Shown in pieces: positions 1-64,000 of a DNA stretch of 64,000 nt. The DNA comes from Anaerococcus mediterraneensis. Its GTDB lineage: Bacteria; Bacillota; Clostridia; Tissierellales; Peptoniphilaceae. The notes beneath the pieces were generated by a model that saw nothing but the letters and a program-made list of their open reading frames with translations, was not told the DNA's origin and searched no databases. Each line of letters opens with the position of its first letter. Within the stretch, counting starts at the first letter, position 1. A program made the position numbers and the translations under genes. The stretch spans positions 434,001 through 498,000 of the forward strand of contig NZ_LT635772.1 of the NCBI RefSeq assembly GCF_900128415.1, given 5' to 3'.

Positions 1-723
1 CCTGTCATAAGAAAAATATTTGTTGATATCATCGATTTTGTGGTCAATTTTAGAAACTTTTTTGCTATTCTCGTATTTTTTACTAGCCTTTTTGATCTCT
101 TCTATTAAAACATCTCCCTCATAGTCTAAGGATAAATCAATTACCTCATCCATCTAAGTAATATAAGACCCAGATCCTATAAAAATATCTGCGAACCCAT
201 ATTTTATAAGGTCAGATGCCCCCATACTTTGGCCCAAAAGACCTATATACTGGCCTAGGGCTTGGGGTAGGGTTGATATATACTGACAAGAGCCAACATC
301 AGGTACAAAACCGATCTTAGTTTCAGGCATGGCCCAGTTGACAGTTTCATCAACTATGATTAGGTCAGAATTTATTGTAAGACCTACTCCACCGCCCATG
401 ATAATACCATACCAGTGGCTTATAACTGGCTTTTTATAAGCCTCTACGTATTCACAAAGGTCTGACTCTGTGGCAAAAAAGTTATCTTCTGGATCATACT
501 TATTAGCTATAATCTCCTCATAAACAGCCTTGACATCCCCACCAGCACAAAGTCCGCTTTTCGTCTCAGAATCAAAAAGAACAAGTCTAACCTGATCATC
601 ATTCTCCCAAGATTTTAGGGTTGATTCTATATCATTTATCATCTCAAGATTTAGGGCATTTAATTTCTCAGGTCTATCAAGATAAATTATTCCAACTTTA
701 TTTTTTATTTGTGTTCTAATCAT
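1..723 (-). pseudogene. 3-hydroxyisobutyryl-CoA hydrolase-like (enoyl-CoA hydratase superfamily), interrupted by in-frame TAG, cut by window edge
   Basis: The N-terminal part has the crotonase fold: a LDRPEKLNALN segment, the oxyanion-hole motif CAGGDVK and a GGGVGL stretch typical of HIBYL-CoA hydrolases, which release 3-hydroxyisobutyrate from its CoA ester in valine breakdown. Reading starts at an ATG at 723, six bases after AGGAG; a TTG just upstream is less likely. At 156-154 a TAG follows GSGSYIT. The same frame then stays open for 51 codons to the window edge and reads like the family's C-terminal helical region (IDLSLDYEGD, then KIDHKIDDINKYFS). The gene therefore looks whole apart from one nonsense codon. 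It could be a true pseudogene, a recent mutation or a sequencing error. It lies downstream of the rRNA operon terminator on the same strand. Confidence 0.72.
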
Positions 724-970
724 CAAATTCTCCTATTTTTATACTAATAAAACTATATGATAAGTCATAATTAAAACAAGTAAGAAAAATTTTAACTAAA
801 AACTATACTTTTAGATAAGTAAAAACCAAATTTATTTCAATTAAAATTATAGGAACTGACCAGCAAGAAAAAATTTTATAGAATTTCTCCTAAAAAACAA
901 GCTTTATCTATATAAATAATTTAAACTCATATATAATATATTATAGTCCAAATCGGTAATTTTAGGCAAC

Positions 971-996
971 AAAAAAGACTGGATTTCTCCAGTCTA
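971..996 (-). terminator. Rho-independent terminator of the rRNA operon
   Basis: On the minus strand AGACTGG and CCAGTCT form a 7-bp stem with a 6-nt loop, followed directly by a T run. It lies just past the 3' end of 5S rRNA. Confidence 0.9.
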
Positions 997-1000
997 CTTT

Positions 1001-1117
1001 GTTTAGCAGCTTCCTAGTCTCCCGGGAGGTTGCCCTCCGAGTACCATCGGCGTTGTTAGGCTTAACTTCTGTGTTCGGTATGGGAACAGGTGTATCCCTA
1101 GCGCTATCGCCACTATA
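1001..1117 (-). rRNA. rrf: 5S ribosomal RNA
   Basis: The minus strand reads GTGGCGATAGCGCTAGGG, then the conserved CCGAACACAGAAG and GATGGTACT segments, and closes with a helix-I-like end near GTTTAGC. About 117 nt, normal for 5S. It is the last gene of the rRNA operon, about 210 nt after the 23S 3' end. The exact ends are estimates. Confidence 0.95.
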
Positions 1118-1119
1118 TT

Positions 1120-1221
1120 CATGATCCTAACCCAATTTGCTTTGCAAATTGATGGTAGGTCAGATGTCGCACCGTTTCAAATCTATGATTTGTCAGAGTG
1201 CCGACTCATGACCTAACCCAA
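1120..1221. repeat. Imperfect palindrome flanked by a direct repeat in the 23S-5S spacer
   Basis: The segments at 1156-1183 and 1187-1215 are imperfect inverted copies sharing TAGGTCA, GTCG, CAC and CAAATC, so the RNA can fold into a long hairpin with bulges. A near-identical direct repeat (TCATGACCTAACCCAA with one extra base in one copy) lies at about 1120-1135 and 1207-1221. A second perfect hairpin, CAATTTGC/GCAAATTG, lies at 1133-1151. This may be a small inserted hairpin element or a duplicated processing structure. Confidence 0.6.
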
Positions 1222-1326
1222 AAACTTGTTAGGTTCTTTTCCAACTTCTCGCTTCGCTCGACCATTTCATGGAGAGTTCTCCACGAGCCGGACGGGCTTG
1301 CTCTAAATAGCAATCAATATTTCCAG

Positions 1327-4384
<3,058 letters not shown>

Positions 4385-4518
4385 TGGAAATATTGTTTGC
4401 TATTTAGTTGTGTTGGTTCAGGTAACCAAGATTATATATAATATAGAAACCAAGGTTAATCTTTTATATTTCTAATGAGAAAACTCTCATGTGAGAAGAG
4501 AGCGTACCCTCTTCTCAT

Positions 4519-6052
<1,534 letters not shown>

Positions 6053-6307
6053 ATTTGTATGAGAGTCTTTGATCAAGACTTCATTTCATTTACATCTGTT
6101 TCCAAATGCGTGATTTAAAATTCTTTGTTCAAGAATCATTACATAAAGAAATTTAACTAGGTTATAGTTGTTATTCTTTAAAGTAATTTTTATCTCTATC
6201 TTATGATAGATTAAAAATTAACTTTGGTTATATTCTATATTATATTTTATTGTTAACACCTAAGTGTTAATCTCGGTTCAATGTCGCTTTTATCTTGCGA
6301 CTTTTAT

Positions 6308-6336
6308 ATAATACCACATGTATTTATCTTTGTCAA
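6308..6336 (-). promoter_or_regulatory. rRNA promoter P1 (proximal)
   Basis: Minus strand TTGACA (6336-6331), 17-bp spacer, TATTAT (6313-6308). The leader downstream holds GTCGC/GCGAC and TTAACAC/GTGTTAA hairpins before 16S. Confidence 0.82.
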
Positions 6337-6403
6337 ATATTTTTTGTCAAATTTCTTTGATTTTTTTATTTTTTCTGATAAATGCTTCAGCGGCATTAAA
6401 ATT

Positions 6404-6432
6404 ATAATACTACAAAAAGTTTTGTTTGTCAA
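6404..6432 (-). promoter_or_regulatory. rRNA promoter P2
   Basis: Minus strand TTGACA (6432-6427), 17-bp spacer, TATTAT (6409-6404). Same boxes as P1, about 96 bp upstream of it. Confidence 0.8.
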
Positions 6433-6496
6433 ATATTTTTATCAAATATTTTTTTATGGCATCTGCCTCATGGCAGGTCTTTTTGCGTGCTTGTAT

Positions 6497-6524
6497 ATAA
6501 TACCAGCTATAGTATTATTGTCAA
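6497..6524 (-). promoter_or_regulatory. rRNA promoter P3 (distal)
   Basis: Minus strand TTGACA (6524-6519), 16-bp spacer, TATTAT (6502-6497). It is the farthest upstream of three tandem promoters, each with the same -35 and -10 hexamers. The rest of 6070-6600 is AT-rich leader with no supported gene. Confidence 0.75.
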
Positions 6525-6600
6525 ATATATTTTGAAAATTATTTCCTTCCATATATATGACTTATTATGTCCTATAAATTTGATTTATTTTCTTATTTTT

Positions 6601-6626
6601 TGTAACAATTTCTCTTCTTCTTCGTA
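6601..6626 (+). promoter_or_regulatory. Candidate ECF-type promoter of the sigma/anti-sigma operon
   Basis: TGTAAC (6601-6606), exactly 16 bases, then CGTA (6623-6626). This is close to the sigma-W type pattern TGAAAC-N16-CGTA. Its position in front of an ECF sigma gene suggests autoregulation. Confidence 0.55.
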
Positions 6627-6685
6627 TATATAGTAGAAACGATGATAAAGGAGGTAAAATTATTCGTATATATGAGGAGAAGTAG

Positions 6686-7177
6686 ATGGATTTTTCTAAA
6701 ATTTATGAAGACTACAATAAGGATGTATATAGATTTGTCCTAAGCCTGTGTCATAACCCTGACCTGGCTATTGACATTTGCCATGAGACTTTTGCCAAGG
6801 CTATGGACAAGCTTGATACCTACGATGGATCTTACGATATTAGGTCATGGCTTTTTGCTATAGGCAAAAATACTCTCTATGATTTTTATAGGAAGAATAA
6901 AAAATTAACCATTACCGATGACTTGGAGGCTAATCCTGATCCTAGTATCTCTTTTGTAGAAGACTTGACTGATAAGGACTTGGCTCTCAATGTCCACAAG
7001 TTTTTGCACTCTATGAATGAGCCCTATAAAGAGGTTTTCAATCACAGGGTTTTTGGTGAACTAGACTTTAAAAGCATAAGTGAAATTTTTGGCAAAAGCG
7101 ACTCCCAGGCCAGAGTTACTTTTTATAGGGCGAAAAATATGATTAAAGATTATTTGGAGGAAAATCATGAAATATGA
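6686..7177 (+). CDS. ECF-family RNA polymerase sigma factor (sigma-70 family)
   Basis: A 163-residue protein with sigma region 2 at about residues 8-75 (YKDVYRFVLSLC, DICHETFAKA, RSWLFAIGKN) and sigma region 4 at about 105-155 (a helix-turn-helix around FKSISEIFGKSDSQARVTFYRAK). The size and the two-domain layout without regions 1 and 3 are those of ECF sigma factors. The ATG at 6686 follows GAGGAGAAG. It overlaps the start of the anti-sigma gene by 11 bases, so the pair is co-translated. The upstream TGTAAC-N16-CGTA sequence suggests that it activates its own operon. The inducing signal cannot be read from the sequence. Confidence 0.92.
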   Translation: MDFSKIYEDYNKDVYRFVLSLCHNPDLAIDICHETFAKAMDKLDTYDGSYDIRSWLFAIGKNTLYDFYRKNKKLTITDDLEANPDPSISFVEDLTDKDLALNVHKFLHSMNEPYKEVFNHRVFGELDFKSISEIFGKSDSQARVTFYRAKNMIKDYLEENHEI

Positions 7178-7733
7178 ATGTGATATTGCAAAAGATTTGA
7201 TGCCCCTTTATATAGATGATGTTTTAAGTGAAAATTCTAAAGTTTTTGTAAAAAACCACATAGATTCTTGCGACTCTTGCAGAATATACTATGAAAAACT
7301 ATCTAGCCAGATACAAATCCCTACAAGCAAAGAGGCAAGAAAAGTTGATATAAAACCATTGGAGTTTTTAAAGGCCAATCTTTCTAAGAAAATTATAAAA
7401 AGAGTCTTGGCTCTTGTCCTTGTGGTTGGATTTTTTATAGGAGGCTTGGCTTTTGCCAATCTATATAAGATGCCAGTTGACCCATCCGAGGTGGATTTTT
7501 ATGAAAAAGATAAGTTTTTATACATGAAATACGATGGCCAGGGCGATCTCCTATACAGCGCAGGAGAATCTTGGGATAATAGAAATGTTTGGACTATATA
7601 TTTTTGGCAAACCCCTTGGGAAAAATATATCAGCCCCCTATATGATAAGGAAAAATACAATACTGATTTCATGCCCCTATACAAGGTCAAAAAAGTTTAT
7701 GATAATGATGGAAATGTTTTGTGGGAAAAATAG
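7167..7733 (+). CDS. Zinc-finger (zf-HC2 type) membrane anti-sigma factor
   Basis: 188 residues. The cytoplasmic N-terminus carries the anti-sigma zinc motif: an early Cys (YECDIAKDLMPLYIDD) and H-x3-C-x2-C (HIDSCDSC, about residues 31-38). One transmembrane segment follows at about 76-96 (RVLALVLVVGFFIGGLAFAN), then an external domain of about 90 residues rich in aromatic residues, which probably senses the signal. Genes of this family bind and hold the partner ECF factor. The overlap with the sigma gene supports the pairing. The external domain matches nothing I recognise. Confidence 0.88.
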   Translation: MKYECDIAKDLMPLYIDDVLSENSKVFVKNHIDSCDSCRIYYEKLSSQIQIPTSKEARKVDIKPLEFLKANLSKKIIKRVLALVLVVGFFIGGLAFANLYKMPVDPSEVDFYEKDKFLYMKYDGQGDLLYSAGESWDNRNVWTIYFWQTPWEKYISPLYDKEKYNTDFMPLYKVKKVYDNDGNVLWEK

Positions 7734-7742
7734 GCAAGTAAA

Positions 7743-7768
7743 AATAGGCTCTTACGGGCCTATTTTTT
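7743..7768. terminator. Terminator between the anti-sigma gene and ugpC (probably bidirectional)
   Basis: AATAGGC (7743-7749) pairs with GCCTATT (7758-7764) and is followed by T's. A's on the other side allow use on the minus strand too, where the ugpC stop codon lies in the tail. Confidence 0.85.
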
Positions 7769-8966
7769 ATAAAGAAGAATATATCAAATTTTCTAGACTT
7801 TTACTTTTTTCTGTGTCAGCACCATAAACCATATCACTTATGGGCATGTTTTTTATGTCTATTTTTTTAGATGGATAGGATATACAATCTTCACTATTAA
7901 TATCAAAAAGATATGAGTTTTCGAGGTTGATTCCTATAGGCATTGGTTTTTTTGCTACTACAGGATCAGATGCCCTAAATCTCATAACTATAGCATCTTT
8001 GTAGCTAGAAACTATATAGCCATAGCTATCTGAACCCATGTATTCTACGTTATCAAAGACAACTTTTAGTTTTGAATCTGCCTGGTAGGAGAATTCTTCG
8101 CTTCTTATACCAAATAAGATTTTTTTATTTTCCCTCTGGTATCCTACTATATCTTTTGTTTTGCTAGCTGGTAATAGCAATTTTTCTCCAAATAAATCTA
8201 TATAAAAGCTTGATCCGTCTCTATAAAGATTTGTCTCGATGAGGTTCATCTTTGGTGATCCTATAAATTGCCCTATGAATTTATTTTTAGGCCTAAAATA
8301 TAGGTTCAGTGGAGTATCAAATTGTACAAGCTTTCCTTCATTTATAACTGCTATCCTATCTCCCATGGTCATAGCTTCTATCTGGTCGTGGGTTACGTAG
8401 ATGAAGGTTGTATCGAGCTTTTCATGGAGCCTAACAATCTCTGTTCGCATCTCTACCCTTAGTTTTGCATCCAGGTTTGATAGGGGTTCATCAAGGAGAA
8501 ATACTTTTGGATTTCTCACCATAGCCCTACCCAGAGCCACTCTTTGTCTTTGACCACCAGAAAGTTGGGCTGGCTTTCTATCCAATAAATCTTCGAGCTT
8601 GAGAGTTTTTGCTATCTCTTCTACTTTAGTCTTTATCTGATCTTTTTTTAGTTTTTTCATCTTTAGGGCAAAACCCATGTTTTCTCTGATGGTCATATGA
8701 GGATATAGGGCATAGGATTGGAAAACCATCGCTATATCCCTATCCTTGGATGAAACATCATTTACTATTTTATCATCAATGAGAAGTTTGCCTTGGGATA
8801 TATCTTCTAGTCCTGCTATCATCCTAAGTGTCGTAGATTTTCCACAACCAGAAGGTCCTACCAGGACTACAAACTCCTTATCCTTTATATCTAGGTTCAT
8901 ATCTTTGACGGCCTTGTAGCCATTATCATAGATTTTTGAAACATTTTCTAATTTTACTCTTGCCAT
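7767..8966 (-). CDS. ugpC: ABC transporter ATP-binding protein, UgpC/MsmX type
   Basis: 399 residues, the usual length for the CUT1-family ATPase with a C-terminal OB-fold (TOBE) regulatory domain. Walker A GPSGCGKST is at 37-45, the Q-loop at FQSYALYP, the signature LSGGQRQR at about 134-141, Walker B FLLDEP at 155-160, and the H-loop in YVTHDQIEAMT. GSPKMNL marks the join to the regulatory domain. It is the last gene of a five-gene minus-strand run with a solute-binding protein, two permeases and a phosphodiesterase, so it most likely powers glycerol-3-phosphate uptake. Such ATPases are often shared among sugar transporters. Confidence 0.9.
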   Translation of the reverse strand: MARVKLENVSKIYDNGYKAVKDMNLDIKDKEFVVLVGPSGCGKSTTLRMIAGLEDISQGKLLIDDKIVNDVSSKDRDIAMVFQSYALYPHMTIRENMGFALKMKKLKKDQIKTKVEEIAKTLKLEDLLDRKPAQLSGGQRQRVALGRAMVRNPKVFLLDEPLSNLDAKLRVEMRTEIVRLHEKLDTTFIYVTHDQIEAMTMGDRIAVINEGKLVQFDTPLNLYFRPKNKFIGQFIGSPKMNLIETNLYRDGSSFYIDLFGEKLLLPASKTKDIVGYQRENKKILFGIRSEEFSYQADSKLKVVFDNVEYMGSDSYGYIVSSYKDAIVMRFRASDPVVAKKPMPIGINLENSYLFDINSEDCISYPSKKIDIKNMPISDMVYGADTEKSKSLENLIYSSL

Positions 8967-8967
8967 T

Positions 8968-9852
8968 TTATCCTTTTACCGCTCCTGTTGTTAAACCTTT
9001 TACCATATTCTTTTGGGCAAACATAAATATTATCAGTGATGGTATCATACATACCACAACTCCAGCTATCATCAGTAGCATAGACTGGGCATCAGCTGAA
9101 TTTAGCATGGAAATACCGATTTGTACCGTCCTATAACTATCAGATCCTGTTATAAGTAGGGGCCACATATACATATTCCAAGCTCCTAAAAAAGATTGGA
9201 CTGAAAGTGCTCCTATAGTTGGTTTTGATAGGGGGATTAGGATCCTAAATATAAAACCTAAATCGCTTGTACCGTCCATCTTGCTTGCCTCATAGATTTC
9301 CATAGGGAATGATTTAAAGGCTTGTCTAAATAAAAATATGCCCATGGCGCTTGTAAGGTATGGTGCGACTAGGCCAAAAAACGAATCAGTAAAGCCCCAA
9401 CCAGATATCATAAGGAAGTTTGATATTATAGTTGTCTCGCCTGGTATCATAGTTGTAGCCATGATTATGGCAAACAAAAGTCCTTTTTTCTTGAAATGCA
9501 AAAAATGTAGAGCAAAGGCTGCAAAGATCGCTGTCATTGTTTGAAAAACAGTTATAATCACAGATACAATTAGGGAATTGAGTATATAACCTTCTATAGG
9601 GGCTATTTTAAATACATCCCTATAATTATCCAGGGTTGGATTTGCTGTAAAAAATGTTTTATTATACAATTCATGACTTGGTTTTACACTCATGACAAAG
9701 GCATAAATAATTGGAAATAAAACAATAACAAGCAAAACAATATTTAGTCCCAACCTGATGGCTGTAGCCTTGCTTATTTTCTTTTTATTTGTTTTTTCTT
9801 TTTCTTGACCAAAAAATCCTAGGCTCCTACTTGCTTGCATCTTTAGCTCCAT
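8968..9852 (-). CDS. ugpE: Glycerol-3-phosphate ABC transporter permease, UgpE type
   Basis: 294 residues with about six transmembrane segments and the cytoplasmic EAA loop (EIYEASKMDGTSDLGFIFRILIPLSKP), which docks on the ATPase. The N-terminal 25 residues are charged and lie in the cytoplasm. It belongs to the MalG/UgpE half of CUT1 importers. The start overlaps ugpA by 26 bases and the next gene, ugpC, begins 1-2 bases after its stop, so translation is coupled. The substrate follows from the neighbours rather than the permease itself. Confidence 0.87.
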   Translation of the reverse strand: MELKMQASRSLGFFGQEKEKTNKKKISKATAIRLGLNIVLLVIVLFPIIYAFVMSVKPSHELYNKTFFTANPTLDNYRDVFKIAPIEGYILNSLIVSVIITVFQTMTAIFAAFALHFLHFKKKGLLFAIIMATTMIPGETTIISNFLMISGWGFTDSFFGLVAPYLTSAMGIFLFRQAFKSFPMEIYEASKMDGTSDLGFIFRILIPLSKPTIGALSVQSFLGAWNMYMWPLLITGSDSYRTVQIGISMLNSADAQSMLLMIAGVVVCMIPSLIIFMFAQKNMVKGLTTGAVKG

Positions 9853-10684
9853 TTGTCCTAAATACTAAAATTGTTAGGATCATAACTATAAAAAATAAAA
9901 CTACAGATTCTGCAGAGGCATATCCATACCTGTAGTTCATAAAGGCATTTTTATATATATCGTGGACTATAACGTTGGTTGATTCTCCTGGTCCACCTTG
10001 GGTTAATAGTTTTATTTGTCCAAAAGATTGGAAGGCATTTATAATATTTGTCACGACTACAAAAAACATGATCGGTCTTACTGATGGTAGGGTCACATGC
10101 CTAAATTGGTTAAAGCCATTGGCCCCGTCTATAGATGCGGCTTCATATAAGCTATCATCAATGCCCGCAAGTCCTGAAGAAAAATATAGAAAATTAAGAC
10201 CCGAATTTAGCCAAGCTGTGAGAACTCCTACACTCAACAAGGCCCACTTAGGATCTGCCAGCCAGTTTATATTTGTTTTAAGCAAGATGTTTAATATCCC
10301 TACTGATTGGTTGAGCATCACTCTAAATACCAAAGCCATACCTGATGAAGCTATAGCTATAGGCAAAGAATATGCAGCCGAAAAAACTCTAATAGCTGGG
10401 AAGTTCACCCTACACAATAAGGCTGTCGCAAAACCTAGCAAAATCCCTATACTTACTACTATGATTACATAAATAAAAGTCACCCTTATACTATTCCAAA
10501 AAGATGGTGAGGATAAAAGATTTGTATAATTTTCAAGTCCAATAAATAGGGTATTGGCTCCCGTATTATCCGTAGCGTACAGACTACGAATTATAGTCTG
10601 TACGAATGGATAAAATACAAATACCACTAATAGAGCCAATGCTGGTAGCATATAGAGATAGGCTTTATTACTGTATTTTTTCAT
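9827..10684 (-). CDS. ugpA: Glycerol-3-phosphate ABC transporter permease, UgpA type
   Basis: 285 residues, six predicted membrane segments starting with YMLPALALLVVFVFYPFV. The EAA loop (SLYEAASIDGANGFNQFRHVTLP) and the GGPGESTNV segment are typical of MalF/UgpA-type permeases. Its ATG overlaps the stop of ugpB by four bases (10681-10684). It would pair with UgpE to form the channel. Confidence 0.88.
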   Translation of the reverse strand: MKKYSNKAYLYMLPALALLVVFVFYPFVQTIIRSLYATDNTGANTLFIGLENYTNLLSSPSFWNSIRVTFIYVIIVVSIGILLGFATALLCRVNFPAIRVFSAAYSLPIAIASSGMALVFRVMLNQSVGILNILLKTNINWLADPKWALLSVGVLTAWLNSGLNFLYFSSGLAGIDDSLYEAASIDGANGFNQFRHVTLPSVRPIMFFVVVTNIINAFQSFGQIKLLTQGGPGESTNVIVHDIYKNAFMNYRYGYASAESVVLFFIVMILTILVFRTNGAKDASK

Positions 10685-12063
10685 TTTTTGTTTACCTTAT
10701 TGTATGATTCTAAGGCTGCATCTATTTCTTCTGACATTTTTTTGCTAGCTTCTTCTGGGCTTATATTGTCATTTAGCATTTCTTCTATATATTTTTCTAT
10801 GATTTGACGAGATTCTTGGAATACTGTTGCAAGTGCTCCTTGGTCCTCTGGTGTTGAATCATGAAGTTGGTCGATGGCTGTTTCAAATTGTGGAGATTTT
10901 TTGATAAGTTCTTTGAAGGCATCTGTATCAACAACTCCCTTGTTTACTGGGAAATAACCTGTGTTAGCATTCCAATATGTTTGTGAATCTACACTTACCA
11001 AAAATTTGATAAAGTCCCAAGTTCCCTTCATTTTTTCTTCATCGCCAGAATCAAGTGCGTATAAAGAAGCACCACCTATTGATACCCCATTTTTATCGCT
11101 AGCCTTTACTCCTGGGAAATATGCAGTACCTACTTCAAACCTATCGCCGACTTCTGATAGGATTTGTGCAAGTGATGCTGTTGATGCAAAGGTCATAGCG
11201 CTTGTACCAGCCTTAAATTCTGGGTCGCCGCCTTGCTTGCCAACATTTGGTGCTATGCCCATATCCTTTAGGTCTTTCCAAGCTTTAAGTACGTTTGTGA
11301 CGCCACCGTTTTCATCAAAAACAGTCTTAGTTGGATTGGACTTTCTACCATTTTCATTATCAAAGATATCTAGGCCTTGTTTTGACATAAATTGTTCAAC
11401 CCACCAACCATAAACGCTCATAGAGATTGGCATTTCTGTCACACCAGCGTCCATAAGTTTCTTGCCAGTTTCTTTCATTTCTTCTAGGGATTTTGGCACT
11501 TCTACGCCAGCTTTATCAAACATATCCTTGTTATAATATAAAAGTGGTGTTGAAGAGTTAAATGGCATAGAGTTTAATTTGCCGTCTACTGTATAATAGG
11601 CCAACAAGTTTTCTTCTAGCTGGCTTGTATCATAATTTTCTTTATCAACAAAATCTTGGATTGGTTTTATAAGACCAGAGTCAATCATATACCTGGTACC
11701 AAGATCAAATACTTGTACAAGGTCGCAACCCACATCCTTACCTGATGCTGATGACCTAAGTTTTGTAAGGGCATCATCATATTCGCCTTGGAATTGGGCT
11801 TTGACTTGATATTTATCTTGAGAATTGTTATATTCTTCTACAAGATGGTCTATAGCGTCATTAAGGTTGCCACCCATAGAGTGCCAAAAAACTATAGTTG
11901 TCTTGTCTGCTGATCCTTGGCTATCATCTTTTTCTACCTGATCGGTAGATGCTGTTTTGTTTTCATCTGTACTCTTGGCAGGGGCTTCTTTTGATCCTGC
12001 ACATGCTGTTAGGCCCAAAAACATCAAGGCAACTAACAATTTACTTGCTACTTTTTTAAACAT
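10681..12063 (-). CDS. ugpB: Extracellular solute-binding lipoprotein, UgpB type
   Basis: 460 residues. A lipoprotein signal (KLLVALMFLGLTAC, Cys at about 21) is followed by an acidic linker and a family-1 solute-binding domain with the opening TTIVFWHSMGGN and the later YNKDMFDKAGVEVPKS segment. The HSMGG and GG-rich ligand segments resemble glycerol-3-phosphate binders. The glycerophosphodiesterase directly upstream supports glycerol phosphates as substrate. Maltose-type sugars cannot be excluded from sequence alone. Confidence 0.85.
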   Translation of the reverse strand: MFKKVASKLLVALMFLGLTACAGSKEAPAKSTDENKTASTDQVEKDDSQGSADKTTIVFWHSMGGNLNDAIDHLVEEYNNSQDKYQVKAQFQGEYDDALTKLRSSASGKDVGCDLVQVFDLGTRYMIDSGLIKPIQDFVDKENYDTSQLEENLLAYYTVDGKLNSMPFNSSTPLLYYNKDMFDKAGVEVPKSLEEMKETGKKLMDAGVTEMPISMSVYGWWVEQFMSKQGLDIFDNENGRKSNPTKTVFDENGGVTNVLKAWKDLKDMGIAPNVGKQGGDPEFKAGTSAMTFASTASLAQILSEVGDRFEVGTAYFPGVKASDKNGVSIGGASLYALDSGDEEKMKGTWDFIKFLVSVDSQTYWNANTGYFPVNKGVVDTDAFKELIKKSPQFETAIDQLHDSTPEDQGALATVFQESRQIIEKYIEEMLNDNISPEEASKKMSEEIDAALESYNKVNKK

Positions 12064-12148
12064 AGTTCCTCCAATAAAATTTATTACTCATCTAGTATAA
12101 GGTATAATTTTCAAAACTATTTTTGTTCTTTGTAAGCTTTGTGTAAAA

Positions 12149-12877
12149 TCAATCAAGTTTATTTTGTTTTTCTATTAATTGTTTGACCCTATCTGGATAA
12201 TCTGTTATAAGGCTTGTAACGCCATCTATCATATACATGCTATAGTCAAATTCTGATTGGCCAAACCAAATATTTAGGCCAATATTATTTTCCTTAAATT
12301 TTTGAATAATATATTCATCGACAACAAAATTCATTGGATGATAGTACTCACAACCCATGCTCTTTACATAGTCCCATGGTTTTACCATGCGTGATGATTC
12401 TAATATGCCGCACTTTATATCTTTATCTATCGCCTTAACTCTAAGTAGGCTTTCGTGGTTAAAAGATGAGACTATTATTTTATCTAAGAGACCATAGGCC
12501 TTGACCATTTCATACATTTTTTCTTCTATGTTTGGATAATCTATTATCGAATTTTTAATCTCAATATTTGTTATGATGTCCTTATCCCTTATATAGGATA
12601 AATATTCTTCTAGGCTAGGGATTTTTTCGTCATATTGGTCAAAAAGTGCGCTGGCATCAGCCTTTTTTAGCTCACTTAGCCTATAATCTTTTACCAAGCC
12701 CCTAAAATCTGTAGTCCTATCTAAAAGCTCATCGTGAATTATAACAAGCTGGCCATCCTTGGTCAAATGCAGGTCAAATTCTATACCGTCAGCTCCAATT
12801 TCTACTGCCTTTCTAAAAGCAAGCATGGTGTTTTCTGGATAAAGTCCCTTAAATCCTCTGTGGGCAAAATTTAACAT
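12149..12877 (-). CDS. ugpQ: Glycerophosphodiester phosphodiesterase
   Basis: 242 residues, the normal size of the cytosolic enzyme. The family motifs are clear: NFAHRGFKGLYPENTMLAF with the catalytic HR-G-PENT, GIEFDLHLTKDGQLVIIHDE (the E-D-H metal and acid-base residues), NIEIK and SSFNHESL. It hydrolyses glycerophosphodiesters from phospholipid turnover to glycerol-3-phosphate plus an alcohol. There is no signal peptide, so it acts inside the cell. It is the first gene of the ugp run, 85 bases before ugpB; AGGAGA precedes its ATG. The gap to ugpB could carry a second promoter but none is obvious. Confidence 0.92.
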   Translation of the reverse strand: MLNFAHRGFKGLYPENTMLAFRKAVEIGADGIEFDLHLTKDGQLVIIHDELLDRTTDFRGLVKDYRLSELKKADASALFDQYDEKIPSLEEYLSYIRDKDIITNIEIKNSIIDYPNIEEKMYEMVKAYGLLDKIIVSSFNHESLLRVKAIDKDIKCGILESSRMVKPWDYVKSMGCEYYHPMNFVVDEYIIQKFKENNIGLNIWFGQSEFDYSMYMIDGVTSLITDYPDRVKQLIEKQNKLD

Positions 12878-12949
12878 AAAATCTCCTTTTTTATTTTAAT
12901 ATTAATAGCAAATTATTAAGCTAGTATTAAATCCTAGTAAAATATGCAC

Positions 12950-12977
12950 AAAAAAACCTAAGAGTCATACTCTTAGG
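12950..12977 (-). terminator. Terminator downstream of pepF
   Basis: The minus strand CCTAAGAGT-ATG-ACTCTTAGG hairpin (12977-12957) is followed by a run of T's. Confidence 0.9.
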
Positions 12978-12988
12978 CTTGGTTATTT

Positions 12989-14767
12989 TTATAAAATTGC
13001 TTCTCTTAGGTCCTTCATAGCATTTCTTGCTACATCCATTGCAGATTGCATGGCATCTTTGTTTGTCATGTCGACTCCTGCTTTTTTGAGGACTTCTAGT
13101 GGGTATTCGCTCTCGCCTGCCTTTAAAAATCCTAGGTAAGCTTCTCTATCGGCGTCTGTGCCGTGAAGGATTTTTTGGCTTAGGGCAACTGCACTCATAA
13201 AACCTGTTGCATATTGGAATACATAGTAGAACATATAAAAGTGTGGGATTCTAGCCCATTCTGCTGATATATATTCGTCTACGTTTATATCATCTCCGAA
13301 AAGTTCTTCGTTTAACTCTTTATAGATAGCGTGAAGTCTTTCTGCTGGGATTGGCTCGCCAGCTTCTACCAATTTGTTTACCTTGTGCTCAAATTCTGCA
13401 AACATTGTTTGTCTAAATACTGTAGATTTGAATTGGTTAACAAAGTAGTTTAGGAGATATTTTCTCTCTTCCTCGCTTTGAGAGTGCTCTAGCATATAGT
13501 CTAGTAGCAATAGCTCATTTGTTGTAGAAGCTATCTCTGCCAAAAATATAGAATATGATCCATATTCGTATGGTTGGGTAGATCTTGTGTAGTAAGAATG
13601 CATTGAGTGACCCAATTCGTGGACAATTGTAAATAGGTCATTGATTGTGTTGGTGTGGTTTAATAAAATAAATGGTTGGGTATCGTAGGATCCTGATGAG
13701 TAGGCACCAGACCTCTTGCCTTCGTTTGGCATAACGTCAAACCATCTTGATTCAAAGCCTTCTCTTGCTACTTTTACATATTCTTCGCCTAGTGGTTTTA
13801 TAGCCTCTAGGACTATTTCCTTGGCTTCTTCAAATTCTATTTTTCTATCATAATTTTCTACAAGTGGGACATAGATATCATGAAATCCTAGGTCATCTAC
13901 ACCCAAATATTCTTTTCTAAGTGTGGTGTAATCTCTATGGATATCAGCATTTTCATGGACTACTTCCAAAAGATTGTCATAAATTTCTTCTGGCAAGTTG
14001 TTTTTGAAAAGGCTCATTTCCCTAGCTGATGAATATCCCCTTAGCTTGGCCTCTACATTGTGGGCTGTGAAATCTCCATCTAGGGTTGATGCTAGGGTGT
14101 TTGAATATTGTTTATAAGTTTCATAATATTTTTCATAAACTTCTCTTCTGAAATCTCTATCAGGATCTTCTTGTAAGGTCACAAAATTAGCATCTGATAG
14201 TCTTATTTCTTCCCCATCTTTTTCTACTGGTGGGAATGATAGGTCAGCGTTATTGAAAATCATGTAGGTGTTTACAGGATTTTGTTTTAATTTGCCAAAG
14301 GCTGCAAGGATTGATTCGCTTTTTTCATCCAAAACGTGATCTTTAGACCTAAACATATCATCAAAATAATGGTTTAGGTATGAGATTTCACTATCTTCTA
14401 GGTATTTATCTATGATTTTTTTGTCTGTGTTTAGTAGCTCTGGTGATATAAAAGAAAGTTCGCTTGCTGCGGCTACCCAAGTATTTTGAGCAACTTGGCT
14501 CATCTCTTGGTATTTTGTCACCTTTGTATCCTCATCAGACTTTAGAGATGAATATACATAGGCCTTTTCCATTTTTCTGTTAAATTTCTCGCTTAGTTTT
14601 AGGTAGGATTTGAAAGTCTCAAGGTCTGATGTGATCTTGCCCTTGTAGGTCTTTAGCTCATCTACCAAGCCTTTTATCTCTTCTATATCCTTATAAAAAC
14701 CCTCATCTGTTTCATAAATAGATGTGGTATCCCATTTTAGTCTTTCTTCTACTTCGCTTCTTTTCAT
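12989..14767 (-). CDS. pepF: Oligoendopeptidase F (M3 family metallopeptidase)
   Basis: 592 residues, full length for PepF. The zinc site HELGH lies at 383-387 within TIVHELGHSMHSYYT, with the downstream glutamate region FLAEIASTTNELLL. The N-terminal domain (WDTTSIYETDEGFYKDI) is typical. It is a cytosolic enzyme that trims short peptides, a good partner for the oligopeptide importer elsewhere in the window. It is the last gene of the glycerate kinase-rhomboid-lipoprotein run, starting 11 bases after the lipoprotein stop, and a strong terminator follows. Confidence 0.95.
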   Translation of the reverse strand: MKRSEVEERLKWDTTSIYETDEGFYKDIEEIKGLVDELKTYKGKITSDLETFKSYLKLSEKFNRKMEKAYVYSSLKSDEDTKVTKYQEMSQVAQNTWVAAASELSFISPELLNTDKKIIDKYLEDSEISYLNHYFDDMFRSKDHVLDEKSESILAAFGKLKQNPVNTYMIFNNADLSFPPVEKDGEEIRLSDANFVTLQEDPDRDFRREVYEKYYETYKQYSNTLASTLDGDFTAHNVEAKLRGYSSAREMSLFKNNLPEEIYDNLLEVVHENADIHRDYTTLRKEYLGVDDLGFHDIYVPLVENYDRKIEFEEAKEIVLEAIKPLGEEYVKVAREGFESRWFDVMPNEGKRSGAYSSGSYDTQPFILLNHTNTINDLFTIVHELGHSMHSYYTRSTQPYEYGSYSIFLAEIASTTNELLLLDYMLEHSQSEEERKYLLNYFVNQFKSTVFRQTMFAEFEHKVNKLVEAGEPIPAERLHAIYKELNEELFGDDINVDEYISAEWARIPHFYMFYYVFQYATGFMSAVALSQKILHGTDADREAYLGFLKAGESEYPLEVLKKAGVDMTNKDAMQSAMDVARNAMKDLREAIL

Positions 14768-14778
14768 TTATTTCTCCT

Positions 14779-15603
14779 TTATTTTATAGAAAGTATTGCC
14801 CCATTTTCGTCCCTGTCATTGAATTTTATATCTATAATCCTACCATGACCTGGATCTGCTAGGTGGCCAACTTCCATTTCTTTATTTTCTATTTTTCCTT
14901 TAACTTTGGAATATTTGACCTTATAGAGGTCCAAAATATCCTTCAAATGTTTTTCTTCGCTTATCATCCTCTTGTCTATAGCAGTTTTTAAATCTCCTGG
15001 CATAGTGACATTTCCTCCCTCAATCAAAGAACCAAGCCTATATACATAGACATCTGTATTGGCTGTTGAGTTTACAAATTGGAAGGAATCGACCAGGGAC
15101 ATATACCTATTATAAAGATAATAAGCACTTGTATTTTCACTATCGCTAATTACAATCTGGCTTACCAAAAGCATTGGCCCTGACTCTGATGAGATTATAT
15201 CAAAATCAACCTGGCTAAAAATATTATCCCCAGCTGCTACTGGCCCATATTCTTTTTCTACAAGCATCCCCGCCTGGTCATAAGAAAGGACTGCCGGGTA
15301 GGTATTGTAGGCTCTTTGGCTAGGTTTTATAGAAATACCTATCTCGCTGCCTGCAAAATCTGCGCTCACTAGATTGCCTATGGCATCTTTTAGATAAGTT
15401 CTCTCAGAGACCTTTCCCTTGCCGTAGAGATTTTCAAAGTTTATGGATGGGGTCGTTTTTGTATTTTTCACATATTTTATCTCAGGCATTTCTTCTTTTG
15501 TCATCTCGCTTTTTAGGCCTTGGTCTTTTTCGAATTCTTCTCTTGACTCAAAACCGCAAGATCCAAGGACAAAAACCAGGGCTAAAATCCCAAAAATTTT
15601 CAT
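14779..15603 (-). CDS. Lipoprotein of unknown function
   Basis: About 274 residues from the ATG at 15603. GGAGG is placed so that it overlaps the rhomboid stop codon. A longer in-frame start exists but would put ten residues before the signal. The signal MKIFGILALVFVLGSC carries a lipobox with Cys at 16, so the protein should be anchored outside the membrane. The rest has a beta-rich middle (about residues 75-190) and a helical C-terminal third containing HLKDILDLYKVKY. I do not recognise a family; a DUF3298-like sensor fold is a guess. It sits between a rhomboid protease and PepF, and could be a rhomboid substrate or partner. Confidence 0.75.
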   Translation of the reverse strand: MKIFGILALVFVLGSCGFESREEFEKDQGLKSEMTKEEMPEIKYVKNTKTTPSINFENLYGKGKVSERTYLKDAIGNLVSADFAGSEIGISIKPSQRAYNTYPAVLSYDQAGMLVEKEYGPVAAGDNIFSQVDFDIISSESGPMLLVSQIVISDSENTSAYYLYNRYMSLVDSFQFVNSTANTDVYVYRLGSLIEGGNVTMPGDLKTAIDKRMISEEKHLKDILDLYKVKYSKVKGKIENKEMEVGHLADPGHGRIIDIKFNDRDENGAILSIK

Positions 15604-15604
15604 C

Positions 15605-16297
15605 TTAGCCTCCAAAGCTAAATCCCTTTCCAATCTTTATAAGGATAAGGGCCAAAATAACAAGGCCAACAGCTGCTATCATCTGGGTGTTTTTTGGGAT
15701 TTCTCTATTTAAAATAGGAAATACTGCTGCAAGGGCAAAGCCTGCTATAAATCCGCCAGCATGACCCAGTATCCCTACCCTAGGTGATAGAAAAGAATAG
15801 ATGACGTTTATAACTACAACAGAGATAAAACTAGAGCCAAAGCTTCTAATTATTTCATCATCCTTATATACAAACATCATTCCTATAGCAAGACCCAGCA
15901 TACCGTATAAGCTTGTAGAGGCCCCTGCTGATACACTATAGGCAGATCCAAAAGCAAAGGATAACAAGTTGCCAAAAATCCCACTTATTAGATAGATTAG
16001 CAAGAAGGCAGTCTGTCCATATAACCTTTCAAAAACAGGACCCAAATTATATAGGAAATACATATTAAACATTATATGAAAAAATCCTATATGGATGAAG
16101 GAGGCTGTAAAAAGTCTCCACCATTGGCCATCTGCTACAAGGGGCTTGGCATTGGCGCCGAACCTGATTAGATTTTCAATATTTTCGCTACCACCAGTTA
16201 GGCTCATCAAGACAAAAACAACTATATTTATAAGCATAAGTCCTGAAGTAACCTTGGACTGGCTAAGCCTTTCAAGATTAAAATTATTTATATTCAT
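15605..16297 (-). CDS. Rhomboid family intramembrane serine protease (second copy)
   Basis: About 230 residues from the ATG at 16297. TTG and ATG codons at 16360 and 16354 are in frame but lack a ribosome site, so the start is uncertain. Six membrane segments are predicted. The rhomboid signature is intact: FHIMFNMYFLYN (the HxxxN region), a catalytic serine in SAGASTSLYG and the catalytic histidine in GHAGGFIAG. It lies directly after another rhomboid gene. Sequence identity with that copy is modest, so this is an old duplication. The substrate is unknown. Confidence 0.88.
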   Translation of the reverse strand: MNINNFNLERLSQSKVTSGLMLINIVVFVLMSLTGGSENIENLIRFGANAKPLVADGQWWRLFTASFIHIGFFHIMFNMYFLYNLGPVFERLYGQTAFLLIYLISGIFGNLLSFAFGSAYSVSAGASTSLYGMLGLAIGMMFVYKDDEIIRSFGSSFISVVVINVIYSFLSPRVGILGHAGGFIAGFALAAVFPILNREIPKNTQMIAAVGLVILALILIKIGKGFSFGG

Positions 16298-16361
16298 AAA
16301 AAAATTATACCCCTTATATTCTTTGCTTAAATATAAATAGGGTATAATTCTCATTTTCAAC

Positions 16362-17075
16362 CTATAATTTACTCTTTAGCTTGGGCAAAAATCCAAAAAA
16401 TAAAAATAATACCAATAGCCCGACAAAGAAAATCCCACATATGATCCTGATTTTTTTATCTAGATAATATCCCCTAGGGACAAAAACACCTGCCAGGATA
16501 AGTCCTGCTACAAATCCTGTTATGTGGCCTTGGCTGTATTCAAATATAAAATCTGGCCTACCTGCTGTGATTCTAAAATAGATTTCACTTGCAATAAAAA
16601 TAATTATCATAGGCAAGATAAATTGTTTTGCCCATTGGTTTAGATTTTGGTCTTTATAAAATAAAAGGGTCCCTATAGCTAGTCCGTATAGGCCAAAAAA
16701 ACCTGTCGAAGATCCCCCTGCTGATTGCCATTTATCAGATATTAAAAAAGAAAACAAGTCATCAAAAAGTCCAGCCAATAAAAATACACCAAGCAAAACC
16801 CAAGGCCCAAATTTACTTTCTATACTTGGAGCCATCATGTAGATCACAAACATATTAAAAATAAAATGGATCCAACTGTGGTGGATAAAAAGAGAGGTCA
16901 GCAGTCTATAATACTGCCCCTCCTTTATAAGCTCAGAGTTTGATGCTCCAAAACGGACAAGGTTTGTAGAGCTAAATCCTCCATTTACAACAATCAAAAC
17001 AAATATTATCAGATTTATAGTTAAAATCAAAGTTGTAGCCTTTGATTCTTTTAGTATATCAATTATATTTCTCAT
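16362..17075 (-). CDS. Rhomboid family intramembrane serine protease (first copy)
   Basis: 237 residues with about six membrane helices. Rhomboid features: the helix-2 motif IHFIFNMFVIYMM, catalytic serine in AGGSSTGFFGLYG, catalytic histidine in GHITGFVAG. One extra hydrophobic segment lies at the C-terminus (FFVGLLVLFLFFGF). The gene follows glycerate kinase by 18 bases and precedes the second rhomboid. FDDLFS replaces the more usual FGNLxS at the helix-3 end, so specificity may differ from the neighbour. Confidence 0.86.
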   Translation of the reverse strand: MRNIIDILKESKATTLILTINLIIFVLIVVNGGFSSTNLVRFGASNSELIKEGQYYRLLTSLFIHHSWIHFIFNMFVIYMMAPSIESKFGPWVLLGVFLLAGLFDDLFSFLISDKWQSAGGSSTGFFGLYGLAIGTLLFYKDQNLNQWAKQFILPMIIIFIASEIYFRITAGRPDFIFEYSQGHITGFVAGLILAGVFVPRGYYLDKKIRIICGIFFVGLLVLFLFFGFLPKLKSKL

Positions 17076-17093
17076 ACAAATACTATACCTTAT

Positions 17094-18200
17094 TTAGGAT
17101 AAAAAATTAGCCGTATTTCTAAGTTTATTATAAACTTGGGGAGCTAATAATTTGATTTGGCTCTTTATTTCATTGTTGTCGTAGGAATCTTTTATGTGGT
17201 AGGTATAAATATAGTCAAACTTATTTCTCTGGTCGATTTTTTTGCCATCTTCATCTTCTAAAAATACAACTTTTACGTCTTTGTTATATCTTTTGGCAAG
17301 GCTTGCCACATTTTGTGAGCTATTACCGTCAAACTGTTCTACATTTTCTCCTAAGATCAAAAGGTCCTTGTCCTTGACTAGTTTTTCAAAATCCAAAGTC
17401 TCCATGATAAAATCCATAGAATTTGAAATGCTAGCCTTAAAAAACATATAAAGACCCCAAGCAACTCCTCCCCCTGATCCCAAGGATGGCATATCAACAG
17501 GTCCTGTGCCCAGAGTATCTTCTATGACTTTTTTAAAATTCGTACAGCCCTTATAAAGATTGGCCGTATCTAAGTCGCTAGCTCCCTTTCTGTAGACCCT
17601 ACTTTTGAGGAAGGAATCATGACCAAAAACCGTATGGTTTGTAGATGTGGCAATTTTTATTTTTGCCTTCATAATCCTAGGATCTAGTTTTTCTAAATCG
17701 ACCCTTCTAACCTTGACCATATTTTCTGCTATAGGATTTAGCTGCCTATCATACTCATCAAAAAATCTCACACCCAAGGCATAAAGCATACCCATTCCCA
17801 TATCGCTAGTCGCAGTATCTCCTATACCTATATAAAAAGAATCAACTCCATTATCTAGGCCATCTACAAGCATCTCACCAAAACCAAGTGACGATGACTC
17901 CATAACCCTAAGCTCATCCTTATACATAAGCCTGATACCAGATGACTCCGCCATCTCCATGACTGCATGCTTATCCTTTAATATGTATCTAGCAGTTATG
18001 ACATTATAAACCGGATCGTGTACATTTATATATTGGTAGGACCCATTTATAATAGCCTGCATAGCCTCTATAGTGCCCTCTCCTCCATCTAGGAAAGGCA
18101 TAACCTCTACGTCTTCTTTTATGTTATTTTTAAAAATATTTCCTATCTCAACTGAGTTTTCAAAAGATTTGATAGAATCTATTCCAACTAATATTTTCAT
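17094..18200 (-). CDS. glxK: Glycerate kinase (GlxK/GarK family)
   Basis: About 368 residues from the ATG at 18200, seven bases after AGGAG; another ATG six bases upstream abuts the ribosome site. Family features: MKILVGIDSIKSF at the N-terminus, PFLDGGEGTIEAM, IGIGDTATSDMGMGML (GGSATNDGG-like), and GSGGGVAWGL. Expected to phosphorylate glycerate to 2- or 3-phosphoglycerate. IGIGDTATSDMG differs somewhat from the usual GGSATNDGG, so catalytic efficiency or substrate may differ. First gene of the run glxK, two rhomboids, lipoprotein, pepF. Confidence 0.82.
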   Translation of the reverse strand: MKILVGIDSIKSFENSVEIGNIFKNNIKEDVEVMPFLDGGEGTIEAMQAIINGSYQYINVHDPVYNVITARYILKDKHAVMEMAESSGIRLMYKDELRVMESSSLGFGEMLVDGLDNGVDSFYIGIGDTATSDMGMGMLYALGVRFFDEYDRQLNPIAENMVKVRRVDLEKLDPRIMKAKIKIATSTNHTVFGHDSFLKSRVYRKGASDLDTANLYKGCTNFKKVIEDTLGTGPVDMPSLGSGGGVAWGLYMFFKASISNSMDFIMETLDFEKLVKDKDLLILGENVEQFDGNSSQNVASLAKRYNKDVKVVFLEDEDGKKIDQRNKFDYIYTYHIKDSYDNNEIKSQIKLLAPQVYNKLRNTANFLS

Positions 18201-18297
18201 ATCCATCTCCTATCTATTAATTTTATACCCAAAATATCTTTTAATTATAAGGAGATAATTAAAAATTTCACAAAAATAATAAAAATATGAAAAAAGC

Positions 18298-18418
18298 TTT
18301 ACAATCTCGGCTTTTCTTGCTATACTGAAAGAGAAGGTGATAACTTTCGCTGTTTAACTCATGAAATCTATAAAGATTTCACCATCAAGGACCATTAGCA
18401 AAGGCTAGTGGTTTTTTT
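18298..18418 (+). ncRNA. Candidate small RNA or leader with own promoter and terminator
   Basis: TTTACA (18298-18303), 17 bases, TATACT (18321-18326) form a promoter. About 85 bases follow without a coding frame. They include a perfect hairpin GAAATC-TATAAA-GATTTC and a GGTG/CACC closing pair. They end in CCATTAGC/GCTAGTGG (18392-18411, one G-T) plus seven T's, a clear terminator. It resembles an attenuated leader upstream of the EamA permease, or a free small RNA. I could not match it to fluoride, preQ1, guanidine, THF or SAM riboswitch patterns. Confidence 0.5.
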
Positions 18419-18423
18419 GTTTT

Positions 18424-18451
18424 GACTAGACCTTTAGATGTCATAAGATCA
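18424..18451 (+). promoter_or_regulatory. Possible second promoter before the EamA gene
   Basis: TTGACT, 16 bases, TAAGAT just after the small-RNA terminator. If used, the permease has its own promoter and the upstream RNA is independent. The remaining 160 bases to the gene show nothing else. Confidence 0.35.
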
Positions 18452-18612
18452 AAATCTGCAATTTTTTATCGTCATTATTTTTTTTAAAAACCCGCCTATC
18501 TAAGCTTGCTTATTGGTATTTTCTAAGCTTCTATCTCTTGCTTATATGAATATATTTGGTACAGTTTAATAGATATGCCAATGCTTTTGGCAATTTTGAA
18601 AGGAGACATTCA

Positions 18613-19521
18613 TTGTTAAAAAATAAAAAAACAGCAATTGTTTTATCTATATTTGCAATGTTTTTATGGGGGTCAGCTATACCGACTATAAAAACAACCT
18701 ACGAACTTTTAGATATCAGCGGAGCCCAGACTGGGCTAAAAATTTTAGTCGCTGGTATCAGGTTTTTTATGGCAGGGATCATTACTCTAGCCTATTTTAG
18801 GATTTTCAGCAAGGAAAGTTTTGAAAAATCAACCATAAACTGGAAGTTTATAATAGTCCTTGGTATCTTGCAAACTGCTATCCAGTACCTATTTTATTAT
18901 ATAGGCCTATCCAACACCGCCGGTGTCAAATCATCTATAATCCAGGCTGCCAACTCTTTTATAGTTGTAATAATTTCATTTTTTATTTTGCCTGGTGATA
19001 AGATCAGCAAAAAGATGATCATAGCTCTGATTTTAGGGACCTTGGGTATTATAATTACCAATAAGGGATCTGCTTCTGATGCGACACCAATGAAGCTTGC
19101 TGGTGAGGGCTTTATCCTCATATCTACCACGGTCAATGCCTTGTGCACAGTTTTGATTAGAAAATATGGCAAGAGTCAAAACTCCTTTGTTTTGACAGGT
19201 TTTCAGTTTCTCTTTGGGTCAACCCTCCTTATCATAACAGGGCTCATCCTAAAAGAAAGAGATCTAATTTTAAATACAAAGGCTCTTTTACTTTTGATAT
19301 ATGGAGCCTTTATATCGGCCACATCTTTTTCTATATGGACCAGTGTCCTAAAAACCTACTCAGCCAGCGAATTTGGAGTTTATAAACTCTTTATCCCACT
19401 TTTTGGCTCTATCCTATCAGTCATAGTTTTGGGAGAATCCTTCACCCTCAACCTAGCTATAGGTATGATTTTAGTTTTATCAGGGTCATTGATCCTCAAT
19501 ATAAACAAAAATAAAAATTAA
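18613..19521 (+). CDS. EamA/DMT family transporter
   Basis: About 302 residues starting at TTG 18613, seven bases after AAAGGAG. A longer frame from 18556 has no ribosome site and adds polar residues before the first helix. Ten membrane helices are predicted in two repeats of five, each an EamA domain: the first opens with AIVLSIFAMFLWGSAIPTI and includes YYIGLSNTAGVKSSIIQA; the second ends with GVYKLFIPLFGSILSVIVLGE. Members export or import small metabolites; the substrate is unknown. It is preceded by a structured leader and followed by a long palindrome. Confidence 0.87.
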   Translation: MLKNKKTAIVLSIFAMFLWGSAIPTIKTTYELLDISGAQTGLKILVAGIRFFMAGIITLAYFRIFSKESFEKSTINWKFIIVLGILQTAIQYLFYYIGLSNTAGVKSSIIQAANSFIVVIISFFILPGDKISKKMIIALILGTLGIIITNKGSASDATPMKLAGEGFILISTTVNALCTVLIRKYGKSQNSFVLTGFQFLFGSTLLIITGLILKERDLILNTKALLLLIYGAFISATSFSIWTSVLKTYSASEFGVYKLFIPLFGSILSVIVLGESFTLNLAIGMILVLSGSLILNINKNKN

Positions 19522-19540
19522 CTTGCAGTTTTTGCAAGTT
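19520..19540 (+). repeat. Hairpin directly after the EamA stop
   Basis: AACTTGCA and TGCAAGTT form an 8-bp stem, but no T run follows. It resembles the true terminator 220 bases later (AGCTTGCAA/TTGCAAGCT). Confidence 0.6.
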
Positions 19541-19550
19541 CAGACTGTTG

Positions 19551-19742
19551 ACAAAGTTACAAAATCCAAAAGTAAGCGTTCCGTTCGGAAGAAATTGCAA
19601 GAAATTCAAATTGAAATAATCCGCCCGTAAATCGCACTGTTTGAGCGATAGCGAGTTTGCGATTTACAGGATTATGAAATTTAGAATTTCACAATTTCTG
19701 TAGTCGGATAAGCGTTTTTGGATTTTGTCTACGTTCTGAGCT
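19551..19742. repeat. Long imperfect palindrome (MITE-like or structured RNA element)
   Basis: The arms at about 19559-19634 and 19658-19738 are inverted copies: ACAAAATCCAAAA, AGCG, GAAATT, ATAATCC and GTAAATCGC recur as complements with small gaps, and the centre lies near 19648. It holds no coding frame. It sits between two similar terminator hairpins, as though inserted next to or within one. Non-autonomous mobile hairpin element or folded RNA are both possible. Confidence 0.7.
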
Positions 19743-19769
19743 AGCTTGCAATTTTTGCAAGCTTTTTTT
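19743..19769 (+). terminator. Terminator downstream of the EamA gene and palindrome
   Basis: AGCTTGCAA (19743-19751) and TTGCAAGCT (19755-19763) followed by T's. From here to 19919 the sequence is AT-rich with no feature I can support. Confidence 0.88.
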
Positions 19770-19919
19770 GTGGAAATTTTAATAGAAATTATTTTTTATT
19801 CGGCCAGACAAAAAATTTAATTTTATCAATCATTTTTTTTAAAAATCTATATATATCCTAAATATATGAAAAATACCGGTAAAAAATGAATAATTCTTGT
19901 ATTATTTTATAAATCGGTC

Positions 19920-19948
19920 TTGACTTTTATCTTTAGAATGATTATGAT
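19920..19948 (+). promoter_or_regulatory. ahpC promoter with overlapping PerR-like box
   Basis: TTGACT (19920-19925), 17-bp spacer, TATGAT (19943-19948). TTAGAATGATTATGA at 19933-19947 matches the PerR pattern TTATAATNATTATAA at 12 of 14 fixed positions and covers the -10, so peroxide-relieved repression is likely. Confidence 0.7.
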
Positions 19949-19993
19949 TATTATTACAGATACTAATCTGATAATTTTTTTAAGGAGTATATA

Positions 19994-20563
19994 ATGGCTT
20001 TAATAGGAAAAACATTACCAGAATTTAAACTTGACGCTTACAATCCAGCAAAGGATGAGTTTGTAACAGTTTCTAATAAGGACCTAAAGGGATCTTATAC
20101 TGTTCTTATTTTCTATCCAGCTGATTTTACTTTTGTATGTCCAACTGAGCTTGAAGATATGCAAGATTCTTATGAAGAGCTCAAGGCTTTAGGAGCTGAG
20201 GTTTATTCAGTTTCTGTAGATACACACTTTGTACACAAGGCTTGGCATGATAATTCAGAAGCTATTAGCAAAATTAAGTACACAATGATAGGCGATTCTA
20301 ATAAAGAACTTACTAGAGAACTTGACCTTCTTGACGAATCAGGCAAGGCTCACAGGGCAACCCTTGTTATCGATCCAGAAAATGTGATCCAAACTCTAGA
20401 AATCAATGCCGATGGTATTGGTAGAAAAGCTAATGTAAATATAAACAAGGTTAAGGCAGCTAAATATGTTGCAGAGCACCCAGGCGAGGCTTGTCCTGCT
20501 AAGTGGGAAAGCGAATCAGATGCGACACTAACACCAGGGCTTGACCTAGTTGGTAAAATCTAA
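19994..20563 (+). CDS. ahpC: Alkyl hydroperoxide reductase subunit C (2-Cys peroxiredoxin)
   Basis: 189 residues, typical AhpC length. Peroxidatic cysteine in FTFVCPTEL (about residue 47) and resolving cysteine in GEACPAKW (about 165). LIFYPADF and the [11 protein letters not shown] segment are classic. It reduces peroxides in the cytosol and is recycled by the AhpF-like reductase that starts one base after its stop. AAGGAG precedes the ATG. The PerR-like box suggests peroxide induction, expected in an oxygen-sensitive anaerobe. Confidence 0.97.
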
Positions 20564-20564
20564 T

Positions 20565-22097
20565 ATGTTAGATACTAATCTAAAAATGCAACTGGCCCAA
20601 TATTTTGACCTCTTGAAAACAGAGGTCACTATTGGGCTTTGTGCTCAAAATGACGAAAACTCTAAAAAAGTTAGGGACTTTGTAAATGAGGTTGCAAGTC
20701 TTTCTGACAAGATAGATGTTGTTGAGAAAAATCTGACCTATACCCCTTCTTTTGAGATAAAAGGAAGCTTTGACCACGGAAAAATCGTTTTTGCAGGTCT
20801 GCCTTTAGGTCATGAGTTTGCCTCCTTTGCCCTAGCTATGCTACAAGCAGGCGGTATTGATCCAAAGATTGACGAATCAGACAAAAAAAGAATAAAATCT
20901 CTCGGTCAGGCAGATTTTGAAACAATAGTTTCTCTTTCCTGCCACAACTGTCCAGACGTAGTCCAGGCCTTAAATATCATGGCTATCCTAAATCCGTCTA
21001 TAAATCATACAATGATAGATGGTAGTATGTTCCAAGATTTGGCAGAATCTAGAGATGTCCTAGCCGTGCCTGCTATCTTTAAAGGCAATGAATTTTTTGA
21101 AGGCGGCAAGCAATCCCTAGGGTCTATACTAGAAAAACTCGGCTCAAAAATTGACAAAGATGATTTCAAAGACAAAGGTATTTTTGACGTCCTAATCGTA
21201 GGCGGCGGTCCAGCTGCAGCCACAGCTGCTATCTATGCTGCTAGAAAAGGGGTCAAAACCGGAATCATCGCAAGCGAATTTGGCGGCCAGGTCAATGAAA
21301 CTTTGACTATAGAAAATATCCCTGGATTCAAAACCACAGAAGGACCAGCCTTTATGACCCAAATGCAAGGCCAAGTACAAGCTTTGGGTGTAGATATCAT
21401 GACAGGTGCCATGGCTGCTTCCATAGGAAAAGCTAATAATCTTGTAGAAATCACTCTAGATAATGGCGCAAAGCTTTCAGGCAAAACTGCCATCATAGCT
21501 ACAGGTGCTAGGTGGAGGCTAATAGGTATCCCTGGCGAAACTGAATTTAAAAACAAGGGTGTAGCCTACTGTACCCACTGCGACGGTCCCCTATTTAAGG
21601 GCAAAAACGTAGCAGTAATTGGCGGAGGTAATTCAGGAATAGAGGCAGCTATAGACCTAGCTGGCCTTGCAAAAGAGGTTACCGTTCTAGAATTTTTGCC
21701 AGACCTAAAGGCTGACGAAATCCTCCAAGAAAAACTAAAGACCCTAAAAAATGTAAGGGTTATAACCAATGCCCAAACCACAGGTCTCTATGGAAATAGC
21801 AAACTTGAAAAACTCACCTACACCGATAGGATAAGCGGTGAAAACCACGAAATCCCAGTAGCAGGTTGCTTTATCCAGGTAGGACTAATCCCAAATACAG
21901 AATGGCTAAAAGATTCTGCTATAGATCTTTCTGACAGAGGAGAAATAATCACTGCAAATGATGGATCTACAAATATAGATGGGATCTATGGGGCAGGAGA
22001 TGCCACGGATACACTTTTCAAGCAAATTGTAATAGCCGCCGGAAGCGGAGCGATAGCAGCCCTTGGCGCCTTTAATAAACTTATGATAAGTAAATAA
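20565..22097 (+). CDS. ahpF: Alkyl hydroperoxide reductase subunit F (NADH-dependent, FAD)
   Basis: About 510 residues from the ATG at 20565; an upstream TTG frame overlaps ahpC and is less likely. The N-terminal double thioredoxin-like domain carries the redox motif SCHNCPDVVQ. Next come an FAD-binding GGGPAAATAAIYAARKG, the CTHCDG redox pair of thioredoxin-reductase type, a second dinucleotide site VIGGGNSGIEAA, and the C-terminal GAGDATDTLFKQIVIAAG. Electrons pass NADH to FAD to CTHC to CHNC to AhpC. There is only a weak ribosome site, so translation probably depends on ahpC. Confidence 0.95.
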   Translation: MLDTNLKMQLAQYFDLLKTEVTIGLCAQNDENSKKVRDFVNEVASLSDKIDVVEKNLTYTPSFEIKGSFDHGKIVFAGLPLGHEFASFALAMLQAGGIDPKIDESDKKRIKSLGQADFETIVSLSCHNCPDVVQALNIMAILNPSINHTMIDGSMFQDLAESRDVLAVPAIFKGNEFFEGGKQSLGSILEKLGSKIDKDDFKDKGIFDVLIVGGGPAAATAAIYAARKGVKTGIIASEFGGQVNETLTIENIPGFKTTEGPAFMTQMQGQVQALGVDIMTGAMAASIGKANNLVEITLDNGAKLSGKTAIIATGARWRLIGIPGETEFKNKGVAYCTHCDGPLFKGKNVAVIGGGNSGIEAAIDLAGLAKEVTVLEFLPDLKADEILQEKLKTLKNVRVITNAQTTGLYGNSKLEKLTYTDRISGENHEIPVAGCFIQVGLIPNTEWLKDSAIDLSDRGEIITANDGSTNIDGIYGAGDATDTLFKQIVIAAGSGAIAALGAFNKLMISK

Positions 22098-22100
22098 ACA

Positions 22101-22128
22101 AAAAATCGTCCATGAGGGCGATTTTTTT
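22101..22128 (+). terminator. Terminator of ahpCF
   Basis: AAATCGTCC-ATGA-GGGCGATTT stem with one G-T pair, followed by T's. Confidence 0.85.
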
Positions 22129-22140
22129 ATTTGTTTTTTC

Positions 22141-22171
22141 TTGACTGTATAGTCCCTATACACAATATGAT
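22141..22171 (+). promoter_or_regulatory. MerR-type promoter of the guanine deaminase operon
   Basis: TTGACT (22141-22146), a 19-bp spacer, TATGAT (22166-22171). The spacer holds the perfect dyad TGTATAG-TCC-CTATACA (22146-22162). Overlong 19-bp spacers with a central dyad are typical of promoters activated by MerR proteins. The same arrangement recurs at 25755. Confidence 0.75.
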
Positions 22172-22197
22172 ATTCTCAAAATCTTTAGGAGGTAGGA

Positions 22198-23547
22198 ATG
22201 AGTAAATCATTTGCAATAGAAGGAAAGGCTTTTTATAGCGAAAGTTTTGACCAAGTAAAAGTTATAAATAAGGGGATTTTTCTGGTAAACGATGAGGGTT
22301 TTATAGAAGATCTTTTCGAAAAATCCCATAGTGATTATGAAGATATCAGAAAAAAACTATTAGAAGCGGGCGAACTTAGGGTTTTGGCTGATGATGAGTA
22401 CATATTGCCAGGTTTTATAGACCTTCACAACCACGCCCCACAGTGGCCACAAGCAGGCACCGCCCTAGATAGTCCCTTGGAGGTTTGGCTGGGTAAATAT
22501 ACCTTCCCACTAGAAAGCAAGTATAGGGATCTTGAATTTGCAAACATGATTTATAGAGATTTGGTAAAAGAAACCCTCAAATTCGGTACAACCACAGCTA
22601 TGTACTTTGCAAGTGTTGATAGGGCTCCATCAAGTCTTCTCGCCAAAATCTGTGGGGATCTCGGCCAAAGAGGTCTGGTTGGCAAGGTTGTGATGGATGA
22701 TCCTAATGCAAATCCTGATTATTGCAGGGATAAGTCAGCCAAGGATGCTATAGAGGAATGTAGGCTCTTTGTAGATGAGGTTTTGGCTATAAAAGATGAC
22801 TACAAGCAAAAAGTTTATCCAGTTATTACCCCTAGGTTTATACCTTCCTGCTCTGATGAGGCCCTAAAAGGTCTAGGAGAGCTTGCAAAATCCTATAAAG
22901 ATATCCACATCCAAAGCCATGTCAGCGAAAGCGACTGGGAGCATGGTTATGCTATAGAAAGATACGGGATCCATGATGCCAAGGCCCTAGATAAGTTTAA
23001 CCTTATAAACGAAAGAACAGTCCTAGCCCACGCTTGCCACCTATCAGAAGATGACATGAAACTTTTGGCAGATAGAGGAGCCAGTATAGCTCACAGTCCA
23101 ATTTCAAATGCTTATTTTGCAAATGCAGTTCTCCCTGTCAAAACCTGCCAGGAAAATAATCTCAATGTCGGTCTTGCTACTGACATTTCCGGTGGCTATA
23201 GTCCTAGCCTTTATACAGCTATAAGACAAGCTGTGATCTCATCTAGGATGCTAAATGACGGAGTAGACCCAGCCCTAGCTAGTGATAAAAGAGGAAGATA
23301 TGACTCATCTATCACCCTAAATAGAGCCTTTTACCTAGCGACAGCAGGCGGGGGCGAAGCCCTAAAACTACCTATAGGCAAACTTGAAAAAGACTATGCC
23401 TTTGATGTTCAAATCCTAAAAATAGATCATAATATCCCACATTTTTATGAGGAAATCTCTGATATAGATATGCTCCACAAAATCCTACTCTTATCAGAAT
23501 CATCAAACATAAAAGAAGTCTACGTCCAAGGAGAAAGGGTCAAATAG
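22198..23547 (+). CDS. guaD: Guanine deaminase
   Basis: 449 residues, usual length for the amidohydrolase-type enzyme. PGFIDLHNHAPQWPQAG holds the metal HxH site; LESKYRD, FGTTTAMYFAS, SHVSESDWE, LAHACHLSEDD and ATDISGGYSPS complete the zinc and substrate residues known for guanine deaminase. It converts guanine to xanthine and ammonia. It is followed without a gap by a purine permease and preceded by a MerR-type promoter, so it appears to be part of an induced purine salvage or nitrogen scavenging unit. Confidence 0.93.
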   Translation: MSKSFAIEGKAFYSESFDQVKVINKGIFLVNDEGFIEDLFEKSHSDYEDIRKKLLEAGELRVLADDEYILPGFIDLHNHAPQWPQAGTALDSPLEVWLGKYTFPLESKYRDLEFANMIYRDLVKETLKFGTTTAMYFASVDRAPSSLLAKICGDLGQRGLVGKVVMDDPNANPDYCRDKSAKDAIEECRLFVDEVLAIKDDYKQKVYPVITPRFIPSCSDEALKGLGELAKSYKDIHIQSHVSESDWEHGYAIERYGIHDAKALDKFNLINERTVLAHACHLSEDDMKLLADRGASIAHSPISNAYFANAVLPVKTCQENNLNVGLATDISGGYSPSLYTAIRQAVISSRMLNDGVDPALASDKRGRYDSSITLNRAFYLATAGGGEALKLPIGKLEKDYAFDVQILKIDHNIPHFYEEISDIDMLHKILLLSESSNIKEVYVQGERVK

Positions 23548-24879
23548 ATGGAAAATAAAATAATAAATCCCAACGAGAAAAAAATAGAAGAAAAAATCCC
23601 TACTGGCAAGGCCCTAGTCCTTGCCCTCCAGCACACTCTAGTCATGAATGCCTATGTAGTGCCTTTGATCATAGCATCGATTTTGCTTTTTGATGATAGC
23701 CAAAAGGTCAGCATCATCCAATCGACCTTTTTGGTTTCAGGGATCACAACCCTCCTCCAGGCCCTAGTTTTTATGAAATATCCCCTAGTCTATGGGGCAA
23801 GTTTTGTCCCTGTAGGTGGTATTATAGGAATTTATATGATAAATGGCGGCAATATAGATTCTTGGGCCTATGTAGTTGGCGCTTGCCTAATAGGTGCATT
23901 TGTACAAGTCCTATTGGGATTGTCAAAACAGTTTAATAAAATCCTCCAGTCCTTAATCTCCCCAGTTGTTGGAGCAAGCATAGTTATAAATATCGGCCTA
24001 TCCCTCATACCTCTAGCCCTCAATTCGCAAATTTTTATAGAAAATGAAGCTAGTTTGGGAGAAAATATTATAATTGCCCTTGTAACAATGATGGCCATGA
24101 TGGTTTTTTCTATACTTGGTGAAAAGGATAATAAGGTCGGTTCTATTTCTAGAATAGGATCAGGGATTTTTGCCCTTTTGTGTGGATTTCTAGTCTACAT
24201 ATCTTTTGGCTATGGCAACTTTGAACCAGTCAAGGCTGCAAGTTTTTTTGCAAGGCCAGCCCTACCTTTCATAGATTTTTCTATAAAGTTTGACCTGGCA
24301 TCAGTTTTTACAATGATAATTTTATACTTTGTAATAATGACAGAAACTGTTGGATCTTGGCTAGCTACAAGCTCTACAACCCAAACAGACCTTACAGAAG
24401 AAAGGGTCAACAAGGGAGTCACAGGCCTAGGTATTTCTAATATTATATCTTCACTTTTTGGAGTAAGCCCAATGACAGCCTACTCTTCAAATGTCGGAGT
24501 CCTTGCCCTATCCAAAGTTTTTTCCAGGCACATAATGACCCTTGTTGGCGCTATCCTAATACTAATAGGTTTTTCAGGGAAACTATCAGCCATCATCACC
24601 GTCATCCCATCAGCTGCTATTGGTGGAGTATTTTTGGTCACAAGCGGCATCATCGCCCTAGCAGGTATTGGCATGGTCAAAAATATAGACCTAGATAGCA
24701 AGGGCCAATATATTTTGATCATATCAATGTCTTTTGCTATAGGATTAAACCTCATACCAGAAGATTTTATAAAATCCCTACCTGTCATAATCCAGTACAT
24801 ACTAGGATCATCTATAGCAAGCTCTGCCCTAGTAGCTATAATTTTAAATAAAATTATCCCTGATAGGAAAAACTCATAA
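23548..24879 (+). CDS. Xanthine/uracil permease family (NCS2) nucleobase transporter
   Basis: 443 residues with about 12-14 membrane helices. Family features: LALQHTLVMNAYVVPLI near the start, PLVYGASFVPVGG, the conserved TETVGSWLATS segment in helix 8, and GVSPMTAYSSNVGVLALSK. The protein should import xanthine, guanine or uric-acid type purines by cation symport. The ATG directly abuts the guaD stop codon. The pairing with guanine deaminase favours a purine rather than uracil. Confidence 0.9.
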   Translation: MENKIINPNEKKIEEKIPTGKALVLALQHTLVMNAYVVPLIIASILLFDDSQKVSIIQSTFLVSGITTLLQALVFMKYPLVYGASFVPVGGIIGIYMINGGNIDSWAYVVGACLIGAFVQVLLGLSKQFNKILQSLISPVVGASIVINIGLSLIPLALNSQIFIENEASLGENIIIALVTMMAMMVFSILGEKDNKVGSISRIGSGIFALLCGFLVYISFGYGNFEPVKAASFFARPALPFIDFSIKFDLASVFTMIILYFVIMTETVGSWLATSSTTQTDLTEERVNKGVTGLGISNIISSLFGVSPMTAYSSNVGVLALSKVFSRHIMTLVGAILILIGFSGKLSAIITVIPSAAIGGVFLVTSGIIALAGIGMVKNIDLDSKGQYILIISMSFAIGLNLIPEDFIKSLPVIIQYILGSSIASSALVAIILNKIIPDRKNS

Positions 24880-24901
24880 TATTATTATAAGAAAATTTTA
24901 A

Positions 24902-24937
24902 CCCCCACTTGTTTTACAGCTTGTGGGAGTTTTTTTA
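24902..24937 (+). terminator. Terminator of the guaD-permease operon
   Basis: CCCCCAC (24902-24908) pairs with GTGGGAG (24923-24929) apart from one position and is followed by eight T's. Confidence 0.8.
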
Positions 24938-24982
24938 CTTAAAATAAGACTAAAAATTAGTATATTGATAGTGGAGGTTAAG

Positions 24983-25747
24983 ATGAAATATTTATCCATA
25001 AGCGAATTTGCAAATATGTTTGATGTCAGCAGGCAAACTCTGATATATTATGACAAAATAGACCTTTTCAAACCCTATGAAGTCGATCCTAAAACCGGCT
25101 ACAGAAAATATACCTATAACCAATTTTCACAATTTTCTTTTATAAAATTTCTTAGGATCTTAGGATTTTCTATAGAAAAAATCAAAGACCTTTTAAGCCA
25201 TGACGACCTAAACATCCTCAAAGAAGAACTAAACTTCCAGGCTGAAATGATCCTAAAAGAAAGAGATAGATTAGCTGAGATTATAGAAACTATTGAACGA
25301 AAACTAGACTTTGTTGATGAAAAAATGAAACTTAGCAAGGATATAGATTTTGATTTTATTTCTTGCCCACCTAGGATCTACTACTCCCTAGGCTATGAAG
25401 AAAACATCTACAACTCTTCCCTATTTTTCAATTATCCAACCCTAGCTTTTTATAACTACAAAAAGGAAAGCGACTCCTACGACAAGGTTTTTGGGGCCCT
25501 GGTCGGCTTTAATTATGTCAAGGAAGAATACGAAAACTTTATAAAATACCTAGACAAGTACAAGGCCCTGAGGTTTTTCTATGAAGGACCTTATGAAGAT
25601 ATCCCAAAGGTTGTAGAAAAAGCCAAGAAGAAATTCCCAGAAAAAAAATTCACCAAGGATTTTATCTGTATAAACATCCTAGATCCCTTCTTAGAAAATA
25701 TGGTAAATAGGTATGTAACAGAGATCCACATCCCTCTTTGCGAGTAA
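24983..25747 (+). CDS. MerR-family transcriptional regulator with GyrI-like effector domain
   Basis: About 254 residues from the ATG at 24983, five bases after GGAGG; a longer frame from 24923 lacks a ribosome site. The winged HTH MLSISEFANMF-type start (YLSISEFANMFDVSRQTLIYYDKIDLF) and the GYRKYTYNQFSQF wing are typical. A coiled-coil dimer helix runs at about 75-120. The C-terminal 140 residues resemble the BmrR/GyrI ligand-binding fold. It lies between two operons whose promoters share the same MerR-type dyad, so it probably senses a purine or nucleoside and activates both. Confidence 0.85.
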   Translation: MKYLSISEFANMFDVSRQTLIYYDKIDLFKPYEVDPKTGYRKYTYNQFSQFSFIKFLRILGFSIEKIKDLLSHDDLNILKEELNFQAEMILKERDRLAEIIETIERKLDFVDEKMKLSKDIDFDFISCPPRIYYSLGYEENIYNSSLFFNYPTLAFYNYKKESDSYDKVFGALVGFNYVKEEYENFIKYLDKYKALRFFYEGPYEDIPKVVEKAKKKFPEKKFTKDFICINILDPFLENMVNRYVTEIHIPLCE

Positions 25748-25804
25748 AAAATCCTTGACTGTATAGTTACTATATAGGTTATTATAAAAGAGCAAGGACT
25801 TTTT
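25746..25804 (+). terminator. Inverted repeat after merR enclosing the pnp promoter
   Basis: AAAAAATCCTTG (25746-25757) and CAAGGACTTTTT (25793-25804) can pair, ending in T's, so it may end the merR transcript. The MerR-type promoter for pnp lies inside the loop. Confidence 0.45.
25755..25785 (+). promoter_or_regulatory. MerR-type promoter of the pnp-nucleoside transport operon
   Basis: TTGACT (25755-25760), 19-bp spacer, TATTAT (25780-25785). The dyad TGTATAG-TTA-CTATATA (25760-25776) is nearly the same as that before guaD. A perfect 9-bp hairpin, AGGACTTTT/AAAAGTCCT (25795-25816), follows in the leader. Confidence 0.75.
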
Positions 25805-25859
25805 CATAAAAGTCCTGATTAATTTTAAAACAAGACAACACAAATAAGGAGGATATTTG

Positions 25860-26684
25860 GTGAATAATTCTTACGATCAGTCTTATTTCCAAGATGCGAA
25901 AGACTACATACTTTCAAAGATCAACTACAAACCAGAGCTTGCAATTGTTTTGGGCTCTTGCTTGGGCAATTTCGCTGATAATATAAAAAATCCTACAGTT
26001 ATTAAATACAAGGATATACCAAATTTTTTATTATCAACAGTAGATAGCCATGCAGGAGAGCTTATTTTGGGTGATCTTTGTGGCAAAAAAGTTCTTTGTA
26101 TGTCAGGTCGTTTTCATTATTATGAAGGCTATGATTTTGAACAGCTTGTAATCCCTGTTAGGCTGATGAAGGTCCTAGGGATCAAAAATTTGATTTTAAC
26201 CAATGCAGCTGGTGGTATAAATCCATCCTACAAGCCTGGTGATATCATGGTTATAAAAGACCATATCAAGCTTATGGGACCAAGCCCTGTCAGAGGCAAA
26301 AACTACGAAGAATTTGGCCCAAGATTTTTTGATATGTCAAATGCCTATGATAAAGACCTCATAAAATTAGCAAGAGAGGCCTCAAAAGAATCAAAGATCG
26401 ATATAAAAGAGGGCGTATATTTTTATGCAGCTGGTCCTCAGTTTGAGACTCCAGCAGAAATAAAAGCAATGAGCATTTTGGGAGCTGATGCTGTTGGCAT
26501 GTCTACTGTCACAGAAGTTATAACAGCAGCTCACTGCGGGATCAAGGTTTTTGCTATGTCCATGATTACAAATATGGCAGCAGGCCTTGTTAGCCAAGTG
26601 ACAACAGAAGAAGTAGACCAAACATCTGCAAATAACGAAGAAAAGTTCAGAAACTTTTTGGAGTGTTTGATAAATAAAATTTAA
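25860..26684 (+). CDS. punA: Purine nucleoside phosphorylase, trimeric type
   Basis: About 274 residues. GTG at 25860 is seven bases after AAGGAGG; an adjacent TTG is three bases upstream. Motifs of the PNP/MTAP family: IVLGSCLGNF, STVDSHAGEL, GRFHYYEGY, TNAAGGINPSYKPGD, GPQFETPAEI and the purine-site GMSTVTEVITAAH. Cleaves inosine, guanosine and perhaps deoxy or 5'-modified nucleosides to base plus sugar-1-phosphate. STVTE replaces the common STVPE. It heads an operon of nucleoside transporter, sugar-phosphate isomerase and aldolase, so its sugar product is probably consumed there. Confidence 0.93.
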   Translation: MNNSYDQSYFQDAKDYILSKINYKPELAIVLGSCLGNFADNIKNPTVIKYKDIPNFLLSTVDSHAGELILGDLCGKKVLCMSGRFHYYEGYDFEQLVIPVRLMKVLGIKNLILTNAAGGINPSYKPGDIMVIKDHIKLMGPSPVRGKNYEEFGPRFFDMSNAYDKDLIKLAREASKESKIDIKEGVYFYAAGPQFETPAEIKAMSILGADAVGMSTVTEVITAAHCGIKVFAMSMITNMAAGLVSQVTTEEVDQTSANNEEKFRNFLECLINKI

Positions 26685-26696
26685 TGGAGGAAGAGG

Positions 26697-27788
26697 ATGA
26701 AAAAATTTCTAGCAGTCCTACTTACAGCGGCCCTAGCCTTGCCAATTTTTGTAGGATGTAATGCAAATGACAATGAAGAGGATACCAAGGCGCCAGCAGA
26801 AACTAAGACTGAGACTGACAGTAAAGAAAGCTCAAAAGATAAGGGAGAAAAGAAAAAAATCGCCCTAGTAACTGACCCAGCTGGTACCCAAGTATTTGTA
26901 CTAAGACTTATCGATGGTCTAAAAGATGCAGCAGAAGAATACGGTTTTGAACCAATAGTTGTCGAATGTCCAGACGCAGCTGCCTTTGAAGAAAATACCA
27001 GAGCCCTAGTAGAAGAAGGTGTAGACTTTATCATAGGTGGTGGTTGGCCATCAGGTGAAGCTATAAATAAAATCGCTACAGAATTTCCTGACAAGGCACA
27101 TTACGCCCTAATAGATTCTGAAGTAGAAGCAGAAAATGTAAAATGTATATCCTTTAGAGAGCAAGAGGGTGCTTACCTAATAGGTATGCTAGCATCTCTA
27201 ATCTCTGAAAAAGACGAAAACACCTTTGGTTCTGTCAATGTATTCCAAGGTGCAGGATCATGGAAATGGAGATACGGCTACATGGAGGGAGTTAAAACCA
27301 ACAAACCAGATGCCAAATTTATCTTCAACTATACAGGTAGTTTCAACGAGCCAGCCATGGCCAAAGAATTTGCTATCCAACAATACGAGCAAGGCGCTAG
27401 ATTTATAAACGCAGCCTCAGCTGGTGGTGACAAGGGAGTTTTTGAAGCAGCCAAAGAAAAACACTTCTACACATCTGGCCAAGACGTAGATTTGACAAGC
27501 CCTGACAACCCATATATCGTATCTTCTCAAATCAAAGATACCTACGCAACAATCCAATACCTAATCAAAGGCTACATGGAAGAAGGCGATAACTGGAAGC
27601 CAGAAAACGAAGAATGGGGCCTAGAAGAAGGCACAATTGGTGCAGTTTTTGTAACCCACGACTCAGAAAATCCAAGAAGTGAAAAACTAACAGATGATAT
27701 GGTAGCTAAACTAAAAGAAGCTGCAGAAAAAATCAAATCAGGAGAAATAGACCTTAAAACCCTACCTGATGAAGAGTCCTATAAGTAA
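26697..27788 (+). CDS. BMP-family nucleoside-binding lipoprotein
   Basis: 363 residues. Signal KKFLAVLLTAALALPIFVGC with lipidated Cys at about 21, then an acidic linker. The BMP domain starts at KIALVTDPAGTQVF, with GFEPIVVECPD, FIIGGGWPSGEAI and the INAASAGGDKGVFEAAKE ligand segment, similar to PnrA/NupN-type nucleoside receptors. It gives specificity to the ABC transporter encoded just downstream. GGAGGAAGAGG lies before the ATG, 12 bases after pnp. Confidence 0.9.
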   Translation: MKKFLAVLLTAALALPIFVGCNANDNEEDTKAPAETKTETDSKESSKDKGEKKKIALVTDPAGTQVFVLRLIDGLKDAAEEYGFEPIVVECPDAAAFEENTRALVEEGVDFIIGGGWPSGEAINKIATEFPDKAHYALIDSEVEAENVKCISFREQEGAYLIGMLASLISEKDENTFGSVNVFQGAGSWKWRYGYMEGVKTNKPDAKFIFNYTGSFNEPAMAKEFAIQQYEQGARFINAASAGGDKGVFEAAKEKHFYTSGQDVDLTSPDNPYIVSSQIKDTYATIQYLIKGYMEEGDNWKPENEEWGLEEGTIGAVFVTHDSENPRSEKLTDDMVAKLKEAAEKIKSGEIDLKTLPDEESYK

Positions 27789-27799
27789 AAGTTAAAGAT

Positions 27800-27865
27800 G
27801 AGACTTTTGCAGAAATATTTGCCTAAAACTATATCCTAGGGAAATTTGCAAAGGTCTCTTTTTTT
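27800..27865 (+). terminator. Operon-internal terminator between the binding protein and the ATPase
   Basis: GAGACTTTTGCA (27800-27811) pairs with TTTGCAAAGGTCTC (27845-27858) with one mismatch, then seven T's. Partial read-through would make more binding protein than transporter. Confidence 0.7.
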
Positions 27866-27879
27866 AAAGGAAGTGAATT

Positions 27880-29382
27880 ATGCTACTTGAGATGAAAAAT
27901 ATCAGCAAGTCCTACGGGCCCTTACTCGCCAATGACAATATAAGCCTGGACCTAAAAAAAGGCGAGGTCCTATCTATAGTTGGGGAAAACGGGGCTGGCA
28001 AATCAACAATAATGAAAATCCTCTACGGCATGGAGGAAAAAGACAGCGGTGAGATCTTTATAGAGGGCAAAAAAGTCTCTATAAATTCCCCAACAGATGC
28101 TATAAAGCTTGGCATAGGTATGATCCAACAGCACTTTATGCTTTTTGATCCCTTCACAGTCTATGAAAACATAGTCTACGGCCAGGAGCCAAAGGATAAA
28201 ATATTTTTTGATAGAAAGTCTTCCAGAAAAATGGTAGCAGACTTATCCGAAAAATATTCCCTAAATATAAATCCTGACCAAAAAGTCCAAGACCTACCAG
28301 TCGGTATCCAGCAGAGGATAGAAATCCTAAAAGTCCTCTACCAGGATGCAAATATTATTATCTTTGATGAGCCATCAGCAGTCCTTACCCCCCAAGAGGT
28401 TGAAGACCTCCTTGAGACTATAAAAAACCTTGCAAAAATGGGCAAGTCAATCATCCTTATAACCCACAAACTAAATGAGGTTATGGCTGTTTCTGATAGG
28501 ATTTTGGTTATGAGAAACGGGAAATATATTGATTGCCTAAACAAAGATGATACAAATATAGAAGAGATTTCCTATCTGATGGTAGGCAAAGAAATCCCAC
28601 AAAGAAAAGTCCCTGACCAAGAGAGAAAAGATTTAGTTCTAAAACTAGATGATGTAAACCTTAGTCAAAACGGAGAAGTCCTCCTTGATAATCTCTCAAT
28701 GGAAGTCTACTCTGGAGAGATAGTAGGCATTGCCGGCGTATCAGGCAATGGCCAATCAGAGCTAATAGAAGCTATCACCGGTCTTAGGGAGATAGATTCT
28801 GGCAAAATCAGCCTAGCAGAAAAAGAAATAGAAAACCTAAGTGTAGGCGAGATTAGGAAGTCTGGCCTGTCTGTAATCCCAGAAGACAGATACCTTTGGG
28901 GTTGTGCAAAGGATGCTAACCTCATAGAAACTGCCATCATGGCCCACCATACCAAAGATAAATTTTCTAAATCTGGTCTTTTAAAAAATGATACAATAAA
29001 AGATTTCACAGAAAATTTGCTAGAAAAATATGATGTTAGATTTACTTCTCTTGATCAAAAGGCAGGAGAGCTTTCTGGGGGCAATATCCAAAAGCTAATT
29101 GTCGGTCGTGAAATGGAAGAAAATACAAAACTCCTCATAGCAGCAGAACCAACAAGGGGTGTTGATATAGGCGCTATAGAGGATATCCACGATAAGCTTA
29201 TCGAAAAAAGATCTAAAATGGATGCCATACTTTTGATTTCTTCTGAGCTTTCAGAAATCCTTACCCTATCAGATAGGATCTACACTATCTACAAGGGATC
29301 TTTTAACGGACATTTCACAAGAAAAGAAGCAAATCCAAAGGATATAGGTCTAAAGATGATGGGAGGAGGCAAAAATGAATAA
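27880..29382 (+). CDS. nupO: Nucleoside ABC transporter ATP-binding protein, duplicated (NupO type)
   Basis: 500 residues with two ABC domains. Domain 1 (about 1-235): Walker A GENGAGKST, LPVGIQQRIEILK signature, IIFDEPSAVLTP. Domain 2 (about 250-495): degenerate Walker A GVSGNGQSEL, signature LSGGNIQKLIVGRE, and LLIAAEPTRGVDIG. The weak second Walker A is normal in this family, as in RbsA and NupO. It overlaps the next permease gene by eight bases. Powers uptake of nucleosides bound by the BMP lipoprotein. Confidence 0.92.
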   Translation: MLLEMKNISKSYGPLLANDNISLDLKKGEVLSIVGENGAGKSTIMKILYGMEEKDSGEIFIEGKKVSINSPTDAIKLGIGMIQQHFMLFDPFTVYENIVYGQEPKDKIFFDRKSSRKMVADLSEKYSLNINPDQKVQDLPVGIQQRIEILKVLYQDANIIIFDEPSAVLTPQEVEDLLETIKNLAKMGKSIILITHKLNEVMAVSDRILVMRNGKYIDCLNKDDTNIEEISYLMVGKEIPQRKVPDQERKDLVLKLDDVNLSQNGEVLLDNLSMEVYSGEIVGIAGVSGNGQSELIEAITGLREIDSGKISLAEKEIENLSVGEIRKSGLSVIPEDRYLWGCAKDANLIETAIMAHHTKDKFSKSGLLKNDTIKDFTENLLEKYDVRFTSLDQKAGELSGGNIQKLIVGREMEENTKLLIAAEPTRGVDIGAIEDIHDKLIEKRSKMDAILLISSELSEILTLSDRIYTIYKGSFNGHFTRKEANPKDIGLKMMGGGKNE

Positions 29383-30451
29383 GAAAAATAAGTTGATCTC
29401 ATCTCTCTTGCAGACAGGCCTAGCTATAATTTTCGGCCTAGTCATGGGAGCTATTGTTATACTGATCTCAAAGGAAAATCCTATAGAAATATACAAGCAG
29501 ATGTTTTCTAAATCCTTCTTTTCATCATATTATTTTTTGCAAACCCTAACTAGGGCCACACCGATTATAATATGCGCCATTGCCACAGCATTTGCCTGGA
29601 GGGCTGGCTACATAAATATAGGTGTTGAAGGCCAGATGATTGTAGGAGGATTTGTCGCTACTGTTGTAGGTCTTTTTGCTCCTGGCCCAAGCTTTTTTGT
29701 TATAATCCTTGCTCTTTTAGCTGGGATAATAGCTGGAGGTCTTTACGGACTCATAGCAGGATTTTTGAAGGCAAAATTTAATGTAAATCTTGTGATTTGT
29801 ACCTTGATGATGAACTATATAGCCAACAATGTTGTATCTTATTTTGTAACCTTTCCCCTAAAGGCTACTTCTGGTGATGGGTTTTCTATCCAGACAGAAG
29901 AAATTAGAAAGGGCCTAAGGTTTTTTAGGATTTTCCCAAATGATACATTCAATATTGGTTTTATTATTGCCCTACTTATAGTTGTATTTTTGCTCTTTGT
30001 AGAAAAGAAAACAGTCTTTGGCTACGAATCCAAAATGACAGGTCTAAATAAAAATTTCGCCAAATATGGTGGTATAAAAGAGATCAGGCTTATGCTTTTG
30101 ACCATGTTTTTATCAGGAGCTATAGCAGGTCTTGCCGGTATAACAGAAATCTACGGAGTCAAATATAGGTACATAGATGCTATGTTTGTATCTACCTCCT
30201 ATGCTTGGACAGGACTAATGGCAGCCCTCATAGCAAGGCTTCATCCTGTGGGTATATTTTTTGCATCAATATTTTTATCAGGACTCCAGGTTGGTGGCCA
30301 GGCTATACAAAGATCTGCCAATGTTCCTTTGCAGATGTCAACAGTTATCCAATCATCAATAACTCTTTTTGTTTCAGTGAAATTTACCTATAATTTCCTA
30401 AAAAACAGAAAGAAAAACAAAAATACAGAAAAAGAATCGAAGGAGGTCTAG
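29375..30451 (+). CDS. nupP: Nucleoside ABC transporter permease (NupP type)
   Basis: 358 residues with about nine membrane helices of the BPD_transp_2 (RbsC-like) family. Typical segments: ATAFAWRAGYINIGVEGQMIVGG and TGLNKNFAKYGGIKEIRLMLLTMFLSGAIAGLAG. The C-terminal tail is lysine- and glutamate-rich. Together with the next permease it forms the heterodimeric channel. Confidence 0.9.
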   Translation: MNKKNKLISSLLQTGLAIIFGLVMGAIVILISKENPIEIYKQMFSKSFFSSYYFLQTLTRATPIIICAIATAFAWRAGYINIGVEGQMIVGGFVATVVGLFAPGPSFFVIILALLAGIIAGGLYGLIAGFLKAKFNVNLVICTLMMNYIANNVVSYFVTFPLKATSGDGFSIQTEEIRKGLRFFRIFPNDTFNIGFIIALLIVVFLLFVEKKTVFGYESKMTGLNKNFAKYGGIKEIRLMLLTMFLSGAIAGLAGITEIYGVKYRYIDAMFVSTSYAWTGLMAALIARLHPVGIFFASIFLSGLQVGGQAIQRSANVPLQMSTVIQSSITLFVSVKFTYNFLKNRKKNKNTEKESKEV

Positions 30452-30455
30452 GCTT

Positions 30456-31373
30456 ATGGATATGAATTATTTAGCTTCGATAATAAATTCTACAATCAGA
30501 TCAACCACACCAGTCCTATTTGCAGCCCTTGGATCTGCAATATGCTCCAAGGTCGGTGTCTTTAATATTGCCCTTGAGGGCCAGATGCTTATATCCTCTT
30601 TTGTAGCAGTAGTAGTCAATTTTTATACCAAGAGTTTGTTTTTGGCGGTAGGAGCTGGAGTTTTGGCCTCATCTATAGTCGGTCTTGTAGTTGCCATCCT
30701 CCAAGTTAAATACAAGGCTGCAGACATGGTTATAGGTACATCTATAAACCTACTTGTCAGCGCCCTCACAGCCATATTTTTATTTATAATTTTGGGAGCA
30801 AAAGGATCTTTTAGCTCGCCAGAGCTTATATCCCTTACAAAAATCAATCCCCCATCCTTTATGGCAGGGACCTTTATAGGAAGGATTTTTGAAAATCTGA
30901 CCATACTAGATTATATGTCCTATGTGGCAGCTATCCTTACCTATATATTTTTATACAAAACAGTCAAGGGTTTTAGGTGCTTATCTGTTGGTATAAACGA
31001 GCAGGCCGCAACTTCTCTTGGGGTCAACCCTACAAAGATCCAAATGCTAATGGTAATCATCTCTGGTGCCCTTTGCGGACTTGGAGGTAGTGCCCTAGCC
31101 TTGGGACAAGTCACCTTGTTTACAGAAAATATGACAGCTGGTAGGGGCTTTATAGCAATGGCAGCAGCCTCCATGGCCCAAAACCATCCATTGGGCTCCA
31201 TGGTTTCTAGTTTGTTTTTTGGAGCCTGCCAAGCCTATGGTGTAGCAATCCAAAATGTAGTTCCTTCACAACTAACCAAGGCTATACCATATCTTGCAAC
31301 CATAATAGCCCTGGGTGTTTTTGGCAAAAGATCCCAAAGCAGAAAAATAAAAACTAAAAAGGAGAAGATATGA
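30456..31373 (+). CDS. nupQ: Nucleoside ABC transporter permease (NupQ type)
   Basis: 305 residues, BPD_transp_2 family: ALGSAICSKVGVFNIALEGQML near the start, and INEQAATSLGVNPTKIQMLMVIISGALCGLGG as the coupling segment. It starts four bases after the first permease stop and overlaps the isomerase start by four bases, so the transporter is translationally tied to the sugar-phosphate enzymes. Confidence 0.9.
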   Translation: MDMNYLASIINSTIRSTTPVLFAALGSAICSKVGVFNIALEGQMLISSFVAVVVNFYTKSLFLAVGAGVLASSIVGLVVAILQVKYKAADMVIGTSINLLVSALTAIFLFIILGAKGSFSSPELISLTKINPPSFMAGTFIGRIFENLTILDYMSYVAAILTYIFLYKTVKGFRCLSVGINEQAATSLGVNPTKIQMLMVIISGALCGLGGSALALGQVTLFTENMTAGRGFIAMAAASMAQNHPLGSMVSSLFFGACQAYGVAIQNVVPSQLTKAIPYLATIIALGVFGKRSQSRKIKTKKEKI

Positions 31374-32422
31374 AAAGATACGATGAATTGATGCCTTTTT
31401 TATTAAAATACGAAAATGTAGCCTGGTATGAAGATGGCAAGGTCAAAATCCTAGACAGGAGAGTTTATCCTAGAGAAGTCAGATATGAAATCTGTACGAC
31501 CTACCAAGAAGTCATAAAAGCCATCCAAAACCTAGTGACCCAATCAGCTGGTCCATATACGGCTGTCGGCATGGGTATGGCTCTAGCTGCCTACCAGTCC
31601 AAAGACCTAGAGAAAGATGACCAAATCAAATTTTTGCAAAAAGCAGAAAGAGAGCTTGCAAATGCTAGGGTCACAACAGCCTCTAGGTATGGACAAATCA
31701 CATCTAGGGCCCTAGAGATTGGTATAAAGGCTATAGAAGAAGGCAGAGACCCTATAAAACCTATAGTCGATAATATCATAGAAGGCCTTAACCGCAGGTA
31801 CTCAACCATGATCGCCACAGGAGAATACCTCCTAGACCTCATACCAGAAAATGGGACCCTCCTTACCCAATGCTATGGGGAAACTATAATAGGGACCCTC
31901 ATTGCAGCAAGCAAAAAAACTGGCAAAAATTTCAAGGTCATATGTGCAGAGACAAGGCCATTTCTCCAAGGGGCAAGGCTTACAGCTTCTTGCTTTGTAG
32001 AGTCAGGCTTTGATACAACAATTGTCACCGACAATATGATAGGAGATATCATGCAAAAGGGCATGGTAGATGTCTTTAGCTCAGCTGCAGATTCTATTAC
32101 CGAGGACGGATCAGTAGTTAACAAGGTCGGGACCTTCCAGATGGCTCTTTTGGCCAAACATTTTGCTATCCCTTATTATGTGACAGGTATACCTGACAAG
32201 GGCAAGAAATCCCTAGATGATGTCAAAATCGAGATGAGAGATCCAGAAGATGTCCTAAGCCTTGGTGGGGTAAGACACACCCAAAAGGGTGTCAAAGGCT
32301 ATTACCCATCCTTTGACAAGACCCCATCAGACTTGGTGACTGGAGTTGTCACTGACAAGGGAGTTTTTAAGGCAAATGACCTTGGTAAATATTTTGAAAT
32401 CTCAGGCGAGGATTTTTATTAG
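31370..32422 (+). CDS. MtnA / eIF-2B alpha-beta-delta family sugar-1-phosphate isomerase
   Basis: 350 residues, usual MtnA length. The catalytic cysteine seems kept in TLLTQCYGE (THC in known enzymes) and the catalytic aspartate in SSAADSITEDG (GADRI). ETRPFLQGARLTA, VTDNMIG and NKVGTFQMALLAKH are family hallmarks. Known members open an aldose-1-phosphate to a ketose-1-phosphate: 5-methylthioribose, 5-deoxyribose or, in some, ribose-type substrates. Differences around CYGETIIG (usual C-N-A-G) suggest a substrate other than methylthioribose-1-phosphate. Its place between nucleoside transporter and aldolase points to the sugar made by PNP. Confidence 0.85.
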   Translation: MKRYDELMPFLLKYENVAWYEDGKVKILDRRVYPREVRYEICTTYQEVIKAIQNLVTQSAGPYTAVGMGMALAAYQSKDLEKDDQIKFLQKAERELANARVTTASRYGQITSRALEIGIKAIEEGRDPIKPIVDNIIEGLNRRYSTMIATGEYLLDLIPENGTLLTQCYGETIIGTLIAASKKTGKNFKVICAETRPFLQGARLTASCFVESGFDTTIVTDNMIGDIMQKGMVDVFSSAADSITEDGSVVNKVGTFQMALLAKHFAIPYYVTGIPDKGKKSLDDVKIEMRDPEDVLSLGGVRHTQKGVKGYYPSFDKTPSDLVTGVVTDKGVFKANDLGKYFEISGEDFY

Positions 32423-32430
32423 GAGTATAA

Positions 32431-33081
32431 ATGAAATTTGAAAAACAAAGACAGGACCTGGTTGATTTTGGCAAAAAAATGTCTAGAGAGGGCCTATCAC
32501 CAGGCACATCTGGCAACCTATCAATCTATATCAGAGAAGAAAACACAGTCCTAATCTCCCCATCAGGTATTGACTACGAGCTGACAAGGCCAGAGGATAT
32601 AGTGGCTATAGACCTCGATGGCAACATACTAGAGGGAGATAAAAAACCATCATCCGAATGGCATCTCCACACACTTTTTTACAAAAATAAGGACCATATA
32701 AATGCCATAGTCCATACCCACTCAGTCTATGCTACTTGCTTATCAGTCCTAAGAGAGGCCCTTGAACCTATCCACTATGTCATAGCAGATGCCAATACAA
32801 GTAGGGTCCCTTGTGCTGACTATGCGAGGTTTGGGACAGAAAAGCTTGCCCAAAATGCCCTAGAAGCTGCTGGAAAATCTGATGCAGTTTTGCTAGCCAA
32901 CCACGGTATGCTAGCTTGTGGGAAAGACCTAAAGAGTGCTTTTTCTCTGGCCAAAAATATTGAATACCTATCTCACTTGCAAATCTTAAGCAAGTCATGC
33001 GGCTCTCCCGTACTTTTAAGTGAGGATCAAATAGGAGAAGTCCTAGAGGCTTTTAAGACCTATGGTCAGGATAAAAAATAA
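32431..33081 (+). CDS. Class II aldolase (FucA/AraD family)
   Basis: 216 residues. Zinc ligands in HTHS (about 92-94) and ANHGML (about 155), catalytic glutamate in SSEWHLH (about 73), and PGTSGNLS near the N-terminus, as in fuculose-1-phosphate aldolase. Such enzymes split ketose-1-phosphates to DHAP plus an aldehyde. Directly downstream of the MtnA-like isomerase it would finish a route from nucleoside sugar-1-phosphate to DHAP, as known for MTA/5'-deoxyadenosine salvage (the DHAP shunt). The aldehyde product depends on the nucleoside used. Confidence 0.88.
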   Translation: MKFEKQRQDLVDFGKKMSREGLSPGTSGNLSIYIREENTVLISPSGIDYELTRPEDIVAIDLDGNILEGDKKPSSEWHLHTLFYKNKDHINAIVHTHSVYATCLSVLREALEPIHYVIADANTSRVPCADYARFGTEKLAQNALEAAGKSDAVLLANHGMLACGKDLKSAFSLAKNIEYLSHLQILSKSCGSPVLLSEDQIGEVLEAFKTYGQDKK

Positions 33082-33126
33082 TTTTTTCGGCAAAATTTAT
33101 CCATAGACAGGCAAAATTTTCATGGT

Positions 33127-33153
33127 ATAATATGAAAAATATAAAAAAATGTA
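33127..33153 (+). promoter_or_regulatory. Probable guaB promoter (approximate)
   Basis: TAGACA, 16 bases, then TATAAT within the 120-base gap between the aldolase and guaB. guaB may thus be transcribed separately from the nucleoside operon. Position to within some 30 bases. Confidence 0.4.
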
Positions 33154-33193
33154 TTGTTTTTATCGGTTGTTTCTAAGTTTTTACTATAATTAG

Positions 33194-34654
<1,461 letters not shown>

Positions 34655-34666
34655 AAACAAAAATAG

Positions 34667-34700
34667 AATCCATGGGCAAGTCCCATGGATTTTTTCTTTT
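34667..34700 (+). terminator. Terminator of guaB
   Basis: Perfect 10-bp stem AATCCATGGG/CCCATGGATT (34667-34676, 34682-34691) followed by T's. The stretch from 34700 to about 34915 is AT-rich and shows nothing further. Confidence 0.93.
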
Positions 34701-34917
34701 AGAAAAGCAAAGACAAATATTTTTAAAAATATACAAATTTTTAACCCTAGTATATAAGATCCTCAGTCTAAAAATTGACAAAATCCAAAAAAATTATCCT
34801 ACTCCAGTTTCCCTAAATTCTAAATTTCAAATCTGCGTTAATATCAATATATTTTAAAGAAAAGATAAATCTCACTAAATCTGTACAAGCCTTTTTTATT
34901 TGCTTAGAAAAAATAAA

Positions 34918-34976
34918 AACCTAAGCCTATCTGTGGATCTTGTTAGGTTTACAAGTTCCAAAGATAAACTTAGGTT
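34918..34976 (-). terminator. Nested-hairpin terminator of the alpha/beta hydrolase gene
   Basis: On the minus strand CCTAAG and CTTAGG close a structure whose interior holds a second hairpin (GGAACTTGT/ACAAGATCC, one mismatch). A T-rich tail follows. Confidence 0.6.
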
Positions 34977-34997
34977 ATTTTTATATTAGGTTTTTAC

Positions 34998-35801
34998 TTA
35001 TATCCTGTTATTGATCCAAGTAATAATATCTCCTATGACCTCATCTTTGATATATTCATTTAAAATCTCATGATAGAGGCCCTTATAAATTTTTATCTGG
35101 CAATCCTTAGAAGAGTTGTTTTCAAAAAAGTCCAAGCTATCCTTGAAATTGACCAAGGCATCATCCCTGCCATGGAGGATATAAACTGGGTAGGCAAAGT
35201 CTTTTTCATTTTCCTTAAACCAAATTAATCCCTCTTTTAGTGCATATAAAAGACCGATTTGGTATTTTTTTAGGTTGAGTGGATCTTTTACATAATCTTC
35301 CACGACCTCTTTTACAGAACATACCCCATCGCCAAGCTCATTTGGCACTTCTATATGAGGATCCAGTCCTGCTTCTACCGCATCTGCAAGCTTATTATTA
35401 TCATGGGTTAGACCACCAGAAGTTATGATACCGGCAAGTTTTTTATCCTTGTATTTGGCCCCATAAAGGGAAACTGCAAAACCACCCATAGAATGACCTA
35501 GCAAAAATACTGGTATGTCAGGATTTTCTTCTATAGCCTTATCTACAATGATATTTACATCTTCTAACATATCATTGTAATCTTTATAAAATCCTCTTTC
35601 GCCTTCTGATTTGCCATGGCCTCTATGGTCAAACCTGTAGGTTGATATTTTTTCTTCGTGAAGTTTTTCTGCCACATAATCATACCTACCCTGGTGTTCT
35701 GCAAGACCGTGGACAATGACAATAGCAGCCCTTGCCCCCTCAATTTCTTCCTTATTGAAAAATAAAGATGTGCCGTCAAATGATTTTATAAAATCTGTCA
35801 T
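34998..35801 (-). CDS. Alpha/beta hydrolase, monoacylglycerol lipase / lysophospholipase type
   Basis: 267 residues, serine-aminopeptidase S33 / Hydrolase_4 family. FDHRGHGKSEGERG oxyanion region, nucleophile GHSMGG (about residues 96-101), acid in HGRDDALV (about 209-216), and histidine in GLYHEILNE (about 244-251). No signal peptide is seen, so it is probably cytosolic. It likely cleaves acylglycerols or lysophospholipids. AGGAGG precedes the ATG. It is a single gene with its own terminator. Confidence 0.88.
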   Translation of the reverse strand: MTDFIKSFDGTSLFFNKEEIEGARAAIVIVHGLAEHQGRYDYVAEKLHEEKISTYRFDHRGHGKSEGERGFYKDYNDMLEDVNIIVDKAIEENPDIPVFLLGHSMGGFAVSLYGAKYKDKKLAGIITSGGLTHDNNKLADAVEAGLDPHIEVPNELGDGVCSVKEVVEDYVKDPLNLKKYQIGLLYALKEGLIWFKENEKDFAYPVYILHGRDDALVNFKDSLDFFENNSSKDCQIKIYKGLYHEILNEYIKDEVIGDIITWINNRI

Positions 35802-36133
35802 ATTTCCTCCTCGAAAACGTTTTTTTCTTATAAATTCTTACCCATTTTTATAAAAACCCCTACAAATATACATTCTTATTATATATTTTTATCTGTTTTT
35901 CATAAAGCAAATTCTCCCGATCCATAATTTTCTATTTCGTGATTATTTTTATATTTAAATCTTATTATCAAAATCTTTATATATCACAGCCTCGTTTTAC
36001 CCCTTTGTACTTAATCTTTAACCAACTTGTTTTTATTTGTATTAGGGCATTAGGTCTTGCCTGTCCTTTGTATCCTCATACCATAGATCAAGATTGTTAA
36101 CTCATTGTTTTTTGTAGATAATGCAAATCACTC

Positions 36134-36187
36134 TTGACAATACGGTTGATAGGTGTTATCATTATCCTAGTTAGTTAATCGATTGAC
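36134..36187 (+). promoter_or_regulatory. Promoter and operator region of the zinc operon
   Basis: TTGACA (36134-36139), 17-bp spacer, TATCAT (36157-36162). A Fur-family dyad TGATA-GGTGT-TATCA (36147-36161) overlaps the -10. A near-palindrome GTTAATCGATTGAC (36174-36187) lies downstream. Repression by a zinc-loaded Zur or AdcR-type protein would fit. The rest of 35802-36133 shows no gene. Confidence 0.55.
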
Positions 36188-36216
36188 AAAAAATATCAAT
36201 AAAAGAGGTAATTATA

Positions 36217-36903
36217 ATGAAAACTAATAAAAAATTCGGTCTAGTAGCCCTATTATCACTTGGACTAATTATGGCTGCTTGCCAAAATGACTCTGCAAAA
36301 GTAGAGACAAAAGAAGAAACAAAGGTAGAAGAACCAGCTAAAGCTGAGGAATCTAAAGAAAAAGAAGAAACAAAAGAAGAAACAAAAGTAGAAGAAAGCC
36401 AAGATCAAGTAAGTATGGCTGATTGGGAAGGCCAATGGAATGATATGGGTGGCTACCTAGAAAAGGCTGAAATCCAAGAAGCATTCAAAACCCTAGCTGA
36501 AAAAGAAAACACAGATGAAGCTTCTGCCAAAGAAGCTTATCTCAAAAAGAGAAAATGTGACTTCGGCGGTCTAGAAATCGCTGGTGACCATGTTAAATTC
36601 TTAAAAGAATTCCCAGATGCTAAGGGCGAAGTAATCGGCGAAGCTGACTATACATTCAAAGAAAAAATCGAAGTTGAACACGGTGGCCACAAACTTGAGT
36701 GGGACGTATTTGAAGCAAACAGCGAAGATGCTCCTTACAAAGTTCTCCTAATGATGCCTATCCACGGAGAGGAAAGCCTAACCCACTTCCACATGAGATA
36801 TGGCGATGACAAAGATAGCCTACTTAAAGAAGAAGGCTGGTACCCAACCTTTGTAAAACCATCTTCTACTGACGCACAAATAATAGATGAAATTACTGAA
36901 TAA
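36217..36903 (+). CDS. zinT: ZinT-family zinc-binding lipoprotein
   Basis: 228 residues. Lipoprotein signal GLVALLSLGLIMAAC (Cys at about 22), then a KE-rich linker of about 40 residues. The ZinT domain begins at MADWEGQWNDMGGYL and ends with HGEESLTHFHMRYG and EEGWYPTFVKPS, which include the HxH zinc ligands. ZinT proteins bind zinc outside the membrane and pass it to ZnuA. It is the first gene of zinT-znuA-znuC-znuB, and its end overlaps the annotated znuA start. Confidence 0.93.
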   Translation: MKTNKKFGLVALLSLGLIMAACQNDSAKVETKEETKVEEPAKAEESKEKEETKEETKVEESQDQVSMADWEGQWNDMGGYLEKAEIQEAFKTLAEKENTDEASAKEAYLKKRKCDFGGLEIAGDHVKFLKEFPDAKGEVIGEADYTFKEKIEVEHGGHKLEWDVFEANSEDAPYKVLLMMPIHGEESLTHFHMRYGDDKDSLLKEEGWYPTFVKPSSTDAQIIDEITE

Positions 36904-38272
36904 AACCTCTCCCCAAGCTAAGATTAAAAAAAATCTTAGCTTGGGCAGGTCCAAGAAAAAATTCTTTGCAATTTTTTCTATCTTTATTCTCTTTATGGCA
37001 AGTGCCTGCTCCAAAAATGACAAAAACTCGGCTGGTAAACCCCTAATATATACTTCATTCTATCCAGTCCATGACCTTTGTCAGATGATAGGAGCAGATA
37101 CAGTTGATGTAGAAAGTTTTATGCCCCTTGACAAAGACCCCCACATTTGGGAGCCTAGCCCTAAGGATATGAAAAGACTTGCTTCTTGTGATCTTTTGGT
37201 GGTAAATGGAGCAAATATGGAGCCTTGGCTAGATACAGTCAGGGAAAATCTCCCAGATTTGGATATCCTAAAACTATCTGACTCTGTTGATCTTATAACC
37301 TACAAGGGAGCAGCTGCTATCGGTGATTTTCAATACCTAGCTAGGCTTGACTTAGAAAAAGGCAAATCCAAAATAGATTTTGGCCATACCCACGAAGACA
37401 TGATGAGGGTAGCCTTTATAAAAGATGAGGGCCTAGAGGGCAAGGATTTGGTAAAAAAATGCAAGGATATTATGAGCCAAAAAGGCGAGCTTATCCACCA
37501 AAACTCCACTACAAAAATAGAAGAAGGCAAGGTTTATGGTATAGAAATGGGCCATGAATCTGGCCAAGTATTTTTTGATTTTCCAGAATCTGGCAAGTGG
37601 ATTTTTATAGCAGATAGGATCAGCGAAGACCTACTTCCTTATAATATTGCTGATAAAGATGGTAATTTCCTAAAGGATGATGGCAAAGAAGTATCTCTAA
37701 TGGAGGGCTCATCCTCAGGTTTTGATAAAATAACCTACGACCCTCATTCTTGGCTATCAATAGTCAATGCAAAAAAATACCTAAATGCTATCCAGGAAAA
37801 GCTGATAGAAAAATATCCAAAAAATGAAAGAATATATAAAAAAAATAAACTAAAATATGTAGACCAATTGACAGATATAGACGCAGAGTATAAGGAAAAA
37901 TTCTCCAAACTAGCAAAGGAGAGAAAAAATTTCCTAACCCTCCATTATGCCTACGCTTATCTAGCTAGAGATTTTGACCTAACCCAGTACCCTCTCCAGG
38001 GTCTTACAAGCCTTGAAAGTCCTAGTCTAAAGACAATCAAAAAGGCCGTTGATTTTTCTAATTACAACCATATATCAACAGTTTTTTATGAGTATGGACA
38101 AAATCCAAAACAGGCTGCCTCCCTTGCAGAGGAGATAGGTGGAGAAACCTCTCCACTAGCTTCTATGGAGTATGTCTCAAAAGAGCAAAAGGATAAAAAT
38201 CAAAATTATATAGATCTGATGAGAATGAACCTAGAAAATCTCTACAAGTCTATGACCAAGGAGGAAAGATGA
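36887..38272 (+). CDS. znuA: Zinc ABC transporter substrate-binding lipoprotein with a large inserted domain
   Basis: 461 residues against about 300-330 for ZnuA/AdcA. Signal KKFFAIFSIFILFMASAC, Cys at about 41. Family segments: KPLIYTSFYPVHDL, DPHIWEPSP (about 84-92), DPHSWLS (about 285), LHYAYAYLARDF and FYEYGQNPKQA. Between about 140 and 280, where relatives have a short His-rich loop, lies a domain of about 135 residues opening with FGHTHEDMMRV and containing GKWIFIADR. The start is uncertain: the ATG at 36887 has no ribosome site and gives an unusually long n-region. A 13-bp inverted repeat (36914-36945) lies in this zone. Confidence 0.88.
   Translation: MKLLNKTSPQAKIKKNLSLGRSKKKFFAIFSIFILFMASACSKNDKNSAGKPLIYTSFYPVHDLCQMIGADTVDVESFMPLDKDPHIWEPSPKDMKRLASCDLLVVNGANMEPWLDTVRENLPDLDILKLSDSVDLITYKGAAAIGDFQYLARLDLEKGKSKIDFGHTHEDMMRVAFIKDEGLEGKDLVKKCKDIMSQKGELIHQNSTTKIEEGKVYGIEMGHESGQVFFDFPESGKWIFIADRISEDLLPYNIADKDGNFLKDDGKEVSLMEGSSSGFDKITYDPHSWLSIVNAKKYLNAIQEKLIEKYPKNERIYKKNKLKYVDQLTDIDAEYKEKFSKLAKERKNFLTLHYAYAYLARDFDLTQYPLQGLTSLESPSLKTIKKAVDFSNYNHISTVFYEYGQNPKQAASLAEEIGGETSPLASMEYVSKEQKDKNQNYIDLMRMNLENLYKSMTKEER
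36914..36945 (+). repeat. Perfect 13-bp inverted repeat at the zinT-znuA junction
   Basis: CCAAGCTAAGATT and AATCTTAGCTTGG with a 6-A loop and no T run. In RNA it would form a stable hairpin just after the zinT stop, possibly protecting zinT mRNA or controlling znuA translation. Confidence 0.85.
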
Positions 38273-38940
38273 AAGCAATAGAAATAAAAGATTTGACCTT
38301 TGCCTACAATAAAATCCCTGTCATAAATTCTTGTGATTTTGACCTAGAGATGGGAGATTTGGCCCTTATTTTGGGCGGCAATGGTAGCGGCAAATCCACC
38401 CTCATAAAACTTATGATGGGCGAGCTAAAAAAAGATTCTGGGTCTATAAAACTTTTAGGGAAAAATATAGAAAATTACAAGTCATTCAAAGAAATTGGCT
38501 ATGTCCCTCAGATAAATATAGTCAATAAAATCTCCTTTCCAATAACTTGTTTGGAGCTTGTATCCCTAAATCTCTACGAAGACTTTGGCCCTATAAAAAT
38601 CCCAAGGAAATCTCACTACGACAAGGCTAGAGAAATCCTTATAAAAATGGGCATGGAAGCCTATATAAATACCCCCGTCAATGAACTATCAGGTGGTCTT
38701 GCCCAAAGGGCAATGATTGCCAAGGCTATGATAAACAATCCACAAATACTCATCCTTGATGAGCCAACAGCTGGAGTTGACAAGGATAGCAAGAAAAATT
38801 TCTTTGAAACTGTAGATATACTTTCAGAAAAATTTAATATTTCAATAGTAATGGTAACTCACGAGCTAAAAGAAATGGAAAGTCTAGATTTAGATATGAA
38901 AAAATATCAGATGATAGAAGGGAGGCTTGTAAAATGTTAG
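38269..38940 (+). CDS. znuC: Zinc ABC transporter ATP-binding protein
   Basis: 223 residues. Walker A GGNGSGKST (about 35-43), Q-loop VPQIN, signature LSGGLAQRAMIAKA, Walker B ILILDEPTAGVD, H-loop VTHELKEM. It belongs to the metal (Zn/Mn) ABC ATPases. The start overlaps znuA by four bases and the end overlaps znuB by seven. Confidence 0.94.
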   Translation: MKAIEIKDLTFAYNKIPVINSCDFDLEMGDLALILGGNGSGKSTLIKLMMGELKKDSGSIKLLGKNIENYKSFKEIGYVPQINIVNKISFPITCLELVSLNLYEDFGPIKIPRKSHYDKAREILIKMGMEAYINTPVNELSGGLAQRAMIAKAMINNPQILILDEPTAGVDKDSKKNFFETVDILSEKFNISIVMVTHELKEMESLDLDMKKYQMIEGRLVKC

Positions 38941-39728
38941 AATTTGCTTTTATGAGAAAAGCCCTCCTATCAGGCTTTTTGCTATCGATCATGATCCCTA
39001 TTATAGGTATAGTTATGGTCAACAGAAAAACATCTATGATAGGAGATGCCCTATCCCACACAGCCCTAGCTGGTGTTGGTATGGGACTGATCTTGGGTTT
39101 TGACCCACTTTTAGGTTCTGCCATTGTTTGTGTGGTGGCAGCCTTCCTTATAGAATTTATTAGAAAAAAATTCCCTCAATATGGGGATATGGCAACAGCT
39201 GTCATAATGAGTACAGGTCTAGGTATAGCTGCTATACTTTCAGATTTTGCCCCTGGTGGCAACTCCTTTGACTCCTATCTTTTTGGTTCGATTTCATCAA
39301 TCACCACAGCCGACCTTATAAATACATCCATAGTATTTGTATTGGTCCTAATTTTGTCAATTAGCAGATATGCAGCCCTCCTAGCCATAGCCATTGACCC
39401 AAATACAGCTAGACTTTCTGGCGTGAGGGTTAGGGCGATGGATGCTGTTTTTACCCTCCTATCGGCAATAACAATCGCACTATCTGTCAAAATTATAGGG
39501 GCCCTCATGGTTACAAGCCTTATAGTTTTGCCAGTAGCTACTTCCCTCATAGTAGCAAAATCCTACAAGCAGACATTTTTCATAACTATATGTCTTGGTA
39601 TCATCTATATGATGGTAGGGATCATAAGCTCCTACACCTTTGATATAAAGCCAGGTGGAGCTATAGTTATAAATGCCATAATAGGTATGGCCTTATTTGG
39701 TATATATAAAAAGTTTATAAGAAAATAG
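38934..39728 (+). CDS. znuB: Zinc ABC transporter permease
   Basis: 264 residues, ABC-3 family with about eight membrane helices. MIGDALSHTALAGVGMG near the start, SYLFGSI, and the conserved late segment VKIIGALMVTSLIVLPVATSLI are typical of ZnuB/AdcB. It is the last gene of the zinc operon. Confidence 0.94.
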   Translation: MLEFAFMRKALLSGFLLSIMIPIIGIVMVNRKTSMIGDALSHTALAGVGMGLILGFDPLLGSAIVCVVAAFLIEFIRKKFPQYGDMATAVIMSTGLGIAAILSDFAPGGNSFDSYLFGSISSITTADLINTSIVFVLVLILSISRYAALLAIAIDPNTARLSGVRVRAMDAVFTLLSAITIALSVKIIGALMVTSLIVLPVATSLIVAKSYKQTFFITICLGIIYMMVGIISSYTFDIKPGGAIVINAIIGMALFGIYKKFIRK

Positions 39729-39750
39729 TTTTATAAATATAGTAGTTGTT

Positions 39751-39794
39751 AAAAGCTTCTGAATTTCCTCCAATATTCAGAAGCTTTTTTTTAT
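39751..39794 (+). terminator. Terminator of the zinc operon
   Basis: AAAAGCTTCTGAAT pairs with ATTCAGAAGCTTTT, followed by T's. Confidence 0.92.
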
Positions 39795-39822
39795 AAAAAA
39801 TAAGCGGCCATTTGGTCGCTTA
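39795..39822 (-). terminator. Terminator of the P-type ATPase gene
   Basis: Minus strand TAAGCGACC-AAAT-GGCCGCTTA (one wobble) followed by T's; it overlaps the stop codon. Confidence 0.8.
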
Positions 39823-41895
39823 AATTTTGTAATTATTCATATTGTTAGCTGCAATCATAAGTGTTGATAGGTTGTGAATCAAGGATGAATTTGTATTTGA
39901 AATTCGTCCTAGGACCCCTAGGATAATTAGGGTCGAATTTATACTTACGATTTTTTTGTAAGCATCAGATAGTCTCCTATCCAAAGCCTTTGATAGTTTT
40001 ATAAGGTCTACTAGTCCATCTAGGCTATCTGTACCTATGGTTATGTCTGCTATCTCCTTGGCTATATCTGCTCCCTGGTGCATAGATATACCAACGTCAG
40101 ACCTAGATAGGGCTACAGAATCATTTATACCGTCACCTACCATGATAACTGTTTTGCCAGCTGCTTTTTTCTCTTTTATAAAGTTTTCCTTATCCTCTGG
40201 CAAGACTTGAGATTTATAATAATCTATACCCAGAGTCTCTGCTACTGACCTGGCAGCATTTTCTGCATCTCCAGTTAGCATTGCTATATCATTGATACCA
40301 AGCTTTCTAAGTTCAGAGATTATATTTGCCGCTTCTTCTCTAATAGGATCTTCTATACAAAGTGCAGCTATGAGCCTACCGCTTAGGGCCAAGTATAAAA
40401 GTGAATAATTTTCTTTTAGAGAATCGATCTTATCTCTGACTTCTTGACTTATCTCTATACCCTCGTCTTCTAAAACGAAATGCTCTGATCCGATTAGGGC
40501 TGTAGATCCAGCTATAGTCGACTTTATACCATGAGCTACAATGTATTCTGGTTTTGAGTGCATTTCTTCATGGTTTAGCTTTTTATCACGAGCTTTTTTT
40601 ACAACCGCACGGGCTATGGAGTGTGGGAAGTGCTCCTCAAGACATGCTGCTATCCTCAAACACTCATCCTCACTTATATCCGTAAAAGAAATGACTTTTG
40701 CTAGGTCTGGCTCAGACTTTGTTAGGGTCCCTGTCTTATCAAAGACAATTGTATCAGCCTTGGCCAAATTTTCTAAAAATTTGCCACCCTTTACTATTAC
40801 ATCCATCTCTGAAGCCTGGCTTATAGCCTTCATTATAGCTATAGGTATGGTTAGTTTTAGGGCACAAGAAAAGTCTACCATCAAAAATGATTTAGCCTTT
40901 ATAAAATTCCTTGTCAAAAGATAGGTAAGGCCTGCCCCCATAAAGGAGTATTTGACAAGAGAATCAGCCATATTTTCTGCATTTTTCTGAGCCAATGATT
41001 TATTTTTCTCATTTTGACCCAAAAGATTTATTATATGGCTAAGTCTAGAGTCATCATATTTTTTGCTAGTTTCTATAAGCAAAGACCCTTCTTCTAGGAC
41101 AGTACCTGCAAAAACTACAGATCCCTTGACCTTTTTGACAGGCTCGCTCTCCCCTGTAAATGAAGACTCATTTACAACAGCAAGGCCGTCTACTACCTTG
41201 CCATCCACAGGTATTGATGATCCCATCTCCACTACTACAAGCTCTCCAACTTCTACGTCTTTGAGAGATTTTAGGATCTTTTCCCCATTTTCCATAACAA
41301 AAACCTTGTCTATGTTTAGGGCCAAACTGTGTGCTAGGTCTTCTTTTGATCTTTTTAGTGTATAATCTTCAAGCTTCTCACCAAGATCAAGCAAGAACAT
41401 TATATTAGCTGCATCCCCAAACTCTCCTGTCAAAAGAGAAACAGAAATAGCTGTGGCATCCAAAAGCTCTACATTGATCTTTCTATTTTTTATAGCCTTG
41501 ATACCTGCCTTTACAAAAGGATAGGCCCTAGCTACAATAAAATATGGTCCCAAGAATGGTGGAATCATATACTTAAAAAACATTCTCCTATATAAGGCAT
41601 CCCTGACTATATGGAAAATATCTTCTTCTGGCTGAGGATAAAAGTCCGGATCCTCTATAACTAGGTCTTTAACCTCTTTGATATCAAGGTCTAAAATGTT
41701 TCTAGCAATCCTTGCCATAGAGCCCTGGTCAAAATATACAGTAAAGGATGAGGCAAGGGTATTGACTTTGCACATCCTTACCCCATCAATTTTTTCTATG
41801 AGATATTTTAAATTGTTAGCCATTTCATTTGGCAAATTCTCCTCATAGACAAATCTGGCCCTCTGGTCAAGCCTGTGAGCTATGCTTGCTCTCAT
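39820..41895 (-). CDS. Heavy-metal translocating P1B-type ATPase
   Basis: 691 residues. TGES loop in SFTGESEPVKK, phosphorylation site DKTGTLTKSE, the HP-type segment EEHFPHSIARAVV, and the hinge GDGINDSVALS. The membrane metal motif is SCALK (in VDFSCALKLTIPIA) in place of the CPC of copper or CPC/SPC of other pumps, so the metal is not evident. The N-terminal 75 residues resemble a degenerate HMA-like domain without CxxC. It is coupled to an upstream small membrane protein. It may export Mn, Fe or Zn; I cannot decide. Confidence 0.9.
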   Translation of the reverse strand: MRASIAHRLDQRARFVYEENLPNEMANNLKYLIEKIDGVRMCKVNTLASSFTVYFDQGSMARIARNILDLDIKEVKDLVIEDPDFYPQPEEDIFHIVRDALYRRMFFKYMIPPFLGPYFIVARAYPFVKAGIKAIKNRKINVELLDATAISVSLLTGEFGDAANIMFLLDLGEKLEDYTLKRSKEDLAHSLALNIDKVFVMENGEKILKSLKDVEVGELVVVEMGSSIPVDGKVVDGLAVVNESSFTGESEPVKKVKGSVVFAGTVLEEGSLLIETSKKYDDSRLSHIINLLGQNEKNKSLAQKNAENMADSLVKYSFMGAGLTYLLTRNFIKAKSFLMVDFSCALKLTIPIAIMKAISQASEMDVIVKGGKFLENLAKADTIVFDKTGTLTKSEPDLAKVISFTDISEDECLRIAACLEEHFPHSIARAVVKKARDKKLNHEEMHSKPEYIVAHGIKSTIAGSTALIGSEHFVLEDEGIEISQEVRDKIDSLKENYSLLYLALSGRLIAALCIEDPIREEAANIISELRKLGINDIAMLTGDAENAARSVAETLGIDYYKSQVLPEDKENFIKEKKAAGKTVIMVGDGINDSVALSRSDVGISMHQGADIAKEIADITIGTDSLDGLVDLIKLSKALDRRLSDAYKKIVSINSTLIILGVLGRISNTNSSLIHNLSTLMIAANNMNNYKI

Positions 41896-42242
41896 TTATT
41901 CTCTTCTTCCTCTGCTTTCATATCCCTTAGGATCTCTTCTTTGATCTCAGCTTTAAGGTCTGCTATTAGATCTTCTTTTGCAACTTGATTTATATCCTTC
42001 TCAGCTGCTTTTTTTGCTGCTTCTAGGTCTTCTTTTTCTTTTTTCTCCCTAGCTTCAGCTACTATATCATCTGCAGAAAGTCTAACTTTCTCTATTGTTT
42101 TGTCCAAAGATTCTTTAACTCTAATGCCACCTGCTACTGTTGATACTGCTGCGTTCTTAGCAAGCTTTGAGCTTAATATTTTTCCACCAAGAACTCCTGC
42201 AAGCAATCCTGCGCCTGCTGTTATAACTCTTCTATTTATCAT
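41892..42242 (-). CDS. DUF6110-like membrane-anchored small protein
   Basis: About 116 residues from the ATG at 42242, with GGAGG four bases upstream; a longer frame adds 19 residues without support. A glycine-rich hydrophobic N-terminus (VITAGAGLLAGVLGGKIL) is followed by a charged helical tail rich in K, E and A. It overlaps the ATPase start by four bases. Small proteins of this kind sit beside SCALK-type metal ATPases and may be accessory subunits. The function is not known. Confidence 0.75.
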   Translation of the reverse strand: MINRRVITAGAGLLAGVLGGKILSSKLAKNAAVSTVAGGIRVKESLDKTIEKVRLSADDIVAEAREKKEKEDLEAAKKAAEKDINQVAKEDLIADLKAEIKEEILRDMKAEEEENK

Positions 42243-42465
42243 AAACCCTCCTAAATATTTTTTGACTAGGATATGGTATAGGCCTATGTTGAAAAGCACC
42301 TAATCTAAACTACAAATTTTATCAACGATAAAAATAAGTAAAATACCCCTAGTCTAATATAATTATATCACTTTTTGAATTGTTTTAAATCCAAATTGAA
42401 GAAATTGATAAAAAAAAGCCTCAATTTTATAAAATCATGTAAAATCTTAACAAGATTTCCAAAAA

Positions 42466-42532
42466 AAAAGACCAGACCCAGCTCATTAGAAAAATCTCTC
42501 CTTAGCTTTTAGTTGTCTTGGTCTTTTTCTTT
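42466..42532 (-). terminator. Terminator of panEB
   Basis: Minus strand AAAAGACCAAGAC pairs with GTCTGGTCTTTT across a 35-nt loop, ending in a long T run. The remaining 42243-42465 is AT-rich with no supported gene. Confidence 0.75.
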
Positions 42533-42533
42533 T

Positions 42534-43361
42534 TTATAGGCCGGATAGGTCTACTTTTTTATTAAAGGAATATTCTTCACTTGGGAATGTCCCATTTACA
42601 CTTTCTTCGTGGTAGGTGTTTAGTCCCTTTAGCATTTCTTCTCTGACATTGGCAAATATTTTTACAAATTTAGGTTTGAAGTTTGGATACATACCTAGCA
42701 TATCTTGTAAAACTATAACCTGGCAATCTACATCCTTGCCCGCACCTATACCTAGTATTGGAACAGAAACACTCTCTGATATATTTTTACCAACTACGCT
42801 TGGTACACACTCTAAAACTATAGAAAAACATCCGGCATCTTCTAGGGATTTTGCATCTTCTATTAGCTTTTTGGCTGATTCTGGTGTTGTACCCTGGACT
42901 TTAAAACCACCAAGCATGGTTGATGATTGAGGAGTTAGTCCTATGTGGCCCATAACTGGGACACCTGCATTTATTATAGCCTTTATTGTATCAACATATT
43001 CTAGGCCACCTTCTAATTTTACACAGTCACACCCAGTTTCTTTGAAAATCCTAACAGCGTTTTCTACTGCTTTTTCTTTGGATACTTCATAGGATCCAAA
43101 AGGCATATCTACAGCTATAAAGGTGTTTTTTGCTCCCCTAACAACTGCAGATCCGTGGTGGATCATATCCTCAACAGTCACTGGTACTGTGGAATCATAG
43201 CCTAACATGGTCATACCTAGAGAATCCCCTACTAGGATTACCTCTACATCACTTTCGTCGACTATAGATGCCATTGTGTAGTCATAGGCTGTTACATAGG
43301 CGAATTTTCTTTTTTCCTCTTTGTACTTTTTGAAATCAAGTACAGACATTTTCTTTTTCAT
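42534..43361 (-). CDS. panB: 3-methyl-2-oxobutanoate hydroxymethyltransferase
   Basis: 275 residues. VTAYDYTMASIVDE, LVGDSLGMTMLGYDST (metal and substrate site), DMPFGSYE, VKLEGG, MGHIGLTPQS and IGIGAG are the PanB signatures. It adds a hydroxymethyl group from methylene-tetrahydrofolate to 2-oxoisovalerate, giving ketopantoate. Its ATG overlaps the panE stop by four bases. Confidence 0.96.
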   Translation of the reverse strand: MKKKMSVLDFKKYKEEKRKFAYVTAYDYTMASIVDESDVEVILVGDSLGMTMLGYDSTVPVTVEDMIHHGSAVVRGAKNTFIAVDMPFGSYEVSKEKAVENAVRIFKETGCDCVKLEGGLEYVDTIKAIINAGVPVMGHIGLTPQSSTMLGGFKVQGTTPESAKKLIEDAKSLEDAGCFSIVLECVPSVVGKNISESVSVPILGIGAGKDVDCQVIVLQDMLGMYPNFKPKFVKIFANVREEMLKGLNTYHEESVNGTFPSEEYSFNKKVDLSGL

Positions 43362-44269
43362 TTTTCTCCCTCTTTTGCTTTTATAAGCAAACTTATAGCT
43401 TCATTGTATGGACTTTTTTGATTTTTACCCCTGGCCTTTTCTACGATGATTTGGTTTATCTTATCGATTTCGCTTTTATTGCCCTTTAAAAGGTCTGCCC
43501 TCATCGAAGAAGTATTTTTGCCGGTTTTTTCTGCCGTGGCCAAGACTTTGGCAAAAATCTCATCCTTATCAAAATTATAACCATAGAGATTAAAAATTTG
43601 GCAGGCTTCATAGACTAAAAGTTTTGACATATCCCTAGCGTATTTATTTTTATAAATACAGGAGTTTTCCTTATCAGCCAAGGCTGTGATAGCGTTTATA
43701 CCTATATTTATAAAAAGTTTTTCTATGACAAGTTTATCTATATCTTGGCTGATTTTTATTTCAAAACCTGCTTTTTTTAGGATCTTTTCTACTATTTCTA
43801 GGCTTTTTTTATTGGAGGAGTTCTCCCCTAAGTATGTCATGCCGCTGCCAGCATGGAAAATTTCCCCATCAGATAAAAGGGTTGATCCGTGGGTGGTAGA
43901 TCCTATTACAATATGACTTTTATCCTGAAATTTCTCCAGGTCTTTGTCATTGCCATAACCATTTTGTAGGCTCACCAGGATTGTATCCTCCCCAATTATA
44001 GAAGAAATATTTTCTAGGGCCTGTCGGTTTTTGAAAGTTTTGACAAAGTTAAATAATATATCAGGACTTGATAGCTTGTCATCATACATAAAGGCGTCTA
44101 CCTTGTATTGACTAGTAGATCCGTCGCTTTCTGTAACTTTGATCCCTTCTCTGTTGATTTTTTCGACCTTTTCTTTTTTATGGTCTATGAGAAAAACTTC
44201 ATTATTTTTTGATAAATAAGAAGCAAACAAAGAGCCCATCGCCCCTGCGCCAACTATAGCAATTTTCAA
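43358..44269 (-). CDS. panE: 2-dehydropantoate 2-reductase (ketopantoate reductase)
   Basis: About 303 residues from TTG 44269, preceded by AGGGAGGAG; an upstream ATG frame has no ribosome site and would precede the Rossmann strand with polar residues. KIAIVGAGAMGSLFA is the NADPH site; LVSLQNGYGN and KLFINIGINAITAL (catalytic lysine region) are typical. It reduces ketopantoate to pantoate. It forms panE-panB on this strand, divergent from panC. Confidence 0.92.
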   Translation of the reverse strand: MKIAIVGAGAMGSLFASYLSKNNEVFLIDHKKEKVEKINREGIKVTESDGSTSQYKVDAFMYDDKLSSPDILFNFVKTFKNRQALENISSIIGEDTILVSLQNGYGNDKDLEKFQDKSHIVIGSTTHGSTLLSDGEIFHAGSGMTYLGENSSNKKSLEIVEKILKKAGFEIKISQDIDKLVIEKLFINIGINAITALADKENSCIYKNKYARDMSKLLVYEACQIFNLYGYNFDKDEIFAKVLATAEKTGKNTSSMRADLLKGNKSEIDKINQIIVEKARGKNQKSPYNEAISLLIKAKEGEK

Positions 44270-44425
44270 AATCTCCTCCCTATAGCTATATTTGTAAATA
44301 TGATAGGAAAACATCCTACCTTACATATAATTATAACAAGAAACATATATTTTTCAAAAAGATTTTTTTTAATAAATCATGGAGAAAAAAACATCCTTGA
44401 ATCTAAAATACTTTTAAAAAAATAT

Positions 44426-44454
44426 TGTTAATTATAAGAATTTGCCTTATAATA
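44426..44454 (+). promoter_or_regulatory. panC promoter
   Basis: TTGTTA, 17-bp spacer, TATAAT, about 45 bases upstream of the panC start. Approximate position. Confidence 0.55.
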
Positions 44455-44501
44455 CCCATAGAGATAAAAAATTTCAGGATAATAATTTATAGGAGCATAC
44501 A

Positions 44502-45341
44502 ATGAAAATTATCAAAAAAATCGATCAATTAAGAGAAATCTTGGACCCATACAAAAGGCAGGGTAAATCTATTGGCCTTGTGCCAACTATGGGATTTTTA
44601 CACGCAGGCCATGCTAGCCTTATAAAAAAGGCAGTAGAGGAAAATGACATAGTGGTTGTCTCTGACTTTGTAAACCCAATCCAGTTTGGGCCAAAGGAAG
44701 ACCTCGCAGCCTACCCAAGAGATATTGAGGCTGATAGCAAATTGTGCGAAGAAATCGGAGCAGATTTTATTTTCTACCCAGATGCAGATGAGATGTACCA
44801 AAACAAAAAAACTTTTGTAGATATAGAGGGACTTTCTGATAATTTGTGCGGGGCGAAAAGAGCTGGCCATTTTAGGGGAGTTTGCACAGTCTGCACCAAA
44901 TTATTTAATATAGTCGGTCCTGATAGGGCCTATTTTGGACAAAAAGATGCCCAACAACTAGCTATCATAAAGAAAATGGTTTTTGACCTAAATATGCCTC
45001 TTGAGATCGTGCCTTGCCCAATAGTCAGAGAAGAAGACGGTCTTGCCATGTCATCTAGAAATACCTACCTTTCAGCTGATGAAAGAAAGGCTGCCCTTTG
45101 TTTGTCAAAGGCAATCTTTGAGGGAGAAAAAATGGCCAAAGAAGGATCTGATCTCAGTCAAGTTTTAGATAGGATGAATGAGATAATCTCAGCAGAAAAA
45201 CTTGCAAAAATTGATTATATCAGTGCAGTAGACCTTGAAAACCTCGAATATGTAGACACATTTAACCAAGATACCCTAATTGCCATAGCTGTCTTTATAG
45301 GCAAAACTAGGTTAATCGATAATTTTATTTATCATCTCTAA
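44502..45341 (+). CDS. panC: Pantoate-beta-alanine ligase (pantothenate synthetase)
   Basis: 279 residues. GLVPTMGFLHAGHASL holds the HxGH nucleotide motif; FVNPIQFGPKEDLAAYPR, FRGVCTVCTKLFNIVGPDRAYFGQKDAQQ and the KMSKS-like MSSRNTYLS complete it. It joins pantoate with beta-alanine using ATP. No panD is present in the window, so beta-alanine must come from elsewhere. Confidence 0.97.
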   Translation: MKIIKKIDQLREILDPYKRQGKSIGLVPTMGFLHAGHASLIKKAVEENDIVVVSDFVNPIQFGPKEDLAAYPRDIEADSKLCEEIGADFIFYPDADEMYQNKKTFVDIEGLSDNLCGAKRAGHFRGVCTVCTKLFNIVGPDRAYFGQKDAQQLAIIKKMVFDLNMPLEIVPCPIVREEDGLAMSSRNTYLSADERKAALCLSKAIFEGEKMAKEGSDLSQVLDRMNEIISAEKLAKIDYISAVDLENLEYVDTFNQDTLIAIAVFIGKTRLIDNFIYHL

Positions 45342-45356
45342 AAAATAAAAAAAAAT

Positions 45357-45400
45357 AAAACTCCTAGAGATTGAAAAACCCAATCCCTGGGAGTTTTTTA
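45357..45400. terminator. Terminator between panC and the carbamoyltransferase (bidirectional)
   Basis: AAACTCCTAGAGATTG pairs with CAATCCCTGGGAGTTT (two mismatches), with T's on one side and A's on the other. Confidence 0.88.
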
Positions 45401-45515
45401 TAGCTAATATTTGTATGGATCTGGTCTAAATTTCCATCCGTATTAAGGCCAGAATCAATATTTTTACGTTTTTATAGGTTAAATCCTTGGTAAATATCTA
45501 CACCCAACATTTTTT

Positions 45516-46532
45516 CTAATCATACCTCAAGGTTGAGTATAAAATCGCCTTTACGGCTGGGATCCTGTTTTCTGTCTGGTCAAAAACCATAGATTTTTCT
45601 GACCTAAAAACAGAATCTGCTACCTCCATTCCAGAAAAATCCCACTTTTTCATATCATCTGGAAGTTTAGATATGACTTTTTTTGCAAGATTTGACTTGT
45701 GATCGTGGAAGGCTGGCAAGCAGTGCATAAAAATGGCATCCTTATCGCACATGGCCATGACCTTTTCATCAACCCTATAAGGGTAAAGCTTTCTTATCCT
45801 AGATATAGGTGGTTTATTCTTTTCTGTAAGAGATATCCACATATCTGTATAGATTATATCAGCGTCGACCACAGCTTCTCTTATATCTTCAGTATAGATT
45901 ACATCTGAATCATACTTGCCAGAAAATTTCCTAGATAAATTGACCAGGTCCTCGTCTGGGAAAAACTCCCTTGGCCCACAGCCAACAAAATCTATCCCTA
46001 ATTTTGAGCAAGTGATTGCTAGGGAATTTGGCATAATATCTCCAGGATAACCAAGATAGGCAAGCTTTAGGCCCCTTAGATAGCCAAATTTCTCCCTTAT
46101 GGTGAGCATATCTGAAATCATCTGCGATGGGTGAAACATATCGGTCATAGCGTTATAAATCGGCACATCTGTTATCTTTACAAGTTTTTCTAAAAGTTCT
46201 TGTTCGTGGCCTCTATATACGATCCCATCGTAATAGCGGTTAAAGACTAAAATAGTATCTTCTATAGATTCATTTTCACCAAGGCCAGTCTTGTAGTTTA
46301 TAAGGGAGGTAGAAATCCCTAAATCTGCCGCTGCTATCTCAAAAGAAGTCCTAGTCCTAGTTGAAGTCTCCTCAAAAAGTAAGATTATATTTTGCCCCTC
46401 TAGGTATTTGTGAAGTTTTCTTTTTTTCTTTAAATTTTTAAATTTTTCTGCTAGGTCTATCAGATATAGAATTTCTTTTTCAGAAAAATCCTTTAGACCT
46501 ATAAAATTTCTCTTTCTTAAATCAATTTCCAT
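45516..46532 (-). CDS. argF: Ornithine carbamoyltransferase-like protein
   Basis: 338 residues, OTC length. Carbamoyl-phosphate site STRTRTSFE (about 56-64), FHPSQMISD, and MHCLPAFHD near the C-terminus. The ornithine SMG loop reads SLT (in YTDMWISLTE): aspartate and serine are kept but Met and Gly are not, and the GDxxNN segment reads GDIMPNSL. The enzyme may be a true, perhaps catabolic, OTC or act on another amine. There is no arginine operon around; instead its start follows a DUF4236 gene by one base. Confidence 0.82.
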   Translation of the reverse strand: MEIDLRKRNFIGLKDFSEKEILYLIDLAEKFKNLKKKRKLHKYLEGQNIILLFEETSTRTRTSFEIAAADLGISTSLINYKTGLGENESIEDTILVFNRYYDGIVYRGHEQELLEKLVKITDVPIYNAMTDMFHPSQMISDMLTIREKFGYLRGLKLAYLGYPGDIMPNSLAITCSKLGIDFVGCGPREFFPDEDLVNLSRKFSGKYDSDVIYTEDIREAVVDADIIYTDMWISLTEKNKPPISRIRKLYPYRVDEKVMAMCDKDAIFMHCLPAFHDHKSNLAKKVISKLPDDMKKWDFSGMEVADSVFRSEKSMVFDQTENRIPAVKAILYSTLRYD

Positions 46533-46533
46533 C

Positions 46534-47544
46534 TTAATTACTACCTATGCTTGTATCAGAAAACACAATCACTAGGTCCATAGAATTGTTAATGAATTCT
46601 AGGACTCCATATTCTACTAAAAAAGCCTCTGGATTGTCCTTGTATCTCATATCTGGACCACCACTCTTGTTGGTGTACATGTAGGTTTTTTGGATCAGCT
46701 TGGCATCTGATACTAGACTTTCTTCTAAAAACTCCTCAGCCCTCAAATCCACTTTCAAATCATTATAGTCAATAGCCTTGTTGGCTCCATTTTGATTTAT
46801 GAGTAGGGCATCTGGCAAAAATGAAAGTGAAAGATTGCCACATGCTAGGGTATAGACCTTGGCATTTGTAGATAGGCCCTTTGGCAGGCTTTGGCTTATG
46901 GATAAGTCCATCCTCTCTAAGATTATATTTTGACCCTTGTTTGTATCTATAGTTCCAACTAGCCAAACCTTGTCGGAATTTAAAATCCCTTCCATAAGTT
47001 TATTTGTAAGGTCGTATTCATGACCTGATGAGTTTTCAAACTCATATTCTATCTCAACATTGCCTGATCTTTTCTTGTAAAAATACATAAGAGCACCAGC
47101 TATAGCTAGAAAAATCAGTTTTGTATTGACAAAGGTAAGGATAAGACCCAAAATAAATACTCCAAGACCTGCCATCCTTAGAGGATAAACTGGCTCTAGC
47201 TGACCCAATACATCCTGAAGTGCTGTTGAATTTATATTTGCAAAATCAATCCCAAAACCCTGGGCGTTTGGACTTGCCTGCCTACCTGCAGGTACTTGAC
47301 TTTGACTAGTACTAGATTTTGCCCCAGCCTCGGCTTGTTTTTTTGGTTTTTTCCTAAAACTTTTAAAATCTTTTGTATAGGACATACCTGTTCCTGGTAT
47401 GTAGGCGGTTGATCTAAAACCACCACCTGCTTTTTTTGTAAGCCTAAATCCCTTGGTCCCCCAAGAAAAACCTGGTCCTGACTTGGAAAGGTTGATCCTA
47501 AAGCCCTTGCCTAAATTTATACTTTTTCTAAATCTAAAACCCAT
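46534..47544 (-). CDS. DUF4236 domain protein with two membrane segments
   Basis: About 336 residues from the ATG at 47544, six bases after AAAGGA. The first 55 residues form the DUF4236 unit (MGFRFRKSINLGKGFRIN, GPGFSWGTKGFRLTKKAG, STAYIPGTGMSYT). A polar linker follows, then two close hydrophobic segments at about 120-165, and a C-terminal domain of about 165 residues, probably cytoplasmic. The function of DUF4236 is unknown. It appears to be the first gene of a two-gene unit with the carbamoyltransferase. Confidence 0.8.
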   Translation of the reverse strand: MGFRFRKSINLGKGFRINLSKSGPGFSWGTKGFRLTKKAGGGFRSTAYIPGTGMSYTKDFKSFRKKPKKQAEAGAKSSTSQSQVPAGRQASPNAQGFGIDFANINSTALQDVLGQLEPVYPLRMAGLGVFILGLILTFVNTKLIFLAIAGALMYFYKKRSGNVEIEYEFENSSGHEYDLTNKLMEGILNSDKVWLVGTIDTNKGQNIILERMDLSISQSLPKGLSTNAKVYTLACGNLSLSFLPDALLINQNGANKAIDYNDLKVDLRAEEFLEESLVSDAKLIQKTYMYTNKSGGPDMRYKDNPEAFLVEYGVLEFINNSMDLVIVFSDTSIGSN

Positions 47545-47720
47545 AAAATATCCTTTCTTCTTTATCATGTCAAATGATACTTATTACCTATATTATATCA
47601 TAAAAGAAAAAAATTTATAAAATTTTATTATTCCAATTTATTAATTTGAATATTAAAAAACTCAAGTATAATAATTATATAAATAAATATAATTGAACTG
47701 TATTTTAAAAAGGAGTTTTT

Positions 47721-47993
47721 ATGAATAAATTTAAACAAGTCACAAGTCTCTTACCTATATATTTCAAAGCCATTGTTGATAAAAAAACACCAATTTTAGC
47801 TAAAGCTCTAGCCCTTGTAGCCATTGCCTATATAATCTTGCCAGCAGATGTCATTCCTGACTTGATACCAATCCTGGGTAGGGTTGATGACACAGTCCTA
47901 ACAGCAGCTTTGATATATTTTTCCAACCAACTTATACCCCAAGAGATAAAAGATGAGAAAAAAATTGATAAAAATGAAAATACATCAAAATAA
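47721..47993 (+). CDS. DUF1232 (YkvA-like) small membrane protein
   Basis: 90 residues. The conserved core LAKALALVAIAYIILPADVIPDLIPILGRVDD is the DUF1232 hallmark; about two hydrophobic segments and a charged C-terminal tail. AAGGAG stands before the ATG. Single-gene unit ending in a shared terminator. Function not known. Confidence 0.9.
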   Translation: MNKFKQVTSLLPIYFKAIVDKKTPILAKALALVAIAYIILPADVIPDLIPILGRVDDTVLTAALIYFSNQLIPQEIKDEKKIDKNENTSK

Positions 47994-48020
47994 AAAAACG
48001 GATCAAAAGATCCGTTTTTT
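47992..48020. terminator. Bidirectional terminator between DUF1232 and glutaredoxin genes
   Basis: CGGATC-AAAA-GATCCG with A's before and T's after, so it works on both strands. Confidence 0.92.
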
Positions 48021-48269
48021 CTATGCAAAATGTTCTTTGCAGTATTTTATTATATCATCTGATTCGTACATGGCTACACCATCTACTACCATCATTGGCA
48101 CTTGGACCTTGCCACCTAGTTTTTCTAGGAGTTTTGTATTTTCTTCTCCAGAATTTTTATCCTTTGTATTATAAGAATCAAAGTCTACTATCTCTGCTTC
48201 ATGCAAATAATTTAAAACCTTCAAGCAATATGGGCATTGAGGTTTGAAAAACAATTCAAATTTCGCCAT
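48021..48269 (-). CDS. Glutaredoxin-like protein
   Basis: 82 residues, thioredoxin fold. Active site CPYC in FKPQCPYCLKVL (about 12-15), cis-proline motif VQVPMMVVDG and the glycine-rich end ESDDIIKYC. It should reduce disulfides. GGAGGA precedes the ATG. Confidence 0.9.
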   Translation of the reverse strand: MAKFELFFKPQCPYCLKVLNYLHEAEIVDFDSYNTKDKNSGEENTKLLEKLGGKVQVPMMVVDGVAMYESDDIIKYCKEHFA

Positions 48270-48328
48270 TTTTTCCTCCTAAATCTTTCTCTATACTTAT
48301 CTCTACCCAAGATCTAGGATTTTATTCA

Positions 48329-50149
48329 CTATTCTACAGTTACAGACTTGGCTAGGTTTCTAGGCTTATCTACATTTAGTCCCTTGAGTAAGGATGTATA
48401 GTAGGCTATAAGCTGGCAAGGGATTATTGATAATACTGGGGCTAAAATCTCGCTTGTCCCCTCGTAGATAAAGGCCCTGCCATGGTCTTTTATCCTAGGA
48501 TCATCTATTTGGCTTATGATATAGGCGCCAGCTTTTCTGGCTAGGACTTCTTCTATATTGGCTAGGGATTTTTCCAAAAGATTTTTTTGGGTCACTATAG
48601 CTATAACCGGCGTCTGATCTTCTATTAGGGCAATAGTCCCGTGTTTGAGCTCTCCTGCCGCAAAGGCCTCTGTATGGATATAGGATATCTCTTTTAGCTT
48701 TAGACTAGCTTCTAGGCCACTGTAGTAGTCAATACCACGAGCTAGGTAAAATAGATGGTCATGGTCCTTAATATCCTTTGCAATAAACCTTAGCTCATCT
48801 TTCCTTCCTATGATTTTTTCTATTTTTTCTGGCAAGCTTTCTATATCCCTAATGATTTTCTCCGATTCTTCTGGGGAAATCTTACCTAGGATATTTCCAA
48901 ATTCTAAGAGCAAAAAGTATAGGTTGATAAGCTGGCTTGTGTAGGCCTTTGTAGATGCTACAGCTATCTCTGGTCCAGCCTGGCAGTAGATTGTCTTATC
49001 TGCCTGCCTGTCTATAGATGATTCTGCTACATTGGTGATGGCAAGAGTTTTTGCCCCCAATTTTTGGGCAAGCCTTAGGGCTTTGAGTGTATCAGCTGTC
49101 TCTCCTGACTGGGAAAGAGCGATCACTAGGCTATTTTCTCCAACAAGGGGTTCAGCATACCTAAACTCTGATGCAAGCTCCACCCTAACAGGGATCCTTA
49201 GAAGTTTTTCAAAGATATATTTTCCGATTAGACCTGCATGGTAGGCTGTTCCACAAGCTATAATATAAATATTATCTAGATTTTCTATTTCATTTTTTTC
49301 ATAATTGTATTTTTTTAGTCTATGGGTGTTTTTATCTACATTGTAGGAAAAAAGTTTTTCTATGACACCTGCCTGCTCTTCTATTTCCTTTAGCATAAAA
49401 TGGTCATAGGATTTTTTACTGGAGTCTTCTTTCTCGTAGGATATTTCTTGGATTAGACCCTGGATTTTTTCCATATCTTTACCATAAATCTGGTAATGAT
49501 CTCCCTTTATATCTACAATTTGGTCATTGTCTATATAGATTACTTTTTTTGTATATTTTACAAAAGAAGGGCTATCAGATGCTAGGATAAAACCATCATC
49601 CATGATCCCCAATACCAAAGGCGAATCTTTTCTAATGGCAACTAACCTGTCTGGCTCATCGGCACAGATTATACCTAGGGCGTAGGCACCCCTTATCTTT
49701 CCCTTGACTATTTTTAGGGCCTCTAAGATATCGCCCTTGTAGTATTTTTCAAGCATGACTGCAAGGACTTCTGTATCAGTCTGAGATTTGAAAGAATAAC
49801 CTTCTTTTATGAGCTCTTCTTTTAGGTCCTTATAATTTTCTATTATCCCATTGTGGACAAGGGCAATTTTGCCATTATTTGACATATGGGGATGGGAGTT
49901 TGTCTTGTTGGCCTGGCCGTGTGTTGCCCACCTGATATGGCCTATGCCAAGATGAGATGAAAGATCCACACCCTCAAGACTTTTCTCTAAGTTGTCAAGT
50001 CCTCCCTTTTCCTTGTAGACTTCTATACCTCTTTCTTTCATAAGACCTATGCCGCTAGAGTCATAGCCCCTATATTCTAGTTTTTCTAGGCCGTCAAGGA
50101 TAATATCCGACGCTTGTTTTTTGCCTTTATAACATACTATTCCGCACAT
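48329..50149 (-). CDS. glmS: Glutamine-fructose-6-phosphate aminotransferase (isomerizing)
   Basis: 606 residues. Class II glutaminase domain with catalytic Cys2 (MCGIVCYKG) and KLEYRGYDSSGIG; two SIS sugar-isomerase domains (ACGTAYHAGLIGKY, LSQSGETADT, STKAYTSQL); the C-terminal AKSVTVE is the family end. It makes glucosamine-6-phosphate for cell wall synthesis. A glmS ribozyme upstream allows feedback by this product. Confidence 0.97.
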   Translation of the reverse strand: MCGIVCYKGKKQASDIILDGLEKLEYRGYDSSGIGLMKERGIEVYKEKGGLDNLEKSLEGVDLSSHLGIGHIRWATHGQANKTNSHPHMSNNGKIALVHNGIIENYKDLKEELIKEGYSFKSQTDTEVLAVMLEKYYKGDILEALKIVKGKIRGAYALGIICADEPDRLVAIRKDSPLVLGIMDDGFILASDSPSFVKYTKKVIYIDNDQIVDIKGDHYQIYGKDMEKIQGLIQEISYEKEDSSKKSYDHFMLKEIEEQAGVIEKLFSYNVDKNTHRLKKYNYEKNEIENLDNIYIIACGTAYHAGLIGKYIFEKLLRIPVRVELASEFRYAEPLVGENSLVIALSQSGETADTLKALRLAQKLGAKTLAITNVAESSIDRQADKTIYCQAGPEIAVASTKAYTSQLINLYFLLLEFGNILGKISPEESEKIIRDIESLPEKIEKIIGRKDELRFIAKDIKDHDHLFYLARGIDYYSGLEASLKLKEISYIHTEAFAAGELKHGTIALIEDQTPVIAIVTQKNLLEKSLANIEEVLARKAGAYIISQIDDPRIKDHGRAFIYEGTSEILAPVLSIIPCQLIAYYTSLLKGLNVDKPRNLAKSVTVE

Positions 50150-50171
50150 ACTACCTCCTATTTAATTTTAC

Positions 50172-50306
50172 TGAGGTACACTGTGTTTTCTCTGTGACAG
50201 AGATTGCTCTCTGCTTTTGTCTAACACTAAGGCTGTGAACCTAGGCAGCTCCCGCCGAATTTTCGATAACTGCCTTCCTCGTCATCCCAAGGGGATCTGG
50301 CGCTCC
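50172..50306 (-). ncRNA. glmS ribozyme
   Basis: The minus strand between promoter and glmS reads GGAGCGCCAG, then GACGAGG, TTATCGAAAATTCGGCGGGAG and a P3-P4-like tail: the order and conserved bases of the glmS ribozyme core. Cleavage is expected between A50304 and G50303 (A|GCGCC). It self-cleaves on binding glucosamine-6-phosphate, which lowers glmS mRNA. The 3' boundary is approximate. Confidence 0.88.
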
Positions 50307-50329
50307 TTTATTTTTTACCTCATCCTAAT

Positions 50330-50357
50330 ATTATATCTTTTTTTTATGAAAAATAAA
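50330..50357 (-). promoter_or_regulatory. glmS promoter
   Basis: Minus strand TATAAT at 50335-50330 with an AT-rich, weak -35 about 16 bases upstream. It lies between the upstream terminator and the ribozyme cleavage site. Confidence 0.5.
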
Positions 50358-50360
50358 TAC

Positions 50361-50386
50361 AAAAAAGACCCCAAGGGGGTCTTTTA
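50361..50386 (-). terminator. Terminator of the opp operon
   Basis: Minus strand AAGACCCC-CTT-GGGGTCTT followed by T's; it overlaps the stop codon of the small membrane protein gene. Confidence 0.9.
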
Positions 50387-50572
50387 CATAAAATATGCTA
50401 TCAAAAATATTGGTGCTAGAAGTAAGAGTACAAAGGGCATGAAGACTCTCATGGCCGCCAAAAACATGGCTAGCCTGTCGCCTTTTTCTAGGTTGTCCCT
50501 ATCTAGGAGGTCTTCTTTTTCTTCGATTTCCTCCCTAGTTTTTCCCTTAAATCTATCTATTGGTCTTTTCAT
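50384..50572 (-). CDS. Small membrane protein at the end of the opp operon
   Basis: 62 residues. The first 38 are charged and helical (KTREEIEEKEDLLDRDNLEKGDR). They are followed by a hydrophobic end with one or two membrane spans (AMRVFMPFVLLLLAPIFLIAYFM). The ATG overlaps the oppF stop (TGATG-type), and the gene ends in the operon terminator, so it is a genuine last gene. No family recognised. It may be a transporter accessory peptide. Confidence 0.8.
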   Translation of the reverse strand: MKRPIDRFKGKTREEIEEKEDLLDRDNLEKGDRLAMFLAAMRVFMPFVLLLLAPIFLIAYFM

Positions 50573-52185
50573 ATAGCTGATATTTCTTCTAATTCCTGGG
50601 CTTCTTTAGCTCTTTGTGCCATATTTTTCTCATAAGCTTTTTGTTTTTCTTCTTCTGAGACGTCCATCAAATGGCAAGCAACAAAGTGGCCTTGGCCCTG
50701 GTCTTTAAGCTCTGGCTCAAAGTTGGCACAGATATCCATAGCGTATTCGCACCTTGTGTGGAACCTACATCCCTTTGGAGGTTTAACAGCTGATGGTATA
50801 TCACCTTCTATAACCTGAAGCTCTTGGCCTTGGTCTACGTCTGTTCTTGGTATAGCTGATAAAAGAGCCTTTGTATAAGGGTGAAGAGGATTTTCAAAAA
50901 TCTTTTCACTATCTGCAAGCTCTACCATTACTCCCAAATACATTACCCCTATCCTATCAGAAATATATTTAACTACTGAAAGGTCGTGGGTTATAAATAG
51001 GTAGGTAAGGTTGTTAGCTTCTTTTAGGTCCTGAAGTAGGTTTATAATCTGAGATTGGATTGATACGTCAAGAGCTGATACAGCCTCATCACAAACTATA
51101 AAGCTTGGTTTTAGGGCAAGGGCCCTAGCTATACCTATCCTTTGTCTTTGACCACCTGAGAATTGGTGAGGATACCTATGAAGGAAATATGGAGCAAGTC
51201 CACATTTTTCCATAGTTTCTTGGATGTATTCGTTGTATCCTTCTTCTTTTCTTGATTTGAAAAGATTGTGGCCCAATACACCCTCGCCGATAATATTACC
51301 TACAGTCATCTTTGTATCAAGTGATCCATATGGATCTTGGAAGATCATCTGCAAGTCCTTGCGCAGCTGTCTCATCTCCTCAGCTGTAAGCTCTGATAAG
51401 TCAACTCCCATATCAAGCTGGGATTCTAATTCTGCGAATTTTTCCTTATCTCTTAGGCTAGCCCTATACTCATCTATAATAGCTGATTTTTCATCAACTC
51501 TTTGAGTCATTGCATCCCTTTTGTCGGTTAATTCTTTATATTTTGGATCATTATCGAGATTTTCGTAATATTCATCCCAAGTCCTGGCTCTCATCATGAC
51601 TTTTTGTTCAAATTCTTCGATTTGACCTAAGACTTTGGACCTTTCTTTTAGGACTTGGTATTTATCCTTCAAAAGTTTTGATACCTTGTCTAAATCATCA
51701 CTTGCTAAAAGACCACCTGCTATCCTAACCATGTTTAGGTAGTTTTCTTCGATCTCACGACGTTTAAACATAGCTCTTTCGTTTTGCATAGCCCTATCTT
51801 CATCTGTACTAGCTTTTTCCAGATCAGCGTAGATGCCATTTAGCTCTTCGAGCTCTTTGTGATAATTTGGGAATTTTGATGGGATTTTGCCAATCATATC
51901 CCCCATATATTCAGGAGCTAATTCCTCTATAGTCTTGCCATAGTATAGGGTTGTTCCCTCTGTTTGCTCATATATTTGTAAAAGTGTTCTACCGAAGGTT
52001 GATTTTCCACAACCAGACTCACCAACTAGACCTAGGGTTTCGCCCTCATATATATCTATAGATATAGACTCATTAGCGTGGACGTATTCGCCAGGTCCCT
52101 TGTCAAATATACTTTTTTTCTTGAGAGGGAAATATTTTTTGAGGTTTCTTATCTTGAATAAGACCTTCTTTTCTTTATTTTCCAT
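50569..52185 (-). CDS. oppF: Oligopeptide ABC transporter ATP-binding protein OppF with long helical insertion
   Basis: 538 residues against about 310-330 for OppF. Walker A GESGCGKST (about 55-63), then TLLQIYEQTEGTTLYYGK. The usual short link to the Q-loop is replaced by about 170 mostly helical, charged residues (about 90-260). The normal sequence resumes with TAEEMRQLRKDLQMIFQDPYGSLD, signature FSGGQRQRIGIARAL, Walker B FIVCDEAVSALDVS and a C-terminal cysteine-containing peptide-transporter domain. The insert lies in the helical/peripheral region of the ATPase. Coupled to OppD by an 11-base overlap. Confidence 0.92.
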   Translation of the reverse strand: MENKEKKVLFKIRNLKKYFPLKKKSIFDKGPGEYVHANESISIDIYEGETLGLVGESGCGKSTFGRTLLQIYEQTEGTTLYYGKTIEELAPEYMGDMIGKIPSKFPNYHKELEELNGIYADLEKASTDEDRAMQNERAMFKRREIEENYLNMVRIAGGLLASDDLDKVSKLLKDKYQVLKERSKVLGQIEEFEQKVMMRARTWDEYYENLDNDPKYKELTDKRDAMTQRVDEKSAIIDEYRASLRDKEKFAELESQLDMGVDLSELTAEEMRQLRKDLQMIFQDPYGSLDTKMTVGNIIGEGVLGHNLFKSRKEEGYNEYIQETMEKCGLAPYFLHRYPHQFSGGQRQRIGIARALALKPSFIVCDEAVSALDVSIQSQIINLLQDLKEANNLTYLFITHDLSVVKYISDRIGVMYLGVMVELADSEKIFENPLHPYTKALLSAIPRTDVDQGQELQVIEGDIPSAVKPPKGCRFHTRCEYAMDICANFEPELKDQGQGHFVACHLMDVSEEEKQKAYEKNMAQRAKEAQELEEISAI

Positions 52186-53173
52186 CTTCTCTTTCCTTTC
52201 TATTTGGATAGTGACATCTGATCAATTGGTGCTCACTCACCCTTTGCAAGTCAGGCATTTGCTTTACACATTTTTCTGTTGCATACTTACATCTGTCTGC
52301 AAACTTGCAGCCTTCTGGCAAATTTAGTGGGTGTGGTACAGATCCTGGTATTATATCTAGCCTTTGGTTCCTATCTGATGTTATAGATGGGATAGAATTT
52401 AAAAGGGCAACTGTATATGGGTGGTTGTAATCTGTGATATCTCTTTTGAATATAAACTCAACAGGAGATTGCTCTACGATTTGGCCACAATACATAACTG
52501 CTACCTCATCTGCCATCTGGTTTATAACACCAAGGTCATGGGTGATAAATAGGATTGATGTGCCAGCCTTGTGCTTTAGATCATTCATCAGTCTAAGTAT
52601 TTGTGCTTGGATTGTAACGTCAAGTGCTGTAGTTGGCTCATCAGCTATAAGTAGCTTTGGCTCACAAGCAAGAGCCATAGCTATCATAACTCTTTGGTTC
52701 ATACCACCGGATAATTCAAACGGATATTGTTTGGCAACTACATGTGGGTTAGGGATCTTGACTGCTGCAAGAAGCTCCTCAACCCTAGCTTGTCCTTCTT
52801 TTTTATCCATATTTTTATGAAGCATCAAAACTTCGAGTATTTGTTTTTCCACAGTAAAAACTGGGTTTAGGGAGCTCATTGGCTCTTGGAAGATCATAGA
52901 GATCTTGTTGCCTCTGATATGCTCCATTTGGCTAGTGTTATATTCTGAGATTTTTTCCCCATCGAAGATTATCTCACCACCATATATTTTTTGGTTGGAC
53001 TCAAACAGCTGGAGGATACTCATAGCTGTTTGGCTCTTTCCAGAACCAGACTCACCTACAAGGCCCAGGGTCTTACCTGCGTCAACTGATAAAGAAACGT
53101 CATTAACGGCCTTGATTAGTCCACGTCTTGTAGAAAAGTAGGTATGAAGATTTTTTATTTCTAATAAACTCAT
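52175..53173 (-). CDS. oppD: Oligopeptide ABC transporter ATP-binding protein OppD
   Basis: 332 residues, normal length. Walker A GESGSGKSQT, FQEPMSSLNPVFTV Q-loop, signature LSGGMNQRVMIAMAL, Walker B LLIADEPTTALDVT, H-loop FITHDLGVINQM; the C-terminal CKFADRCKYATEKC is the cysteine-rich segment of peptide/nickel ATPases. Unlike OppF it has no insertion. Located between oppC and oppF. Confidence 0.96.
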   Translation of the reverse strand: MSLLEIKNLHTYFSTRRGLIKAVNDVSLSVDAGKTLGLVGESGSGKSQTAMSILQLFESNQKIYGGEIIFDGEKISEYNTSQMEHIRGNKISMIFQEPMSSLNPVFTVEKQILEVLMLHKNMDKKEGQARVEELLAAVKIPNPHVVAKQYPFELSGGMNQRVMIAMALACEPKLLIADEPTTALDVTIQAQILRLMNDLKHKAGTSILFITHDLGVINQMADEVAVMYCGQIVEQSPVEFIFKRDITDYNHPYTVALLNSIPSITSDRNQRLDIIPGSVPHPLNLPEGCKFADRCKYATEKCVKQMPDLQRVSEHQLIRCHYPNRKEREDGK

Positions 53174-53181
53174 AAAATCAC

Positions 53182-55131
53182 CTATCTCTCATTTGCTCTT
53201 GGGTCTATAGCATCTCTTAGGGCATCGCCTATGAGGTTGACTGAAAATGATGTCAAGAATACTGCAAGGGCTGGGAATACCCATCTCCACCAGTAGGTAT
53301 TTAGTACATCTGATGATTGGGCAGCTGTTAGCATATTACCCCAAGATGGTGTTGGCTCTTGGACACCAAAACCTAAGAATGAAAGTCCACTTTCAGTTAG
53401 GAGGTTGCCCGCATAACCTATTGTCGCATTTACTATAACAATAGATAAAACATTTGGTAGGATATGTTTGACCATAATAGACCAGTTTTTAACCCCTAGA
53501 GCCTTGGCCGCTGTTATATAGTCTCTCTCACGTTCTGCAAGGATCTGTCCACGTACCAAACGGGCTAGACCTGTCCATCCTAGTACACCCAAGAGGATCA
53601 TAACCATGGTTATCCTTTGTTCTTGGCTTGCTCCTGGTGGGAGTAGAGCTGATAGGGAAATAAGCATTGGATAGAATGGGAATGATGCAACGATCTCTGA
53701 TATTCTCATAAGAACATTGTCTACCTTGCCACCAACAAAACCAGAAACCATACCTATTATAACACCAAGTCCAATTTGGATGATTGATGAAATAAGGGAA
53801 ATGATCATGGTCATCTTGCCGCCGTGGATAAGTCTTGTAAAGATATCACGACCTTGGTCATCTGAACCAAACCTAAATCCGTTTAGTCCCCATGTTTCTA
53901 TTTTTCCATCTTTATCTACTGCATAATTGTTGAAATAATTTGCATATACTTGGTTAAATTCTCCATCTGGAGTTTTTAGCTCTCCATAATTATCCTTACC
54001 CCATTGGTAAAGTTTGCCATTTTCATCTAGGGCTGTTATTACAGAGTTACCTGCTTCTACATCGACAATCTTGCCTTCAAATTCTGGCACATTATCTCCT
54101 GCTAGCTTATCTCTTGATGGGCCCCAAACATAAAGCTTGCCATCTTCTGATAAGGCTGCTGCAGAGTTTTCTGTTAGAACTGCTTTTTTGACTTTTACAG
54201 ACCCATCCCTAAGCTCAGCTGGCATAGTAGTATCATTTTCAGCCCCTCTAACACCAAGTAGGTCTATAGATCCGTCTTTTTTGACAGCTATGACGTTGAT
54301 GGTGTTTGCATCAAAATCTACTATCTGACCTTGGAGTTTTGATGGGATCATATCAAGCCTAGAAGCTAGAGTAGAACCCCAAACGATAATATTGTTTGCA
54401 TTTGTAAGGACGACAGAATATTGGGTACCAGCACCTATTTTTTTGATGCCTTCTTTTTTGATTTGGGCAGCCTGCATACCAGGCACCTTTGTTTGGTCAA
54501 AGGCCTTGTTACCCCAACCATAAATTTCGTCATCTTCTGTAGCTATGATTATATGTCTATCACCGGCAGCTACGTCTTTTATCTTTTTACCTTCTATTTT
54601 TTCTTTTACATTTTTTGGGATGTCCAAAACCTTATCTTCATTGTCAGATCCCCAAACATAAAGTTTACCTTCATCGCTTAGACCAACTGAGAAAGTATTT
54701 CCTATAGATATTTTTTTGACACCCTCTTTTTCCAAATCTTTTGGAAAGTTCATGTAGGCACCACCCGGCGCTACGTTTGTGAGGTTACCTTGTGAATAGT
54801 ATTGGTCAAAAGGAAGCATTCTAGATCCCACAAAAATAAGTAAGACTATAGCTATGAACATAACTAGGCCTATAACACCTAGTGGGTTTCTAAAATAGTT
54901 TCTAAGGGCTACCTTGCCAGGAGACATGATAGCTTCTTCTTTTAGCCTATCATTTTCTGGACTTTCTTGTGGTCCGCCTTCTAAATTGGCATTGAGGTCA
55001 TTATTTGGTCCTTCAGATTCTGGACTTGGTATATCATCTTCCATACCATTTGCAAAAGTAAATCCTCTTAGAAAATATGTCTTCAAAAAACCTAGATAAG
55101 ATTTAAATGGTTTATTTAATTTTCTATTCAT
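53182..55131 (-). CDS. oppC: Oligopeptide ABC transporter permease OppC with inserted RCC1-like beta-propeller
   Basis: 649 residues against about 300 for OppC. The acidic 70-residue N-terminus and TM1 (about 84-104) are followed by about 290 residues (125-417) before the standard OppC sequence resumes at FGSDDQGRDIFTRLIHG. The insert holds seven repeats of about 44 residues with the RCC1 pattern (DGKLYVWGx): turns near residues 150-161, 195-207, 240-252, 280-293, 325-337, 366-378 and 402-415. Seven repeats equal the blade number of an RCC1 propeller. It lies in the external TM1-TM2 loop. The C-terminal part has the EAA segment ITAAKALGVKNWSIMVKHILPN. The frame is continuous. Confidence 0.93.
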   Translation of the reverse strand: MNRKLNKPFKSYLGFLKTYFLRGFTFANGMEDDIPSPESEGPNNDLNANLEGGPQESPENDRLKEEAIMSPGKVALRNYFRNPLGVIGLVMFIAIVLLIFVGSRMLPFDQYYSQGNLTNVAPGGAYMNFPKDLEKEGVKKISIGNTFSVGLSDEGKLYVWGSDNEDKVLDIPKNVKEKIEGKKIKDVAAGDRHIIIATEDDEIYGWGNKAFDQTKVPGMQAAQIKKEGIKKIGAGTQYSVVLTNANNIIVWGSTLASRLDMIPSKLQGQIVDFDANTINVIAVKKDGSIDLLGVRGAENDTTMPAELRDGSVKVKKAVLTENSAAALSEDGKLYVWGPSRDKLAGDNVPEFEGKIVDVEAGNSVITALDENGKLYQWGKDNYGELKTPDGEFNQVYANYFNNYAVDKDGKIETWGLNGFRFGSDDQGRDIFTRLIHGGKMTMIISLISSIIQIGLGVIIGMVSGFVGGKVDNVLMRISEIVASFPFYPMLISLSALLPPGASQEQRITMVMILLGVLGWTGLARLVRGQILAERERDYITAAKALGVKNWSIMVKHILPNVLSIVIVNATIGYAGNLLTESGLSFLGFGVQEPTPSWGNMLTAAQSSDVLNTYWWRWVFPALAVFLTSFSVNLIGDALRDAIDPRANER

Positions 55132-55132
55132 A

Positions 55133-56095
55133 TTAAGCCTCCAATTGTACTCTTGGATCTACTAGGGCGTAGGCCACATCCATTAGCAGGTTGCCAAGTA
55201 GGGTAAGGATAGCATAAAACATTGATAAAGCGAGGATTACATTGTAGTCCTGGGCCATAACTGCTGTTATAAGCTCGTTACCAATTCCCCTATAAGAGAA
55301 GATACGTTCAGTTATAGCTGAACCTGAGAACATTCCCAAAACTGCCCAAGTAAGCGCTGTTACTACTGGTATAAGTGCATTTCTAAAGGCATGGGAGTAG
55401 ACAACTGTTTTTTCTTTTAGACCCTTTGACCTAGCTGTTCTGATATAATCTTGGTCAAGAGCATCTAGCATAGAGTTTCTAACATACCTAGATAAGCTCG
55501 CCAAAGATCCAACCGTCAAAGTTAGGGTTGGTAGAGTCAAATATCTAACCCATTGGCCAAAGGTATTTTCCTTAGGCATACCATTTGCTGGTAACCATTT
55601 AAGTTTAAAGGCTATAGCAAAAATCAAAAACAATCCTATAAAGAATGTTGGTATTGATAATCCGACCAGAGTCAAAGTCTGGGCCGTCTTGTCATAAATA
55701 CCTCCCTTGTGGGTGGCCGATCTTATACCTATCATAACCGACAAAACAAAAGAAAGTATTGTAGAACCTAAGTTTAGATAAACTGTATTTTTAAGAGGCT
55801 CTTTTAGGTATTCTTTTACTGGTCTTCTAACTCTAGTAGACTCACCAAAATCTCCCTTTAGAGTCCTACCTAGCCATCTAACATATTGTTCAGGCCATGG
55901 TTTATCATATCCATATCTTGCTTGTAGGTTCTTATACATCTCTTCTTGTTGTGCTTTTGTGATCCTACCTGTTGTTGGGATCATAGCCTGGATTGGGTCA
56001 CCTGGCATGGCCTTTGAAAAGGCAAAAAGCATAATAGATATAATAAGAGCTACTGGGATTAAGTTTAAAATTCTCTTTACTATATAACGTAACAT
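55133..56095 (-). CDS. oppB: Oligopeptide ABC transporter permease OppB
   Basis: 320 residues. MLRYIVKRILNLIPV start, PGDPIQAMIPTTGRIT and RYGYDKPWPEQYVRWLG typical of the external loop of peptide permeases; late EAA segment TARSKGLKEKTVVYSHAFRNALIPV. It begins the operon oppB-C-D-F plus the 62-residue gene, and has no large insertion. Confidence 0.95.
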   Translation of the reverse strand: MLRYIVKRILNLIPVALIISIMLFAFSKAMPGDPIQAMIPTTGRITKAQQEEMYKNLQARYGYDKPWPEQYVRWLGRTLKGDFGESTRVRRPVKEYLKEPLKNTVYLNLGSTILSFVLSVMIGIRSATHKGGIYDKTAQTLTLVGLSIPTFFIGLFLIFAIAFKLKWLPANGMPKENTFGQWVRYLTLPTLTLTVGSLASLSRYVRNSMLDALDQDYIRTARSKGLKEKTVVYSHAFRNALIPVVTALTWAVLGMFSGSAITERIFSYRGIGNELITAVMAQDYNVILALSMFYAILTLLGNLLMDVAYALVDPRVQLEA

Positions 56096-56202
56096 AAGTA
56101 TCCTTCCTCTTCTAATCTAGCCTATCCTAATATGTATAGTGTTTGGTTTATATTCAAAATAATTTAAAGTATAGAACTAGACCATTATAATTTATACCTA
56201 CA

Positions 56203-56231
56203 ATATTATAATATTTAGCCATTTTTGTCAA
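56203..56231 (-). promoter_or_regulatory. oppB operon promoter
   Basis: Minus strand TTGACA (56231-56226), 17-bp spacer, TAATAT (56208-56203), about 105 bases before the oppB start. Confidence 0.7.
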
Positions 56232-56450
56232 CAAATATTGGTTTTTGACAATTATTTGCTACTATATATTATATATACTGTCTTTATTATCACTAGGCTG
56301 TATATTTATTAACAATCATTTATAATATTAATGATTTTCTTTTTAAACTTTACTTTAATACAGAGATTTTTTCAATTTTAATATCTAAATATATAATTAA
56401 CAAAATTAGTATATAAAGAAATATAATATAAAATCCTGATAAAATATTTG

Positions 56451-56504
56451 CAAGTTTGCTAAAAATAGTTTATAATTACTCTATGTATGATATTGATTAT
56501 CATA
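56451..56504 (+). promoter_or_regulatory. Promoter and Fur box of the 1004-residue secreted protein
   Basis: TTGCAA, 17-bp spacer, TATAAT (-10 at about 56471). TGATATTGATTATCA at 56488-56502 matches the 7-1-7 Fur box TGATAATNATTATCA in all but one position, and the dyad extends to TATGAT/ATCATA (56486-56504). It lies just downstream of the -10, so iron-dependent repression is likely. The rest of 56232-56450 is AT-rich without a gene. Confidence 0.7.
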
Positions 56505-56532
56505 GTCATAAATATATTTTTAAAGGAGTTTT

Positions 56533-59500
56533 ATGAGAAAAAGACACAAAATAGCCATCTGCCTGGCTCTATCAGGTGTGATTTTGGCAAATGCAAAGAT
56601 AGAAAGACAGATAGGTCAAAATAATTTTAACCAAGTAGCCTTTGCTGATAGCCCTAGTCTGATAAAGGGATCTAGGGGTGGGTACGCAACAAATACAATT
56701 ATTTTAGACCACGAATTTATAAAGAATATAAAAAGTGTAGAGGTTAACAATAAAACCTGGAACGAAGACTCTGACAATAACAGACCAAATAAAAGGGGAG
56801 TCTATTACCTATCCACATTAGAAAATGGCGATGAATTTTCTATAGTTTTCACTAAATTGGAGAAAGATGACAGAATAGTCATAAAATCAGATAAAAAGAT
56901 CTTATCTTTTACAATAAGTGAGCCTACAGATCAATGGAATGATAATCTAATAGATAAAAATTCTATCAAAGAAGAAAACATAGGGGCAGAAAAAGAAGAT
57001 CCGCAAGAAAAAGATACTCCACCAAAAAATGAAGAAAAAAAATACATACTTTCATCAGAAGGTGGTTTTTTAAACAGTACAGTTAGACTTGATACAGACT
57101 TTGTAAATTCAATTAAGGACGTAGAAGTAAATGGCCAAACCTACAAAGAAACTTCTAATTCAAGGCCATCAAAAGGTCAAGTTTACTATTTAATCAAAGG
57201 AATGGACGGTCCTAACCAAGATGGTATTAGATTCCCAATGTTAAATGAAGGTGCTAGGGTTACAATAAAAAATGACAAAGTAGCTCTTTCTTTTACTATA
57301 GTTAACCCTACTGGCTCTGGTGAAATCATAAAAAAAGATTCTATTTTAGTTGAGCCACTTTCAAAGGCTCCTTCCAAAAAAGAAGACCCTAGTAGTGGTG
57401 AAGATGTTTCGCCTAAGGAAGTATCCTTTACTTATGTGTCAGAATCATTCGGATATAACATATTAAAACTTACTAGTGGTGAAAAACTCGATAAGAAAAA
57501 ATTAGAAAAAATCACTTTAAATGGCAAGGAACAAACCAAGGTAGATTACCCAATAAGTATTTCTGGCAATGGTAACTATGCCTTTTCTAGCGATGGTGAA
57601 CTTTGTATCGAAAGACTACATGACAATGATTCGCTTTCCGTTACCTATGATGGAAAAGAATACAAGTACATCTACAAGGATAAAAAACTCATAGAAAATA
57701 CGGACAAAAAAGATGTGACCTACCAAATAAGACTGGTTGGCAAATTTGATAGCCTTTTAGTAGGCCAGACAAAGTTAGATGGTTTTTCTTGCGGTACCGC
57801 CTCAGTTTCAAACAATCCTAATGCTGTATCCGTAGAGTACACAGACAAAGAAAATCCTAGCAAGGATGATTGGAAAAAACTAGAAGACAGGGGCAATGAA
57901 TTTAATGAAGTCAAAGCTGTTGTTGTAGATAAAGATACAGGTATAGAAGCAAACTTCGCCCATGGTTCTATAATCCTTGGCGGAAGCCCAACAAAGACAG
58001 GTACTTTCAAAATAAAAATAATTGCCGAAGATAAACGTGGTCAAAAAGTAGAGTCTAATGAAGCTGATGTAGAAGTTTATAATCTCGGAGAAAAAAGCCT
58101 AGAAGAACTCATGGTCAAAGATAGGTTCATACAGACCCAAGATAAAAAATACATGTGGGAAATGAGTCCATGGAAAATCACAAAATTCAATGACTCAGAC
58201 AATATTGTAAATGTGCCAAAAGACCTCAAGGCATGGTTTGGATCTCACGAATCTGGCACCTATGGAGAGTTAGGTTTTGAGACCATTGATGAGCCAACAC
58301 AAACCCTAGTTGTAGGCCAGGGAGCCAACCTCACCTTCAAAAATATGAAAATCCTGGGATCTGTAAAAATAATTGTAAAAGACGGCGGCATCCTAAACCT
58401 AGATGACTCTGTAGTCTTTGGCAAGATCGAAGTTTCTAATGGCGGAAAACTAAATGTAAACTACAGCCCTTACACAAAACAAATCACAAGCGGGGCTTCT
58501 ATTTGGGGTCAAGTTATCCTAAAAGACGGGGCTATACTTGGCACCTCCTCAATCTACTCAAACACAAACTACGCTGCCCAAGGCGAAATAGTCAATACAA
58601 ATGACAAGCCAGTCATAAAAGTAGAAGGTAATGCACAAATACAAGGCGACGTCTATATCAGAGGAGATGAACAAGCAACAAAGGGTAAATCTGGTCAGCC
58701 AGCCCTAGAAGTGGGCCCAAATGGAAACCTAGAAATAACAGAAAACTCATCCCTAAACCTATTTGGCGGCGGTGTATACGCTCTCACATCTGTTGGTGGT
58801 GACGCTCTAAAGCTTAATGGTGGAACTGTGACCGGCAAGGGCAAACTCGTAGCTATAGGCGGATCTGGCCAAGGCAAAAAAGGTGGATCTGGCATATCAG
58901 GTCATGGTTCTATATCTGTAGGCACCGCTTATATCAGAGGCGGCAATAGCTCAAAAAATCCTGCCAAGGCAGTAGAATCTGACAAGATAAATTTCAAAGG
59001 CACAAAAGGTATTACAATTGACGGCAAAAAAACTACAAATACTGACCCAATTATCCCAGAAGACTACTGGGATGGAACCAAAAAAATTTCTGATGATAAA
59101 GTAGCTAGGATCAACAAGGCAATAGAAGAAAATAAGGATAAGCTTATTCAAGCAGGGAAAACTGAAAATAATAAAAAGGAAGAAAAGCCTGCTAAGGATG
59201 ATAAAAACAAAGAAAATCCACCAAGGGAAAATAAACCAGAAAAAAAACCATCAGAAGATAATAAAAATAAAGATTTAAATAAGAAAAATAAAGATAGTGG
59301 ATACTTAGATAAACTCTATTTTTCTAGTCAAATACCTAAGACCAGCCTAGAAAAATACAAAAAACTAAAAGAGGCCTACGAAAAACTATCACGCACCGAA
59401 GATGCAGCCAAACTTTTGATGGACAAATTCCCTGAAACAATAAAACCTGTTAGAAAAGATTTGGAAAAACTCATAGAAAAATCTCAAAAATTGAGAATTA

Positions 59501-59547
59501 TAGCAGAAAAAAGACTAAAAGCCATGGAAAAAGACCTCGGCCTATAA
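56533..59547 (+). CDS. Large secreted surface protein with three N-terminal repeats and beta-helix-like core
   Basis: 1004 residues. The signal region is at 1-40 (KIAICLALSGVILANA, VAFADS). Three repeats of about 85-110 residues follow (cores VEVNNKTWNE, VEVNGQTYKE, ITLNGKEQTK, each closing with a beta-rich IVIKSDK-like strand). They resemble DUF1533/hemoglobin-interacting repeats. Residues about 590-800 are glycine- and asparagine-rich short repeats of beta-helix type (GGILNLDD, GGKLNV, LNGGTVTGKG). Then come a K/E/N/P-rich linker and a helical C-terminus. No LPXTG is seen, so it is secreted or loosely bound. The Fur box suggests iron or heme acquisition or host binding. Confidence 0.8.
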   Translation: MRKRHKIAICLALSGVILANAKIERQIGQNNFNQVAFADSPSLIKGSRGGYATNTIILDHEFIKNIKSVEVNNKTWNEDSDNNRPNKRGVYYLSTLENGDEFSIVFTKLEKDDRIVIKSDKKILSFTISEPTDQWNDNLIDKNSIKEENIGAEKEDPQEKDTPPKNEEKKYILSSEGGFLNSTVRLDTDFVNSIKDVEVNGQTYKETSNSRPSKGQVYYLIKGMDGPNQDGIRFPMLNEGARVTIKNDKVALSFTIVNPTGSGEIIKKDSILVEPLSKAPSKKEDPSSGEDVSPKEVSFTYVSESFGYNILKLTSGEKLDKKKLEKITLNGKEQTKVDYPISISGNGNYAFSSDGELCIERLHDNDSLSVTYDGKEYKYIYKDKKLIENTDKKDVTYQIRLVGKFDSLLVGQTKLDGFSCGTASVSNNPNAVSVEYTDKENPSKDDWKKLEDRGNEFNEVKAVVVDKDTGIEANFAHGSIILGGSPTKTGTFKIKIIAEDKRGQKVESNEADVEVYNLGEKSLEELMVKDRFIQTQDKKYMWEMSPWKITKFNDSDNIVNVPKDLKAWFGSHESGTYGELGFETIDEPTQTLVVGQGANLTFKNMKILGSVKIIVKDGGILNLDDSVVFGKIEVSNGGKLNVNYSPYTKQITSGASIWGQVILKDGAILGTSSIYSNTNYAAQGEIVNTNDKPVIKVEGNAQIQGDVYIRGDEQATKGKSGQPALEVGPNGNLEITENSSLNLFGGGVYALTSVGGDALKLNGGTVTGKGKLVAIGGSGQGKKGGSGISGHGSISVGTAYIRGGNSSKNPAKAVESDKINFKGTKGITIDGKKTTNTDPIIPEDYWDGTKKISDDKVARINKAIEENKDKLIQAGKTENNKKEEKPAKDDKNKENPPRENKPEKKPSEDNKNKDLNKKNKDSGYLDKLYFSSQIPKTSLEKYKKLKEAYEKLSRTEDAAKLLMDKFPETIKPVRKDLEKLIEKSQKLRIIAEKRLKAMEKDLGL

Positions 59548-59553
59548 TTTTAG

Positions 59554-59585
59554 ACCTCATCTTAAAAAAGATGAGGTTTTTTTTA
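59554..59585 (+). terminator. Terminator of the secreted protein gene
   Basis: ACCTCATCTT-AAAA-AAGATGAGGT followed by T's. Confidence 0.92.
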
Positions 59586-59647
59586 TTTTCACCAAGGGAT
59601 AAGGACTAGCTCCCAGTCACCATGGATAAAGATCATAAAATACCCAT

Positions 59648-59683
59648 AAAAAAAAATCGTACTAAGAAAAGTACGATTTTTTT
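59648..59683 (-). terminator. Terminator of oppA copy 1
   Basis: Minus strand ATCGTACT-TTTCTT-AGTACGAT followed by a T run; it ends four bases from the oppA stop. Confidence 0.92.
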
Positions 59684-59687
59684 AAAA

Positions 59688-61892
59688 TTATTTTTCAAGG
59701 CTCATAGCATTGATTTGATATTCAGATTCCCAAACTGGTGTGTTTATATCAAAGCCTTTAACTCTCTTAGAGTAACCTGTGTGATATTGGTTAGAGTAAA
59801 GTGGGATTTCTGGTAGGTAGTCATTGTACCACATCTCGAATTTTTCCCATTGGTCTAGGTAGCCTTCTTTGTCGTCTGAATCTGTTTGACGAAGTTTAAC
59901 TGTGATCTCATCTACAGCAGGATCGTTTGTTCTTGTAGTGTTGTTAGATCCTTTTGAGTTGTATTGGTACCATGGGTCAAATGGTGTACCAAAGTTAGAT
60001 CCCATGTTGAATGCTGTATATTCTGCATCTTCTTTTGGGAAATAGTAGTAGTCAAGAAGTGTTGCAAACGAACCAGCTGTTACGTTATATTCCATACCAA
60101 CTTGTTTAGCATTTACTGGAACTTGGTTTGAAATAAGGGTTGTAATTGGAGATTCATCAGAACCGTATTGGTTAACTACTAGTTTTTTACCTGTTTCATC
60201 ATATCTGTAATAATCAAATCCATCTGCGTTTTTAGCAAATTCTTCATCAGCTTTTGCCTTATCCCATGGAGTTTTACCATCTTTTTCAAATTTATATGGA
60301 GTTTTGTCAAGTAGGGCATTTGCTTCATCTAGGTTTAGAGTATATTTCTTGAACTCTGGATTAGCTTCTAGGTCTGCTCCTCTTTCTTTGTACATCCATT
60401 GGCTTGTACCGTACATACCGTTTGTTACTACACCGTAGCCACCTGCAAATGATTGTACGAAGCTGTTTCTATCCATTAGGTAAGCGATAGCTTGTCTTAC
60501 TTCTTTGAATTTTGTAGCTCCCCTATCTGTTAGGAATGTTACGTTACCATAACCATTTCTTTCGTAGGTGTTGTAGCCACCGATTTTGCCTTCGTCAGCT
60601 GCTGCTCTGATTTGGTCTATCTTTGGACCTTCAGATTCGCCTTCCCAAAGGTCGATATCGCCATTTTCTAATAGGTCAACTGCGATTTTTTGGTTAACAG
60701 TTTGTAAAATTACATTTTTAATTGTAGCTTTTTCGCCCTTGAAGTTGCCTGCGTAGTTTTCATTTAGGCTTAGTTTGATCATGTTGTTTGCAAATGAATC
60801 AAATTTATATGGACCTGCCACTACTGATGGGTTAAGTCTATATTCGTTGAACTCTCTTTGCATAGCTTCTTCTATAAGCATGCTTGTTGGGTCAACATCG
60901 CCTGTCTTACGGCTTTCAAGATCAGCGATCTTTTCGTCATGTGCTTTTTTAGCTTCTTCATAAGCTTTTTTCTCATCTTCTTTTGCATCAGCAGCTGGCT
61001 CTGGATTGTTTTCTGCGAAATCTTCTTTAGCCTTTGCTATTTGAGCGTCGATGTTTTCGATGTATTTCTTCTTTTCTTCTTCTGTTGGTTTATAGCCATC
61101 TTTTGCTACTATCTTGTTACCTTCTGGAGCTACAGCTAGGTTTTCAGATACAGCGTGGATTGGGTATGGTCCATATCCCTTTAGGGCTGCAGATTCGTAG
61201 TATGGTAAAAATGATGCGTCTACTGTGATCTTGAATGTGTAGTCATCTACTTTTGCTATACCATCAAATGTATCTTTGTCTCCATTTTTGTATGCTTCAT
61301 ATCCCATTAGTGGGTCATCACCGATTGATGTTGATCCAGTAACTAGTTGGTAAGAAGGATATGTGTGAAGTAGTGAACCAAATACGTAGTTATCTGCGTT
61401 GATTGGTGTACCATCAGACCATTTTAGGTCTTTTTTGATTGTAAATGTTGTTGTTTCTGATCCATCTTCATTTTTAACTGTTTCTGGTTCTTTTTCAAGA
61501 ACTGTCATGTTGTTAACCCATTGACCTGTTTCATCTTGAACTACAGTTGAGTAACCGTTGTTACCCTCTATACCCATATATCTACGAGCTTTTACGTCTG
61601 TTTGATTGTTTGTCCAACCTTGGATAAAGTCTCCGTTGATTTCACCAACACCTACTACAAGGGTATCATCAGATGTTTGTTTGTCGAAGTTTTCTACTTC
61701 TGCTTTATCGGCACCTTCTTCACCCTCAGCAGCATCATCTGCTTGGTCTTTTTTTTCAGTGCTTTCTTCTGCTGGAGCGTCTTTGCTTTTATCAGCAGCG
61801 TCATCTTTTTTGTCTGTGTCTCCACCACAAGCAGCAAGTGTAGCCACAAGGCCAAGTGCCATTAGTGATGAAAATACTTTCTTCATTTTCAT
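59688..61892 (-). CDS. oppA: Oligopeptide-binding lipoprotein OppA, copy 1, with helical insertion
   Basis: 734 residues against about 540-600 for OppA. Signal KVFSSLMALGLVATLAAC with Cys at 21, then an acidic linker of about 50 residues. The family-5 solute-binding domain has TTFTIKKDLKWSDGTPINADNYVF, VRQAIAYLMDR and PYKF segments. An insertion at about 268-335 is very rich in K, E, A and D (YIENIDAQIAKAKEDF, EEAKKAHDEKIADLES) and predicted to be a long helix pair. GGGGGA lies seven bases before the ATG. Promoter TTGACA-N17-TAAAAT at 61964-61936. Feeds peptides to OppBCDF. Confidence 0.93.
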   Translation of the reverse strand: MKMKKVFSSLMALGLVATLAACGGDTDKKDDAADKSKDAPAEESTEKKDQADDAAEGEEGADKAEVENFDKQTSDDTLVVGVGEINGDFIQGWTNNQTDVKARRYMGIEGNNGYSTVVQDETGQWVNNMTVLEKEPETVKNEDGSETTTFTIKKDLKWSDGTPINADNYVFGSLLHTYPSYQLVTGSTSIGDDPLMGYEAYKNGDKDTFDGIAKVDDYTFKITVDASFLPYYESAALKGYGPYPIHAVSENLAVAPEGNKIVAKDGYKPTEEEKKKYIENIDAQIAKAKEDFAENNPEPAADAKEDEKKAYEEAKKAHDEKIADLESRKTGDVDPTSMLIEEAMQREFNEYRLNPSVVAGPYKFDSFANNMIKLSLNENYAGNFKGEKATIKNVILQTVNQKIAVDLLENGDIDLWEGESEGPKIDQIRAAADEGKIGGYNTYERNGYGNVTFLTDRGATKFKEVRQAIAYLMDRNSFVQSFAGGYGVVTNGMYGTSQWMYKERGADLEANPEFKKYTLNLDEANALLDKTPYKFEKDGKTPWDKAKADEEFAKNADGFDYYRYDETGKKLVVNQYGSDESPITTLISNQVPVNAKQVGMEYNVTAGSFATLLDYYYFPKEDAEYTAFNMGSNFGTPFDPWYQYNSKGSNNTTRTNDPAVDEITVKLRQTDSDDKEGYLDQWEKFEMWYNDYLPEIPLYSNQYHTGYSKRVKGFDINTPVWESEYQINAMSLEK

Positions 61893-61935
61893 TTGTTTTC
61901 CCCCTAAAAAATTAAGTAACTTTTTATAGTATAGT

Positions 61936-61964
61936 ATTTTATTCGTTTAAACTAGTTTTGTCAA
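61936..61964 (-). promoter_or_regulatory. oppA copy 1 promoter
   Basis: Minus strand TTGACA (61964-61959), 17-bp spacer, TAAAAT (61941-61936). Apart from this and the oppA2 terminator, the 389-base gap upstream is AT-rich without features. Confidence 0.7.
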
Positions 61965-62199
61965 GATTTTGCATGTTTTTATTTCCACGTTATCGTATAA
62001 ATATTCAATTATTTTCTCATTTTTTCAAGAGCTTTGATATTTAAAATGCAAAATATTACATAAGCTGTTTTTGTTTTGCTTGAAATATATAATTTCCAAT
62101 ACTTTTAATATAGAAACTACTAAATTTTCCCAGAGTTATTAGATATTTGTCCCCACAAGTACTTATGAAAACCCTTGTATATTATGCAATAAAAAAATA

Positions 62200-62236
62200 C
62201 AAAAAAATACAACAAAAGCAAGACTTCTAGTCTTGC
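62200..62236 (-). terminator. Terminator of oppA copy 2
   Basis: Minus strand GCAAGACT-AGA-AGTCTTGC followed by a T-rich tract. Confidence 0.88.
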
Positions 62237-62281
62237 TCATGTTGCACTTAATTTTTCTAAAGGTTTTTATGTTTTAAAATA

Positions 62282-64000
62282 TTAGTTTTCTAAACTCATA
62301 GCGTTGATTTGATATTCAGATTCCCAAACTGGTGTGTTTATATCAAATCCTTTAACTCTCTTTGTATATCCTGAGTGATATTGATTAGAGTAAAGTGGGA
62401 TTTCTGGTAGGTAATCATTGTACCATTTTTCAAATGCTTCCCAGTTATCTAGGTATCCTTCTTTATCATCTGGATCTGTTTGACGAAGTTTAACTGTTAG
62501 CTCATCAGCCTTTGGATCGTTTGTTCTTGTCATGTTATCAGAACCTTTTGAGTTGTATTGATACCATGGATCAAATGGTGTACTAAAGCTTAGACCCATA
62601 TTGAATGCTGTATATTCAGCATCATCCTTTGGATGGTAGTAGTAGTCAAGAAGGGTTGCAAATGAACCTGCTGTTACGTTATATTCCATACCAACTTGCT
62701 TAGCATTTACTGGAACTTGGTTTGAAATTAATGTTGTGATTGGAGATTCATCAGAACCGTATTGATTTACTTGAAGTTTCTTTCCAGTTTCATCATATCT
62801 GTAGTAGTCAAATCCATCAGCATTTTTAGAGAATTCTTCGTCAGCTTTTGCCTTATCCCATGGTGTTTTACCATCTTTTTCAAATTTATATGGTGTTTTA
62901 TCTAATAATTCATTTGCTTTGTCTAAGTTTAAGGTGTATTTGTTAAAGTCATCAGAAGCTTCTAGGTCTGCTCCTCTTTCTTTATACATCCATTGGCTTG
63001 TACCATACATACCATTTGTTACTACACCATAACCACCTGCAAAAGATTGTACATAGGAGTTTCTATCCATCAAGTGAGCTATAGCTTGTCTAACTTCTTT
63101 GTATTTTGTAGCTCCCCTATCTGTTAAGAATACTACGTTACCATAACCATTTCTTTCAAATGTGTTGTAGCCACCAATCTTGCCTTCGTCAGCTGCAGCT
63201 CTCATTTGATCTATAATTGGACCTTCTGCCTCAGATTCCCAAAGGTCAATATCACCGTTTTCTAGTAGGTCTATAGCTATTTTACTGTTGACATATTGTA
63301 CTATAACGTGTGGTATAGTTGCCTTTTCACCCTTGAAGTTGCCCGCATAGTTTTCATTTAAGCTTAATCTAGCCATGTTATTTTCGAAGGAATCAAATTT
63401 GTATGGACCACAAGAAACTTTTGGCGCTAGTCTATACTCATTAAATTCTTTTTGCATAGCTTCTTCTATAAGCATGCTTGTTGGGTCAACTTCGCCTGTC
63501 TTACGACTTTCAAGATCTGCGATCTTTTCGTCGTTTGCTTTTTTAGCTTCTTCGTAGGCTTTCTTTTCTTCATCTTTTGCATCTGCTGCTGGCTCTGGAT
63601 TATTTTCTGCAAAATCTTCTTTAGCCTTTGCTATTTGAGCATCGATGTTTTCGATGTATTTAGCTTTTTCATCTTCTGTTGGTGTATAACCATCTTTAGC
63701 CACAATCTTGTTACCTTCTGGAGCTACAGCTAAATTGTCAGAAATAGCATGGATTGGAAATGGCATTACTTGTTTTAGGAAAGCTGATTCATAATATGGA
63801 AGATAAGATGCATCAGTTGTAACCTTGAAAGTGTAGTCATCAACCTTTTCTAATCCTTCAAATTTATCATCATCACCATTCTTATAGGCTTCGTAACCCT
63901 TTACAGAGTCTGAACCTATAGTAAACGCTCCTGTTACCAACTGATATGAATGATAAGTATGGAAAAGCATATCAAATAAGTAGTTATCAGCTGTGATTGG
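62282..64000 (-). CDS. oppA: Oligopeptide-binding protein OppA, copy 2 (5' part outside the window)
   Basis: At least 572 residues; the frame stays open to the window edge (PITADNYLFD precedes the first internal Met), so the N-terminus is missing. It matches copy 1 almost throughout, including the DGYTPTEDEKAKYIEN to ADLESRKTGEVDPTS helical insertion. The two copies share long stretches of identical DNA near their 3' ends. Differences lie in the putative peptide-facing region (VMPFPIHA against GPYPIHA, LAPKVSCGPY against LNPSVVAGPY). A tandem duplication that may broaden peptide range. Confidence 0.93.
   Translation of the reverse strand, partial: PITADNYLFDMLFHTYHSYQLVTGAFTIGSDSVKGYEAYKNGDDDKFEGLEKVDDYTFKVTTDASYLPYYESAFLKQVMPFPIHAISDNLAVAPEGNKIVAKDGYTPTEDEKAKYIENIDAQIAKAKEDFAENNPEPAADAKDEEKKAYEEAKKANDEKIADLESRKTGEVDPTSMLIEEAMQKEFNEYRLAPKVSCGPYKFDSFENNMARLSLNENYAGNFKGEKATIPHVIVQYVNSKIAIDLLENGDIDLWESEAEGPIIDQMRAAADEGKIGGYNTFERNGYGNVVFLTDRGATKYKEVRQAIAHLMDRNSYVQSFAGGYGVVTNGMYGTSQWMYKERGADLEASDDFNKYTLNLDKANELLDKTPYKFEKDGKTPWDKAKADEEFSKNADGFDYYRYDETGKKLQVNQYGSDESPITTLISNQVPVNAKQVGMEYNVTAGSFATLLDYYYHPKDDAEYTAFNMGLSFSTPFDPWYQYNSKGSDNMTRTNDPKADELTVKLRQTDPDDKEGYLDNWEAFEKWYNDYLPEIPLYSNQYHSGYTKRVKGFDINTPVWESEYQINAMSLEN

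Follow-up and report, generated by a model that had tools for sequence, protein, structure and literature searches.

The subunit plan of peptide importers is fixed, and these machines have been studied in depth. The 64,000-nucleotide stretch of Anaerococcus mediterraneensis DNA analysed here (the window) raises the question of whether the OppC permease subunit of such an importer genuinely contains a propeller of the RCC1 type and, if so, what role the propeller might play. The oppC gene is an intact open reading frame of 649 amino acids on the minus strand (53182..55131); the initial annotation gave no strand, and the plus-strand frame over the same positions is riddled with stops. A full peptide-importer gene set surrounds it, all on the minus strand: oppA (59688..61892), coding for a substrate-binding protein of 734 aa with ordinary domain order and a lipobox-like LAAC recognised by eye; oppB (55133..56095, 320 aa), for which Opp4B is the best NCBIfam profile at 300 of 450 bits, below the cut-off; oppD (52175..53173, 332 aa); and oppF (50569..52185, 538 aa), in which Walker A and the Q-loop are separated by a long insert. 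Judged by sequence, oppA and the oppBCDF genes after it encode an ATP-driven peptide importer, of which the oppC product is the OppC subunit.

Several features of the neighbourhood were noted in passing. A gene of 1004 aa on the opposite strand (56533-59547, plus), surface-protein-like by eye and without Pfam matches up to an E of 0.1, splits oppA from oppB in the window; at locus L001, oppA is situated about 320 bp upstream of oppB. A glmS ribozyme (Rfam RF00234, 83 bits) is present at 50172-50315 (minus strand), upstream of a gene at 48329-50149 which resembles glmS by eye. The scan for promoter-like sequences returned 45 against 40.3 expected and is uninformative. OppA-type genes occur in tandem upstream of oppB in some loci, three in L002, L003 and L006 (the first being cut by the locus end) and two in L008, L009, L010 and L011, so that several binding proteins may share one translocator.

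Both halves of the permease are recognisable, as the initial annotation had claimed. The N-terminal tail (residues 1-70, 54922..55131) is poorly modelled, with pLDDT mostly below 50. It is followed by the TM1 helix (residues 83-105, 54817..54885), assigned from the secondary structure of the model and covered by an OppC_N match to residues 70-114 (34.2 bits, Pfam cut-off 23.9), and by a linker (residues 106-130, 54742..54816) in which N119, P122 and P130 are well conserved. The GSDDQGRDIFTRLIHG segment of OppC lies from residue 422 on, after the propeller, and ordinary OppC sequence restarts at the GSDDQGRD motif (residues 422-429, 53845..53868). The remaining permease core (residues 430-649, 53185..53844) comprises TM2-TM6 with an EAA-type loop at about 541-547, and BPD_transp_1 matches residues 456-646 with 111 bits, above the Pfam cut-off. 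The best NCBIfam profile for the protein is Opp4C (NF045476; E 3.3e-91, two stretches); since its 305.4 bits fall below the equivalog cut-off of 350, OppC is not filed as a strict Opp4C.

The region between TM1 and the GSDDQGRD motif had been described as about 290 residues with seven repeats of the RCC1 kind, and both profiles and structure prediction agree with this description. RCC1_2 (PF13540) matches five stretches of OppC (E 5.9e-32, 109 bits against a cut-off of 22) and RCC1 (PF00415) reaches 28 bits against a cut-off of 21.7, while the RLD profile PF25390, at 128.7 bits, stays below its gathering score of 150. A search of the genome with PF13540 gave four matches, all within the oppC frame, and none in 14 control genomes; the corresponding search with PF00415 gave no match anywhere, control genomes included, and so carries no information. 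In the AF2 model (29-row alignment, mean pLDDT 81.3), residues 131-420 (53872..54741, minus strand) form seven three-strand groups, and ten-residue blocks over this region average pLDDT 76-95. The RCC1 profile matches together with the seven strand triplets give seven blades, far beyond chance: blade 1 with its strands within residues 138-161 (54649..54720), blade 2 at 184-207 (54511..54582), blade 3 at 229-252 (54376..54447), blade 4 at 270-292 (54256..54324), which is the least conserved, blade 5 at 314-336 (54124..54192), blade 6 at 355-378 (53998..54069) and blade 7 at 392-415 (53887..53958), which leads directly into GSDDQGRD. In the predicted model, 255 propeller residues superpose on the solved structure of BLIP-II at 2.0 A, and the membrane fold matches 282 of 282 residues of 8z1w_B with an rmsd of 2.0. 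Our model thus predicts that OppC carries a closed seven-bladed propeller of the RCC1/BLIP-II type.

Is this architecture peculiar to the window? A match spanning propeller and permease was found in 44 of the 130 genomes of the window's family, and the propeller OppC is present in all 31 genomes of the same genus and in 10 of 39 genera of the family. It also occurs in two wider draws, which share two genomes: in the class, 17 of 391 genomes from 9 family groups have it, and in the phylum 14 of 398, adding 4 family groups that lie outside the class. All 120 protein matches listed, out of 503, show the same architecture, many of them from metagenomes; the database names given for them almost always read 'ABC transporter permease subunit'. 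Named relatives (26 loci) belong to Anaerococcus species and to MAGs labelled Peptoniphilaceae, Oscillospiraceae, Christensenellaceae, Clostridia, Clostridiales or Eubacteriales. A limitation of the propeller to the genus was rejected, as it occurs in other genera, family groups and classes. On the same breadth of occurrence, an assembly artefact or a chance in-frame fusion can practically be discounted, and the unbroken frame upholds the earlier view that the in-frame fusion is real. OppC with an RCC1 propeller is a real, conserved kind of importer subunit.

In a tree of 103 rows built from the permease core without the propeller residues, all 54 propeller OppCs fall into one clade (SH-aLRT 99), which corresponds to one change; the rows counted as propeller were assigned by locus set and length, with RCC1 matches for 26 and alignment for the others. 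The window's own row is absent from this tree, its close relatives L001, L002 and L009 being present. Also left out were L015, L017, L157 and the short loci L027-L056 and L077-L134, many of the latter range re-entering with longer flanks. Five loci with a late motif position (L142, L149, L150, L161 and L162) were placed by hand among those having no insert, since their N-termini are extended or their starts doubtful; by eye, the OppCs of L142, L149 and L150 show long N-terminal extra hydrophobic segments and no loop insert. Loci of the window's family occupy two separate subclades, L057-L064 with the genus and L065-L068 elsewhere, which suggests either operon transfer or an old duplication. 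One genome of the same genus (G020) has two propeller oppC copies, L048 and L076; the second is 67% identical to the window OppC, and no oppF was seen in its 16-kb stretch.

Alignment with plain OppCs places the propeller in the TM1-TM2 loop. A P[STGDAE] dipeptide not more than 13 residues before the GTDxxGRD-type motif is found in 27 of 30 OppCs without a loop domain and is missing in 54 of 55 propeller OppCs, where blade 7 meets the motif directly. An N-x-x-P pattern in the linker was also considered as a mark of propeller OppCs and proved too position-bound (24 of 55). The same loop holds a different long insert, belonging to no Pfam family, in 19 OppCs of 440-657 aa (L135-L141, L143-L148 and L151-L156; repeat-like by eye), whose close relatives include Youngiibacter, Herbinix and Lachnoclostridium phytofermentans. 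Alignment A3, with 22 OppCs including 14 that have this insert, gave no RCC1 match; a search with one such OppC scored at least 7999 candidates, and RCC1 is absent from the Pfam domains of the 120 listed (536-611 aa). In all 19 the P[STGDAE] stretch is still found ahead of the GTD motif, so their insert entered upstream of this stretch, at another point of the loop than the propeller. It accounts for two changes in the tree and therefore perhaps does not represent one lineage. Taken together, the two inserts indicate that the OppC loop has gained large domains more than once.

The location of this loop relative to the membrane can be approached from a study of the E. coli dipeptide importer (PMC12136057). 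It describes the TM1-TM2 regions of DppB and DppC as periplasmic and different from each other, the DppB loop after TM1 as carrying a scoop which occupies the DppA cleft, DppA as capping DppB and DppC, and DppC as pairing with DppF. By homology, that is, from the DppC fold match and the published DppC topology, the propeller would lie outside the membrane, as the initial annotation had assumed, beside OppA, opposite the OppB scoop at the pseudo-symmetric position, and on the half of the importer served by OppF.

It is on this OppF that a further alteration is observed. For the insert of the window OppF, the model predicts four long helices between residues 92 and 243 (51457..51912, minus strand; block pLDDT 63-97), while it is poor elsewhere, with a weak NBD core and a mean pLDDT of 68.6; the 50 Foldseek matches listed for the whole OppF are ABC ATPases. 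The gap between Walker A and the Q-loop is at least 100 residues in 50 of the 51 propeller loci measured (of 54) and 42-48 residues in all 40 measured loci lacking a propeller. These 40 comprise 17 of the 19 loci with the other long OppC insert, where OppF is plain with a gap of 42-44, and 23 of 30 others; a gap of at least 100 occurs in 0 of the 17 and 0 of the 23. The unmeasured propeller loci are L180 (split OppF) and L076 and L174 (no OppF in the stretch). In L180, oppF consists of two frames of 101 and 375 aa, broken in the insert region, with the insert partly present. The association between propeller and OppF insert is thus near-strict and conserved; as the propeller rows form one clade, it amounts in effect to one or few events. 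The two elements are nevertheless separable, since in L023 the propeller is present and the OppF insert almost absent (a gap of just 62). L019, its sister in the tree, is reduced to 144, so the insert has probably been trimmed there.

The binding protein of these loci also shows variation. Among the 50 propeller loci with an OppA of at least 500 aa, classed by profile search, OppA has the ordinary order in 38, the window included, and appears from its sequence to be naturally circularly permuted in 12 (L013, L014, L018-L025, L164 and L169), all in one subclade of the tree. In the latter, the C-terminal segment around the PLYSN motif falls within residues 86-237, ahead of most of the N-lobe, and the end of these proteins showed no further copy of it. 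In 32 other loci the order is ordinary in 9 and the segment was not detected in 23. These classes replace an earlier, stricter motif scan, which had classed 28 of 52 propeller OppAs, 6 as permuted and 22 as normal. A long OppA was rejected as a marker of the propeller, its length being 598-866 aa in propeller loci (uncut) versus 551-958 aa elsewhere. We found no paper on a circularly permuted oligopeptide substrate-binding protein in the open-licence literature.

Co-variation was analysed over 43 loci, namely the 54 propeller loci minus 11 with incomplete genes, the window itself added and no other filter applied. Mean pairwise identity is 0.355 for the propeller, 0.373 for OppA and 0.599 for the permease core, that is, propeller and OppA change at similar speed and faster than the core. 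Residual distances were obtained by regressing out permease, OppD and OppF-core distances, and ten pairs, which are not independent of one another, were compared. OppA-propeller ranks first over the 43 loci (0.57; top in 390 of 400 taxon bootstraps). As 11 of these loci have a permuted OppA, the comparison was repeated on the other 32, where OppA-OppB (0.52), OppA-propeller (0.47) and propeller-OppB (0.39) lead the ten; OppA-OppB, a known contact and hence a positive control, is top in 278 of 400 bootstraps and OppA-propeller in 60. Restricted to the window's 19 nearest loci, the comparison gives OppA-propeller only 0.11, and the highest pair is OppF insert-OppC TM1 (0.71). When OppA was set against propeller, OppB, OppF insert and OppC TM1 in partial Mantel tests, 0 of 2000 permutations were as high in each case; being all alike, these results do not single out the propeller. 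A fast rate shared by extracytoplasmic parts may explain the co-variation, which is at most suggestive of OppA and OppB as partners of the propeller.

What, then, could the propeller do? We tentatively favour, at somewhat below an even chance, that it serves as a docking or guiding platform for OppA. The propeller would bind the membrane-tethered OppA and hold it, perhaps with its released peptide, over the pore; such binding might in turn affect peptide release or gating. OppF is the ATPase expected to be the partner of OppC, and its insert could conceivably help to couple or regulate that half. In a broader version, which we consider rather doubtful, the importer has been rebuilt as a set: the propeller would be a second docking and gating organ for OppA, opposed to the scoop, the four-helix insert of OppF would read or relay the docking state inside the cell, and the permutation of OppA in one sublineage would shift its lipid tether to suit an altered docking geometry.

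It is also conceivable, though unlikely, that the propeller is an extra substrate-binding domain which captures peptides or a peptide-bearing partner and either feeds the pore directly or hands over to OppA. Against this, an OppA gene is still present wherever the sequence of a propeller locus reaches far enough upstream of oppB, those without one (e.g. L064 and L168) ending there at a contig edge; moreover, the best-kept positions of the propeller belong mostly to the fold itself (W, G and H of the blade signature), and no conserved pocket-like motif was seen by sequence. Binding to the cell wall, another envelope protein, a peptidase or a host protein, which would keep the importer near its food, is a little harder still to credit. 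Anaerococcus is host-associated, and the outside location and an evolution faster than that of the permease would suit a surface binder; however, the genus-wide presence of the propeller and its occurrence in MAGs of other families from deer, sheep and yak gut make one host target unlikely, and the Pfam scan of OppC revealed no wall-binding domain. The unrelated insert in the same loop of other OppCs raises the thought that bulk rather than a specific fold may count, in which case the propeller would passively space or shield the pore on its OppC side and be retained for stability. This we regard as improbable: the most distant propeller pair shares an identity of just 0.21, yet every one of the 26 divergent OppCs in set A4 matches both RCC1_2 and RCC1 (E up to 0.01), which argues that the fold has been kept. 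Inhibition of beta-lactamase-like or other secreted enzymes would be the analogue of BLIP-II, a secreted beta-lactamase inhibitory protein and the closest solved structure; but BLIP-II is a free protein with 26% identity, the propeller is anchored within a permease, and a similar fold shows no function, so the two are not comparable in function and we consider this highly improbable.

The docking platform for OppA remains the tentatively favoured reading. A propeller of protein-binding type with a paired ATPase insert provides a natural test of substrate-binding-protein docking, and the same lineage tests how docking is relayed to ATP hydrolysis; the repeated uptake of large domains by the outer loop of OppC is useful for annotation. 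We found no description of an OppC with an RCC1 propeller or an extracellular-domain insertion in the open-licence literature, and no relevant open-licence paper on RCC1 in an ABC transporter permease, an oligopeptide permease or Anaerococcus. The parts are known and the proteins are already in databases; it is the combination that is undescribed in the open-licence literature found.

Compared with known systems, the eukaryotic propellers of RCC1, HERC2 and UVR8 belong to the same repeat family by Pfam, and a phmmer match to HERC2 was obtained at 5.4e-19. Eukaryotic RCC1 is a Ran exchange factor which binds chromatin, and there is no reason to expect such a role in a bacterial permease. The OppCs with the other long insert share the TM1-TM2 loop with the propeller OppCs, but lack RCC1 and accompany a plain OppF. 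The Opp4C profile spans 278 positions without a propeller, compared to 649 aa with it in the window OppC, and the DppF/OppF chains of E. coli have 322-328 residues versus 538 in the window OppF. In E. coli DppBCDF and OppBCDF and in M. tuberculosis OppABCD and DppABCD, the matched OppC/DppC chains are 273-289 residues long, which leaves no room for a propeller.
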